Origin: Beroe forskalii
Lineage: Eukaryota; Ctenophora; Nuda; Beroida; Beroidae
Assembly: GCA_011033025.1 (NCBI GenBank)
Contig: WFMF01000062.1
Location: forward strand, 434,001 to 498,000
Reading direction: 5' to 3'
Length of the DNA stretch: 64,000 nt
A model generated the notes under the pieces. It was given only the letters and a program-made list of their open reading frames with translations, was not told the origin of the DNA and did not search any database. Made by a program: the position numbers and the translations under genes. The stretch's first letter is position 1. Every line of letters begins with the position of its first letter. Positions 1 to 64,000 of this stretch are shown piece after piece.

Positions 1-190
1 GACTTTATAGCTAACGGACTTTAAAGCTAAACCGGTCAAAATAGCTGAATTTTGATTTAGCTATATCGTCCGCAGTTCGGACTATTTAGCTAAATCTTTC
101 TAGCTGTCCCTCCTCCCCTATCAGTTTAGGTGTTTAGCTATATAGTCTCCTCCCACCTCATCTACAGCTACATCTCCTCCAACCTCATCT
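1..190 (+). repeat. Fragment of a MITE-like repeat (GACTTTATAGCTAA family)
   Basis: The first ~150 bases (GACTTTATAGCTAACGG, then a TCGTCCGCAGTTCGGACT block) match 23,199-23,340 closely and share words with 24,236-24,338. Only one end is visible because the window starts inside or at the edge of the copy. No coding potential is seen. Confidence 0.6.
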
Positions 191-559
191 CCTACACCTA
201 CATGTACACAATTTAAGAGCTTGGCCGAGGGTGGCTCTGATTTATCTTCAAGAATGGAGGAGGTAAACTCGGAGCTTAATCAATAATCTAGTATCACTTT
301 TTTCCATCAAAGATGTTACACAGCGATAAAAACGTCGTACATTCAACCCAAAAAACATCCTCACACCGCTCACTCACACGCACTCCTCGCTCTCTCTAGA
401 CATAACATACGTACTAACTCACTGCTCGCATTACCCCACTCACACTGAACGTTAAGGTGACCGAGATTGGTCAAAAGTGCCCAAAACTGACTATTGGTCT
501 ACATTCAAAATAAAAAGTTAAAGAATATGACGTCCTTCTATGATTCTAAAATTTAAAGT
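191..559. other. Gene-free spacer
   Basis: Low-information AT-rich sequence with short CT-rich runs. No splice-flanked reading frame or structured RNA was recognised. Confidence 0.5.
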
Positions 560-2960
560 TCCTTGTGACACACTTTTCATTTTTTATTGTCCTTGACATT
601 TCATTGTCCTTGACATTTCATTGTCCTTTTGCTCTAACCAGATCCCTAGTTTTACTTGCGCCAAACCTTTCATTCGACAGTTTTATCCTGCAATTATTAA
701 TTGTGATATATCTATTATCTTGCATGTTGATGCCTAACCCAAATTATAATGCTTCCAGTTCCTTGTCGAGCCATATTTACAGTGTTTTAATATTCAACTT
801 AAAACATTAAATTGCTTTGTGATATTCCTATTGTGACTTTGTGATAAATAGTTCGTGTTTTCATCCTATCAATATCAGCTTGCTCTTTCCTTATACCTGT
901 CATCAATCGAGATATCATCGTTTTATGATCAGCTAACTGGCATTAAGTCAACCCTTAATTTCATTGCCATCGGGCAGTTTTAATTGCTGTGATATGTGTA
1001 ACATTTCTTGATGCCTTCTATGCATAACCCAAATTATTACACTTCCTCTGTCGAGCCATGTTTAAACTTTTAAACGTTAAATTGCATTAATGTGATATTG
1101 TGATGAATAACGTGTTTCATGCTATCAATATCAGTTTGCTCTTTTCTTACCTACCATCATTCGAGATGTAATTTTATCTGCCATGTGTGAGTTATGAGTA
1201 GCTTGGATTAATTCAACCCTCATGACTTTCATTCAACTGTTTTATCCTGTTATTATCTTTGATATCTTGCATGCACCAACCCAAATGTTTAAACAATAAA
1301 TTGCTCTGTTAAATAGTTACTAAGTTATATTGTGATTAATAACACAATATGCATATTGCATATTAGTTTGCCCTATCCCACCATCAATTGAGATATCATT
1401 TTATCATGCCTTAATGTGATTGTGATAGTAGCTGTGAGTAACTGTTTGTTATTTCTTGATGCCTTGTAGGCATAACTCAATTGATTATTACTCTATTTCA
1501 CTTCCTCTGTCGAGCCATTGCTTTGTGATATTCATATTGTTATGTGATAAATAATGTGCATTCATGCTATCCATATCAATAACAGTTTGCTCTTTCTTTA
1601 CCATCCATCCATCAATCGATCAGATATCATTTTATATGCCTTGTGGGCAACTAAGATTAATTCAACCCTTTCTTCCAGTTTCATTATTTCTTGATGCCTT
1701 GTATGCATAACCCAAAATATAACACTTCCTCTGTCGAGCTATGTTTAAACTTTTAAACATTTAATTGCTTTGTATTGTGATGAATAACTTGTTTTCATGC
1801 TATCAATATCAGTTTGCTCTTCGAGATGTAATTTTATCTGCCATGTGTGAGTAGCTGGGATTAATTCAACCCTCATGAATTTCATTCAACTGTTTTATTC
1901 TGTTTTAGCCTATAATTTTTTATAGGCATTTGTGATATTTTGCTTGCACGACCCAAATTATGTTTAAACATTAAATTGCTCTGTTATATTGTGATGAATT
2001 AGTGTTTTCATGCAGCTTGCTAACATATCAGTTTTCTCTCTCCTATACCATCAATCGAGATATTTTGTCATATAACCTAATTGTTATAACGGGTCTGGGA
2101 TTGACACAACTCTTTCTTTGATCGGATAATTTTATTGCTGTAGGTACTGTATTCTTTCTTGATGCCTTGTACTTGTAGATATGCATGGCCCTCTTTTGCA
2201 CTTCCTCTGTCGAGCCATTGCTTTGTGATATTGTGATAAATATCGTTTTCATACTATCCATTATATACCTACTCATATAATTTTAGCATATAAAATATAT
2301 AAATAAATATATAAATTAGCAGTTTGCTCTTTCCTTTATACCAACAATCGTCAATCAATCGAGATATCATTTTATCATGCCCTGTGGGTAGCTGGAAATT
2401 GGGATTAATCCAACTCCTCCTTTCAGTTTCATTGGATAATTTTATTGTTGTGAAGGTGTTATTTCTTGATGCCATTATATGCATAACCCAAATTATTACT
2501 TTTCGTCTGTCGAGCCATGTTTAAACATTTAAACATTGCACTACTAATGTGATATTGTGATGGATAACGTGTTCTAAGTTTCTATGTAATCAATGTCAGT
2601 TTGCTCTTTCCTTACAAACCATCATTCGTGTATAATTTTATCTGCCATGTCTTAGTAGCTAGGATTAATTGTACCCTGACTTTCACTCGATAGTTTTGAC
2701 TCGATAGCATTATTTCGTGATATTTTGTACATACTACTGTACATACCTTTACCCAAAATATCACACTCGAGCCATGTTTTTACATTGAATTGCTTTATGT
2801 GATCATATTGCGATAGATATCCATATCAGTTTGCTCTTTCTTACCTATCTACCATCAATATATCAATAATCGAGCTATCATTTTACCATGCCATATTGTA
2901 CGAGTAGCTGGGATTAATTCAACCCTGACTTTCAGTTAACACTCAACAGTTTTGTCCTTT
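560..2960 (+). repeat. Diverged tandem array of ~300-bp units
   Basis: A cycle of words recurs about every 230-450 bases: GTTTGCTCTTTCCTTACC, ATCAATCGAGATATCATTTT, GGGATTAATTCAACCCT, TTTCTTGATGCCTTGTATG, TCTGTCGAGCCATGTTTAAA, GATATTGTGATGAATAA. The GTCGAGCCAT/GTCGAGCTAT word is seen near 765, 1,052, 1,508, 1,735, 2,211 and 2,508. Units are heavily diverged with internal deletions. The array recurs at ~41.0-45.6 kb as part of the second copy of the 10-kb sequence. No protein is encoded. Confidence 0.8.
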
Positions 2961-3540
2961 TTATCATTTGGTGTTATGGTGTGCGTCAAACGAACTTGCC
3001 GAAAATATCACGCCGTGCGACAGCGCAGTTTGAGACATTTAAATGATTCGTCGTGCGAGGCGAAGCTGAGCACTCTAAATCATTTCTGCAGTGAGGTTGA
3101 GCGTCTAAAATATTACCCTTTTGGCTTTTATTTAACCGGCCCTTAAGGACAAAAATGACTTTGAGTTTTTTGTCCAAAGGGCCGGTTAAAAAAGGCCGGT
3201 TACAGTGGGGCCGGTCAAATTAAAGGCCAATTAATTTAGGTCAAATGAAACTTTTATGACTTGCCTTATACAGTGTTAAATTGTCTTGAATGGCATTATG
3301 TAACACCTAAAGCATCATATCAGACCGGGATTTGGGTCTTTTGGCGCAATTTATTAAGTATAAATGGGTTTTAATGACCATTTTAGAGCATAAAATCCTT
3401 GATCTGGTGACCACTATGAAAAATTTGTCCAAGGGGCCGGCTAAAACGGTTCAAAAATGATTCAATTTTTGTCTATAGGGCCGGTTAAAAAAGGGCCGGT
3501 TAAAAAAAGGCCGGCTGAATAAAGGCCAATAAGGTATAGT
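2960..3540 (+). repeat. GGCCGGTTAAAA-rich segment of the duplicated sequence
   Basis: The word GGCCGGTTAAAAAAGG and variants recur about eight times (3,137-3,200, 3,435-3,440, 3,480-3,520). The same segment is at 45,785-46,170. A diverged, inverted relative lies at 15,230-15,440, sharing the blocks around TTATACAGTGTT and GAAACTTTTAT. No gene is seen. Confidence 0.6.
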
Positions 3541-4254
3541 AAAACGGACCAGAAAAACTTTCATTTTCGAGCTTTTAAAGTTATCGTATTTTTGTTTTTT
3601 ATGACCAAAAACTTTTTTATGACCAATAACTGTTTATTTGGTCATTACTCCGCTTCTGGAGCTCAAGATCTAAACTTCACTTATATGAGATGTTGCTTTC
3701 ATTAAGCTCTAAATATCCTGGTACCTACACAAACATTATCTACCTTAGGAGGTGTATTTATATGGGATAAAAATATGGGGATTTTCTCAATCATTACTCT
3801 TGTTAACATATGATGATGACGTCATTTGAAATGCCATGGTGTTTGAAAGAATGGGGATTTTTATGAAAAATCTCCAAATTACAACGGACAACCTTTATAA
3901 ATAAACCTCCTAAGTTACCTACACATAATATACCTACACACAGTCTGTATTGTGGAATTTTAGTTGTTTATGCTAACCCTTTCATTTTGTGACAGTGTCG
4001 GTATGTACTATGTAATCTTGTAATATCGAGTCACATAGCGAATATAAGTGTGAATTTACACATACCTAACGAAAAAGTGTGAAGTGGAATTGGAATTGGG
4101 AATATATTTCACAGCACAATCACAATGTCAATATATATTTTAAAAATTTTCATATATGAAGAACCGTCTTGGTTGTGCTAAGGGACAGCACTTAGTCAAT
4201 CATGAAGACTGTTGGCAAGGCCAAGGCCACCCACTTAAGCACTTAAGGGAATAA

Positions 4255-4690
4255 AAATATATACAGAAAATGGAACAAATGGGGCTCAAAAAGTGAATGC
4301 AGACTGGGACAATTGGGACAAATGAGACAGAGAAGAATGGGACTCTAAAAGTGAATTGGGTCAGGAAAAATGGAACATTTGGGAAAATTGGGACAAAAGT
4401 GACAGAGACAACTGGGGCTAAAATTATTGTGTTTCTGAGCAGCAGTTTACCGAGTGTTTTTTGTCTAACAGCCTGTTACATAGCGGCACTGCAAACAAAC
4501 ACAATCAAATGTACTTTAGTATAGTAGTATGAATATAACTTGGATCAATGTGAAAAATGATAATTGACTGATTTTTTCGACTTTATGTTTGTCCCAATTG
4601 TCCGAAATGTCCAAGTTGCCCCAATTGTCCCAAGAACCAGTCCCAGAAGTAAATTGGGACGGGATCACAATTGGGGCAGTGGCACTCCCC
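4255..4690. repeat. GGGACAATT short-repeat region with both orientations
   Basis: At 4,265-4,415 variants of AATGGGACAAATTGGGAC repeat. At 4,590-4,680 the inverse words (GTCCCAATTGTCC) appear, so the two parts could pair. The duplicate is at 46,895-47,310. Translations over it are low-complexity and not credible genes. Confidence 0.55.
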
Positions 4691-4712
4691 TCATTATTTA
4701 CCGAAGTCTAAC

Positions 4713-4835
4713 ATGAAATCTCGCTCAGTTTTAGCTATTGCTATGTCTGTCCGAGAACGGGAGAAAGCTATCGACATCAAAGAACGCCGACATGTCAGAA
4801 CCCAGAAGATATCCAGCAAGGAGCCATGGAGTTGA
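4713..4835 (+). other. Possible small exon conserved in both large copies
   Basis: An open frame starting MKSRSVLAIAMSVRERE and ending at TGA encodes 40 residues rich in Arg/Lys/Glu. A good 5' splice consensus (CACTG|GTAAGC) follows at 4,845. The same frame, start, stop and donor are preserved in the second copy (47,345-47,467). No family is recognised. It might be a real small gene, an exon of a non-coding transcript, or chance preservation in a recent duplicate. Confidence 0.25.
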
Positions 4836-5052
4836 ACCACACTGGTAAGCTTTAATATTAATTGACATCGTATACAAAATTTTCCAAACAAAAGGTTTTG
4901 GTGTTTAAAATCGAACCTTTAGATATTTTCAGCTAACTTTCTAAGCATGGACATTTGTGCAACTGTACACAATAATCTTCATGGATCTTCCAAAAATTTA
5001 GCGAATTTTGAATTTTTTTGAAATTGTTTCAATTACGCTTAGGTTTATATGT

Positions 5053-8000
5053 GATGAAGCCCTTGGGCCTCACTCAAAAAGGACTTAATTTCATTTAGCT
5101 TAATGACATGTAGGCGACTTACAGAAATTACACGTTCGCTAAAACGAGCCTGGGAGGGGTATACCTAATGTACATTATAGGACAATGTACATGCATTGAT
5201 TCATTAGTTTTTTTAGTTCAGAGAATCATATAATAGTGCGTTCGGAAAAGATTGTCACTTGCAATTTTCTGGAGAAACGGCTGCCGGGAGTGACTTTTTG
5301 ATGTGATATTCGTTTTTTTCAGACATTTTTGGATTAAAATAATCGGGTTTTACCGATAACTAAGTTTTCTTAGCCAATTCTACAGCAGATTCAAATTTCT
5401 AATTATTTGCTCTGCTGTACGAAACTGACCACAAATTTCATTGTCAAAGAAAACACACTATCAACAGACCCAAGAAGTGTGAGATAATCAAAATGAGGCT
5501 GTTGCAGCACACGTGGATGCTAACCGGAACAAATAGACTGTTTTTCGTCGAGATGAAATTATCCTAAGGGTTGCTTTGACCTCAAAAAGGATATGCTCCA
5601 AATAGGGCAGTTACAACTTTTGCTCTGGCAATTGCCCAGAAATACAACATTAAGATAACTTGAAACCTCCGGTTATCGTGTTAGGCCCGGCTATTATAGT
5701 TCAGACCCTTCCGTACACGAGACAACCATTTTTAAGATTTTGACTAATTTTCTTAACATCAGAAACGTGTGTGCTAGCTGTGTACTGTATACTGCATTAT
5801 CGGTTACTGAACTGTTAAACCACACTTTTAGCTCTACTCATTATCAATAATGCAGGGTTAAATTTCCAAAAGAAATTTTTGGGATGTCAACCAATCATCC
5901 TATTCTTTAGATTTGGACCTGAAGACCTTGAATATGTCCTGAATAAAAAATCGGACTAAAAACATCAATTTAAAAGATGGAGAATTCGCCATACAGCGGA
6001 GCACCTGAAAACAATCAAAAAACAAGCTAGATGACCCACTCAAAATCTTTGTTAACACTGAAAATTTGCAATTCAGTCTGGTAGAGACCCTTACCCGACT
6101 ATCAAAAAATTTTGATATTTTTGGTCATATTTATCATTTTATGCCTGTAGTGACAATCATTTCCGAACGCCCTAGTACTTGTCCCTTTTTTCTACTAACT
6201 ATAGAGACATGGATTGATTAAAGTACAGCATTTCTGTGCTGTGGTTTGTTGATAAAATACAGACTGTGATACTGTCTCTGTTTCTGTAGTTGCAATTTGG
6301 TGTGCTCTGCAGTCTGTGGCTGGTGAGCACCTATATATGATACTTTCAAATTCAATAGCATCTTTTATTAAAAGTTGTTCGTTTCAGGTGGGATTGAAGT
6401 GATTTTCATGTACCTACTTTCACTGGACAGGCACATGACTCTGTAGTTCTAAAGTCGCGAGAACACCGCATCAGTCATCCAGTTTTGGGGCTCTCACAGT
6501 GCATGTCACTACATGAAATAGCTTTCCCTGTGAAGTACCACTACCACACAGGTTTGCTTTATTCATTTCATATCTAGGTATCATACGATAGGTTGACTCG
6601 AGTTGAAATAACAGAATTTATATATTTTGAATGGATTTTGGGGTGAAAGGAAGAACCCAGATCTATTTCACGCGCATTAGTCGAATTTGAACTCATTTCA
6701 ACGTAACCAAGTCGAAAATCCCGTGTAAATATCAATTTCTTCAAATCTCTAATTTCTACAAAACGTCAACTTGTACTCACGTGTTAAAATATGGCAAACA
6801 GATCTAATTTCGTGCATTAGTCGTATTTAAACTCATTTCAACATAATCAAGTCGAAAATCCTGCGTAAATATCAATTTCTTCAAATCCCCTTATTTCTAC
6901 AAAACGTCCGCGTGAACTCACGTGCTTTACAAGTCCATCATATATTTCCCGTCCATATTCACTGCGAGACATGGAGAAACCATAATAAGTTCAACACCGT
7001 ATCACAGAATAGGACTATAGTACAAATTGTTGTCATAAACATAATTTCAATCAATTTGCAGTTCAATTTTTGTTGTCTCGCACGACAACAATCTTCCACC
7101 AATCGCCCTGAAACTCGTTTTATAGCTAAGTCTCAAGGTCTAAAACCAGCAGATCAAAGTAAAACATAATCCAATGAAAACTCTTTGAGTTGGAGATGTC
7201 CAAAGTAGCGCAAAATAGCGTTCTATCGCAAAATACGCTATTTTAGTGGTTTTACGCGATTTTGATGACGTCATCACAGCACCCAAATAGGCTCAAACCA
7301 ACTTCCCATATAGCCTATAAGACAATTTCGCCTTAGTACAACAGACTTTGACCGGTCTCATCTCAAGATATGTCGCAGCTCTTGACATCTCATTCGTTTG
7401 AAGTTTTGTCCTATAATTTGGAAATTGATTTTTCACCGTACCTTAGAAAATCGCGTATATCTCGATGAAAAATTGAGATAGCCCAATGAACCATATGATT
7501 TTCTGAAAGCTCTTTAAATTTCCTAAAAATCATTCTGAAAAATCAGACAGCTATCTCCTTTCCTTCTTGGTGAAAAATGCGCTCAAAAATAGCCTATTTT
7601 CGCTAAAAAGAAATAAAATTTCGCTAAGTTGATGACGTCATAGTGACGTGATAATGACGTCACCATAACTTCTCTTATAGCCTATAACACTTTCCCATCT
7701 TAGATCAACAAAACCTGACCTCGATCATGGCTCTATTATTTCCTGTTCTTGAGATCTCATCGTTTCAAATTTGCTCCCAATTATCATGATATATATTATT
7801 ATTATTATATATTAACACCCTGTGACACTCAAATCTCTAACTTATACCCCTGGCCAGTTTCTTTTTTACCGCGGGGGGTTACCGCCCTGGCCAGGGCGGG
7901 AATGTAATGAAGCCCTTGGGCCTCACTCAAAAAGGAATTAATTTCATTTAGCTTAATGACATGTAGGCGACTTACAGAAATTACACGTTCGCTAAAACGA

Positions 8001-8510
8001 GCCTGGGAGGGGTATACCTAATGTACATTATAGGTACAATGTACATACATTGATTCATTAGTTTTTTAGTTCAGAGAATCATATACTTGTCCCTTTTTTC
8101 TACTAACTATAGAGACATGGATTGATTAAAGTACAGCATTTCTGTGCTGTGGTTTGTTGATAAAATACAGACTGTGATACTGTCTCTGTTTCTGTAGTTG
8201 CAATTTGGTGTGCTCTGCAGTCTGTGGCTGGTGGGCACCTATGATATACTTTCAAATTCAATATCATCTTTTATTTAAAGTTGTTCGTTTCAGGTGGGAT
8301 TAGAAGTGATTTTCATGTACCTACTTTCACTGGACGCAGGCACATGACTCTGTAGTTCTAAAGTCGCGAGAACACCGCATCAGTCATCCAGTTTTGGGGC
8401 TCTCACAGTGCATGTCACTTCATGAAATAGCTTGCCGTGTGAAGTGTACCACTACCGCACAGGTTTGCTTTATTCATTTACATATCTAGGTATCATACGA
8501 TAGGTTTTTG
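5053..8510 (+). repeat. Local tandem duplication within copy A
   Basis: The block starting ATGAAGCCCTTGGGCCTCAC and ending TCATACGATAGGTT occurs at 5,053-6,590 (interrupted by the mariner-type element) and at 7,905-8,510. Copy B has it only once (47,694-48,280). Between the two A blocks lies ~1.3 kb specific to copy A. It holds a twice-repeated segment (6,650-6,790 and 6,795-6,920) and an 18-bp perfect palindrome CCGCCCTGGCCAGGGCGG near 7,883. Confidence 0.75.
5233..6175. mobile_element. Nonautonomous Tc1/mariner-type insertion (943 bp)
   Basis: The left end ATAGTGCGTTCGGAAAAGAT and the right end, read inversely as CTAGGGCGTTCGGAAATGAT, form terminal inverted repeats of ~27 bp running into TTGTCAC. 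It is flanked by TA at 5,231-5,232 and 6,176-6,177. The empty site ATCATATACTTGTCCC is present intact at ~8,090 and ~47,870. A TA duplication fits the Tc1/mariner superfamily. No transposase frame is seen inside, so it is probably mobilised in trans or dead. Confidence 0.8.
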
Positions 8511-8660
8511 TTGAATCTCATATATTCAAATTCTAAATATCATACTAATTTACAGTATAATTTATATATTCGATTTCTTTTTCAAATTACATAATAGACA
8601 CAACAATAGACCGTCGGCAATTCATTTACATTGCTGAAACATGAAATTTCTTCTTTTCAG

Positions 8661-8818
8661 GAAATAACCACTGTACGTCTTGTAGTGGAGATGGATCAGG
8701 CACCTCTGCGCAGGCTCCTTGCACAATGCACACGGCACAGCTGATTGACTGTATAGATGGCAACAAGTGCCGTTCCTTTCCAGAACATGTGGGCTATTTG
8801 AGGATTGCGGACCTCTGA
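8661..8818 (+). other. Exon-like Cys-containing frame conserved in both large copies
   Basis: It follows a strong 3' splice site (TTTCTTCTTTTCAG). One frame reads NNHCTSCSGDGSGTSAQ and continues to a TGA, with five cysteines overall. The second copy (48,443-48,609) differs by a 9-base insertion that keeps this frame and the stop. I recognise no domain. Together with the donor at 4,845 and its counterpart it might form a spliced transcript. It could also be non-coding. Confidence 0.25.
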
Positions 8819-10979
8819 AGTATCTTGTGGGAATGAAGCCGATGTCTTAGACCTCAAGTAGCTAATATCCACACTTCATCGATCCAAGGCGAGCGGTTCT
8901 TACCCCGATATTTTACCAAACGGCGCGATATCTCTAATCATATAACGTTATCCCTAACATTAGCCAAACCCGCGTGACACTGACCCCAACCATTACCAAT
9001 AACCCTAACCCATACCCTAACGATTCGGCAATATTGCCTATTATAGTTGGAATATCATGTGGTAGTGTCGTGTGGTAAAATGTCGTGAGGTAGGTAAAAT
9101 GTCCTTTGCCCCGCGTAGTAACTGTACTATTATAGGTTCCGGAATACTCGGCCCTTATCATATCATTATATTTCTATTGGACTCTGAAATGGACAAAAAA
9201 CTCAGTTAGTTTAGGACCTAGGTACAGTATTAATAACAATGTACCTTATCAAGTTTTGAGGCACTCAAGCACATGAAACTTTCTTACTTTAGAAACGATT
9301 GGTATGTGAAAAAGGTGTACAGTATCAGTATAACTATGTTAGGGGGTGGGGGGAGGCAACGTAATTTTTGTACATTTTTTGTACATTTTTACCCAGTAAA
9401 ACTGAATATGTACAAAAAAAGTATGTACCTACAAAATTTTCAAAAATGTACAAACCCGGTACCTATACTTAGTACTTACCTATACTTTTTTCTACTCACA
9501 ATTGATAGTACTAATTATGTTCAAAAGGACAAGTCCGTATCTTTTACTGTTTTGGCCGGAGAGGGGGGTCCAGACTTTTTACCCACCCTGTAGGTTTAGG
9601 TATTTTCATTGTCAACAAGGTCCAAGTCTAGACTTTTTTGAAGTTTTGATATTCCAGGATAGGTCGCGAGAACACGAAAAATTCAATTCCATGTTCATAA
9701 CTCATGTATCTAAGTCGTATATAAAAGTATAATAATGATCATTGTAAACATTTTGAGTTGAAAAGTCTGTACCAGTTTCCTGGTGCCGTGAAAGGTTTTG
9801 AACATTTTTACCCAGGGAATCTGAAAGTGGACAAAAAATATGTACGTTAGTACAAAATGTAATGTAGAAAATTTTTAAAAAATTACGTTGCCCCCCCCCC
9901 CCCAGCGGTTAATTGTCGAAGTGGTGACCGTATACCACAACCTACACGGTCGAGGCGAGGCCGAGACTGTCTCAGTTGGGTTATGGACGGGGCGCACCGA
10001 GTTCATTGATTTATTTCATTTTATACCAAAGGTATACGGTCACAGCTTAGATCATCGAACCGGATTATACCCCAACCAGAAATAGCAAGAACCAATTTGC
10101 TCCGACCAACTACAGTATTTTCTTCCATTCTGATCTGACGACCCTCGCCTGAGTCAACGCCTTTAGGCCTTTATAGATTTTTGTGTACTCATTTACAAAA
10201 TTTCATTTGAGCCATTTTTAATAAAATTTCTTGGCGACCATCAGTGGTCGACTGGGATCCTGGCCCCGGATACAGTCACGGCTAGCATTCGCATTTTCTC
10301 CCCAGCCTCGATTAATTTGCTTTTAAAATTTGGCCCCGGCCCCGTTTGATGAATCACAATCCCTGCCCCAGATTTTGGGCATTTCATCTGTATGTTTCCT
10401 AAAAATTCTGTGTCATTGAACTTGAACCTAAGACTCTGCTGGTTGATTTCTGCCCTGGCCTATATAAACAAAATTTCATCCCCGGTGGACCACTGGTGAC
10501 CGCTGACCGTATACCGCAACTTAAATGGTCACTTTAAATGAGCTTGGGATAGATTTAATAACCTATATATCGGAATCTCGAATTCGATCAACAGAAAGTT
10601 TCCCTTTCGCGGGACAGAAATTACTTTTTATGTGTTATTCTTATTCTTAAAACTTAAAAGCTTTAACCCTTTAATCACTAATCAGCCTGTGATGTACCAG
10701 TCTCGAAACTGTGCAAGGCTTCTTGAAAACTAGTGGCCACATTTAGGCCTCCTGACTTCCTGAGAGGCGGTATATCCCGTCCACTTTTTGTTGACTAGCT
10801 CTAAACAGGTTTTAGACGGGTTAAGTGAAGATTTTGAAAAGAATTTGCATCTTTTTTACCAACTCTGTGACAGGTTTTGGACGGATTTTCCAGTTTCCAC
10901 ATTTCAAAACTAACTTTGAGGCCGGTTGGGGACACGTTTTCGACAAGATGCAGATGTGAAAATTTTCACATATTTTGTG

Positions 10980-13900
10980 AAAATGGTTTTGTGCGAGTTT
11001 TGAGGGCTGGAAATGTGTAAAATGGTTCAGACATGATTGTATAGCGAGTGTTACTTAGGATCGTTTTTGGGAGTTTTGAGAAGTTTTGGGCCCCAATATG
11101 GCCGAAAAAGGCCCAAAAAGGCCGAAAAATAAAGTTGCTCAAATTTGATTTTTATCGACTGGAAAGTAATTCTAGACATCCTAGGAAACATTCTGCGTGG
11201 TTTTGAGACCAAAATACGCTGTTTTCCGCCTGTGAGGGATGCATCCATTTCTGAAAAACGACCTGTAAAGTGGATGCATTTTCACAAAAAGTGTGAAAAT
11301 GGTTTTGTAAGCGAGTTTTGAGGCTGGAAATGTGTAAAAATGGTTCAGACATGATTGTAGCGAATGCAAGTTACTTAGATCGTTTTTGGGAGTTTTATAG
11401 TTTTGGGCCCCAATATGGCCGAAAAAGGCCCAAAAGGCCGAAAAATAAAGTTGCTCAAATTTGATTTTTTATCGACTGAAAGTAATTCTAGACATCCCAG
11501 GAAACATTCTGCGGTTTTTTAGATCATACGCTGTTTTCTGCTCGGATGCATTCATTTTCGAAAGATTCCAAAAGGGCATTACAGTGCGTAGGCTGTGAGG
11601 CGAGTTTTGAGTTATTGAAGTGGGTTTGAAACCCGGTTTGCGTTTTTAGCGTTTGAGGTTTTTTAAAAGGGAAAAATTTAAAAGTGAAAATAAAATTGCA
11701 GCCCTGATTTTATCGAAAAAGGGAGTAGACGAAAAATTTTTCAAGCCCGGAGGGATGCCTTTTTTGAAAAAAAGTGGATGATTGTGTTTGCGGTTGAAAG
11801 GGGCAGACAGAAGCAGCGAGAAATTTTGAGTTTTAGGTTTTTCCCAAAGGGCGAAAGGCCCGGGCGAGGAAAACTAAAAATTTTTTCCCGATTTTAGTCC
11901 GAAAAAGGGGGAAATGCGCCCCCAGGGTTTTTTAAAAAAAACTTAAAAAAGGAAAAGGCCCTGGGAGTTTTAGGGTTGAAAAGTAAAAAGGCAGCAGGAG
12001 CAACGCAGATCGTTGGGGGTTTTTTGGGTTAAAATTTAAAAAGGTCGCGTAAAAAGGTCAATTCTGATTTTTTTGACTGGGTTTTTTCATCCTGAAAAAT
12101 TTTGGGGTTTTTAGAAACTGTTTTTCTGCTCCAAAAGGGATCCATTTCTGAAACCATCTGTGCGGATGGTTCAAGTGTAAAAATGGTTTTGAGGCTGAAA
12201 TTGTGTTAGCGAATGCAAGTTACTTAGATCGTTTTGGGAGTTTTTGAGAAGTTTTGGGCCCCAATATAATTCAAAAGGCCAAAAAAATAAAGTTGCTCAA
12301 ATTTGATTTTTATCGACTGGAAAGTAATTCTAGACATCCTAGGAAACATTTTGCGTAGTTTTTGGACCGAAATTAGTAATAGAAATCAAATTTAAGCAAC
12401 TTTATTTTTCGGCCTTTTTGGGCCTTGTTCGGCCATATTGGGGCCCAAAACTTCTCAAAACTCCCAAAAACGATCCTAAGTAACTTGCATTCGCTATACA
12501 ATCATGTCTGAACCATTTTTACACATTTCCAGCCCTCAAAACTGCACAAAACCATTTTCACACTTTTGTGAAAATGCATCCACTTTTTTACAGGTCGTTT
12601 TTCAGAAATGGATGCATCCCTCACAGGCGGAAAACAGCGTATTTCGGTCTAAAACCACGCAGAATGATTCCTAGATGTCTAGAATATTTTTCAGTCGATA
12701 AAATCAAATTTGAGTAACTTTATTTTTCGGCCTTTTTTCGGCCTTTTTTCGGCCATAATAGCCCAAAACTTCAAAACTCCAAAAACGATCCTAAGTAACT
12801 TGCACCGCTATACAATCATGTCTGAACCATTTTACACATTTCCAGCCCTCAAAACTGCACAAAACCATTTTTCACACTTTTTGTGAAAATGCATCCACTT
12901 TTTTACAGGTCGTTTTTCAGAAATGGATGCATCCTCACAGGCGGAAAACAGCGTATTTCGGTCTAAAACCACGCAGAATGTTTCCTAGGATGTCTAGAAT
13001 TACTTTCCAGTCGATAAAAATCAAATTTGAGCAACTTTATTTTTCGGCCTTTTTCGGCCATATTGGGGCCCAAAACTTCTCAAAACTCCCAAAACGATCC
13101 TAAGTAACTTGCATTCGCTATACAATCATGTCTGAACCATTTTTTACACATTTCCAGCCCTCAAAACCGCACAAAACCATTTTCACACTTTTTGTGAAAA
13201 TGCGTCCACTTTTTTACAGGTCGTTTTTCAGGAAATGGATGCATCCTCATTATATGGAAAACAGCGTATTTTCGGTCTAAAACCACGCTGAATGTTTCCT
13301 AGATGTCTAGAATTACTTTCCAGTCGATAAAAATCAAATTTGAGCAACTTTATTTTTTCGGTTTTTTGGGCCTTTTGGCCTTTTTCGGCCATATTAGCCC
13401 AAAACTTCTCAAAACTCCCAAAACGATCCTAAGTAACTTGCATTCGCTATATACAATCATGTCTGAACCATTTTTTACACATTTCCAGCCCTCAAAACTC
13501 TCGCACAAAACCATTTTCACACTTTTGTGAAAATGCATCCACTTTTTTTACAGGTCGTTTTTCAGAAATGGATGCATCCTCACAGGCGGAAAACAGCGTA
13601 TTTCGGTCTAAAAACCACGCAGAATGTTTCCTAGATGTCTAGAATTACTTTCCAGTCGATAAAAATCAAATTTGAGCAACTTTATTTTTTCGGCCTTTTG
13701 GGTCTTTTTCGGCCATATTGGGGCCCAAAACTTCAAAACTCCCAAAACGATCCTACAACTTGCATTCGCTATACAATCATGTCTGAACCATTTTTACACA
13801 TTTCCAGCCCTCAAAACTCGCACAAAACCATTTTCACTTTTGTGAAAAATGCATCCACTTTTTTACAGGTCGTTTTTCAGAAATGGATGCATCCCTCACA

Positions 13901-14930
13901 GGCGGAAAACAGCGTATTTTGGTCTAAAAACCACGCAGAATGATTCCTAGGATGTCTAGAATTACTTTTCAGTCGATAAAAATCAAATTTGAGCAACTTT
14001 ATTTTTCGGCCTTTTGGGCCTTTTTCGGCCATATTAGCCCAAAACTTCTCAAAACTCCCAAAAACGATCCTAAGTAACTTGGTATCTGCTATACAATCAT
14101 GTCTGAACCATTTTTACACATTTTCAGCCCTCAAAACTCGCACAAAACCATTTTCACACTTTTTGTGAAAATGCATCCACTTTTTTACAGGCCGTTTTTC
14201 AGAAATGGATGCATCCTCACAGGCGGAAAACAGCGTATTTCGGTCTAAAAACCACGCAGAATGTTTCTAGATTTCTAGAATTACTTTCCAGTCGATAAAA
14301 ATCAAATTTGAGCAACTATATTTTTCGGCCAGAATATATTGGGGCCCAAAACTTCAAGACTCCCAAAACGATCCTAAGTAACTTGAGTTCGCTATACAAT
14401 CATGTCTGAACCATTTTTACACATTTCCAGCCCTCAAAACTCGCACAAAACCATTTTCACACTTTTTTGTGAAAATGCATCCACTTTTTTTACAGGTCGT
14501 TTTTCAGAAATGGATGCATCCCTCACAGGCGGAAAACAGCGTATTTCGGTCTAAAACCACGCAGAATGTTTCCTAGGATGTCTAGAATTACTTTCCAGTC
14601 GATAAAATCAAATTTAAGCAACTTTATTTTTCGGCCTTTTTTGGGCCTTTTTTTCACATATTATTAGCCCAAAACTTCAAAAACTCCCAAAAAACGATCC
14701 TAAGTAACTTTCATTCGCTATACAATCATGTTCGAACCATTTTTACACATTTCCAGCCCTCAAAACTGCACAAAACCATTTTCACACTTTTGTGAAAATG
14801 CATCCACTTTTTACAGGCCGTTTTTCAGAAATGGATGCATCCTCACAGGCGGAAAAACAGCGTATTTTGAGTTGGTGGGCCTTTTTCGGCCTCAGAATGG
14901 AAGTTCTCAAGCCTTCTAAAAACGATCCTA
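10980..14930. repeat. Head-to-head array of ~320-bp units
   Basis: Each unit carries ordered words: AATGGATGCATCC, CACAGGCGGAAAACAGCG, AGTCGATAAAAATCAAATTT, CGGCCTTTTTCGGCCATATT, CAATCATGTCTGAACCA. In the right half they are in + orientation, with the ATCATGTCTGAACC anchor at 12,501, 12,815, 13,125, 13,456, 13,776, 14,096, 14,399 and a variant at 14,725 (spacing 303-331). In the left half (10,980-12,370) the units are inverted. The switch lies near 12,375. Reading frames here (for example 13,303-13,943) are repeat artefacts. Copy B has only ~250 bases at this place. Confidence 0.9.
11570..12170. other. Degraded stretch inside the array, possibly poor consensus
   Basis: Between well-formed inverted units the sequence becomes homopolymer-rich (runs of A, G, C and T of 4-8) with only scraps of the unit words. 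This fits either an old decayed unit or low-quality consensus in a collapsed repeat. Confidence 0.5.
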
Positions 14931-15954
14931 GTACCTAATAACTTTTAACTGAGCCATTTTCACGCAGTTCTTGCACAACCATTTTCATAAAATGTGAAAT
15001 GCGTCCACGGTTTTGCGAGAGCCGTTTTCGGTCCAACAACCACGCACGATTTATCTTATGATAACTTTTTAACCCATGGACAAAATTTTGAACAAAATAA
15101 ATGTATCAACTTATCAAGTGGTTTCCAGACCAATGATTTCACACGCCGAAATAGCCACTTAAATCCATTTTAAATCCAGTAAATTGCATCAAAAGGTCCA
15201 CAAATTCCCGTGTGATATGATAATTTAGGGCATTATCGTGTTATGTTATCTTTTATAGTGTTCAAGTGTCTTATTAAACACTGTATAAGCGAGGTTATAA
15301 AAGTTTCGTTTGACGGAAATAACTGGCCTTAAATTCAACCGACCCCACTTTGAAGCCTTGACCGGTCTTTCTTGCCCGGCCCTGTTGGACAAAATCTCAA
15401 GGTCTAGAAGGCCGGTTAGATTTAAGGGTATGTACCAGGTAATTATTCTAAATTTGAGCAACTTTATAATTGCTCAAAAACAATCTTAAGTTACTTGTAT
15501 TCACTATACAAGCATGTCTAAACGATTTTAACACGTTTTCAGTCCTCAAAACTAGCTAAAACCATTTTCACAGAAAATGTGAAAATGCAACCACGTTTTT
15601 ACAAGCCTAAATATTCGGGAATGGATGCATCCCTCCCCGGGGAAATATGTTTGGTTTAAAAATTTCAATCCTGAATGTTTCCTATCTGTCTCCTATGCAT
15701 TTGCTCCGAGAAAAGTCAGATTTGATCAATCTTTAAATTCGACCCTTTTCGCCTATATCGACGACCCAAAAATGACCAAGACTCCAAAAACGACTTTAGG
15801 TCACTTATATCGATTATTCAAACATATTTCAGCCATTCTCATTCAGTTTTGGCAAAATGTGAAAATTTTCACAATTTCATCTCAGCCAGGTCGTCATTGT
15901 GAGCACGCGCGCATTTTCACAATTTGCATCCACTCTACGGAATCATCTTCTGGT
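14931..15954. repeat. Diverged array remnants and inverted GGCCGG segment
   Basis: Weakened array words (ACAAGCATGTCTAAACGATTT, GAAAATGCAACCACG) occur at 14,940-15,060 and 15,450-15,640. The block 15,180-15,440 is an inverted relative of 3,130-3,300. No gene is seen. The open frame at 15,625-16,008 overlaps the junction back into the duplicated sequence and has no recognisable domain. Confidence 0.5.
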
Positions 15955-16350
15955 CTGAAAAGCGCCATGAAAATAACCTTGAATAAAGCACATTATTTTA
16001 GCAGTTAAGAAGAAGACCTAATCTATTTTAAGCAACAGCCTTGCAGGTGCAGTATTTGCTACCGACCTCGACCGATGAGCTTCTTAATCTTAGTGTTTTA
16101 AATTCAATTGAAACTATTTTTCTCTACGAGTATAAATCGAATTGATTGTACATTTGATCATTCAAACAAATTGTTGAATTACACTGATTTGGTTGTATAC
16201 ATTTAGTCCTTCATATTAACATGAGTCGGCTATATAAATGCGATGACGTCATGCAATCACGTAGCAGGAAACCGCGCCACCTAAAAAACTGTATCATTCG
16301 CGCGGAAATGGTCGCGAGCGCACGTACAGTAAAAAGCTTCGCCAGAAATA

Positions 16351-16373
16351 GGGGTGTCGTTTCGCGACACCCC
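16351..16373 (+). other. Short hairpin near the right limit of copy A
   Basis: GGGGTGTCG and CGACACCCC are perfect inverse complements separated by five bases. The hairpin is identical in copy B (51,365-51,387). Similarity between the two copies stops within about 15 bases after it. An inverted relative of the hairpin and following bases is at 17,682. It may mark an element end. Confidence 0.55.
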
Positions 16374-16389
16374 TGGTTAGGGGAAGCGT

Positions 16390-17640
16390 CACGTCACGCG
16401 TCACGTCATGCGTCCCCTGTTCTAACTAATCGGGTCAGTCTCCCATATAAACGGGAGCCTTCATTATCTATGACAATGACGTCACTCAGAAAAATATAAT
16501 TAAGCGCATCTAGCGCTTTAAGCAGTAAGGTTAGGTTCTGGTTAGGTCAGATTTGTTAGGTTTAGATAAGGATTAAGGTTAGTTTTGGTTAGGCAATGGT
16601 TAGGTTTAGGATACAGAAAAATTGACGTTTAGATCTGTGACGTCACTCAGAGCCGTTTATATGGGAGACATACCACTAATCGTGACGTGACGCGTCACGT
16701 CACGCGTCATGTCACGATTAGTTAGAACAGGGACGCGCCCTGTCTGAAGAAAATCTTGTTCAATCGTGACGCGTGACGCGTCGCGTCGCGATCTCGCGCG
16801 CGCATTTCTTCTAGATTTTGACTTAGGATGTCAGTGTCAAACAAGTAACTTCATATGATTTTCATCAGCATATAATCATCTATTGTCAGCAAATTGAACA
16901 AAATCAATAATGCGAAGGCACAAATGAAACACAAACCAATAGAGAAGGCACAATGGAAACCACAAAGAAATTGACCCCTGCCGTAGGCTGATCAGGTGAC
17001 CTATGTCTCATATCAACCGCCCTTGCATTATTGCATGATACAGGTTACCTGATCACTGGTCAGCCTGCAGCAGGGGTCAACGCTTACCTCATCACCAGAC
17101 ACCACCTCTCCCGTGCTGTTATCTGATATGTCGCTTGTCTTTGCTCTGTGTAGTGTGTACTATGTAGTTTCCGGTTGTGTCTCGCATTATTGATTGTTCG
17201 TTCAATTTTGTTGACAATCGATAGATTGATTATATGCTATTGCTTGATGCGTTAATGCAGCATTTTTGGGCAAATGAAACAAGTCTAAGTTGAAGCTTAA
17301 ACCTTCATCTTGAGTTGTTTAAGACCTCTTGTCTATTGGCTTGTCAGAAATTATATGTAGTTACTTGTTTGACACTGGATCTCGCTCTGCTCATTGACAT
17401 CCTAAGTCAAAATCTAGAAGAAATGCGCGCGCGAGATCGTGACGTGACGCGTCACGTCACGATTAGTTAGGATTTTCTTCCGAACAGGGGACGCGTCCCC
17501 TGTTCTAACTAATCGAATCGTGACATGACGCGTGACGTGACGCGTCACGTCACGATTAGTTAGAACAGGGGACGCATGACGTGACGCGTGACGTGACGCG
17601 TCATGTCACGATTAGTTGGGGTCTAAACACGTATACCCTT
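16390..17640. mobile_element. Foldback element with CGTCACG-rich arms
   Basis: The left arm (16,690-17,010) and right arm (17,060-17,600) are imperfect inverse complements. TTTCTTCTAGATTTTGACTT pairs with AAGTCAAAATCTAGAAGAAA, and CTGATCAGGTGACC pairs with GGTTACCTGATCA. The ends are built of nested palindromes (CGTGACGTGACGCGTCACG) and the word ATTAGTTAGAACAGGG in both orientations. GGTTAG-type words recur at 16,530-16,610. No protein is encoded. Confidence 0.65.
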
Positions 17641-18190
17641 GTTATCGTCGCGCAACGCGCTTCCTTGCAGGGTCTTCCTCTAACCAGGGGTGTCGATACG
17701 CTTGCCCGCCCCTTCCTAAGCCCGCATAGGTGTGTGTACGCGCCGCGCGCTTCCCTACGGGAAGCGCGCCGCGCGAGCCACACAGGGATATACGTGTTTA
17801 GCAAGCCCGCCCCGCACTCTGTGCGCGTAACCATTGCTAAACACGTATATCCCTGTCTGCGTTGCGCGGCGCGCTTCCTGATCAGAACAGGTAGCGCGGC
17901 GCGCTTACGCACACCTATGCGGGCTTAGGAAGCGTAACCAGGGCCCTAATTAGGGCAACTCAGGGTCCTCGGCCTCAGCCTCATCGGGAAGCGCGCGCGC
18001 GCGCGCGGCGCGTACACGCACCTATGTGGGCTTAGGAACAGCGGGCCATACATCGTACGACAAGGTCCGACAAAGATATTTGTATTTAGCAACGCGCCCG
18101 TACCCACAGTAATGCGGACTTTGGAATAAATTTGCATTGCATTTGTGCAGCAGACTATGGGTAAGGGGGAAGTTTTTTGTATTTCAATCA
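17640..18190. repeat. GC-rich palindromic repeat cluster
   Basis: Words such as ACACGTATATCCCTGT, GGAAGCGCGCCGCGC and CCGCATAGGTGTGTGTACGCG occur in both orientations. CpG is abundant, unlike the surroundings. The same family is at 51,600-51,990. The overlapping open frames on both strands follow from the high GC and are not credible genes. Confidence 0.6.
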
Positions 18191-19153
18191 TTTACTTAAT
18201 ACTTCTCTTTTTAAATTTCAATAAGCTAAAGCTATTAGCTATAAGAGGCTGGAAGATCCAATAAGAGGTGGGAAGTTGAAGATATAATGTAATATTGTAA
18301 TATGATTATTTTGTTTAGAAGCTGACTAATGAGAAGCTGACCAATAAGAAGCTGACTAATATCAGCTGATAATTAAATTATCAATAATTTTAATCTTATG
18401 TAACTTATCATTCTGTCATTCAGGTATAAATTGTTAATTTATTTATTCATTTGAAGCATCTAATTTGTGTTTCTCATATTAGCATTGTTAATACTCCAGA
18501 TAACATGCGTTTATATTATTGCAAGTTTTGTTATTTATGAATTGTTTTTAATTTTCAATATCTGAGTTGAAGCTGGATGATCCAGTTAGTAGCAAAATTT
18601 TGAGGTAACTTGAATTCTTATAGACTTATGCTGTTCTGTAAGGGTTTGTATGACTTTGTTAGACTTCGTAAGACTCTGTATTGTTTACTTACAATATTAA
18701 AATTATTCCATTCCATTCCAAAACAATACAAGCATATTAAATTAACTTCTGAAGATGGACTCTAAAATCACATAACTGTCTGAAAATTTGTGCAGATGTT
18801 TGAATTTGATTGATTCATTTCATTCATTATCAACATAGGGATTTCATTATTGAGACTTTTGTGTTTCACTGCAATCATCAATCACATCAAACTTTCAAAG
18901 TATCATTGGAGCTAGATATCACGAAGGAACATATTGATATAACTAATCATTAAGATGTTATGCATTGTAACTACCTACCATTTTTTTGCTGCTAATTTTT
19001 GCTGCTAATTTTTGCTGCCAATGCAAATAAGCAGGAATATTAATCATGTTAATTCTATCATGCTCTCATTCAGTTATTCCCTGAATTATTCATTTGAGTT
19101 ATAAAGAAAATAAGCAGGATGGTAAATTCGAATTGAGATGAGTCAATCACATT
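18191..19153. other. AT-rich region upstream of the PKC fragment
   Basis: No repeat unit or gene was recognised beyond a short direct repeat of GAAGCTGACTAAT near 18,325-18,360. It may hold the promoter or 5' UTR of the PKC gene. Confidence 0.4.
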
Positions 19154-20313
19154 ATGCTGTTTACTGGAAGAATAAAAATAAAGATACTATCTGCTAATGC
19201 TTTGATCTTTCCTACTCTTCCTGGAGGAAAATCTCTTACAACTCTTGACCCATATTTAAGGTAGGTATTTCATTTAATTTTTATGGCTTATATCCTTACA
19301 GCTTACATTTTTATTGCCACCATTCATCTATATCATTTTCTACGTAATAATATGTACTTTGCTTATATTATCTTTGCTTATATTATCTTTGCTTGTTATT
19401 AATTAATTTCTGTTACTCTGCAGCAGTGGACATAGAGCCAACCTTTAATATAAACTATAAACCTTGCTGATTTCTATATTCTTACTTCTCAGGGTAAGTG
19501 TTGATGGGGATGTTCTTGGAAAAACTGCTACAAAACCAAAAACAATCAATCCTGTATGGAATGAAGTTTTTACATTGTATGTTCTATGTGGTGCCAAGCT
19601 AGGCCTAACCATATTCCACAAGGTACTTTAAGTTGCTTTGTTCCATTATATTCATCATTTCATTATTTGTTCCATTGTACCAACTATTATTATTATATAT
19701 TGAATATTAATAATGTGAATAAAGGTAAATAAACATTGGAAGATATAGTTTTCTAAACACTTAATATGCTTCACTGCTCTATAAAAGTTCCAATTATGAT
19801 AAATTAGATTTCGATTTAATTTTTTAACAATTGCATCTATATTACTGAATATTCATAAGCTCATGTAAAAAGATAGAAATAATTACAATTCTCTCATAGA
19901 TCAGTTAAATTGTTTGAACTTCAACCTCTAGAAATAAGAATGTGACTTCAACCAATTGAGCACCTCAAATCTATTTGCCAGTGATATGATATGAAAATTT
20001 TCAAACATGTATATTTTATTACAAGGCAGCAAGAATCATTAACATGAAGTAACCTCAGGCACTGATGCCCCCTGATCCCTTCATTGCACACATTGATGTA
20101 GATTTTCAGGAGTTGCAAGGCATGTCCCCAAATGAGATATGGGTAAGAAATTTTAGTTGACTTACTTGAATAAGTAATATTTACATTTATAAGTTGATAC
20201 TTTTTCATATACTGCTATTCTGTTCTATAATCTGTTGGTACCTAATCAATTTTTCAGTTACCCTGGAGCCTGGTGGCAAGCTGCATATTTACTTGATCTT
20301 GTGATTGGGGAAG
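19154..20313 (+). CDS. Novel-type protein kinase C, N-terminal C2 exons (partial)
   Basis: Exon 1 (19,154-19,260) starts at ATG and encodes MLFTGRIKIKILSANAL through LDPYLR. Exon 2 (19,493-19,622) continues VSVDGDVLGKTATKPKT and INPVWNEVFTLYV to IFHK. Exon 3 (20,059-20,142) gives DPFIAHIDVDFQEL. Exon 4 (20,258-20,313) contains TLEPGGKLHIY. The order and motifs match the N-terminal C2 domain of PKC epsilon/eta (LDPY, TKQKTNxP, FVANCTxxFxEL, DLEPEG). In those enzymes a pseudosubstrate, two C1 domains and an AGC kinase follow. None of these was recognised downstream, where the 18-bp satellite begins. Exons 1-3 join in phase with GT-AG sites. Exon 4 has good splice sites (TTTTCAG, AAG|GTGAGC) but its homologous frame is off by one base from exon 3 and meets a TGA. 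This is a truncated or decaying gene copy, or a gene with an assembly error. Confidence 0.75.
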
Positions 20314-20502
20314 GTGAGCAAAATACAAAATAAGCTAAAATAAGATTAAGTAATATGTGTACTGTGACTGCAGTTTCTGCATCACTTCTGCATACACACC
20401 ATATTTTGTTCCCATGATGTGTGACAGACTCAAACTGTTCTCAAGTGCGAAAAAGACACAATTTTGCATGACCTTATAAATGAGATTTCCAATCTCATAC
20501 TT

Positions 20503-21730
20503 TGTGCATGCACTTAAACACGTGTGAGCACTTTAATACATGTATGCACTTTAACACGTGCATGCACTTTAACACGTGCATGCACTTTAACACGTGCATG
20601 CACTTTAACACGTGCATGCACTTTAACACGTGCATGCACTTTAACACGTGCATGCACTTAAACACGTGCGAGCACTTTAACACGTGCATGCACTTAAACA
20701 CGTGTGAGCACTTTAATACATGTATGCACTTTAACACGTGCATGCACTTTAACACGTACATGCACTTTAACACGTGCATGCACTTTAACACGTGCATGCA
20801 CTTTAACACGTGCGTGCACTTTAACACGTGCATGCACTTTAACACGTGCATGCACTTTAACACGTGCATGCACTTTAGCACGTGCATGCACTTTAACACG
20901 TGCATGTACTTTAGCACGTGCACTTTAACACGTGCATGCACTTTAGCACGTGCACTTTAACACGTGCATGCACTTTAGCACGTGCATGCACTTTAACACG
21001 TGCATGTACTTTAGCACATGCACTTTAACACGTGCGAGCACTTTAACACGTGCATGCACTTTAACACGTGCGAGCACTTTAACACGTGCATGCAATTTAA
21101 CACATGCATGCACTTTAACACGTGCGAGCACTTTAACACGTGCATGCACTTTAACACGTGCGAGCACTTTAACACGTGCGAGCACTTTAACACGTGCATG
21201 CAATTTAACACATGCATGCACTTTAACACGTGCACTTTAACACGTGCGAGCACTTTAACACGTGCACTTTAACACGTGCGAGCACTTAAACACGCGAGCA
21301 CTTTAACACGTGCGAGCACTTTAACACGTGCATGCTTTTAACACGCATGCACTTCAACACGTGCATGCACTTTAACATGCATGCACTTTAACACGTGCAT
21401 GCACTTTAACACGCATGCACTTTAACACGTGCGAGCACTTTAACACGTGCGAGCACTTTAACACGTGCATGCAATTTAACACATGCATGCACTTTAACAC
21501 GTGCGAGCACTTTAACACGTGCATGCAATTTAACACGTGCATGCACTTCAACACGTGCATGCACTTTAACACGTGCATGCACTTTAACACGTGCATGCAC
21601 TTTAAAACGTGCATGCACTTTAACACGTGCATGCACTTTAACACGTACATGCACTTTAACACGTGCATGCACTTTAACACGTGCACTTTAACACATGCAC
21701 TTTAACACGTGCATGCACTTTAACACGAGC
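20503..21730. repeat. 18-bp satellite with an E-box in every unit
   Basis: About 65-70 tandem copies of CACTTTAACACGTGCATG. Each contains CACGTG (E-box palindrome) and most contain GCATGC. Variants are GTGCGAGCA, a shortened GTGCACTTTAACAC spacer, and CACATG. Because 18 is a multiple of 3 and the unit has no stop in several frames, long repetitive frames run through on both strands (for example 20,495-20,960). They are artefacts. It begins ~190 bases after the last recognised PKC exon. Confidence 0.95.
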
Positions 21731-22534
21731 ATGGACGACTAAACTATTAAAAAACGACTATTTAACAACAACTGAAGAAAGCGATGCAAAAGTGAAGTAT
21801 GTGCGGTGAGCAGCCCCTTATAAAGGTAACAGTTGACACCACTTTTCGTCAGGCAGCATTCCGCTACGTAGTATGTTTGACACCACTACGTCAGACATAC
21901 AATGCACGTTTCGTCACTACGTCACACTACGCGACTTTGACACCACTTCAAATCATGTACTGCTCTCTTATGAAGCATCGGCTGAGTGACGCCATAAAAT
22001 CTCTTAGTGCCGTAACTCTAAACGTGACCCAAACAAAGTTTAAACCTACCCTCAACTTAATAGGACCAGCAGATATTTGCCAATGTTCGTTATCATCATA
22101 GATAATGAAGATACTCGTGTTATATGGGAGACTACTGACTAGGAAGCATGGCAGTGACCAATCAGACCGACTATATTGGCGTTTGCAATGTAATTTCGCC
22201 TTTGGCACCTCTATGCAGTGCATCAGACAACACATCGATAGACACATACACTGAAAAGAAAGATATGTTTGAAGTAGTGACTCAAAAATCGCCAATCAGC
22301 ATCCGAATTCGATGCGTGGCGAAAATTATTCACGTAAATACGTTCACGCGCCCTTTTAGAAATTACGAAGAATGATAAACGACCTAACCCGCATCACATA
22401 TGAAGCCATGCGCGTTCCAAACATCTGTGTATCGGAGAAGAATTGTGGTACAAGAAATTGCCACACAGTTTTCAATTATTTCGCTCTTCAACTTTCAAGC
22501 CACTACATTTTCTGAATGTCTTGAGCATTGCTTA
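21731..22534. other. Gene-free spacer
   Basis: A short cluster of GACACCACTACGTCA words lies at 21,835-21,950. Open frames on both strands (21,799-22,375) show no recognisable motif. The missing last exon of RAB5IF, expected on the minus strand below 25,232, was not identified here. Confidence 0.4.
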
Positions 22535-25182
22535 TAGTAAGGGAATTGTGTGGAGTGCCTGCAAAAAAATTCATAACAAAGGTTTGAGTGGTTCAATCGA
22601 CTCCAATAGGTGTCTAGAGCCACCAAAAAAATTGATTCAAATTTTCGACTTCCGGAAACCTCAGGGTGGCCACGCCCTTTTTCGACCGTGGGAAATTTTA
22701 TGAAAAATTTCTAAACATTGATTTAAAAGAAACTATGGCATGCTTATACTCTAACCCAATGTTTTTTGGCACGAGAAATCGTTTAGAACCGATATCTATG
22801 TCCTAAAACCAATATTTTGGCCATTATCGGCCACGCCCACTTTTTGTCATCAAAATTATGGCCGAAAATATGAAGTTTTCATAGTTTCATATGGTTTCAA
22901 CTAGGGCATGATAATACTATAGAATCTTAGTTTTATGGCACGAGAAGCAATTTTGTAAACCGCTAAAAGCAATTTTGGATTTAAATGGTCAATTTTGTCC
23001 TGGAGTTTTGGCAGAAAATAGATATCCAAAATTACCAAAAGAAGATCATTATACTCTAAACCTGTGCTTTTAGCATGAAAAGTCGATTCAATCTATTATC
23101 TTAACTCTTAAATAAAAATCTAGACTATATTATGTGACTTTATGACCGTACTCACACTTTGCCACAAATGTTTTGACAAAATTCCTAAGGTAAGTGGACT
23201 TTATAGCTAACGCACTTTATAGCTAAACCAGTCAAAATAGCTGAATTCCGGTTTAGCTATATCGTCCGCGGTTCGGACTAATTAGCAAAATCTTCCTAGC
23301 TGTCCCTCATCCCCTTCCAGTTTAGATTTTTCGCTATATAGTCTTTGATACCAACTATTAAGCTAAATCTGTCCTCCCTCCGCATTCAACTCAATGGTAT
23401 CCAAGAAGCTTGATGGATGTCGGGCAGGGATGGACTTGTTGGGCTCGTCTGCTCAGTCTTGAGAGGGAAAAGATGTGGCAGTTCAGTTTGGCACCGGCTT
23501 CGAAAACTTGTATTGAGGGAACCAACACTGTCAGTAATGATGGACCTGGTGGTGAGGTCTTAGGAGGATGCCTTTTTTCTTGATGTCGGTCTTCACTTAG
23601 AGGACATTGATCTCCAATTCCTGGCTGGGTGTCCTCAAAAAGGGGATTGGTGAGGGCTCCGTCTGTGATACTAGCCTTGCAGGTCTTCCATATTCTGTAG
23701 TAGGTGTTGTTTTTGCGGTAACCGTTCATCGTTTATATTCTAAATCTCTCGGCGTAGCTAGGAGGAAGGCGACACTGCATACTGTTCACTCAGTTCAGCG
23801 TATGGTTTCTCGTTTGATATATCGCAGTGCAGATATCTTTTTGTTACTTATCTACATGATGGCATGATGAAACACCAAATCAGTGACGTACTCTGATTAC
23901 TTATAGGTGTAGCATCGTATCGCCCTGATGGCATTGATGAATCTGAATTAAAGGTGTAATATCGTGTTGCTACGATAGAGTTACTAGTGAAATATGGTAT
24001 CGCAACATTACAGTGATGAACTCTGATAAGGTGATATAGCGTATCACGACTACACTGGAATACTGCATACAGTGGTTATCTTGTTAACTTGTGATTTGCT
24101 ACAACGACACGCGATCATGTGCTCTGATAATAGATGGAAAGCACGGTTTGATCTGCTGTGGCAAAGCGTAGCCCATTAATTATACCAAGGAACGCATTAC
24201 CTATATCGAGGAACTGTTAGGTCAGATAACTTAACCCATTTCGTCCGCAGTTCGGACTTTTCAGCTAACGGACTCAATGGGCGAATGGCTACAGCTTGGA
24301 CTTTATAGCTAGAAACCTGCGGTAAATTTTAGCTATATAGTCCTATGAAAACTTCAGATTTTCGGCCACAATTTTGATGGCAAAAATTGGGCGTGACCCA
24401 AAATGGCCAAAATATGGGTTTTAGAACGTAGATATCGGTACCAACCGATTTATCGTTCCTAATAACATCGAGTTAGAGTATATTCATGCCCTTGTTGTAA
24501 CCATATTATAACTTTAGATTTTCGGCCACAATTTTGATGACAAATAGTGGGCGTGGTCCAAAATGCCCAAAATATTGGTGCTAGCGTTTTGAAAGTTGTT
24601 TCAATCGATTTTTCGATCCAAAATACCTAGGATTCGAGTATAATCATGCCCTATTTGAAACCATATGAAAACTTCAGATTTTCGGCCATAATTTTGATGA
24701 CAAAAAGTGGGCGTGGCCGATAATGGCCAAAATATTGGTTTTAGGACATAGATATTGGTTCTAATCGATTTCTCGTGCCAAAATACCTAGGATTCGAGTA
24801 CAATCATGCCCTATTTGAAACCATATGAAAACTTCAGATTTTCGGCCATAATTTTGATGACAAAAAGTGGGCGTGGCCGATAATGGCCAAAATATTGGTT
24901 TTAGGACATAGATATTGGTTCTAAACGATTTCTCGTGCCAAATAACATTGAGTTAGAGTATAAGCATGCCATAGTTGCTTTTAAATCAATGTTTAGAAAT
25001 TTTTCATAAAATTTCCCATGGTCGAAAAAGGGCGTGGCCACCCTGAGGTTTCCGGAAGTCGAAAATTTGAATCAATTTTTTTGGTGGCTCTAGACACCTG
25101 TTGGAGTCGATTGAACCACTAAAACCTTTGTTATGAATTTTTTTGCAGATACCTCAACTATATCCAAATGATTCCCTTACTA
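22535..25182. mobile_element. Large inverted-repeat element, TTA target duplication
   Basis: The ends TAGTAAGGGAAT and ATTCCCTTACTA are inverse complements flanked by TTA at 22,532-22,534 and 25,183-25,185. Arms of ~400-500 bases follow. TGCAAAAAAATTCATAACAA on the left is mirrored at ~25,130-25,147, and the CGACTTCCGGAAACCTCAGG block at 22,648 is mirrored at ~25,045. The right arm also holds about four direct copies of a ~165-base unit (CAGATTTTCGGCCATAATTT, 24,350-24,960). A 3-bp TWA duplication suggests PIF/Harbinger or a relative. No transposase is seen. It starts 50 bp from the RAB5IF exon 3 donor. Confidence 0.7.
23198..24338. mobile_element. Nested MITE-like unit (GGACTTTATAGCTAA ends)
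   Basis: It begins GGACTTTATAGCTAACG and ends TTTTAGCTATATAGTCC, imperfect inverse complements. It occupies the centre of the larger inverted-repeat element and is related to the copy at the start of the window. GTCCGCAGTTCGGACT-type palindromes recur inside. The open frames at 23,391-23,867 on both strands have no recognised domain. No clear target duplication was found. Confidence 0.5.
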
Positions 25183-25231
25183 TTATTACTTCAATACTTC
25201 ATGCTAATTTCGCATTTCGCATGTAACTCAC

Positions 25232-26003
25232 CAGGAAAAGTGAGAAGGAAGTAAGTAGTCCCTCCTTAGCCAGTTCACCGTGTCCCCCGTAGTCTTCTTC
25301 ATCCACCTCATGATAAGACGCATAGTACAGGAATATCAAACCCAGGTTTATTATAATGTATCTGGGGGAGTTACACTTTAGGATTGTAGGGATTCAATAA
25401 TCATCAAAATCAGTCAACAGACAAGTAACTTTTAGGAGTGAAACCTTTTGAGTGAAAACGTTCACGAGTCACTTTTCGCGTCAAAAATAATGTGGATTAA
25501 CACAAAAACATGGCATTGATAACTACATTAAAGTAATACTTACACCACAATACCAAGGATTCCCTTGAACTTTATCACACCCCAAAGAATGCCAAACACT
25601 ACTGCAATTATCTGCCTGATCCAGTATACTGAGTCTAAGAACTCATCCTGAAATGAAACGATGTGAAACTTTCTAGATAAATTCATCTTGTAAACGACGT
25701 TATAACACACCTGTCACCTAATACATGCAAGACTCTAAAAGAATGTTATGGTGTATGCAGAGCACTGAACAAGCAAAATTGATTGAAAATGAAAAGCTTC
25801 TGTGGGTTACCCACCAAATAACGACTGCTATGAATTTCAGTCAGCATTTACACCTGATTCATATTGAATCATAAAGTAGTCAGTAGACAGTATAGATGTA
25901 AGTTCGAATATTTAATCAATACAATTTGATTACAAACCTTATCCCATTCTGTATCCTTCTTAAAAGCCATTCTCAATACTTGAAGTGGCGATGTTTCTGT
26001 CAT
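25232..26003 (-). CDS. RAB5IF: RAB5IF (C20orf24) homologue, three of four exons
   Basis: Small ER membrane protein. In vertebrates it is reported as a Rab5-interacting factor and as a partner of TMCO1 in multipass-protein and complex assembly. Exon 1 (26,003-25,938) starts MTETSPLQVLRMAFKK and ends EWDK. Exon 2 (25,647-25,544) encodes DEFLDSVYWIRQIIAVVFGI then LWGV. Exon 3 (25,361-25,232) encodes a hydrophobic stretch LGLIFLYYASY, then HEVDEEDYGGHGELAKEG and SFSLFL. The family signature is (D/E)EFLDxxYWxRQIIAVV ... DEEEYGGxxELxKEG. Junctions keep phase with GT-AG sites (exon 2 ends in phase 2 at GTAAGT). The expected last exon (human VIWIIFYTAIHYD) was not found. It should lie below 25,232, beyond the foldback element. 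Reading through the donor would add about ten residues and stop. Confidence 0.9.
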
Positions 26004-26130
26004 GATGAGGGCTCAAGGAAGTAGTAATGATGTTAAGCATTGAAAACAAAAATTGGTTACGAAACGGAATTCGGTCGGGAAAAGTATTTTGATTCATAAG
26101 TTTACTCCCCATAGCCAGAATAAATATTTT

Positions 26131-27002
26131 TCACCATCCATGACATGATGTTTCAGTTAGCGCTTAGAGGCATCATTGTCTGATGCACAGGAAGTATTAA
26201 TGAAATTTCTATCAAGAGAGCCTTCATCGGAAGGCAAATAACACATGGCTAACATGCAGACTCTACTAGCTCACTCTCAAGGGGACAGAAACTTAAAACT
26301 AGGAAACGACCGGTCAACCGAACCGAAACACTGGTTAACCGGGCGTTTTTAGCCAACCGAAACCATTACCGGATTTATTGAGAAATGGTATCTGGTCGTT
26401 TGCTACTAACAACATGGCCAGGGAAACAATGGAGTTGAGTAGCTGGCCAGTGGAAGTATAAATGTATCTACAGGATGCTACTAATTACTTAATTCTAAAA
26501 ACAACGCAAATCATATGTTTGAATTGTGTAAAACAAAACTTTCATTACAATCAACATAATGTTCAACATATCGTAACACATTTAACTCGAGGCCGCGTTC
26601 AAACGAAACTCCGGGCTATTAATTTACTGTATGTGAATATGATTATATCTTCTGGTATAAAATTACGAAAGAGAAGAATAAATCTCTTGGTGAGGGCTTT
26701 CATTTTCATCAAAAACTTCAAATTGTCTGATCTGTCCAAAACCAACAATTCTACACTTTTATAAACTTTAAAACAGCTTATGATTTCTAACATAATTACT
26801 TGCATCATGTACCGTCGTAAACTTTAGCCAGATGGCTATGGGATATTGTTGCTATTATTTCTTTTAAAATTTCAATACTGAAAGTGTAGTTGAATTGAAC
26901 TTTATAGGTAGAAAATAAAATATTATCAAGCGAGAGTTCAATCAATGAGTATCTTAAGGTAGGCCACAATCATGGATTTAAATCATAAATCTGCCATTAC
27001 AA
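26131..27002 (+). repeat. ~0.87-kb interspersed repeat, copy 1
   Basis: It runs from TTCACCATCCATGACATGATG to TGCCATTACAATCA and aligns in direct orientation with 28,916-28,945 plus 30,314-31,143. Contained words are GGAAACGACCGGT with its inverse ACCGGTCGTTTGC, and TAACTCGAGGCCGCGTTC. The 100-residue frame at 26,462-26,764 is not conserved as an open frame in copy 2, so it is not called. No terminal inverted repeats were seen. Confidence 0.8.
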
Positions 27003-27126
27003 TCAAAAAACCCCAAAAAACCCCCATTTCGACCTTTTATTTTTTTGTTGGCCGTTTGTTTTTCTGTCTCTTTAGTCTGTAGAGAATTTTCCCACAATTT
27101 TCGTTTGTGACATCACATTTTCCCCC

Positions 27127-27412
27127 AGACAGGGAGGGGGAAAAAAAGGGAAAAAAGGGAAGGGGAAGAAAAAAGAATGAGGAATGGGAAAAAAAAAAGG
27201 GGAAAAAAAAAAGGGAAAAAGAATGGGAGGAGGAAAGAAGGGAAGGGAGAAAAAAGGGGAAGGGAGGAAGGGAAGGGAAGGGAGGAAAGAGGGAAGGGAG
27301 GAAGGGGAAGGGAGGAAGGGGAAGGGAGGAAAGGGAAGGGAGGATAGGGAAGGGAGGAAAGGAAAGGGAGGAAAGGAAAGGGAGGAAAGGAAAGGGAGGA
27401 AGGATGGAAGGC
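27127..27412 (+). repeat. Purine-only tract (G/A microsatellite)
   Basis: About 285 bases are almost exclusively G and A, built from GGGAAGGGAGGAAAG-type units with runs of AAAA early on. The Lys/Gly/Glu and Pro/Ser/Phe frames across it are composition artefacts. Such mirror-like purine runs can form triplex DNA. Confidence 0.95.
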
Positions 27413-28915
27413 GTTAAGAGAAATCGACATAATTTCGCCAGAAAATATCATGAAATACAAATTGCAAGTTCTCATGTTTGAATTAAAAAAGGGTTCTCTG
27501 AAGACTTTGATGACGTAAACGTGTCAAAACTCATTGAAAAAGTACCAAAACGTGACGATTCATGATTTTCATTTGATTTCTTAGATTGTAATCATTTTCG
27601 ATAAATTTCATTTGTTGTCGATTTTTCTCAATTCATTTGTTCGAATTTTGGAAGATTCTACCCGCAAGTTTTGCGCATGAATGCGCCAGCTACGTTTCGT
27701 TGGTGATGTGGCTATCGCAGCTGCGCTAGTTATCCGCTAGTCGCGCTAGCTACGCGATAGTTGCGCTAGCTATCCACTAGTCGCGCTAGTTATAGAAATC
27801 AGATTCTTTGATATGCGGAGCGCTAGCTATGCCGCTAGCTGCGCTAGGCATCCGCAATATTTTCTAGCTCTGCGCTTCTATCCGATAGTCATCCCGCTGG
27901 ATTTGGAAAAATTAAAATCGGGCAATGCGGAGCCGTGGGTGGTACACTTTCGATCAAGCATCCAACTGCTCCTTTATAATATCACTCGCGTCAGAGTAGC
28001 TTGGTGTAGTGGCATCCTTTGCATTGTGGGTTGCAGCTAGCTATTACAGCGTTGTAAATATTTGAGTTCTATGCTCTGCTCTGTTCATTCTGATGTTGAA
28101 ATTAATTCTCAAAATTTAACAATTTAAAATGAAATCAAAGCTTTATCAATTTTCACGGAATCCAATCAAATAATTGATTGATTTCAATCACATACTCATT
28201 TGGCTTTCTTTTAAGTAGCGGGCAATTCGGGCAATTTACAATGGGCAGTATTAGTGCAATCAGTTATGAATGATCTAAAGAATTGACGAGAGGAAAGAAA
28301 GACATGAGAGTTTGTCTCGTCTCGGTCCAATATTGATAATAATGATATCTGAATCTTTTATCTTACTCTTGTTCAGTAAATTATATTGCATAGTATCTCA
28401 ATCTTGACGGGGTAAAACGATGAAGAACATTGCATCAGTTTGATATCTGCAACGCAACACATAAGAAAACGTAACGCGTAAGGAAAACGGTGATCGTAGT
28501 TATGAAACTCTGAACGGCGCGCAACTAAACGAATCTTCAAAGAGTTCTACGAAATGGCGGGAACGCGCGCGCGCGAACATTTGGCACGTGGAACGAAATC
28601 GCCCACGTGATATTTTTATCTGCGCACGTCAATTTAAACTTTTAGGAGAGGGAAATATATAGCACCCGCATAACAACGAAGATTTATAAAATTGATTCAA
28701 TGATGTTAGTATTGCGATGTGACACTAATTGATAGAATGATTTGGATGGTCACTTTTATGCTTTATCGTCAACTCATCATGTCAGTAAATAAGTCGGACA
28801 ACGATTGTCGATCAAATGACGGCGTGTTTTAATACCAGCTCCAGGGAACAGGAAATTAAGCGCCTGCACACGGGAACAACGGGCACAAGAAATAAGCCTG
28901 CAGGCGCATTTCTTG
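27413..28915. other. Gene-free spacer between the two 0.87-kb repeats
   Basis: Apart from the GCGCTAGC cluster, this holds AT-rich sequence and a CpG-rich patch at 28,510-28,630 (GAACGCGCGCGCGCG). No exon with family similarity was recognised. Confidence 0.4.
27690..27850. repeat. GCGCTAGC-rich imperfect repeat
   Basis: Words GCGCTAGCTATCC, CGCTAGTCGCGCTAG and GCGCTAGTTAT repeat about eight times with many short palindromes (GCTAGC). No gene is seen. Confidence 0.6.
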
Positions 28916-31143
28916 TTCACCATCTATGACATGATGTTTCAGTTAGGGATCGTTCACATATTACGTAATCAATTTTTGGGCATTTTTTACCCCCCTCCCC
29001 CCTCCGTAATCAAACGTATTCATGGCCAAACCCCCCTCTTTTTCGGAAAATATTACGTAATCATGGCCCAACCCCCCCTCCTTCAGTTTTTTGACGTCAC
29101 CAAAAAACTATATTAGCTGACAAAAAATTAGAAATAGAACAGTATCGTGTGTTTCAATTCAATCATCAACATCATCGACCTGAAGATGACATTCAAAGCT
29201 TTTTTTAGTTTTTCCTACAGAAATCTCGCCTACGACAACTCCTCTGACAATAAGATGGACACCTCCTCCTCTTTCTCTCCTCCAACAAATCCTCATCTGC
29301 TCATCATCCTCCTTTACCTCCAACAGATCATCATCCTCCTCCTCTACACCTGAGGCCCCCAGTTCCACTTAAGAGCCAGAAATCAATGTCTTGGTCCCAC
29401 CTCGACCTCCTTCAAAACCGATGGAACCAAAGTTCAGTATCCATGTCCTGCTCATCTGCCACCAAAGCCGACAGAACCCAAGATCCAGATCAGCCCTAGC
29501 CCCTAAGTGCCAGATCAGAGTCTGGCAACTTCACAGACAACTGCAGCTTCCTACACCTTTAATTGATTGGTTATATTTTTTTAAATTATTTAAGATTTAG
29601 TAGACCTTTAGAAACTTTATTCAAATTCATTCATGTATATTTCGTCCAAACAGAAGTGTTAGTGCTTCTCTGGACTAGTTATGTTTAATTCCTGTTTAAT
29701 TCCTGTTTAATTCCTGTTTAATTCCACCTTCATCAAAAAGATTGATTCCTGGATAATGGAGCTGCAGATGTACTCCAAGACCGGCTCTGGCATCAACTCT
29801 AGAGCTCTAGGGAAAGAAAGGCCTCCGAACCTCTGATCAAGCACAGAGCAGCAAACCTTATATACAAAGAGGCACTGAAGTGGTTTGGAAGAGTTCAACG
29901 AATGGAGTACATCCCTCCTATATGGGCAGCACTAAAGGAACTATACATTCTGAACCATATTGAGTTAGAGTAGATCATGTTTTAATCATAATTATGAAAT
30001 TTTGACAATTTTTTCTGCAAATGGTTAATTTTTGGTAATAAAAATTCGGAAATCCTTTAAATTTTCATAAAAAATCTTGAAATTTTCATGAAATTCTTGA
30101 AATTTTCATGAAAATTCTTTAAATTTCTATAAAAATTCTTGAAATTTTCATGAAAATGCGTGGAATTTTCATAAAAATCCTTGAAATTTTCATGAAAATT
30201 TAGATATTTTGATTACGTAATCATTGGCCAAACCCCCCTCCCCCCCTCGTAATCAAACGTAATCATTTGGAAACCCCCCCCCTCGGCTGATTACGTAATA
30301 TGTGAACGATCCCTTAGCGCTTAGAGGCATCATTGTCTGATGCACAGGAAGTATTAATGAAATTGCTATTGCAAGGGCATACATCGGAAGGCTGACAACA
30401 CATGGCTAACATGCAGGCTCTACAAGCTCACTCTCAAGCAAGGGGACAGGAAGTTAAAACTAGGAAACGACCGGTTAACCGGGCGTTTTTAGCCAACCGA
30501 AACCATCACCGGATTCATTGAGGAATGGTCACCGGTCGTTTGCTACTCACAACATGACCAGGGAAACAGAGGAGTTGAGTAGCTGACCAGTGGGCGTATA
30601 GATATATCTACAGAATGCTACTAATTACTTAATTCTAAAAACAACGCAAATCATATGTTTAAATTGTGTAAAACAAAACTTTCATTACAATCAACATAAT
30701 GTTCAACATATCGAAACACATTTTAACTCGAGGCCGCGTTCCAACGAAACTCCGGGCTATTAATTTACTGTATGTGAATATGATTATATCTTCTGGTATA
30801 AAATTACGAGAGAGAATTCAATAATTCTCTTGGCGAGGGCTTTCATTTTCATCAAAAACTTCAAATTGTCTGATCTGTCCGAAAACAACAATTCTACACT
30901 ATTATAAACTTTACAACAGCTCGTGATTTCTAACATAAACTTGCATCATGTACCGTCGTAAACTTTAGCAAGATGGCTATGAGATATTGTTGTTATTATT
31001 TCTTTTAAAATTTCAATAGAAAGTGTAGTTGAATTGAACTTTATAGAAAATGAAATATTATCAAGCGAGAATTCAATCAATGAGTATCTTAAGGTAGGCC
31101 ACAATCATGGATTTAATAAATCAAAAATCTGCCATTACAATCA
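28916..31143 (+). repeat. ~0.87-kb interspersed repeat, copy 2 (interrupted)
   Basis: It aligns with 26,131-27,002. The copy is split after CATGATGTTTCAGTTA by the element at 28,946-30,313 and resumes with GCGCTTAGAGGCATCATTGT. The uninterrupted order in copy 1 proves the insertion. Confidence 0.8.
28946..30313. mobile_element. PIF/Harbinger-like nonautonomous element (1,368 bp)
   Basis: The ends GGGATCGTTCACATATTACG and CGTAATATGTGAACGATCCC are perfect inverse complements. They are flanked by TTA duplications at 28,943-28,945 and 30,314-30,316, and the pre-insertion site is preserved at 26,161. Subterminal CCCCCCTCC runs and TAATCAAACGTAATCA words occur at both sides. A 3-bp TWA duplication and GGG start are typical of PIF/Harbinger. 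No DDE transposase or Myb-like frame was recognised inside. Rows 30,055-30,200 carry a short AAATTTTCATGAAAATTCTTG repeat. Confidence 0.8.
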
Positions 31144-32240
31144 ATAGATAAGGTTGCTTCCAGACATCACAATCTTAAACATTATTAGAAAATTAGAATA
31201 CAGTTTACAGAAGCTCAAATAATACGATCAGAGAATTTTAGACTCAAATCAACTGCATGTTAAAATGTTATGTAACAACATGTAATTAATGAATTATTTA
31301 ACCACCACACCACGATTTCAACCACGATTAGAAGTACAAAACCTTCCTGAAAACATTGCCAGGCCTAAGTGTTAATACTTTGATAATACATGCATCTCGT
31401 GTTATAATGGAATAAAATAAGTCATTCAACGCCTTGTGTTAAAACAGCGAAACTAAACCGTTCACATGAATTGTATGCCAGCGAATAACTGCGGCTGTCC
31501 TACGGCAATCTGCGAATATCGCCGCAAGAATGTAAGATTACCGCAGCGGCTAATCGTGACAATTGACATTATTCGTCACGTTACGCGTCACGTCATTTGT
31601 CACTTGTTGCAACTAATCGTGACGTGACGCATCATGTCACTATTAGCTGAGGTCTACGATTACCGTAGTAATTCGCTCGCATGACCACATGAATATCACA
31701 ATCGCTCATTGTGTAACATAGACATAGTTGACATCATTAATTATACAGTACAGACTGCACTGTATACTTTCAGATTAAGCCTTTACAGTACAACTATGAG
31801 CCTGTTTGTGTACAGCAACTCGTAACAGTGACTCGCTTGTATTTAAACTATGCAATAATATACACACGTACAATGTATACGGTATACATTATCCAGTGTC
31901 CATACTCCATCATCATGATACCATCTCTATTTGATCATTGAGTGTATTATTGATTGTGGGAAAAGGACCAATGATAAAACTTATTCAACATTGAATTAAC
32001 GAATGTCCAATGTTCTTACACAACGTTGTTATACCACGATCTCGAGATCACCATGTTATTGTACAGAATATAAATTTGTGACCTAGAACTATGATTTGGA
32101 AGTTACATATAAAATTTACATTTCATATTATCATCATGACACAGTTTAATACATATCCATTACATAGTTTCGACGACAGAAGATTAGTTCGTGATTGAGT
32201 CTATATAAAACAAGTGCGCGTATCGTGAGTTCCCCCGTTC
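31144..32240. other. Region downstream of the GGA gene
   Basis: AT-rich sequence. A short patch at 31,555-31,650 has the CGTCACGTTACGCGTCACG and AACTAATCGTGACGTGACG words of the palindromic family at 16.4-17.6 kb. It probably includes the GGA 3' UTR. No other gene is seen. Confidence 0.45.
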
Positions 32241-35200
32241 CTACTTCAACTTGATCACCCCATCAGCAGTCTCAGCGTCGTATTTCAGAGAGAAGTTGAG
32301 TGATGCAACATTGCCCATAGTCAGCAGAACCTGAACAATGATTGGTAATGGGTCAACTTAATGATTGGTAATATCAACTTTATGATTGGCGATATTACCT
32401 TTGCAAATAAGAAAACAAGCTGAAAGCTATTACAGTTATCTAAGTATCAATGAGTTTGCATATTATCATGAGTTCGCATATTGACCCAAAGCAGCCACGA
32501 TCACCACAGCAGATCACACATTCTGCCGATACATGCAGAGCGTAATTAATTGCATTTTTCAAGTTCTATGGAAAGAGAAGGTTTAATTTTATTAGTTCAT
32601 CATAATGTGCCAGTATCATGATTAACAGTGTAAAAATATCATTGAGTCTCTCTGTTAAACTTTTACGCTACTTTTATAACAGGGTGTTGAAATGTTGATT
32701 AAGTCACTGAAATTAAGTCAGTCGTAAATTAGTGAATTAACTCATGATCTCAATAAAAAGTAACAGACAAGTTTAAAGTACATGGTTTAAGATACCGGCC
32801 GTGGTTATTAAATGTTGAGGAGAAAAACGATAAGTGGAAATAATGTTTTTTTATATAAGACCCACAGTACAGAAATGCTGTACTCTGCCGATAGTATACC
32901 TGTTGTATGGGGGAAGAGGGGCAGATGGGAGAGAAATGTTACCTGTTGTATGGGGAAGAGGGGCAGATGGGAGAGAAATGTTACCTGTTGTTTGGGGGAA
33001 GAGGGGCAGATGGGAGAGAAATGTTACCTGTTGTATGGGGGAAGAGGGGCAGATGGGAGAGAAATGTTACCTGTTGTTTGGGGGAAGAGGGGCAGATGGG
33101 AGAGAAATGTTACCTGTTGTTTGGGGGAAGAGGGGCAGATGGGAGAGAAATGTTACCTGTTGTATGGGGGAAGAGGGGCAGATGGGAGAGTAATGTAACC
33201 TGTTGTATGGGGGAAGAGGGGCAGATGGGAGAGAAATGTAACCTGTTGTATGGGGGAAGAGGGGCAGATGGAGAGAAATGTTACCTGTTGTATGGGGGAA
33301 GAGGGGCAGATGGGAGAGAAATGTTACCTGTTGTATGGGGGAAGAGGGGCAGATGGGAGAGAAGGGAGACAGACTCTTGCAGGAAGCGTTTGCTAACTTG
33401 AACTTGCCGTCCCCAACACTGGAGATGGTGAGCGAGACGTCCTGGGAGACGTGGAGGTTTTATACATGAGGCAATCCAATTAAAGTGCTTTAAAATTAGA
33501 ATCTTTAGGTAATCAGCAACTCTTGTGGGGCATTATTGACTCCTGAGTTTTTTATGTAAATTTCAGTATTTTATAAGAATGAGTGGAGAGATGAGAACTG
33601 CAAAATAAAGAAATCACTACACAAGTTAGTAACACGAGTTCATGTCTCTCACGTCAAAGCGAGCAGTAGATGAGTTGGAGATAGTGAGGAGCCAGACAGC
33701 TACTTCCGGCTCGGGCTTGTTCTCCGTGTGGTACAAGTTCACCCTGACCCCCTCACTGCTGTCAAACACCAGGACGGGGGGTAGAGTGGAGGGGCGGATC
33801 AGGGTCAGGGGCACGTCCACGTCTTGGAGGATGTCTCGGGGAGGGGGTTCAGGGGCTCGGTGCAGCGAGGGGGAGGACACGGGGGTCGTGGAGATGGGCG
33901 TGGTAGAGCGGGGAGATGTAGAGACACCCTTAGTTCTGGGGAGAGTGGGGTTAGAGCGGGGAGATGTAGAAACACCCGAAAGGAGAGCGGGGTCAGAGTA
34001 GGAAGATGTAGACTGTAGAGACAACCTTAGTACTGCTATGGGAGAGAGGCCCATATCCAAAAAGCTGCGAACCTGCAAACCTGGTTCGGAGGAAATTTTG
34101 AGACGGAGGAAATTTTTGGGGAAAACGGAGGAAATTCTCGGCGGAAAATTTTATTTTCTGTGCTCTTTTTTACCCGAATTGCATTCGAATGAATCAATAA
34201 ATGAAATTTCAAATCATTCCTGTACTAACTAACAGTTTTCAGTGATAAGAATTAGGATGTATAAACCGTATCAGAAAGATATTCAATATGTGGAATGTGC
34301 AAAAACGTGCCTGCGTGCACACAATCTGAGTCGGCATTTTCAGAGGCATCATCCCTCCATGTGAGCACCTTCTCAGGGAGAACAAATTAAATTGATTCAG
34401 ATGCGAAAAACCTTGAAAATTTTTGCCTTTGACAGGCTATTGACAGGCTATTGTCAGGAATAATTTCAGAAACAGTTTCAGATGTAAGACTTTCAAATTT
34501 TTGCCTGTGACGGGATATTGTACTTGTAATCAATCCAATTATAACTAACATTAAGTTTACCAAACTCATAATTCATATTCAATAAAACGAAATTTTTGTA
34601 AAACCTTAAATATATTAGAGAATGTCACTTGAATAGACTTAGAGGTAAAAAGGTTCAAATTGCGGCTTCGCTAGAATCAAATTCCTGAATTGATCCAGTC
34701 TCAGAGGTAAAACAGGTTCCAGAATTTTTTCGCCTGCGGCGCGCTATTGTGAATTGTGATCAAATTATGTTGCTGAATTGATCCTATAAGTCTCAGAGGT
34801 AAAACAGGTTCCAAATTTTCGCCTGCGGCGGGCTGTTGTGATCAAATAATGTAACTGAATATTGATCCTAGACAGTCTCAGAGGTATAAAACCTTCCAAA
34901 TTTTCGCCTGTGGTGGGCTGTTGTTATCAATTTATGCTATTAAATTGGCCAAAGACACAGTGTTAGTCTTAGACATGTAAAACTTTCGAAAATTTTGCCT
35001 GGACAGTGTCAGTAGGATTCGAAATCAAAAGTCTACATGGAATTTACTGACTGTTCGTGATATTGCAAGTTTATCAAAATAATTATTTTGCTTAATAACA
35101 ATCATTGAAGAAGCCAATTTTGAGGCACGTTTGCTTCGCTGGCAAAATGGAATCAATTTCAAAAGCAAAGCAAGTAGACAGCGAAATAGGCAAAAGTTTT

Positions 35201-38200
35201 GTGAGTGAAGCAAGTAGGCTGCAAAATGGGCAAAAATTTCTGGTTCGGAGGAAATTTTTCATTTTTTGGATATGGGGAGAGAGGGGTAGAGATGGGAGAT
35301 GCAGTGATGCCCTTAGTAGGAGGGCAGTGGGGGTAGTTTTAACTTTTTAATGAGAAAAGAGAGAATATGTAAATGCGATGTACATGAAACACAAATACTT
35401 GAATACGCATGAATAGGTATGATAATTTTTAATACATTATACATGATGTAACCAGCAAAACTTAAGATATATTAGAGGTTGTCACTTGGCTAGGAACACT
35501 GAGATAGGTTCGTAGGCTTCGGTTTCGGAGTGTTGTTAAACTTAGCACCAGACAGATCCGGTATTAAGAGATCAAATGAATCTAAACCCGCGTCCGAACT
35601 AGCGACTTCATCCTGAGGAGGGATATTCTCATAAGTATGGGATGTTCTCAAAACACTAGGTATGATGTTTTACCATCGAATGAAATAATTTTATTTCTAA
35701 GCGAAGGAGACCGGGATGAATAAAATAATGCCTAATCACTGTTTATATACCTGAGGAGGGGTCACGGTAGGTTGGAACACTGAGATAGGTTCCAGCAAGC
35801 CACCCAACTCGTCTCCGCCACTACGCGAATCCAGCAGATTGAAGCCGCTGCTAGCACCAGAAGGCTGGCTAGGCGAGGAGAACAAATCGTCGAGAAGAGA
35901 TCCGGCGTTTGATGTGCTGGGAGCTGGGGCCTGCGTTGAGAGGTGGGTTGATTGGTTCAGTGAATTCTAGAGTACGTAAACTACAAATTCAAGGGAGTAC
36001 TGATTGAATGTCTTTTGGAAGCGTGAGCTATGAACATTCAACAGGATAGAAAACAGAAAATAGTAGAATTTGGTTGTCCATCGACTATTTCAGCAATTTA
36101 CCTGCGTAGGTTGAGATGTTGTAACGCTGCCAAGAGATAACAACCCGAAGGGGTCGCTCAAATCACCACTACTATTTGTTTGAGCAGTAGGTTGAGTAGC
36201 AGGCTGGGTAGCTGGTATAGTGGCTGGTAGGGCGGATGTTAGAGACGTTGGCGGCACCACGGCAGGCGAAGGTGGCTGAACAGTCATCCCACCGAACAGT
36301 CCGGAAGACACAGTCTCCACCGAGCCGTTGGTGGTGGTGAGGGGGGTGGCTGTCGTTATGTTCGGAGTGGCGATGGTGGCAGTGGGCGGCGAAGTGACCT
36401 GGGTGGGGTTGCTGCTGCCGCCAAGGGAGACTGAGGACAGGAAGTCATCGAAGTCATCTGCTGACAAGGTTTCAGTGGCAGCTGGGATGGTGCCAACTTC
36501 TTCTTCCAAGTTGATGAGACTTGTGCTTTCTGTATCAACCGGAGCTGAACGGTTTGGTATATATAGGAAATGAGGGACTTTAGCAAAATGTTATGGAATT
36601 CAAAAGAGTTAGCAAATTGTAACAAAATCACTTTATAAATAGGTACAGCTCCTGTCATAATAAGAAGACTCGTGAGTCGTACCGAAGTTTACACCGGCAC
36701 ATTACGTTGATATTTCTAAGTATCAAGAGAAGGAGTCGCGTACCTTGTGGGGTGGTATTGGAGGCGGACCCCTGCAAGTCCGGGGGTTGGTATGCAGTGA
36801 TTTGGGGCGGCGCCCCCTTTCCCCCACGTAGCTCGTACTGCTCAATGGCTTTGTTCAACGTCTCGCCGGCATCCACCACAGACGATAGCTGGGCACTGAA
36901 TCGATCTTTTATTAGCGATGAAAACTCATTTCTTTGAATTGTGACATGATGACATACTTCATGATGAAGGATGGTAAAAATTTAAAATTAGGATAAGGTA
37001 CTGCAATTTAATGTTCAACTTTGATAGGCATTGTATAAAATCAAATAAATTACACTATCCAATATGGCTGACCTGTCTGACAATTGACCAGCAAGTCGGT
37101 ACAGCTTGGGTCTCAGATCCACGCAAGTCTTGTGGAGTTCGTCTAACAAGGCCGTTTCTTCCTTAGTGTGATCGGAGCTGGACAGCATCTCGGCGAGGAG
37201 TCGACCGTTGTTGTGGATCATTGCCACCTGGCTCAGCATTTCCATGTCTTGCTCCGCCTTCCGGCCTTCTGCTGCCACCATATCCTGGGAATTGCACATG
37301 AAATGAATAGCATCCAGTGAAAATCTCTCTGAGTTGATCTGAATACAAATTTCAAGTAGGTAATTGTACTGTATTTTTACTCCCACATTAGTAAAATCCG
37401 GTACCATCAAGCCTTCACAAAATACAGCCAAGTATCTTGTTGTCAATTGTGCAGTAAATTATATCTATCACACAGCATGCACACATTTTGTTGTGTGTAC
37501 ATTTCATGATGCATTGTATACAGCATCCACTACTAAACTGCGTGTATTGGGAGTACCGACTACCGAGCATATACTGACCTTGATCATTTTATTTGCAGTT
37601 TCAAGATCCTGCTTGTTTTTGCTTTTCAGAAGGGAAGCTAACAGGGCTGCCTTTGCAGCATCTTCTCCAGCAGCATAAGCAAACTCAGTCTTCTTGACAA
37701 TCTGAAATATGATGATATATGAAGATCATTGCAGTGCGATTAACTTCACAACGGAACACTGAGGTGTCATGTGCACTATTCCAGATATCTGCTTCCCGCT
37801 GTGTCAGCAATACTGATCCATTTGTCTAACTACTATCTCCATACGTACCTTTTAGAAATTTGATTTCATATATATTCTATTTTAAATAATGTCTCAGTGA
37901 AGTGACAATACCAAACTACATGTAAACAGTATCAAATCTGTATCTTAGTATTTCCAGTCTTTTCCAGCATGTTATATGCTTCTAATATCTTTGGCTGATC
38001 TTTGTATGCTACTGCCCATAACTTAAGTTGCTGCACAATTGCACTCCTAACTGCCGTTGGAGTTTGGTTTCCAGCATACTGCAAGAACAATTACTAATCA
38101 TTTAATCAAAATAAAAGAACACATTTTTTTGATCCAACATCAGATTAAACTGGCCGATAGGTGTATCTGGTATTAAACACAAATTTGATCACATGAGAGG

Positions 38201-38973
38201 CAGTGGGATGACCAAGAAATGGACAAGTTCCAATATGCAGAGCATAATAATCTACTACTTACAGCTGAGTAGGTACTTACTTTAGGACTGACAAGTTTTA
38301 TCAGTTCATTGAGAAACTTAAATTTTCCCACTTGTGTCTGAAATGGCTTGCCACAGTACTTGGAGCACTGGTCCATTACATGAATTGCCCTGAGTGCTAC
38401 TGGCTCATTTTGACTCTGTACCTTGCCAATAAGCAAAGTAATAGCTCGTGATGATCCATCTGGTTCCTGAAAAGATTGTGTTTCAATCACAAAAAAACAC
38501 AAATGGGTGTAATGAACTATTACATGGCTACTTTTCCTGATGTTGAAAAGTTTGTTTAACATGTGTCACTGTAGAATTCTCTAATGATATTGTCAAAACA
38601 TTTTTTTTATGGATTTTTTGCTTGGAAAATCTCCGAAGAGAATGAAATAATATAAATATAATCTGAGAAAGCACTAGAGGTGCATCACCAATAGTGTATC
38701 ACAATTTCACAAAGCATCATCAATATAATTTAAGTTTAAAAACATTCTTTTTCATGCTTTCAACATTGTTTTGATGCAATGGAATACAATTTGAAGAAGG
38801 ATTCTGCATCATTATTTTAAGAATTACTGTTGTGAATTAACTCATTTGAGATTGTCAGCTGTCATTACCTGATTAACTAAAGTTGTAAATCTGCTGCAGT
38901 AGTGCTTTGCTTCCTCCTCACTTGCTGGTGCAGTAGCTCTGTTAAGAAGGCTTTGTAGGTTCTGGAACTCCAT
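32241..38973 (-). CDS. GGA family Arf-binding clathrin adaptor
   Basis: Monomeric adaptor that sorts cargo at the trans-Golgi network, binding acidic-dileucine tails, Arf-GTP, clathrin and accessory proteins. Eleven exons can be placed: 38,973-38,869 (MEFQNLQSLLNRATAP); 38,466-38,281 (YCGKPF, GKFKFLNELIKLVSPK); 38,078-37,953; 37,701-37,579 (ANKMIK); 37,284-37,073; 36,895-36,744; 36,529-36,102; 35,930-35,751; 34,012-33,653; 33,441-33,328; 32,330-32,241 (ends DGVIKLK). Together they give ~691 residues against ~613-723 in human GGAs. Domains: VHS ~1-139, GAT ~140-300, a Ser/Thr/Pro hinge with a clathrin box LINLE and LLDDLF, and the gamma-adaptin ear from LTLIRPSTLPPVLVFD onward. All junction phases agree. 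At the end of exon 3 (EKTG, next exon IVKK) no GT donor is visible, the only weak junction. The last donor lies in a 43-bp minisatellite. Confidence 0.92.
32899..33362 (-). repeat. 43-bp minisatellite containing the GGA 5' splice site
   Basis: Ten full units plus a partial one. On the + strand each starts CCTGTTGTATGGGGGAAGAG and continues GGGCAGATGGGAGAGAAATG. The unit start is at 32,899, 32,942, 32,984, 33,027, 33,070, 33,113, 33,156, 33,199, 33,242, 33,284 and 33,327 (spacing 43, twice 42). Read on the minus strand each unit ends ATACAACAG|GTAACATT, a 5' splice site after a pyrimidine tract. The unit nearest the gene supplies the last codons of the penultimate GGA exon (SPIQQ) and its donor. 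The overlapping + frames are artefacts. Confidence 0.95.
34060..35270. repeat. Repeat-filled GGA intron with ~90-bp tandem units
   Basis: About six diverged units at 34,380-35,020 share AGTCTCAGAGGTAAAACAGG, TTCCAAATTTTCGCCTG and CGGCGGGCTGTTGTGATC. The segment is bracketed by related flanks: GGTTCGGAGGAAATTTT at 34,080 and 35,238, and CCATATCCAAAAA against its inverse TTTTTTGGATATGG. This looks like an insertion with expanded interior. No exon with GGA similarity was seen inside. Confidence 0.6.
35490..35612 (-). CDS. Candidate alternative terminal exon of GGA
   Basis: It follows a good acceptor (ATATCCCTCCTCAG) and is in phase with the donor of the preceding hinge exon (35,751). It encodes 40 residues starting DEVASSDAGLDSFDLL, then TAG. 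Composition (Asp, Ser, Leu, FDLL) resembles the neighbouring hinge. The end of the exon also shares ~20 bases with the previous exon (AACCTATCTCAGTGTTCC), which hints at partial exon duplication. Inclusion would give a GGA without the ear domain. Skipping it joins 35,751 directly to 34,012 in phase. Confidence 0.4.
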   Translation of the reverse strand, partial: DEVASSDAGLDSFDLLIPDLSGAKFNNTPKPKPTNLSQCS

Positions 38974-40499
38974 GATATGGTGTGAGGAGCAGCATGTGCT
39001 CAATATATTTCAGCAAAATTAGACAATGGTTGATGTGATTGATTGAAGATGAAACAAGACAAACATTTTCCCCTTCATTGGGAAAACAACATTCTGAGAT
39101 TAATGTGAAACTATGTCTGAAAATATTAATTTCAACAAATTGTTAAAACACAATTAAGTATACCAACAAACCCGTAGTGAATAATGAACCTAGTGATGGT
39201 TCATTCAAAGCACTCATCAAAACTCAAAGGAGTACTAGAAAGTGGTTGTGAGGCACAGCCTTAGAGAAATTTTAGCTTCAGGAACACTGTTATTTCAATC
39301 CATTATATCTCCAGAACTTGAGCTTGATTTAATCAAGAAACTTTCCGCATATTATTGTAGCAATGTAGCATGTTTCTGTAAATACCTTAACTCTTTTCAG
39401 CCATGATGGGAGGCTCATTCAACAGATTTTAATTTTGCCTTGGTGCCTGCCCTCAGCATGCCACAGATGCATCATTATATAACGCTACAGTAGTGAGAGA
39501 GAATATATTTCAAGTTTGTGCTGTAAAAATTTATAATTGAATTGCACCCTTGGCAATGTCCCTCAAGTTTTTTCAAGGAGTGAATAATGACACATGAAAT
39601 AAAAGCTAAAGAGGGCTTTGGTTACAACACATCAACAGTCCTGGTCAATGGGCATAGAGTCTCTGTGCTATTTCTTCTGATAAAGATAGCTTGCAAAGGT
39701 TGATTAATATGTTGCAATGTTTGATGTTGATTTATTAGATTTTCCCTCCCTGTCTGGCTTTATGTTTACAAAAAGGGATTGAGGAGCAGGAGGGTTAGCA
39801 GAGATTGCGTTTAGGAAAGGTGAGAAATAGGATATGTGTATAGCAGGACCAGGTTTGAGGTTTGCATTTGCAATACAGCTAGTACTGATGAGCACACATA
39901 GCAGTCAGAAACTGGGCAAAATTTGTCAAAATTAGAATTTAAAGAAATTGCCCTTCATAAAATTTTCTTTAAAAAAACTTTTACCCATGATTTCAAAAAT
40001 TCAAACAACATTGAATGTTATTTATATCATTATTTTACGCTATACTGTGATCTTGGTGTCAACATTTCATGTGGCAAGGAATTGGTTGCCAGACGTTGTT
40101 TGCCTTCGCACTTCGACTTGTCTCGTAGGATGTTACCTTACCCTCGTTGCTCGTAGGATTTTACCCACAGTGGCTGCGCTACGCGGAATATGCAAAACAA
40201 GGATTTCGCGTATTTGTGTCCTTTCCGCGCGCGCGCAGAAGTGACCAAATTTCTAATGACCATAAGTACACGAGATTTTCATAAATCTGCGATTAAATTT
40301 ACTCTCAATCCAAGAGGAATGATGGATCTACAGTTTCCTGCAAACTAGGTGTTTCTAGCTCATATGGTTGCTGAGCTATGGCCTTTCGAAAATCGCGAAA
40401 AATCACCCTTCTCATTTCGCTCATAACTTTTGAGCACAACAAGGCACACTGGGCACACAAGCACCAAACTAAAGCTCAATCTTTCTAGAACAAAATATC
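38974..40499. other. Region upstream of GGA up to the gap
   Basis: It presumably contains the GGA promoter and 5' UTR. A 63-residue minus-strand frame at 39,704-39,895 and + frames near 39,950-40,240 have no recognised motif. 40,140-40,250 is CpG-richer. No gene is called. Confidence 0.4.
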
Positions 40500-40599
40500 N
40501 NNNNNNNNNNNNNNNNNNNNNNNNNNNNNNNNNNNNNNNNNNNNNNNNNNNNNNNNNNNNNNNNNNNNNNNNNNNNNNNNNNNNNNNNNNNNNNNNNNN
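40500..40599. other. Scaffold gap (100 N)
   Basis: Exactly 100 undetermined bases, the conventional placeholder for a gap of unknown size. The true distance and order of the left and right parts are not proven by this sequence. Confidence 0.98.
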
Positions 40600-40784
40600 T
40601 TTGGCACATATAATAAAAATGATATTGATGAAGAAGTAAGAAAAACTGTATGTTGTGAAACATCAAAAGCATAATGTTAAAGACAGCCGACAGAGGAGAC
40701 AGCAAGTACTACTACACAGCAAATACACTGCAACATTACATTGTTTCCAAGCTATATCCGAAAAATTTGGGTTTCGGTTTTACT

Positions 40785-40905
40785 GAATCGGATCGGGAAA
40801 GTTTAGCATTGGGCACCAGTCTGACTGGTCCAAATGCCCCAATTTGTTCCCCAGATAGAGCCCTGGTTTGGCAAGGGCGCGGCGAAAACTAGGACCTGGT
40901 TGACA
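40785..40905 (+). repeat. GAATCGG...CCCTGGTTTGG repeat, left member
   Basis: The series GAATCGG, GGGCACCAGTCTGACTGG, AGATAGAGCCCTGGTTTGG and AAAACTAGGACCTGGTT recurs in the same order and orientation at 51,463-51,600, where the palindrome is longer (GGCACCAGTCTAGACTGGTG). The two direct copies bracket copy B of the 10-kb sequence. Confidence 0.6.
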
Positions 40906-42110
40906 GAAACCAATGTATGTAGCATTTGTTGTGTGTGTGCAGTGTATTGTGCAGTGTATTGCTCCCAGTCCCTCTGTCGGCGAGCCATGTTTAAACATTA
41001 ATTGCTTGAAAAGCATTTTTTTCACCACAATATCTTTGCTCTTTCCTTTTTATTTACCTTCATCAAAGATATCATTTTATCATGTCATTATGAGTGCTGT
41101 AACTCGATATTAATCTGCATTAATTTTGATACATTCCCAAAATTTAATACCCTGTTTTCATATACGGTGTTTTAAATTCAACTCATTAAACTTTGTATTT
41201 CTATTCATTTGTGAACAGTTCATGCTTTAAAAACCTGTTTTCCTGGCCTGTCATCAATCGAACATCTTTTCATGATAACGGCAGAACTCAACCCTACTTT
41301 CATTGCCATCGGCAGTTTTAATATGTGACATGTAACATTTCTTGATGCCTCTATGTATAAACCCAAATTGTTACACTCTCCATTTCATGTCTAAACTTAA
41401 CATTAAATTGCATTAATGTGTTTCATGCTATCAATATCAGTTTACTCTTTTCTTACCTACCATCATTCGAGATGTAATTTTATCTGCCATGTGTGAGTTA
41501 TGAGAGTATGAGTAGCTTTGATTAATTCAACCTTCATGACTTTCATTCAACTGTGTTATCCTGTTATTATTTCATATTTGTGATATCTTACATGCACCAA
41601 CCCAAATGTTTAAACAATAAATTACTCTGTTAAATAGTTACTAAGTTATATTGTGATAAGTAACATGTTTTTTTGCTGCTTGCTAATATGCATATTAGTT
41701 TGCCCTCTCCCACCATCAATTGAGATATCATTTTATCATGCCTTAATGTGATTGTGAGTAGCTGTGAATAACTGTTTGATATTTCTTGATGCCTTGTAGG
41801 CATAACTCAATTGATTATTACTCTATTTCACTTCCTCTGTCGAGCCATTGCTTTGTGATATTCATATTGTTATGTGATAAATAATGTGCATTCATGTTAT
41901 CCATATCAATAACAGTTTGCTCTTTCTTCTTTTCTTTACCATCCATCCATCAATCGATCAGATATCATTTTATATGCCTTGTGGGCAACTAAGATTAATT
42001 GAATCCTTTTCTCCAGTTTCATTATTTCTTGATGCCTTGTATGCATAACCCAAATTATAACACTTCCTCTGTCGAGCTATGTTTAAACTTTTGGTAAAAG
42101 TTTCACAAGA

Positions 42111-42920
42111 GTTGTGATTTTTGTCCAATGGATCCATTGGATCCATCATGTCCAATGGACATGTCCATTGGACATCCAATGGACATCCATTGAACATGAT
42201 GTCCATCGGTTAAAATGTCCAATGGTGTTCAATGGATCCAATGGATCCATTGGATCCATTTTTGATGTTCAATGGACATGTTCAATGGATCCAATGGATG
42301 TTCAATGGATCCATCTGAGTGGATCCAATGGACACAATCACCAAACATGGTTTGGTAGATGGACATCAGTCTGGTATTTTTGTTCAATGGATCCATTGTG
42401 TCCATTGTGTCCATTGGATCCAATGGATCCATTGTGTCCATTGAACACCATTGAACATGTCCATTGGATCCATTGGATCCATTGTACATTGTGTCCATTG
42501 GATCCATAGTGTCCAATGGATCCAATGTGTCCAATGGACAAAATGGATCCATTGGATCAATAAACACAATGTGCAATGGATCCAATGGATCCAATGGACA
42601 TGTCCAGTGTTCAATGGACACAATGGATCCCATTGGATCCAATGGACACAATGGATCCATTGAACAAAAATGGACTGATGTCCATCTGCAAACCATGTTT
42701 GGTGATTGTGTCCATTGGATTCACTCAGATGGATCCATTTTCCATTGGATCCATTGAACATGTCCATTGAACATCAAGAAATGGATCCAATGGATCCATT
42801 GGATCCATTGAACACCATTGGACATTTTAATTGACATGTGTTCAATGGATGTCCATTAATAATGGACGTCCATTGGACATGTCCATGGACATAATGGATC
42901 CATTGGACAAAAATCACAAC
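42111..42920. mobile_element. 810-bp foldback made of GGATCC/ACATGT palindromes
   Basis: The ends GTTGTGATTTTTGTCCAATGG and its exact inverse complement frame an interior built almost wholly of CAATGGATCCATTG, CAATGGACATGTCCATTG and CACAATG words. A larger inner inverted repeat pairs 42,310-42,400 (ATGGTTTGGTAGATGGACAT) with 42,650-42,735 (ATGTCCATCTGCAAACCATG). Copy A lacks the element at ~1,775, proving insertion. The Met-Asp-Pro and His-Trp-Ile frames on both strands are artefacts of the repeat. Confidence 0.9.
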
Positions 42921-43313
42921 TTTTTGTATTGTGATGAATAACTTGTTTTCATGCTATCAATATCAGTTTGCTCTTCGAGATGTAATTTTATCTGCCATGT
43001 GTGAGTAGCTGGGATTAATTCAACCTCATGAATTTCATTCAACTGTTTTATTCTGTTTTAGCCTATAATTTTTTATAGGCATTTGTGATATTTTGCTTGC
43101 ACGACCCAAATTATGTTTAAACATTAAATTGCTCTGTTATATTGTGATGAATTAGTGTTTTCATGCAGCTTGCTAACATATCAGTTTTCTCTCTCCTATA
43201 CCATCAATCGAGATATTTTGTCATATAACCTAATTGTTATAACGGGTCTGGGATTGAAACAACTCATTCTTTGATCGGATAATTTCATTGCTGTAGGTAC
43301 TGTATTCTTTCTT

Positions 43314-44834
43314 TATAATAATAATAATAATAAAGCACACATTTATAACCCGCTTAACCATAATTAAGAAACTTAATTCTCTAGGCAACTAAGCGGTAAC
43401 TTTTTTAGAGGCATTCCACAGCCTTTGAGATCCTATAAAGAAGCATATTCTAAATCTAAACAGTATTTTCAATCCCAACATATATTTTAAGATGATCATT
43501 TAATAGCAAATTAAAATTCGAGTTCAATATTGTAAGTTGTACTATTCACATCCTCTGCAAATGCACGTTTGAAGAAATGAGTTTTAAGAGCTATTTTGAA
43601 AGCTTCAATATCTGACATTGAGCGTAATCTATAAGGAAGATTGTTCCATATCTGGGGAGCTGACAAACTGAATGCACCAGTGGTCTTAACGCATCGTGGC
43701 AGTGGTGGATGATTAAGGAGGTAAAAGTCATTATCAGCTCTAACAGAATGACAGTTAGTTTTCCGCAATGATAGCAGTTTTGAGAGATAGCCTGGAGCAA
43801 TGTTATTGATGCATTTGAAAGCCAGCAGTGCTATTTTGTATTTGATCCTAAATACAACAGGAAGAAAATGGAGCTCCTTAAGGAATGGTGTCATATGCTG
43901 AAATCTCTCTTGCCTTTCAGACCAAATACATATTTCACTGCAGCATTCTGAATTTTTTGTAGCTTTCCAATTGGGTCTGAGTTAAGCAAAATATGTACTG
44001 TTGCAGTTATCCATAAATGTGTGGATCATACATGCATGGACTAGCTGTATTTTCAACTCTTTTGTTGTTTACTCCCAATTTTACCAATTTTTCAGTTTTT
44101 GTCTGTGAAACTTTTTTGATCTGAGATTCGAGCAATAAGTTCATCAAACCAATAACCTAAGTTCTTAGCTTCAACTGAAGGTATTATCTCACATTGATTG
44201 AATGAAAATGACTGCTGTGGTGGATAAGGGGAAAAAGGTGAATAAAACTCCATCATTTCTGTCTTTTCGTCATTCATTTTTAGGTAATTCTTGTCATCCA
44301 GGATTTTATGTCATTGAAACATTGCTGAAGGTCACTGAATTTTCTTGTTACCCCAGCAGTGGGGGTAAATTCAAAATAAATCTGGGTGTCATCTGCATAG
44401 AGATGAATTGAGAAGTTGTACTTTAGTGCTAGAGACTGAAGACCCTTTGTATAGAGGATGAAGAGCAAGGGACCCAGAATTGATCCTTGGGGTACTCCAA
44501 TTTCAAGTGTTGCTTCATCAGATACAGACCCATTGATATTTACCTTGAATGAACGTCCAGATAGATATGACTTCAGCCAGTCAATAATGACACCTTTGAA
44601 ATGGTACACATTTTCTAGTCTTTTGATGAGGTATTGATGATTGACTGTGTCAAATGCTGCTGACAAGTCCAGCAGCATAAGACAAACATGATTTTGCTTA
44701 TCCATAGCAATAAGGACATCATTGTGTATCTTAATGACAGCTGTTTCACAACTATGATCTTTCCTATACCCAGACTGCAGCTGAGGAAAAAGACCTTGGT
44801 TTGTTATATGTTCAACCATTTGCAAATGAACACA
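43314..44834 (-). mobile_element. CR1/L2-type LINE, 5'-truncated ORF2 fragment
   Basis: On the minus strand the frame 44,825-44,280 carries non-LTR reverse transcriptase motifs: LQSGYRKDHSCETAV, LLDLSAAFDTVNH, WLKSYLSGR, GVPQGSILGPLLFILYT and YADDTQIYF. The frame 43,894-43,511 is the ORF2 C-terminus typical of CR1/L2 (LHFLPVVFRIKYKIALL, APGYLS, IWNNLPYRLR). The two parts are in different frames, so the copy is broken. The 3' end is a short (TAA)n/(TTA)n tail at 43,314-43,333. The empty site is at ~2,165 in copy A, where six bases (GATGCC) are missing from the filled site. No clear target duplication was seen. Confidence 0.9.
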
Positions 44835-47344
44835 TTGTACTTGTCGATATGCACGGCCCTCTTTTGCACTTCCTCTGTCGAGCCATTGCTTTGTGATATT
44901 GTGATAAATATCGTTTTCATACTATCCATTATATACCTACTCATATAATTTTAGCATATAAAATATATAAATAAATATATAAATTAACAGTTTGCTCTTT
45001 CCTTTATACCAAAAATCGTCAATCAATCGATATATCATTTTATCATGCCCTGTGGGTAGCTGGAAATTGGGATTAATCCAACTCACATTGGATAATTTTA
45101 TTGTTGTGAAGGTGTTATTTCTTGATGCCATTATATGCATAACCCAAATTATTACTTTGCGTCTGTCGAGCCATGTTTAAACTTTTAAACATTGTACTAC
45201 TAATGTGATATTGTGATGGATAACGTGTCCTAAGTTTCTATGTAATCAATGTCAGTTTGCTCTTTCCTTACAAACCATCATTCGTGTATAATTTTATCTG
45301 CCATGCTAGGATTAATTGTACCCTGACTTTCACTCGATAGTTTTGACTCGATAGCATTATTTCGCGATATTTTGTACATACTACTGTACATACCTTTACC
45401 CAAAATATCACACTCGAGCCATGTTTTTACATTGAATTGCTTTATGTGATCATATTGCGATAGATATCCTTATCAGTTTGCTCTTTCTTACCTATCTATA
45501 CCATCAATATATCAATAATCGAGCTATCATTTTACCATGCCATATTGTACGAGTAGCTGGGATTAATTCAACCCTGACTTTCAGTTAACACTCAACAGTT
45601 TTGTCCTTTTTATCATTTGGTGTTATGGTGTGCGTCAAACGAACTTGCCGAAAATATCACGCCATGCGACAGCGCAGCTTGAGACATTTAAATGATTCAT
45701 CTTGCGAGGCGAAGCTGAGCACTCTAAATCATTTCTGCAGTGAGGTTGAGCGTCTAAAATATTACCCTTTTGGCTTTTATTTAACCGGCCCTTAAGTACA
45801 AAAATGACTTTGAGTTTTTTGTCCAAAGGGCCGGTTAAAAAAGGCCGGTTAAAGTGGGGCCGGTCAAATTAAAGGCCAATTAATTTAGGTCAAATGAAAC
45901 TTTTATGACTTGCCTTATACAGTGTTAAATTGTCTTGAATGGCATTATGTAACACCTAAAGCATCATATCAGACCGGAATTTGGGTCTTTTGGCGCAATT
46001 TATTAAGTATAAATGGGTTTTAATGACCATTTTAGAGCATAAAATCCTTGATCTGGTGACCACTATGAAAAATTTGTCCAAGGGGCCGGCTAAAAGGGTT
46101 CGAAAATGATTCAATTTTTGTCTATAGGGCCGGTTAAAAAAGGGCCGGTTAAAAAAGGCCGGCTAAATAAAGGCCAATAAGGTATAGTAAAACGGACCAA
46201 GAAAAACTTTCATTTTCGAGCTTTTAAAGTTATCGTTTTTTGTTTTTTTGACCAAAAACTTTTTTTATGACCAAAAACTGTTTTTTGGTCATTACTCCGC
46301 TTCTGGAGCTCAAGATCTAAACTTCACTTATATGAGATGTTTCATTAAGCTCTAAATATCCTGTTACCTACACAAACATTATCTACCTTAGGAGGTGTAT
46401 TTATATGGGATTTTCTCAATCATTACTCTTGTTGATATATGATAATGACGTCATTTGAAATGCCATGGTGTTTGAAAGAATGGGGATTTTTATGAAAAAT
46501 CTCCAAATTACAACCTTTATAAATAAACCTCCTAAGTTACCTACACATAATATACCTACACACAGTCTGTATTGTGGAATTTTAGTTGTTTATGCTAACC
46601 CTTTCATTTTGTGACAGTGTCGGTATGTACTATGTAATCTTGTAATATCGAGTCACATAGCGAATATAAGTGTGAATTTACATACCTATTACCTAACGAA
46701 AAAGTGTGAAGTGGAATTGGAATTGGGAATATATTTCACAGCACAATCACAATGTCAATATATATTTTAAACATTTTCATATATGAAGAACCGTCTTGGT
46801 TGTGCTAAGGGACAGCACTTAGTCAATCATGAAGACTGTTGGCAAGGCCAAGGCCACCCACTTAAGCACTTAAGGGAATAAAAATATATACAGAAAATGG
46901 AACAAATGGGGCTCAAAAAGTGAATGCAGACTGGGACAAATGAGACAGAGAAGAATGGGACTCTAACAGTGAATTGGGACAGGGAAAAATGGAACATTTG
47001 GGAAAATTGGGACAAAAGTGACAGAGACAACTGGGGCTAAAATTATTGTGTTTCTGAGTTTCTGAGCAGCAGAGTGTTTTTTGTCTAACAGCCTGTTACA
47101 TAGCGGCACTGCAAACAAACACAATCAAATTTACTTTAGTATAGTACAGTAGTATGAATATAACTTGGATCAATGTGAAAAATGATAATTGACTGATTTT
47201 TTCGACTTTATGTTTGTCCCAATTGTCCGAAATGTCCATTGTCCAAGTTGCCCCAATTGTCCCAAGAACCAGTCCCAGAAGTAAATTGGGACGGGATCAC
47301 AATTGGGGCAGTGGCACTCCACTCATTATTTACCGAAGTCTAAC

Positions 47345-47467
47345 ATGAAATCTCGCTCAGTTTTAGCTATTGCTATGTCTGTCCGAGAACGGGAGAAAGC
47401 TATCGACATCAAAGAACGCCGACATGTCAGAACCCAAAAGATATCCAGCAAGGAGCCATGGAGTTGA
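47345..47467 (+). other. Possible small exon, copy B counterpart
   Basis: Same 40-residue frame (MKSRSVLAIAMSVRERE), stop and GTAAGC donor as at 4,713-4,835, with one or two base differences. See that entry for interpretation. Confidence 0.25.
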
Positions 47468-48442
47468 ACCACACTGGTAAGCTTTAATATTAATTGACAT
47501 CGTATACAAAATTTTCCAAACAAAAGGTTTTGGTGTTTAAAATCGAACCTTAAGATATTTTCAGCTAACTTTCTAAGCATGAACTGTGAACATTTGTGCA
47601 ACTGTACACAATAATCTTCATGGATCTTCCAAAAATTTAGCGAAATTTTAATTTTTTTTGAAATTTTTTCAATTACGCTTAGGTTTATATGTAATGAAGC
47701 CCTTGGGCCTCACTCAAAAAGGACTTAATTTCATTTAGCTTAATGACATGTAGGCAACTTACAGAAATTACACGTTCGCTAAAACGAGCCTGGGAGGGGT
47801 ATACCTAATGTACATTATAGGTACATGCATTGATTCATTAGTTTTTTAGTTCAGAGAATCATATACTTGTCCCTTTTTTTCTACTAACTATAGAGACATG
47901 GATTGATTAAAGTACAGCATTTCTGTGCTGTGGTTTGTTGATAAAATACAGACTGTGATACTGTCTCTGTTTCTGTAGTTGCAATTTGGTGTGCTCTGCA
48001 GTCTGTGGCTGGTGGGCACCTATGATATACTTTCAAATTCAATATCATCTTTTATTTGAAGTTGTTCGTTTCAGGTGGGATTAGAAGTGATTTTCATGTA
48101 CCTACTTTCACTGGACGCAGGCACATGACTCTGTAGTCCTAAAGTCGCGAGAACACCGCATCCAGTTTTGGGGCTCTCACAGTGCATGTCACTACATGAA
48201 ATAGGTGACAGTGTGACGTGTACCACTACCACACAGGTTTGCTTAATTCATTTACATATCTAGGTATCATACGATAGGTTTTTGTTGAATCTCATATATT
48301 CAAATTCTAAATATCATACTAATTTACAGTATAATTTATATATTCGATTTCTTTTTCAAATTACATAATACTATAATAGACACAACAATAGAACGTCGGC
48401 AATTCATTTACAGTGCTGAAACATGAAATTTCTTCTTTTCAG

Positions 48443-48609
48443 GAAATAACCACTGTACGTCTTGTAGTGGAGATGGATCAGGCACCTCTGCGCAGGCTCC
48501 TTGCACAATGCACACGGCACAGCTGATTGACTGTATAGATGGCAACAAGTGCCGTTCCTTTCCGGAGGTTCCAGAACATGTGGGCTATTTGAGGATTGCG
48601 GACCTCTGA
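48443..48609 (+). other. Exon-like Cys-containing frame, copy B counterpart
   Basis: Same frame as 8,661-8,818 but with nine extra bases (Pro-Glu-Val added after SFPE), so the frame and stop are kept. The upstream acceptor CTTCTTTTCAG is conserved. Confidence 0.25.
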
Positions 48610-51399
48610 AGTATCTTGTGGGAATGAAGCCGATGTCTTAGACCTCAAGTAGCTAATATCCACACTTCATCGATCCAAGGCGAGCGGTTCTTACCCCCGA
48701 TATTTTACCAAACGGCGCGATATCTCTCTTCCCTGACCCTAATCATATAACATTATCCCTAACCTTAGCCAAACCCGCGTGACACTGACCCTAACCATTA
48801 CCAATAACCCTAACCCATACCCCTAACCATTCGGAAGCCCCTATTATAGTTGGAATATCATGTGGTAGTGTCAAAATGTCGTGAGGTATTAAAATGTCCT
48901 TTCCCCCGCGTTAACTGTACTATTATAGGTTCCGAATATCCCTTATCATATTATTATAGTTCTATTGGACTCTGAAAATGGATTCGGACAAAAAACTCAG
49001 TTAGTTTTAGGACTTAGGTACAGTATTTAACAATGTACCTTATCAAGTTTTGAGGCACTCAAGCACATGAAACTTTCTTACTTTAGAAACGATTGGTATG
49101 TGAAAAAGGTGTACAGTATCAGTATAACTATGTTAGGGGGGGGAGGCAACGTAATTTTTGTACATTTTTTGTACATTTTTACCCAGTAAAACTGAATATG
49201 TACAAAAAAAGTATGTACCTACAAAAATGTACAAAAATGTACAAACCCGGTACCTATACTTACCTATACTTTTTTCTACTCACAATTGATAGTACTAATT
49301 ATGTTCAAAAGGACAAGTCCGTATCTTTTACTGTTTTGGCCGGAGAGGGGGGTCCAGACTTTTTACCCACCCTGTAGGTTTAGGTATTTTCATTGTCAAC
49401 AAGGTCCAAGTCTAGACTTTTTTGAAGTTTTGATATTCCAGGATAGGTCGCGAGAACACGAAAAATTCAATTCCATGTTCATAACTCATGTATCTAAGTC
49501 GTATATAAAAGTATAAAAATGATCATTGTAAACATTTTAAGTTGAAAAGTCTGTACCACTTTCCTGGTGCCGTGATAGGTTTTGAACATTTTTACCCAGG
49601 GAATCTGAAAGTGGACAAAAAATATGTACGTTAGTACAAAATGTAATGTAGAAAATTTTTAAAAAATTACGTTGCCCCCCCAGCGGTTAATTGTCGAAGT
49701 GGTGACCGTATACCACAACCTACACGGTCGAGGCGAGGCCGAGACTGTCTTAGTTGGGCTATGGACGGGGCGCACCGAGTTCATTGATTTATTTCATTTT
49801 ATACCAAAGGTATACGGTCACAGCTTAGATCATCGAACCGGATTATACCCCAACCAGAAATAGCAAGAACATATTTGCTCCAACCAACTACAGTATTTTC
49901 TTCCATTCTGATCTGATGACCCTCGCCTGAGTCAACGCCTTTAGGCCTTTATAGATTTTTGTGTACTCATTTGCAAAATTTCATTTGAGCCATTTTTAAT
50001 AAAATTTCTTGGCGACCATCAGTGGTCGACTGGGATCCTGGTCCCGGATACAGTCACGGCTAGCATTCGCATTTTCTCCCCAGCCTCGATTAATTTGCTT
50101 TTAAAATCTGGCCCCGGCCCCGTTTGATGAATCACAATCCCTGCCCCAGATTTTGGGCATTTCATCTGTATGTTTCCTAAAAATTCTGTGTCATTGAACT
50201 TGAAGTGTCATTTTCAGCTCACCTAAGACTCTGCTGGTTGATTTCTGCCCTGGCCTATATATACAAAATTTCATCCCCGGTGGACCACTGGTGACCGCTG
50301 ACCGTATACCGCAACTTAAATGGTCGCTTAAATGAGCTTGGGATAGATTTAATAACCTATATATCGGAATCTCGAATTCGATCAATAGAAAGTTTCCTTT
50401 CGCCATGGACAGAAATTACTTTTATGTGTTATTCTTATTCTTAAAACTTAAAAGCTTAAACCCTTTAATCACTATTTAATCAGCCTGTGATGTACCATTG
50501 TACCAGTCTCGAAACTGTGCAAGGCTTCTTGAAAACTAGTGGCCACATTTAGGCCTCCTGACTTCCTGACAGGCGGTACCCCGTCCACTTTTTGTTGACA
50601 AGCTCTAAACAGGTTTTAGACGGGTTAAGTGAAGATTTCGAAAACTCTGACAGGTTTTGGACGGATTTTCCAGTTTTTTACCAACTTTGCGACAAGTTTG
50701 GTGACCGTTTTCGACAAGTTTGTGACAGGTTTTACTCACATTCTATGCTCTTTTGGACAGGATTTGAGCGGGTACCGCCTTTCAGGAGAGCTTGATTTTG
50801 AGAGGTCTTCGCCGATAAATGTTGGGTTTTTGACAATATTAATGATATGTTTAAATTGTTTCACTGTCAGCAAACTTCATTTTTCCTCAATCGAAGCGAT
50901 ACCTGTTTACAGTTGGATAAGTTTGGATTGCCAATTGTCACAAATTTTTCCCAATTTATACAAGTCTGGAAAGCGCCATGAAAATAACCTTGAATAAAGC
51001 ACATTATTTTAGCAGTTAAGAAGAAGACCTAATCTATTTTAAGCAACAGCCTTGCAGGTGCAGTATTTGCTACCGACCTCGACCGATGAGCTTCTTAATC
51101 TTAGTGTTTTAAATTCAGTTGAAACTATTTTTCTCTACGAGTATAAATCGAATTGATTCATGTACATTTGATCATTCAAACAAATTGTTGAATTACACTG
51201 ATTTGGTTGTATACATTTAGTCCTTCATATTAACATGAGTCGGCTATATAAATGCGATGACGTCATGCAATCACGGAGCAGGAAACCGCGCCACCTAAAA
51301 AACTGTGTCGTTCGCGCGGAAATGGTCGCGAGCGCACGTACAGTAAAAAGCTTCGCCAGAAATAGGGGTGTCGTTTCGCGACACCCCTGGTTAGGGGAA

Positions 51400-52000
51400 G
51401 GTTTACACTCAAGCTTATCCAGTGCCGAAGAATTGGCGGTTTCGCAGGGTTTTTTACTGAATCGGACTCGCAGTGCGCGGCGTTTCGGACATTTGGCACC
51501 AGTCTAGACTGGTGCCAAATGTCCTAACTGTTCGCCAGAAATAGAGCCCTGGTTTGGAGCAAGGCGCGGCGCGCGCGTAAAACTAGGGATCTGGTTAGAG
51601 CAATACGCGCGCGGCGCTTCTGGGGAAGCGCGCCGCGCAACGCAGACAGGGATATACGTGTTTAGCAAGGCGCTGGTTAGGACAAGTGTTTATAGCAAGG
51701 AAAACGCTGTGCGCGCTTGCCGGGCGTTGCCTGACCCCCTCGCGCGCGAAGCGCGCGCGCCACGACTCGCAGAGTCGCGGTAAATTTAAAATTTGAAATA
51801 ATGGGTCTGACGACGTCAGACAAGTGCGCGCGGCGGAGGGTAAGGTAACATCCAAATAAGCAATACGCCTCTGGATAGGAAGACGATACACCATACATTA
51901 TGAATTGAATTAAATTGAATGTTTGGTGCTTCCTAAGCCCGCATAGGTGTTTGTACGCGCGCGGCGCAACGCAAGCAGGGATATACGTGTTTAGTAAGTT
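51400..52000. repeat. GC-rich palindromic repeat cluster, second site
   Basis: It shares GGGATATACGTGTTTAGCAA, GCGCGCCGCGCAACGC and CCGCATAGGTGTTTGTACGCG with 17.6-18.0 kb. It contains the palindrome GCACCAGTCTAGACTGGTGC. CpG-rich against AT-rich surroundings. No gene is called. Confidence 0.6.
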
Positions 52001-52749
52001 TGGTGCTTTCTCAAGATTTATAATACTTGAAGCTCCTTGGAGAATTTTCCACATATTTTCATTTGTATTTGCTGTCTAATTTAATGCATCATTTGTTAGA
52101 ATAAACACTTGTCAACGTTTTCATGATTTTCAATAACTAACCAAGTAACCAAATGATATCAGTTGTAACATGTAACAATCCCATTCTGAAGTATCTTCAT
52201 TAATGCAATTATAGTAACACATATTTAGCAATTATATTTGATCTTTTAGCTTGCAATTGGGAGTGTATTAGACTAATTGATTGATTAATTATTATTCAAA
52301 AGTATATTATGTATGTGAATTATATATATTATGTTTCATTATGTGGTTTTCGCATTGTTTGATATGATTGATCATTGCAGTGTTTTATTAAATATGTGTT
52401 ATTGATATTATATTTAATAAAACTGCTGTCTTTCATTGAAAGTAACAATTATGATTCAAGCCAAATAACTACTCCACATTATCAACTGACAGTTTCGAAT
52501 CATAACTTTAAGATTGACTTTATGAAATAAATCTCTGAAAGATTTCATGGTAGTTAAATGTAAACATGAATTGTAGTTTTCCTCTGGATTTGGAACAATT
52601 AGATCTGTCAACAATTACTCATTTTAATAATGATGATTGAAATAACGTATTCTGTTCTTACAGTGAAAATTAGCTTTCCTGTTTCTGATACGATTTTGAT
52701 TGGTTGGAATGATAAAGTTGCTTTGATTGAATTTGAAGTGAACCTAATG
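52001..52749. other. AT-rich spacer
   Basis: No repeat unit, exon or RNA gene was recognised in this stretch. Confidence 0.4.
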
Positions 52750-53578
52750 ATTAACCCTAATACTATCCTTAGCAATGTAACAAGGAAGTTAGAACTAGAA
52801 GAGTGATAAAACAACCATTGGAACCAGACAGATGTCATCCAGTGTTGGGAGTACTCAGCTGGACTGTGAGGTAGGGTTGAGTGAAGCAGGGGTTTTGGGG
52901 TGAAGCAGCTTCAATTCAGTCAGTGCAAGGCACTGGCAACAAGGCGGTGTAATAGTTCTCACTCTTTTGATCTGGTATGCTCAAGCTCCTTCTCCAAGCC
53001 TTAGTTGAAGATAATTGGTGATCTTGAGCAATGCAGATCAAATGGTTATCAATGTCAACATCCTGACATGAAAGTTTCAACACACAGGATATCTGAAAAA
53101 CAACCTGGAGAATTCATTAACTAAATAACTTATAACTGAATAACTTATAACATTAACCCTTGAAATTATTTAGGGAGCAAGTTAAGAATGTTAAATGATA
53201 TGATGTTTGAATTAAAAAGAAATCTTTCTTCAAGACATCAATCTGCAAGACTTTTCTCCAACTCCATACTTGAACACCAACATGATTCCTTTAGGTAATG
53301 CAATGTGGAGAGCAGTAGGATCTTAGTGAGTCACACCAAGATGAGTGGTGTGCAGGAATCTTAAGTCCAATACCTACCTCAGCTTTCAGGGTGTTTAAAT
53401 TGCGAGAGCTATTTATGAGGTAGGCCCCCCAGCAGTCACCCCCTGGTACCAGGGTATAGCACCGTCAAGTGCAGTGACCACCTGCCTGAATGAATCTGAA
53501 ACTTGCTCTTTGGTCTTTGTCTTTACTCCAAGCACCAAGAAATTAAGCAACACACTAAGTGAAGAGAAGTAGAGGACC

Positions 53579-53972
53579 TTTTGTACCTGGCTGAAGCTGC
53601 ATCTTTGTGCAGTCAAAACAGAAGGGACTCTATGTTTTCAGACTACTGATGCAGACCATCTCGTGCATCATTAGTCGGAGGGAGGTGGTACATAGCCACC
53701 TTCGGCTGATAGCTGACCTAATCTGCAGGCACGCCCTGACTTGCTTTGCAGTCTGTTTGAAGCCACGGGTGTTGGTAGAATTCCAGACCTGTGTGGTCCA
53801 GGACTGGGTTCTGCTCTCAGCTCAGGATATAACCCGGCAGTCGGGTGGCCTAAAAACCACCTAGGAGTTCACACCCTTGGCCCAGTGTATAGGGAAGTCT
53901 CTATTCTCTGCATGGCTGCCACCGGCCTGGTTGATTAAACCGACCTTGGCCATTTTACTAAGACTACTACTA
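53579..53972 (+). mobile_element. SINE-like insertion, 14-bp target duplication
   Basis: A 394-bp block is flanked by AGAAGTAGAGGACC at 53,565-53,578 and 53,973-53,986. It ends in a short ACT-repeat (ACTAAGACTACTACTA), like the 3' tails of LINE-dependent SINEs. No protein frame is credible. I could not identify the A and B boxes of a tRNA-type promoter with confidence, so the head type is open. Confidence 0.65.
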
Positions 53973-54639
53973 AGAAGTAGAGGACCGGTGGATGGATCCG
54001 GGTCATTTGTGTCCTTTTACGTTGCACATTAATAAAATTAATGCGAGTGGCATGCATCCTGATCCAATACTTCATCTTGAGAGATGCTTCTCCTGAAAAT
54101 CAGGGTTAAAACATGTTTGAATTAAAAAGATATGATAAACTTTAAAATCAGGAGCTTTCTAAAATCATGTGATTATCATCCTCAGCTGAAAATGGAAGGT
54201 AAGATTGTGCATATGAATGATATGAGTGGTGTCAGGGAGTGAGTGATGGGAGGTGAGTGTGAGTGAGCAGGTGAGGGGATAATAAATGTCATGGGATAAT
54301 CAAATACCATATCACTAAATATTGATAACAAGAACGAAAAATGGTGTCAGTAGTTAGGGTAGTGGAGTCCTGAGTCTGTGGGTTTGAAGGTAGCAGAAAT
54401 ACTTGGGAGAATAGGATTACAGAGGGGACTGCACTCGGGGGAAGCTGTCTACAAGGAGGGTCAGGGTTTGATGTCTCTGTTGAAGGCAGCAAGAGATTGG
54501 TGGGTGGAGGGTTTTCGAACTTTCAGGAGACTTTTGTCATAATGGAAGAGATGTGGGAAGGAGGGAATCCATTTCGTAGGAGGGTGTGTCACACTGTTCT
54601 GTGTCAAGTTCTGTGTCAAGGTGTTGAAGGGAGCAGAGG

Positions 54640-55040
54640 TTGTGGGCTCGTCTGGTGAGGGATCTGATGACACTGTCTTTTGAGGAGGTCATCATGCAGG
54701 AGCAGTAGGGGGTGTAGAGGCTGGTGTGGGTGGGTTTCCTGTAGACCAGGGTGGACTTGTCAGGATGGATGAGAAAGTTGAGAAAGGGGATGGTTCTGTC
54801 GGGAGAGGGGTGTTCCAGGGTGAATACGAGGTGGTCAGTGAGATAGTTGATGAAGTTGTCTGATAGTTGAGGAAGGAGTCTGTGTGTTGTCTGTCTCTGA
54901 AGGAGCCAAGGCTGTCGTCAGCAAGGTGGCAGTAGGAGTGAGGGTCAGGGGAGGTGGAGAGGGCAAGGTTTTCGACTTCTGCTTCCTGAATTTCTGCTAG
55001 CTGCACTGTGAGGGGAGAACCCATGGGACCGCAAACATCT
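54640..55040 (-). pseudogene. Penelope-like reverse transcriptase remnant
   Basis: Minus-strand translation shows CGPMGSPLTVQLAEI, a degenerate active-site region YCHLADDSLGSFRDR, and further on IPFLNFLIHPDKS and VYRKPTHTSLYT. These are hallmarks of the Penelope reverse transcriptase (MGSPxSxxLAxI, YxxYVDD, PFLD, RKPTxT). The remnant is broken and only the central to C-terminal part of the domain is visible. Confidence 0.8.
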
Positions 55041-55376
55041 TGCAAGTACATATCAATATTAATCAATGTCGAATGTGATTCAATAGATGAACCAACAGAC
55101 AAACAAACATACAAATGAACTGTAGTTAACTTACCACTAACCATCCACAGATTCACCCTCAAATCAGTGGTCCCTGTTTCACATGTTAGTTCCTCACAGG
55201 TCTCCCAGTCTGCCAGTACCTTACACTGCATCTAGCTGCTTCACCTGACAACCCTTGCTTCACTCAACCATACCTCCTACTGCTGAGTACTTCCAACACT
55301 GGATGACATCTGTCTGGTTCCAATGGTTGCTTCTATCATAATTCTACTTCTAGCTTCCTTGTTACATTGCTAGGGG

Positions 55377-56266
55377 CGGGGGGGGTTCAGCGGTAAGTGG
55401 TATGGACGGCATCACACTTAAGGGCATGGGGGGTGGGTGGGTACTTCGAACTAGCGACCAGATAGCGGCAGACGGTAAATGGTATAAATTTTAGGGTAAA
55501 TGCAGTAAATCCACTAAATTTGTTACGAAATTTGTGAAAAATTTGTCAAAAATGCCCATTTTCAGAAATTTTGGATATTGAAACTGGATTTCTCGGCTGC
55601 TCCTAGCGCTCTTAAGTAAATTTAATTATGAATCAGGAATCTTAACCTTAAATTGGTGTGACGTCATCATGGACTATTACATGCTACAAAAGATGACGTA
55701 ACCAGCTGATTTCTAATATCGATGATATATGCCAATGATTTGGCACAATTGTTTGAAGAATTCACGTGACATAAATGTTACTATGGAGATAAGACTTCAA
55801 AGTTTCAAGTTGATTAGTACCTAGTTAGTAAAAAAAAGTTTTGAGTTCGTAAAAAATGTTGCGGGTCACATCAATACCTACCCATTGCACCCAGTGCAGT
55901 CTAGATAGTTCTAGGTATCTAGATATCTAGGCAGTTGTATGGTAAAATTCTCTTGTGTTTTTAAAATCTGTAGCAATTTTGGGTATTAAATTGATTGTAT
56001 CCCTAGAAAGGAATCACTTCGTAAAGAGTAAGTGACTTTATATATTTGATAAGAGTGAGAAACTAAGATTATATGAAACAAAGGGTCGCTTTTTGCAACC
56101 AATTTGTGGTCCCTGAAACAATTTCTGTAGCTTGTAGGGGTGGGTCTAATTTTCAGTTCAGCTTGACCAGTTACAGGCATGCCGCTATCTGGTGGGTGGG
56201 TGGGTGGTTGGGATTCTCGACCAGATAGGGTGATGCCGTCCTCCCACTTACTGCTGAACCCCCCCC
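55377..56266. mobile_element. hAT-like MITE (890 bp), 8-bp target duplication
   Basis: The ends CGGGGGGGGTTCAGC and GCTGAACCCCCCCC are inverted and continue imperfectly through GTAAGTGG and GACGGCATCAC. Both sides are flanked by GCTAGGGG (55,369-55,376 and 56,267-56,274). An 8-bp duplication points to hAT (or P). ACCAGATAG and GATAGCGGCA words also recur inversely. No transposase is seen. It sits in the right terminal repeat of the Penelope-like element. Confidence 0.75.
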
Positions 56267-56434
56267 GCTAGGGGTTATAGTAGGGTTTATTATCAAAACA
56301 ACATTATTGTTCAAATCTCATATCAAAATCAAAACAGTTTTTGTATTTTTTGTTTCTAACTTTGTTATTTCATACACACACACACAAGTGTACAGACCTC
56401 TAATGACTTTCTCTATGCAGAACTAAGGTGGACT

Positions 56435-56515
56435 TGAACCCTAACCCTAACCACATCCTTAAACCTGATCATAAACATGATACTTACCCTAATACCCTGA
56501 CCCTTACCCTCAGAA
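56435..56515 (+). repeat. Degenerate CCCTAA short repeat
   Basis: CCCTAACCCTAACC is followed by spaced ACCCTAAT, ACCCTGACCC and TTACCCTC. Similar degenerate runs are at 8,935-9,025, 48,730-48,830 and inversely at 16,530-16,615. They resemble interstitial telomere-like repeats. Confidence 0.6.
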
Positions 56516-56741
56516 ATATGTTAACTTTTGAGCTTAAAAGCAGACATAAAATTCAAAAATTGAAATTCTCTAGACTACTTTTGGATCAATTCTTGACCAA
56601 GTTTACAAGACAAAGTTTAATGGCCTTTTCCTGCTTGAGCCTGTTTTTCACTTGGTTAATGATTGTTCAATGATTTAACAATGCAAAATTTCTCTTTCAG
56701 TACTTTTCAATCCTTCTCATATCATTTTCAGTTAGGGCTAT

Positions 56742-59048
56742 ATGGAATATCATGATACTCAAAGTAAAGATGCTAGAAAATATTTGTCTGCTCATCATAT
56801 ACCTGAAGCTATTGAGGCATCATTAACTGCAGCAGCTATTTATAGACCAGCTAACCCTTTGCTAACTATCTTAAGAGATCTTAAACGAGTCAAGAGTGGT
56901 GACTTTGATGGCCTTTTATCCTGGGATACCTTCATAGATGAATCTGATCTGCCTGTAGAAAGAGTTTTCAAACCATGCTTTATTGTAGCACACATATTTG
57001 ATAACCCTTTTGTGAGGGAAAAATATCATCAGCAGATGAAGAGGGCAATAGAACACTACTCTAGAGTCAAATTGAAAAAGTATTTCCATATGCTTAAAGT
57101 TTTTCATAAACACAGGATTGCTAAGAAAGTCATCGACAGAAAAAATACCAATAAAGCCACCAGCCATTTTAACAGTAAAATGAGAAAACGCTGTTTGTCT
57201 GTTTGGATTAACCACTCACAAGTTTATAAAGCTAATGTTGCTAGAGCTATTGATCTGCTGCTGAAATCTATATCTTACTCTTACTTGTTAAAGTGCTTTA
57301 CTTACTGGAGACTATTCACCAAGGATATTCATTGGAAAAACAACTATTTTCAAAAGCAAGCATTGAGACAATCAAATGAAAATAATTCAAATTCACTTCA
57401 TGATGCTGATGATAATATACAAGATGTTGATTATATATCACGACTCCCATCAAGTATTGCTACAAAAATTTTCAAGTTCTTAGATCTTAAAAGTAGAATT
57501 GCATGTTCAATGGTATGTAATTCATGGCATGCCCTTTTGCAAGATTGTGCATTATACACTGAACTTGATTTAACTAACTCAGGATTCAAAATAAATGATA
57601 GTCTGTTTCATAACATTTTAAGGAGGTATAAATTCTTTTTGTATCATATCAAACTTGAAAGTTGTAATCAATTATCTCCCAAAAGTCTGGTAAATCTCAA
57701 AGAGTGTCGCAATTTACAAGATGTAGACTTAACTGGCTGTCAAGTAAAGGCACCGTTATTTCAAGAATTGGGAACTGGTTGCCCTTTTATCACATATCTT
57801 AATTTGTCATATTGCAATGTTGATGATTCCTGTTTTGCACACATAGCAAAAAATTTCCCCTCACTGAAGTACCTCGATTTATCTTACTGTGTATTATTAA
57901 CAGAAGCTGGGTTCTATTACCTTGTAACTAATAAATCACTGAGAAATTTAGCACACCTAAACTTATCTGGCTGTAAAATAAATGGAAACTGTCTTGCAGA
58001 TATTGGGCAGTGTTGCCAGTTTTTGACTTCATTCATTTTGGACTTTATCCCAGCTTTAACTGATGAATGTATTTCCAAATTAGCTGCTACATGCTTTCGT
58101 TTAAGGATTTTATCACTTATACAAGCTGTCAAAATTACTGATAAAGCACTCAAATTTATTTCATCCAACTTAACACAACTTGAAAAAATCTTCATTGAAG
58201 GAAATAAGCTCATTACAGACTCTGGAGTTGCAAGTGTCATGGGATTAAGAAATCTGAAGCAAATTCACATTGTTGATTGTCTGAGATTATATGATACTGG
58301 TTTGAAACCTTGTACAAATTTGAGAATGTTATCAGTCCTTAATTTTACTGACTGTATTAGACTAACTGATAGAGGTATAAAGCACGTTCTTGCCAGCCCC
58401 TCTGCATTCCATATTCAGGAACTTTCTCTAACCAATTGTATTCGTGTTGGTGACCATACTGTACAAAAAATTGTGAACTGCTGTCCCAACTTGACCTACC
58501 TCTCTGTTGCTTATTGTGAAAATATTACAGACGTGGGTGTAGTTATGCTTGCACATCATCCTAAGCTACACACCCTTGACATATCAGGTTGTTCAATAGA
58601 TGATTATGGTGTGGGATCATTAAGGCAGGCCCAGAATCTTGTGAATCTATCAATGGCAGAATGTAATCTTGTGACAGATATTGGCATAGAACGAATGTCC
58701 AAAGTTGAAAATGTCAAATGTCTCAATTTGTCCTTCTGTACTAATTTATCAGATTATGGAATGAAAATGCTCATTTTTGAGAGGAAGTGTTTGACACATC
58801 TTAATATTGGTGGATGTAAGCTCATAACCAATGGTACACTAAGCAGCATAGCAAGTGTCTGTGATTATCTCCTGAAACTTAATATTTCTGAAAATAAAAA
58901 TATTACTGATAAGGGTATTAGACTCATCCGCAATGGCTGTAAAAAGCTAAGTTACCTCAATGTTTCATACTGTCCAAAGATAACTTATGAAAGTATTGCA
59001 AAACTAATTCAAAATAATTGTAAAGTTATTCATACTATGAATGTATAA
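56742..59048 (+). CDS. FBXL13: FBXL13/DRC6-like F-box and leucine-rich-repeat protein
   Basis: 768 residues in one open frame; human FBXL13 has ~735. FBXL13 is subunit 6 of the nexin-dynein regulatory complex of motile cilia. Residues ~8-45 (ARKYLSAHHIPEAIEASLTA) resemble the RIIa/DPY-30 dimerisation fold common in axonemal proteins. 100-205 is basic and helical with Trp-containing IQ-like segments. 231-275 is the F-box (SRLPSSIATKIFKFLDLKSR, VCNSWHAL). From ~277 to the end about 17 Cys-type leucine-rich repeats follow (LxxLNLSxCxxITDxGxxxL), for example LSVAYCENITDVGVVML. The ATG lies 13 bases after a 3' splice-like TTTTCAG, so a 5' non-coding exon is possible. Vertebrate FBXL13 has many introns; their absence here is unusual. 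An AATAAA at 59,393 could serve its 3' end. SYCP1 follows 0.53 kb later. Confidence 0.9.
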   Translation: MEYHDTQSKDARKYLSAHHIPEAIEASLTAAAIYRPANPLLTILRDLKRVKSGDFDGLLSWDTFIDESDLPVERVFKPCFIVAHIFDNPFVREKYHQQMKRAIEHYSRVKLKKYFHMLKVFHKHRIAKKVIDRKNTNKATSHFNSKMRKRCLSVWINHSQVYKANVARAIDLLLKSISYSYLLKCFTYWRLFTKDIHWKNNYFQKQALRQSNENNSNSLHDADDNIQDVDYISRLPSSIATKIFKFLDLKSRIACSMVCNSWHALLQDCALYTELDLTNSGFKINDSLFHNILRRYKFFLYHIKLESCNQLSPKSLVNLKECRNLQDVDLTGCQVKAPLFQELGTGCPFITYLNLSYCNVDDSCFAHIAKNFPSLKYLDLSYCVLLTEAGFYYLVTNKSLRNLAHLNLSGCKINGNCLADIGQCCQFLTSFILDFIPALTDECISKLAATCFRLRILSLIQAVKITDKALKFISSNLTQLEKIFIEGNKLITDSGVASVMGLRNLKQIHIVDCLRLYDTGLKPCTNLRMLSVLNFTDCIRLTDRGIKHVLASPSAFHIQELSLTNCIRVGDHTVQKIVNCCPNLTYLSVAYCENITDVGVVMLAHHPKLHTLDISGCSIDDYGVGSLRQAQNLVNLSMAECNLVTDIGIERMSKVENVKCLNLSFCTNLSDYGMKMLIFERKCLTHLNIGGCKLITNGTLSSIASVCDYLLKLNISENKNITDKGIRLIRNGCKKLSYLNVSYCPKITYESIAKLIQNNCKVIHTMNV

Positions 59049-59581
59049 CAATTTTGCAGTTGACATATAAGCAAAATTGATATCTAATTGTTCTCATTGA
59101 AATTTTAACAGTTTTTATGAAATATGTATCTATCTAGTACTTCTTGATTTTAAATTCTGGCATAGGTATTATATGAATCCTCAGGTATTGATTTAAAATG
59201 ATTATGCAATATGCAGTGGCTGTCAATTATTGGCAATTAGCACACATACAGCTGATACGAATAAGGGTAACCTGATTTTGCGAAATTAATACTTCATGAT
59301 CAGATCAAACATATAGATTGAGCTTGAATGAAATTTCATGATATTATTATGATAATGACCAGAGCATAATGATTACCCAGTGTCTCGTTAATAATAAATT
59401 GTTTATTTTAGCTTCATACAGTAGCTGTAGGTATATCAATCAAACTTGTTTATTAATCATTATCATAAACTTCTTCCAATATTTGAAAAAAAACATCTCA
59501 AACTACATTATACTATTTCAATATTATATCATGTATACAAATACTCAAATACATGGTAGTAAATGTTTAACTTTGCAGGGC

Positions 59582-62500
59582 ATGTTGCAACAAAGACAAA
59601 GGTCACAGGTTCAACAAAATGAGACAGAAATATCTAATGTAAACATGACAGCTATACACTGTAAACTTCAAGAAGAAGCTGAGAAAATCCGAAAGTGGCA
59701 AACCAGTTCTGACATTGAGCTGAAGCAAAAAGTGACCAAATTGAAAGAATGTGAGCAACTGATCAGTAAGCAGCGAAATCATGTTTTGGAGCTGCAAGTT
59801 GAAAATGAATCACTGTCAACAAAGCTTCAAAAAGAACAATTCCATCAGGCTCAAATAAACTTGAAACTCAAAACATCTCGAGAATTATTCATTGCTCTCA
59901 AAAACCACTCTGAGAATCTCCAAGCATCCATTATTAGGGGGGAGGAAGACAGGGATTCACTAAGGATGCTTGCTGCAGAGAATATCAAGCAGATCAAAGA
60001 ATTGAAGCTCTCTATTCAAGAAATAAATGATACAAATGATAAACAAGTATTGGTGTTGAAGTCATGTATAAAAGACAGAGAGATGGTTCATGATGAACTT
60101 AAGTTCAAATTTGAAAAAGAAATGGAAGATGCTACCAAATGCAGTAGAGCTCTTGAAACTGATTTGAAGAAATGCAAGGGAACTGTTGATGATTTATCTA
60201 GACGACTTCTTGAAGAACAGGGCTATGTTTCCTTAAATGAAAATAAAATCAAAAAACTTGAAGAAGACTTAAGAGAACAAGAAAAATTGACTGCATCAAA
60301 AATATCTGCATTAGCTGAGCTGCAGGCTTCATTTGATCTTGTTGACTCATCCTTCAAATCAGCTCAGGCTGAAAAAACAATGGCACAGAAAGAAAATCTC
60401 AAACTGAATGATGAATTTGAAACTTATAAAACTGATGCAGAAAATGAAATAGAAAATTTGCAAGCTGATCAAGCTAAACTGACCGATTCCTTGACAAACT
60501 TGTCCACTCAGTTCAATGAGATAACATCAGCACATGACCGACTTAGTGATGAGAACAAGTCTATGAAGGAGAGTATCTCACAGTTGGTGAAATGTATTGA
60601 GGAATTGCAAGAAAAGCAGGAAGAAAATGAGCAAGAAATCATCCAACTCAATAACACATGCAGTGCATCAACCAAAAAAGAAATTGAATTGAGGTCTATT
60701 ATTCAAGAGAAAGATGATCAATTTCAATGTCTCAAATCGGCTAAAGAAGACGTGGAAGCTCAGTTGAAAGTTAAATGTCATGATGTTGCCAAGCAAAAAG
60801 ACCAAGAGGAGAATTACTGCCATAAGATTGAGCAATTAGAGTCATCAATTATTGAATACAAGGAAAGTTTAGAAAAATCCACTGAAAATTATTCTGATAT
60901 TGATAAAGTATCAAAAAAGTTACTTTTTGATCTTGAACAAAAAAATTCTGAATGTAATGAATATGAAACTAAATTAAATGAATATGAAAAACGTTTCAAA
61001 ATTGCAGAAACCTCTTTAAATGAAAAAGAAAGTCAAATGAATGAATTGGCTTCTTCTAATAATTTACTTAAGAAACAAATTGATCAGTATTCAAATGAAC
61101 TCAAATCCTGGGAATCAAAGTTATTTGATCTTAACTGTGATTATAAGTCACTCACTGATGAACATAACTCTTGTTGTTCACAACTAGAATCAGTGAGGAC
61201 TTGTATAGAAGCCAAAAACAAGGAAATAGCCAAACAAGATTCTCAGTTTAAGAAATTAAAAAAGGAATGTGAAGTCACTAGAAAGGAAGTTAAGGTTCTC
61301 TCCAACAGTAATAAGAGTCTAGAGAAAAATTTGTTATGTGCTAGAGATTCAGAGGAAAAGGCTACTGCAGCTGCTAAACAGAAGTCATTGCTATGTCAAA
61401 GTCTCAAAGATGCAAATTCAGATTTGGAGAAAAGAGTTTCAAAACTTAAAAATGATCTTAGTTCAGCTGAGGATGGATCATCAGATTTATCCAAAAGATT
61501 GTCCTCGGAGTTACAAGATGCTTCCTTGGAGTTACTTGCAAAGAACAGTATCATAGAAAAGCTCAGGGAGGATATGTTGAATCTTCAAAATGAGTTTAAT
61601 GCATCTGTCAAGGAATTGAAGTCAAAAAACGAAGCCCTGGATGAGAACAACAAACAACTGAATTCATCCATATCTCATAAAAATGCAGATATTTCTGCCC
61701 TAGCTGAAGAAATTAACAAATTGCAGAATAAGATATGTAAACTTGAGGAAATTAATCAACAATCAAAAATGAATATGTCTTCTGAGGTTAATTCATATGA
61801 AAAAGAAATTGAAAACTTAGGATTAATCAAAGATGACCTAACCAAGAAAGTATCAGCTTGTGAAATTGAAAAGAATACCCTAATCACTGAAATTTCATCA
61901 ATAAAAAAAGAAAAATCAGTGATTGAAAAAGAAAATAGTGATCTTAAGTCAAGAAGTACTATACTATTGTCAGAAAAATCACAATTTGAAATGGATATAA
62001 CTAAGTTGAAGGCCCAGGTTGCTGATGTTTTATCTGAAAATACTGAATTTAAAAAGGCAGGTCAATCATTAAAAGATAAAGAGGACCAAGTAAAACATTT
62101 GAAACAAAGTTTAGATGAGGTTAAATCTGATTTCCTTCTCTCAGAAGAGAAATACATTTCAACCATTGATAAACTAAAAGAAGAAATCAAGAAGTTAAAT
62201 AAAAATAAAGTCAATGCTGTGCTATCAACCGTTGCTTCCAAATCGCCATGTGCTAAGAAAGCTTCAGACACCTCATATTTGAGTCCCAAGCAAAGTGACA
62301 GAAATGTCAATCCTGAATCTCCAAAAACACCATCAGTGGGTAGATCTAAAAAGAGGCGTGTAGCATTTGGCAAGTCACCTTCATGGAGTTCTAAATCTGA
62401 TGATGAATTTGATAATGTTGAAGAAGAAGACACAACTGTTTCAAGTTCAACAGGGAACAATTTGAATAAAGTTCGAAATTTGACCTTATCAAAATCTCCA

Positions 62501-62743
62501 AAATTGACCACATTTTCTTCAAGTAAATCTCCTTCAAGACTTAAATTAGGAAAATCACCAAAGCCAGTCAATGAACTTCTAGCCAAGTATCCAACACCCT
62601 CTAATAGTGAAAAACGAGGGATAAAACTACCAGATGCTTATGTAAAACGAAAAGAAGAAAGTATTAAAAAAAGACAGAAGATTAAGCTAGAGACATGTTC
62701 TTGGTTTGATACTGAATCAGCTTTTGGATTTGATGAAAAATGA
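59582..62743 (+). CDS. SYCP1: Synaptonemal complex protein 1 (SYCP1) homologue
   Basis: Transverse filament protein that zips homologous chromosomes in meiotic prophase. From ATG at 59,582, 1,053 residues (human SYCP1 976). Near the N-terminus, LQEEAEKIRKWQTSSDIELK and ISKQRNHVLELQVENESL match the conserved SYCP1 motif (human YKEAEKIKKWKVSTEAELRQ). A continuous coiled coil of ~850 residues follows. The basic, Ser/Thr-Pro-rich tail has SPKTPSVGRSKKRRVAFGKS, like human KKRKMAFEFD, then acidic DDEFDNVEEEDTT and TPSNSEKRGIKLPDAY. The open frame extends upstream to 59,369, but that part is hydrophobic and unlike SYCP1. A good acceptor (AACTTTGCAG) ends at 59,578, so I start at the next ATG; short upstream exons may be missing. 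Apparently intron-free over 3.1 kb. Confidence 0.92.
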   Translation: MLQQRQRSQVQQNETEISNVNMTAIHCKLQEEAEKIRKWQTSSDIELKQKVTKLKECEQLISKQRNHVLELQVENESLSTKLQKEQFHQAQINLKLKTSRELFIALKNHSENLQASIIRGEEDRDSLRMLAAENIKQIKELKLSIQEINDTNDKQVLVLKSCIKDREMVHDELKFKFEKEMEDATKCSRALETDLKKCKGTVDDLSRRLLEEQGYVSLNENKIKKLEEDLREQEKLTASKISALAELQASFDLVDSSFKSAQAEKTMAQKENLKLNDEFETYKTDAENEIENLQADQAKLTDSLTNLSTQFNEITSAHDRLSDENKSMKESISQLVKCIEELQEKQEENEQEIIQLNNTCSASTKKEIELRSIIQEKDDQFQCLKSAKEDVEAQLKVKCHDVAKQKDQEENYCHKIEQLESSIIEYKESLEKSTENYSDIDKVSKKLLFDLEQKNSECNEYETKLNEYEKRFKIAETSLNEKESQMNELASSNNLLKKQIDQYSNELKSWESKLFDLNCDYKSLTDEHNSCCSQLESVRTCIEAKNKEIAKQDSQFKKLKKECEVTRKEVKVLSNSNKSLEKNLLCARDSEEKATAAAKQKSLLCQSLKDANSDLEKRVSKLKNDLSSAEDGSSDLSKRLSSELQDASLELLAKNSIIEKLREDMLNLQNEFNASVKELKSKNEALDENNKQLNSSISHKNADISALAEEINKLQNKICKLEEINQQSKMNMSSEVNSYEKEIENLGLIKDDLTKKVSACEIEKNTLITEISSIKKEKSVIEKENSDLKSRSTILLSEKSQFEMDITKLKAQVADVLSENTEFKKAGQSLKDKEDQVKHLKQSLDEVKSDFLLSEEKYISTIDKLKEEIKKLNKNKVNAVLSTVASKSPCAKKASDTSYLSPKQSDRNVNPESPKTPSVGRSKKRRVAFGKSPSWSSKSDDEFDNVEEEDTTVSSSTGNNLNKVRNLTLSKSPKLTTFSSSKSPSRLKLGKSPKPVNELLAKYPTPSNSEKRGIKLPDAYVKRKEESIKKRQKIKLETCSWFDTESAFGFDEK

Positions 62744-64000
62744 TTAATGATCTGTCATCTGTAAGACTGTAAAAATATAGTCCATATTTCATTCAAATGA
62801 AATGTTGGGGGTTTTAACTTCAGGGTTAACCTCAAAGGATTAACCTTATTCTTAGAGCAAGCAAAACATTTCTTGAAAATGAAATCGATCAAAACTACAT
62901 TATATAATCCATATTGCAGTTGGTATTATAATCTGGTTGAGATATCAAGATGTCTCAGCTTGTTTTATAGACTCAAATTCATGAAAATTCGACCTTAATT
63001 TTGCAATCAAGTAAGCATGTTTCATTTTCGATCTGGATGTTGATTAGTTCTTAATTATATTGCTGCTTCATATCATATAGTGTTTTCGAGGCATGAGCAG
63101 AGAACTGTTGTGTTCTCATAAACTCCTCTCATTCATGATTTTGCAAATGGGTATTATATATTTGCAAATGGGTATTATATATCATAATTTATAATTTGTT
63201 CATTTGAGGATATATTGTCTAATTTATAAAGTTTTTAATGCGATAATATTTTTCTAATTTGTTCATTTTGTTGTTTTTAATGTTTTTGAAACTTTTGTTC
63301 TAATAAAGTTTTTAATGCGATCATATTTTTCTAGTAATTCATATCATATTCACAATTAACTTTTTGCTTTGTTGTTTTTAATGTTTTTGAAACTTTGTTT
63401 TATCTCAATATTGTTGATTTTACTGAAAAGATTACCTTAGTTTTATATTTATTAAGGAAATTTGTTTGTATGTTAAGATGCTAAATTTCACGTCGTTTCA
63501 CCAATTTTCAGCTAAAAATACCGATATGAAAACAAGGAGAGGACAGATTTTTTTCCACGAAATAATTTGAACGAAGAAGCTGAAGAAATGCCTATCATTT
63601 TTATCGAGTGATAATTTTTATCATATCAAATTTGATTTTGTCTGATTGCCTTCGCTGAAAAATTCTGAACCTGTATTACCTATAGAATGCCAATATTGCA
63701 GTGAAAGAAAGGATTCAAATTATTAAATTATCTTTAACAAAATTTTCATTGTTCTGGACAATTTTACTGAAAAGTGATTATTCATATTGCATTTCTAAAA
63801 AATTGAGGTTAATGGATCGGACTACCACTAAGGTATTCATATTGCATTTCTAAAAAATTGAGGTTAACTGTTAAGAAGAATAGGCACACCACCAATAGAT
63901 ATTGACATAAACTCTTTGATGTGGTCCACTGGTGACTGTAAACGTAGCACCTAATACTGCCTAATATAATATGTCGTGCAATGTGCATAATATGTAATAC
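62744..64000. other. SYCP1 3' region and spacer
   Basis: Contains an AATAAA at 63,302-63,307. Short tandem duplications are at 63,150-63,180 (TTTGCAAATGGGTATTATAT), 63,220-63,400 (AAAGTTTTTAATGCGAT, TTTTTAATGTTTTTGAAAC) and 63,780-63,870 (ATTCATATTGCATTTCTAAA). No further gene is recognised. Confidence 0.5.
63302..63307 (+). terminator. Candidate polyadenylation signal for SYCP1
   Basis: AATAAA ~560 bases after the SYCP1 stop codon, followed by T-rich sequence. Position is plausible for a 3' UTR, but cleavage-site evidence is absent. Confidence 0.3.

Follow-up and report, generated by a model that had tools for sequence, protein, structure and literature searches.

The number of tandem repeats in intron 7 of the human F7 gene affects factor VII levels, an effect that is not counted as evidence here. 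According to the excerpted account of this intron, the repeats are 37 bp long, highly alike and variable in number, and the genuine 5' splice site lies in the first of them; in the normal state only this most upstream donor is used, a behaviour described as 'oriented scanning', and a mutation at position +5 of the donor leads to exon skipping and to the use of downstream cryptic donors, neither product of which encodes a functional protein (PMC6627357). New introns are likewise known to arise by tandem duplication of AG/GT segments, with examples from fission yeast, potato and ATP2A1 in the excerpted literature (PMC4974935, PMC3629103). Ratchet points in Drosophila, again as excerpted, consist of AG/GT followed by an RS-exon of ~50 nt with its own donor, and sit in long introns (PMC8605326).

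A minisatellite in the terminal intron of a GGA gene of Beroe forskalii, located in the 64,000-nucleotide stretch of DNA analysed here (the window), resembles what the excerpts describe for F7 intron 7: highly alike tandem repeats that begin at an exon-intron boundary, a 5' splice site in each repeat, and the genuine or, in this case, homology-supported site in the first. It differs from F7 in the gene concerned and in the length of the unit, which is 43 or 42 nt instead of 37 bp. Based on this comparison, F7 intron 7 is the closest precedent, and the GGA array is assigned to the F7 type by its anatomy, as judged from sequence and homology only. On present evidence the GGA array does not amount to a new mechanism. 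The reading we favour, and consider reasonably probable, is that the minisatellite arose by tandem duplication of the exon-intron boundary, that the donor at the exon edge is the one normally used, and that the ten further copies leave with the intron.

The GGA gene and the array at its last donor

The minus strand from ~38973 to 32241 carries a GGA gene (membrane traffic), in which VHS, GAT and GAE (ear) domains follow each other in this order. Pfam matches for VHS (90.4 bits), GGA_N-GAT (41.2 bits) and GAT (39.0 bits) all exceed their own cut-offs; the ear reached 19.7 and 20.5 bits with Alpha_adaptinC2, under the curated cut-off of 27.6, and this C-terminal ear matched the solved ear domains of GGA3 (PDB 1p4u, E 3.7e-09) and GGA1 (1na8, E 1.2e-05). 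The gene model of 12 exons was built by hand, and the donors of E3 and E9 and the acceptor of E6, all outside the array region, are provisional; its shortest intron measures 138 nt. The penultimate exon E11 (33328-33441, minus strand, 114 nt) is bounded by the acceptor CTCCCAG and the donor CAACAG/GTAACA, encodes DVSLTISSVGDGKFKLANASCKSLSPFSPICPSSPIQQ, and is placed by its frame and by homology to the GGA3 and GGA1 ears. It is followed on the same strand by the terminal intron (32331-33327, 997 nt) and by the last exon E12 (32241-32330), which encodes VLLTMGNVASLNFSLKYDAETADGVIKLK and the stop.

Smaller repeats were seen elsewhere in the gene. The start of E10 (33889-34035) holds degenerate in-frame coding repeats (GVSTSPRS) at spacings of 48 and 42 nt, and these copies enclose a second acceptor-like CTCTCCCCAG at 33945-33936. 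The sequence GAACCTATCTCAGTGTTCC is found twice, within E8 (35774-35792) and just past the modelled end of E9 (35493-35511), as a small intragenic duplication. A degenerate 21-bp tandem array of ~2.4 copies (32337-32402) starts 7 bases from the acceptor end of E12 and includes, on the gene strand, the branch-like motifs TTGAT and TTGAC; together with the 43-bp array at the donor end, it places tandem repeats at both ends of the terminal intron.

The existence of a minisatellite at the GGA 5' splice site, reported in an earlier note on this DNA, was confirmed by TRF (32897-33363, period 43, 10.9 copies, 97% matches, score 878) and by a 34-base junction pattern, which with up to three mismatches matched ten times in the window, always within the array or at its exon edge, and never in 100 shuffles. 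Nine of these matches were exact and the one at the last donor had three mismatches, while the eleventh junction, a 33-base version due to the deletion in unit U9, escaped the pattern because it allows no gaps. The ten intronic units (32900-33327, minus strand) consist of GTWACAT and a 36-nt copy of the exon end, and every one of them ends in CAACAG with GT directly after. On the minus strand the exon ends at 33328 and the units then end at 33285, 33243, 33200, 33157, 33114, 33071, 33028, 32985, 32943 and 32900. The unit length of 43 bp given earlier is thus right for eight units and wrong for U2 and U9, which have 42 nt. Compared with their consensus, the units show 8 differences in 430 aligned positions, including two single-base deletions.

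This arrangement yields eleven donor-like sites, D0 to D10 (32894-33327, minus strand), of which D0 is the homology-supported one and ten are intronic; their first intronic bases are 33327, 33284, 33242, 33199, 33156, 33113, 33070, 33027, 32984, 32942 and 32899. As had been stated, the ten further donors lie within the first ~430 bases of a ~1-kb intron (428 of 997 nt). They had been described as GTAACA or GTTACA, which fits 8 and 2 of the 11 sites; the last reads GTATAC. Variants are common to near neighbours, with GTTACA in U3 and U4 and AAA for ATA in U5, U6 and U8, and these shared variants fit local duplication or exchange, a turnover that would also keep the copies alike. The copy number is that of one assembly, in which a run of N occurs at 40500-40599, ~7 kb off.

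The exonic repeat copy (33328-33363, minus strand, 36 nt) is an exact match to the array consensus and encodes the 12 codons FSPICPSSPIQQ; the SPIQQ earlier ascribed to the exon-edge unit is included, but the full copy is longer. In the alignment FSPICPSSPIQQ faces FSPIQPPAAITQ of GGA3 with 7 of 12 residues identical, a level of at least seven that was reached in 2 of 100000 base shuffles, and the 36 copied nucleotides correspond to coding sequence common to the ear domains of GGA1 and GGA3. Once only these 12 repeat-derived residues are removed, the score of the ear stretch against GGA3 1p4u falls from 40.0 bits (D0 join) to 19.5, and no match to Pfam Alpha_adaptinC2 is left. Because these 36 nt code for part of a conserved protein domain, we regard the exonic copy as the original and those in the intron as its descendants. 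Homology thus argues strongly for exon-to-intron as the most likely direction of copying, and upholds the earlier suggestion that the array grew from a copied exon-intron boundary. The duplicated segment would comprise 36 coding nt of the GGA ear (GAE) exon and ~7 intronic nt, of which ten further copies are observed in the intron.

As RNA, the array and exon form a less stable fold than shuffled versions do (z +2.59; 20 of 20 shuffles at least as stable), and no mechanism based on structure is proposed for this reason. On the plus strand, DNA hairpins over 173 nt were unremarkable (z 0.25), and G-quadruplex motifs were absent from the array with loops of 1-7 and numbered 52, all overlapping, when loops of up to 25 were allowed. 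Open frames run through the array on the plus strand, as expected of a stop-free repeat, and no other support for them was seen. Outside the array, the sequence most similar to the unit lies in the E9-E10 intron (35299-35247), is rich in pyrimidines and has a local score of 33; with scores of up to 31 in 15 simulated windows, this match is marginal and was not counted as a further unit. The unit pattern had no exact matches in viral contigs or in bacterial and archaeal contigs, a result of little weight as these collections are not for eukaryote genomes.

Donor choice and its products

Joining D0 to E12 extends the ear alignment, with SPIQQ-VLL facing AITQ-VML or -VLL. When the same ear stretch is compared with 1p4u, the form made with D0 scores 40.0 bits, that with D4 36.3 and that with D1 36.0; the corresponding E values for Pfam Alpha_adaptinC2 are 0.00058 (20.5 bits), 0.0028 and 0.0071. 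Protein homology therefore mildly favours D0 over D1 and D4, the margin being only ~4 bits, and it supports an end of E11 at 33328, the position proposed in the earlier note. D0 is an ordinary donor for the GGA gene: its U1 pairing amounts to -8.0 kcal/mol compared with -4.7 to -8.4 for eight other donors of the model, and its frequency score to 3.09 compared with 1.11 to 5.40. The nine donor bases of D1 and D4-D9 are identical to those of D0, so that donor sequence alone gives no reason for the choice of D0. By analogy with F7 intron 7, the exon-edge D0 would most likely be chosen, joining the conserved ear straight to the last exon, and this donor probably dominates, to the point of serving in nearly all cases. 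The ten copies would then be spliced out with the intron and would be mostly silent, whether they are removed in one step or, again silently, in several.

Leakage to D1-D10 is predicted to give frameshifted or stop-containing mRNAs and a GGA with a damaged ear, with one exception. Use of D1, D2 or D5 shifts the frame by +1 and leads to a product ending in ...GSADYGQCCITQLLSEIRR, and use of D3 or D6 shifts it by +2, so that translation ends 7 nt inside E12. The exception is D4, which adds 171 nt (57 residues) free of stops and keeps the frame because U2 has 42 nt. The claim that any neighbouring donor shifts the frame consequently stands for D1, D2, D3, D5 and D6 and fails for D4. Similarly, longer inclusion was said to meet a TAA, and the TAA of the array (33067-33069, minus strand, read-through frame) is met from the four farthest donors D7, D8, D9 and D10 only, at 42, 85, 127 and 170 nt ahead of the junction. 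Of 55 possible contiguous inclusions of units, three keep the C-terminus of the ear.

The earlier note had proposed true competition among the donors, with the length of the array determining what fraction of GGA is correctly spliced and bears the ear. This would be consistent with the identical 9-mers at D0, D1 and D4-D9 and with the frameshift or stop that results from D1-D3 and D5-D10, but D4 keeps the frame, and strong competition does not agree with the parallel of F7, for which the excerpts describe use of the upstream donor only in the normal state (PMC6627357). We regard true competition as unlikely; regulation by array length is possible.

Acceptor-like units, possible stepwise removal and the origin of the intron

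The pyrimidine-rich stretch had been noticed earlier; in addition, each unit is acceptor-like, since it is pyrimidine-rich and ends in CAG. At positions -24 to -5, the AGs of the units have pyrimidine fractions of 0.75-0.80 and occupy the top 10 places among 21 YAG sites of the intron, the next site reaching 0.70; the modelled acceptor of E12 has 0.60 and ten modelled GGA acceptors (E12 included, E6 left out) range from 0.50 to 0.70. The tracts of the units are rich in C, with T fractions of 0.20-0.25 compared with 0.15-0.50 in the modelled acceptors, and six to seven non-tract bases separate them from the AG. The branch motif yUnAy is found in 0 of 11 units as against 9 of 10 modelled acceptors, and the looser nURAy in 8 of 11 units. 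All ten intronic units show the layout of a ratchet point, that is a pyrimidine tract and AG with a donor directly after, although the tract is C-rich.

A splice from D0 to the AG at the end of a unit would do no harm. Since GT comes directly after the AG and the two sides were both copied from one boundary, a donor derived from D0 would be recreated as a logical consequence of the repeat; and because the junctions are all AG/GT, any junction-to-junction splice inside the array would restore a copy of the same donor. Counting removal in a single step, 14 silent paths would be available at a minimum step of 138 nt, the length of the shortest modelled intron, and 89 at 60 nt. Perhaps, then, the units act as tandem ratchet points, with D0 spliced to an internal AG and the regenerated donor spliced onward, always resulting in normal mRNA. 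The adjoining AG/GT and the distance of 42-43 nt to the next donor resemble the AG/GT and the ~50-nt RS-exons of Drosophila ratchet points as excerpted (PMC8605326), and the AGs of the units are the most pyrimidine-rich of the intron. However, the Drosophila ratchet points of these excerpts sit in long introns (PMC8605326), whereas the GGA array is tandem and ten-fold, lies in a short intron of just 997 nt, and has C-rich tracts set back from the AG and a weak branch motif. Together these features make tandem ratchet points improbable. Equally speculative is a splice-neutral minisatellite, whose length would be free to change, whose removal as a whole or stepwise (tandem recursive splicing) would leave the mRNA unchanged, and which would exchange sequence with 12 conserved ear codons. 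A narrow literature search for recursive splicing, ratchet points, zero-length exons and tandem repeats in combination gave no report, and was too narrow for such arrays to be called unreported.

Alternatively, the array could be the remnant of an intron born by tandem duplication of an AG/GT coding segment (Rogers model). The AG/GT in the unit and the exon-derived tandem copies with splice-like junctions inside the intron are in line with the excerpted cases from fission yeast, potato and ATP2A1 (PMC4974935, PMC3629103). This kind of intron gain is defined by a donor and an acceptor that both lie in copies of the duplicated segment; in the GGA intron the 5' end does so but the 3' end does not, as the modelled acceptor ATTGTTCAG/GTTCTG of E12 has no counterpart in a unit. 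In addition, the spacer GTWACAT is unlike the E12 start GTTCTGC past its first bases, and beyond the array the intron runs on for 569 nt of other sequence. The Rogers model is weakly rejected on these grounds and is very unlikely to apply. That the intron-proximal D9 or D10 is the main donor, with the homology-supported exon end a minor one and most transcripts unproductive, is just as hard to credit, for although an intron-proximal preference is also known at duplicated 5' splice sites, D7-D10 run into a stop 42-170 nt ahead of the junction and the C-terminus of the ear is lost.

Other features of the window and significance

Several further features were noted in the window. An uninterrupted frame of 769 aa (56739-59045) with an F-box and leucine-rich repeats is FBXL-like; it is intronless near a gene with many introns and is possibly a retrocopy. 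A second uninterrupted frame of 1072 aa (59525-62740) is coiled-coil-like and has a borderline match to SCP-1 (23.4 bits, cut-off 23). A reverse transcriptase fragment (RVT_1, 88.1 bits) at 44280-44921 presumably belongs to a retroelement. At 20504-21733 there is an 18-bp array of ~70 copies (GTGCATGCACTTTAACAC), the unit of which holds the palindrome GTGCATGCAC.

The array in the terminal intron of GGA is a natural test of how the spliceosome chooses among many near-identical 5' splice sites, and one in which a conserved protein domain suggests the right answer. If its copy number varies in the population, the accuracy of splicing could be measured directly against the number of repeats. More generally, the end of a coding exon can join a repeat array, and this array may exchange sequence with the exon.
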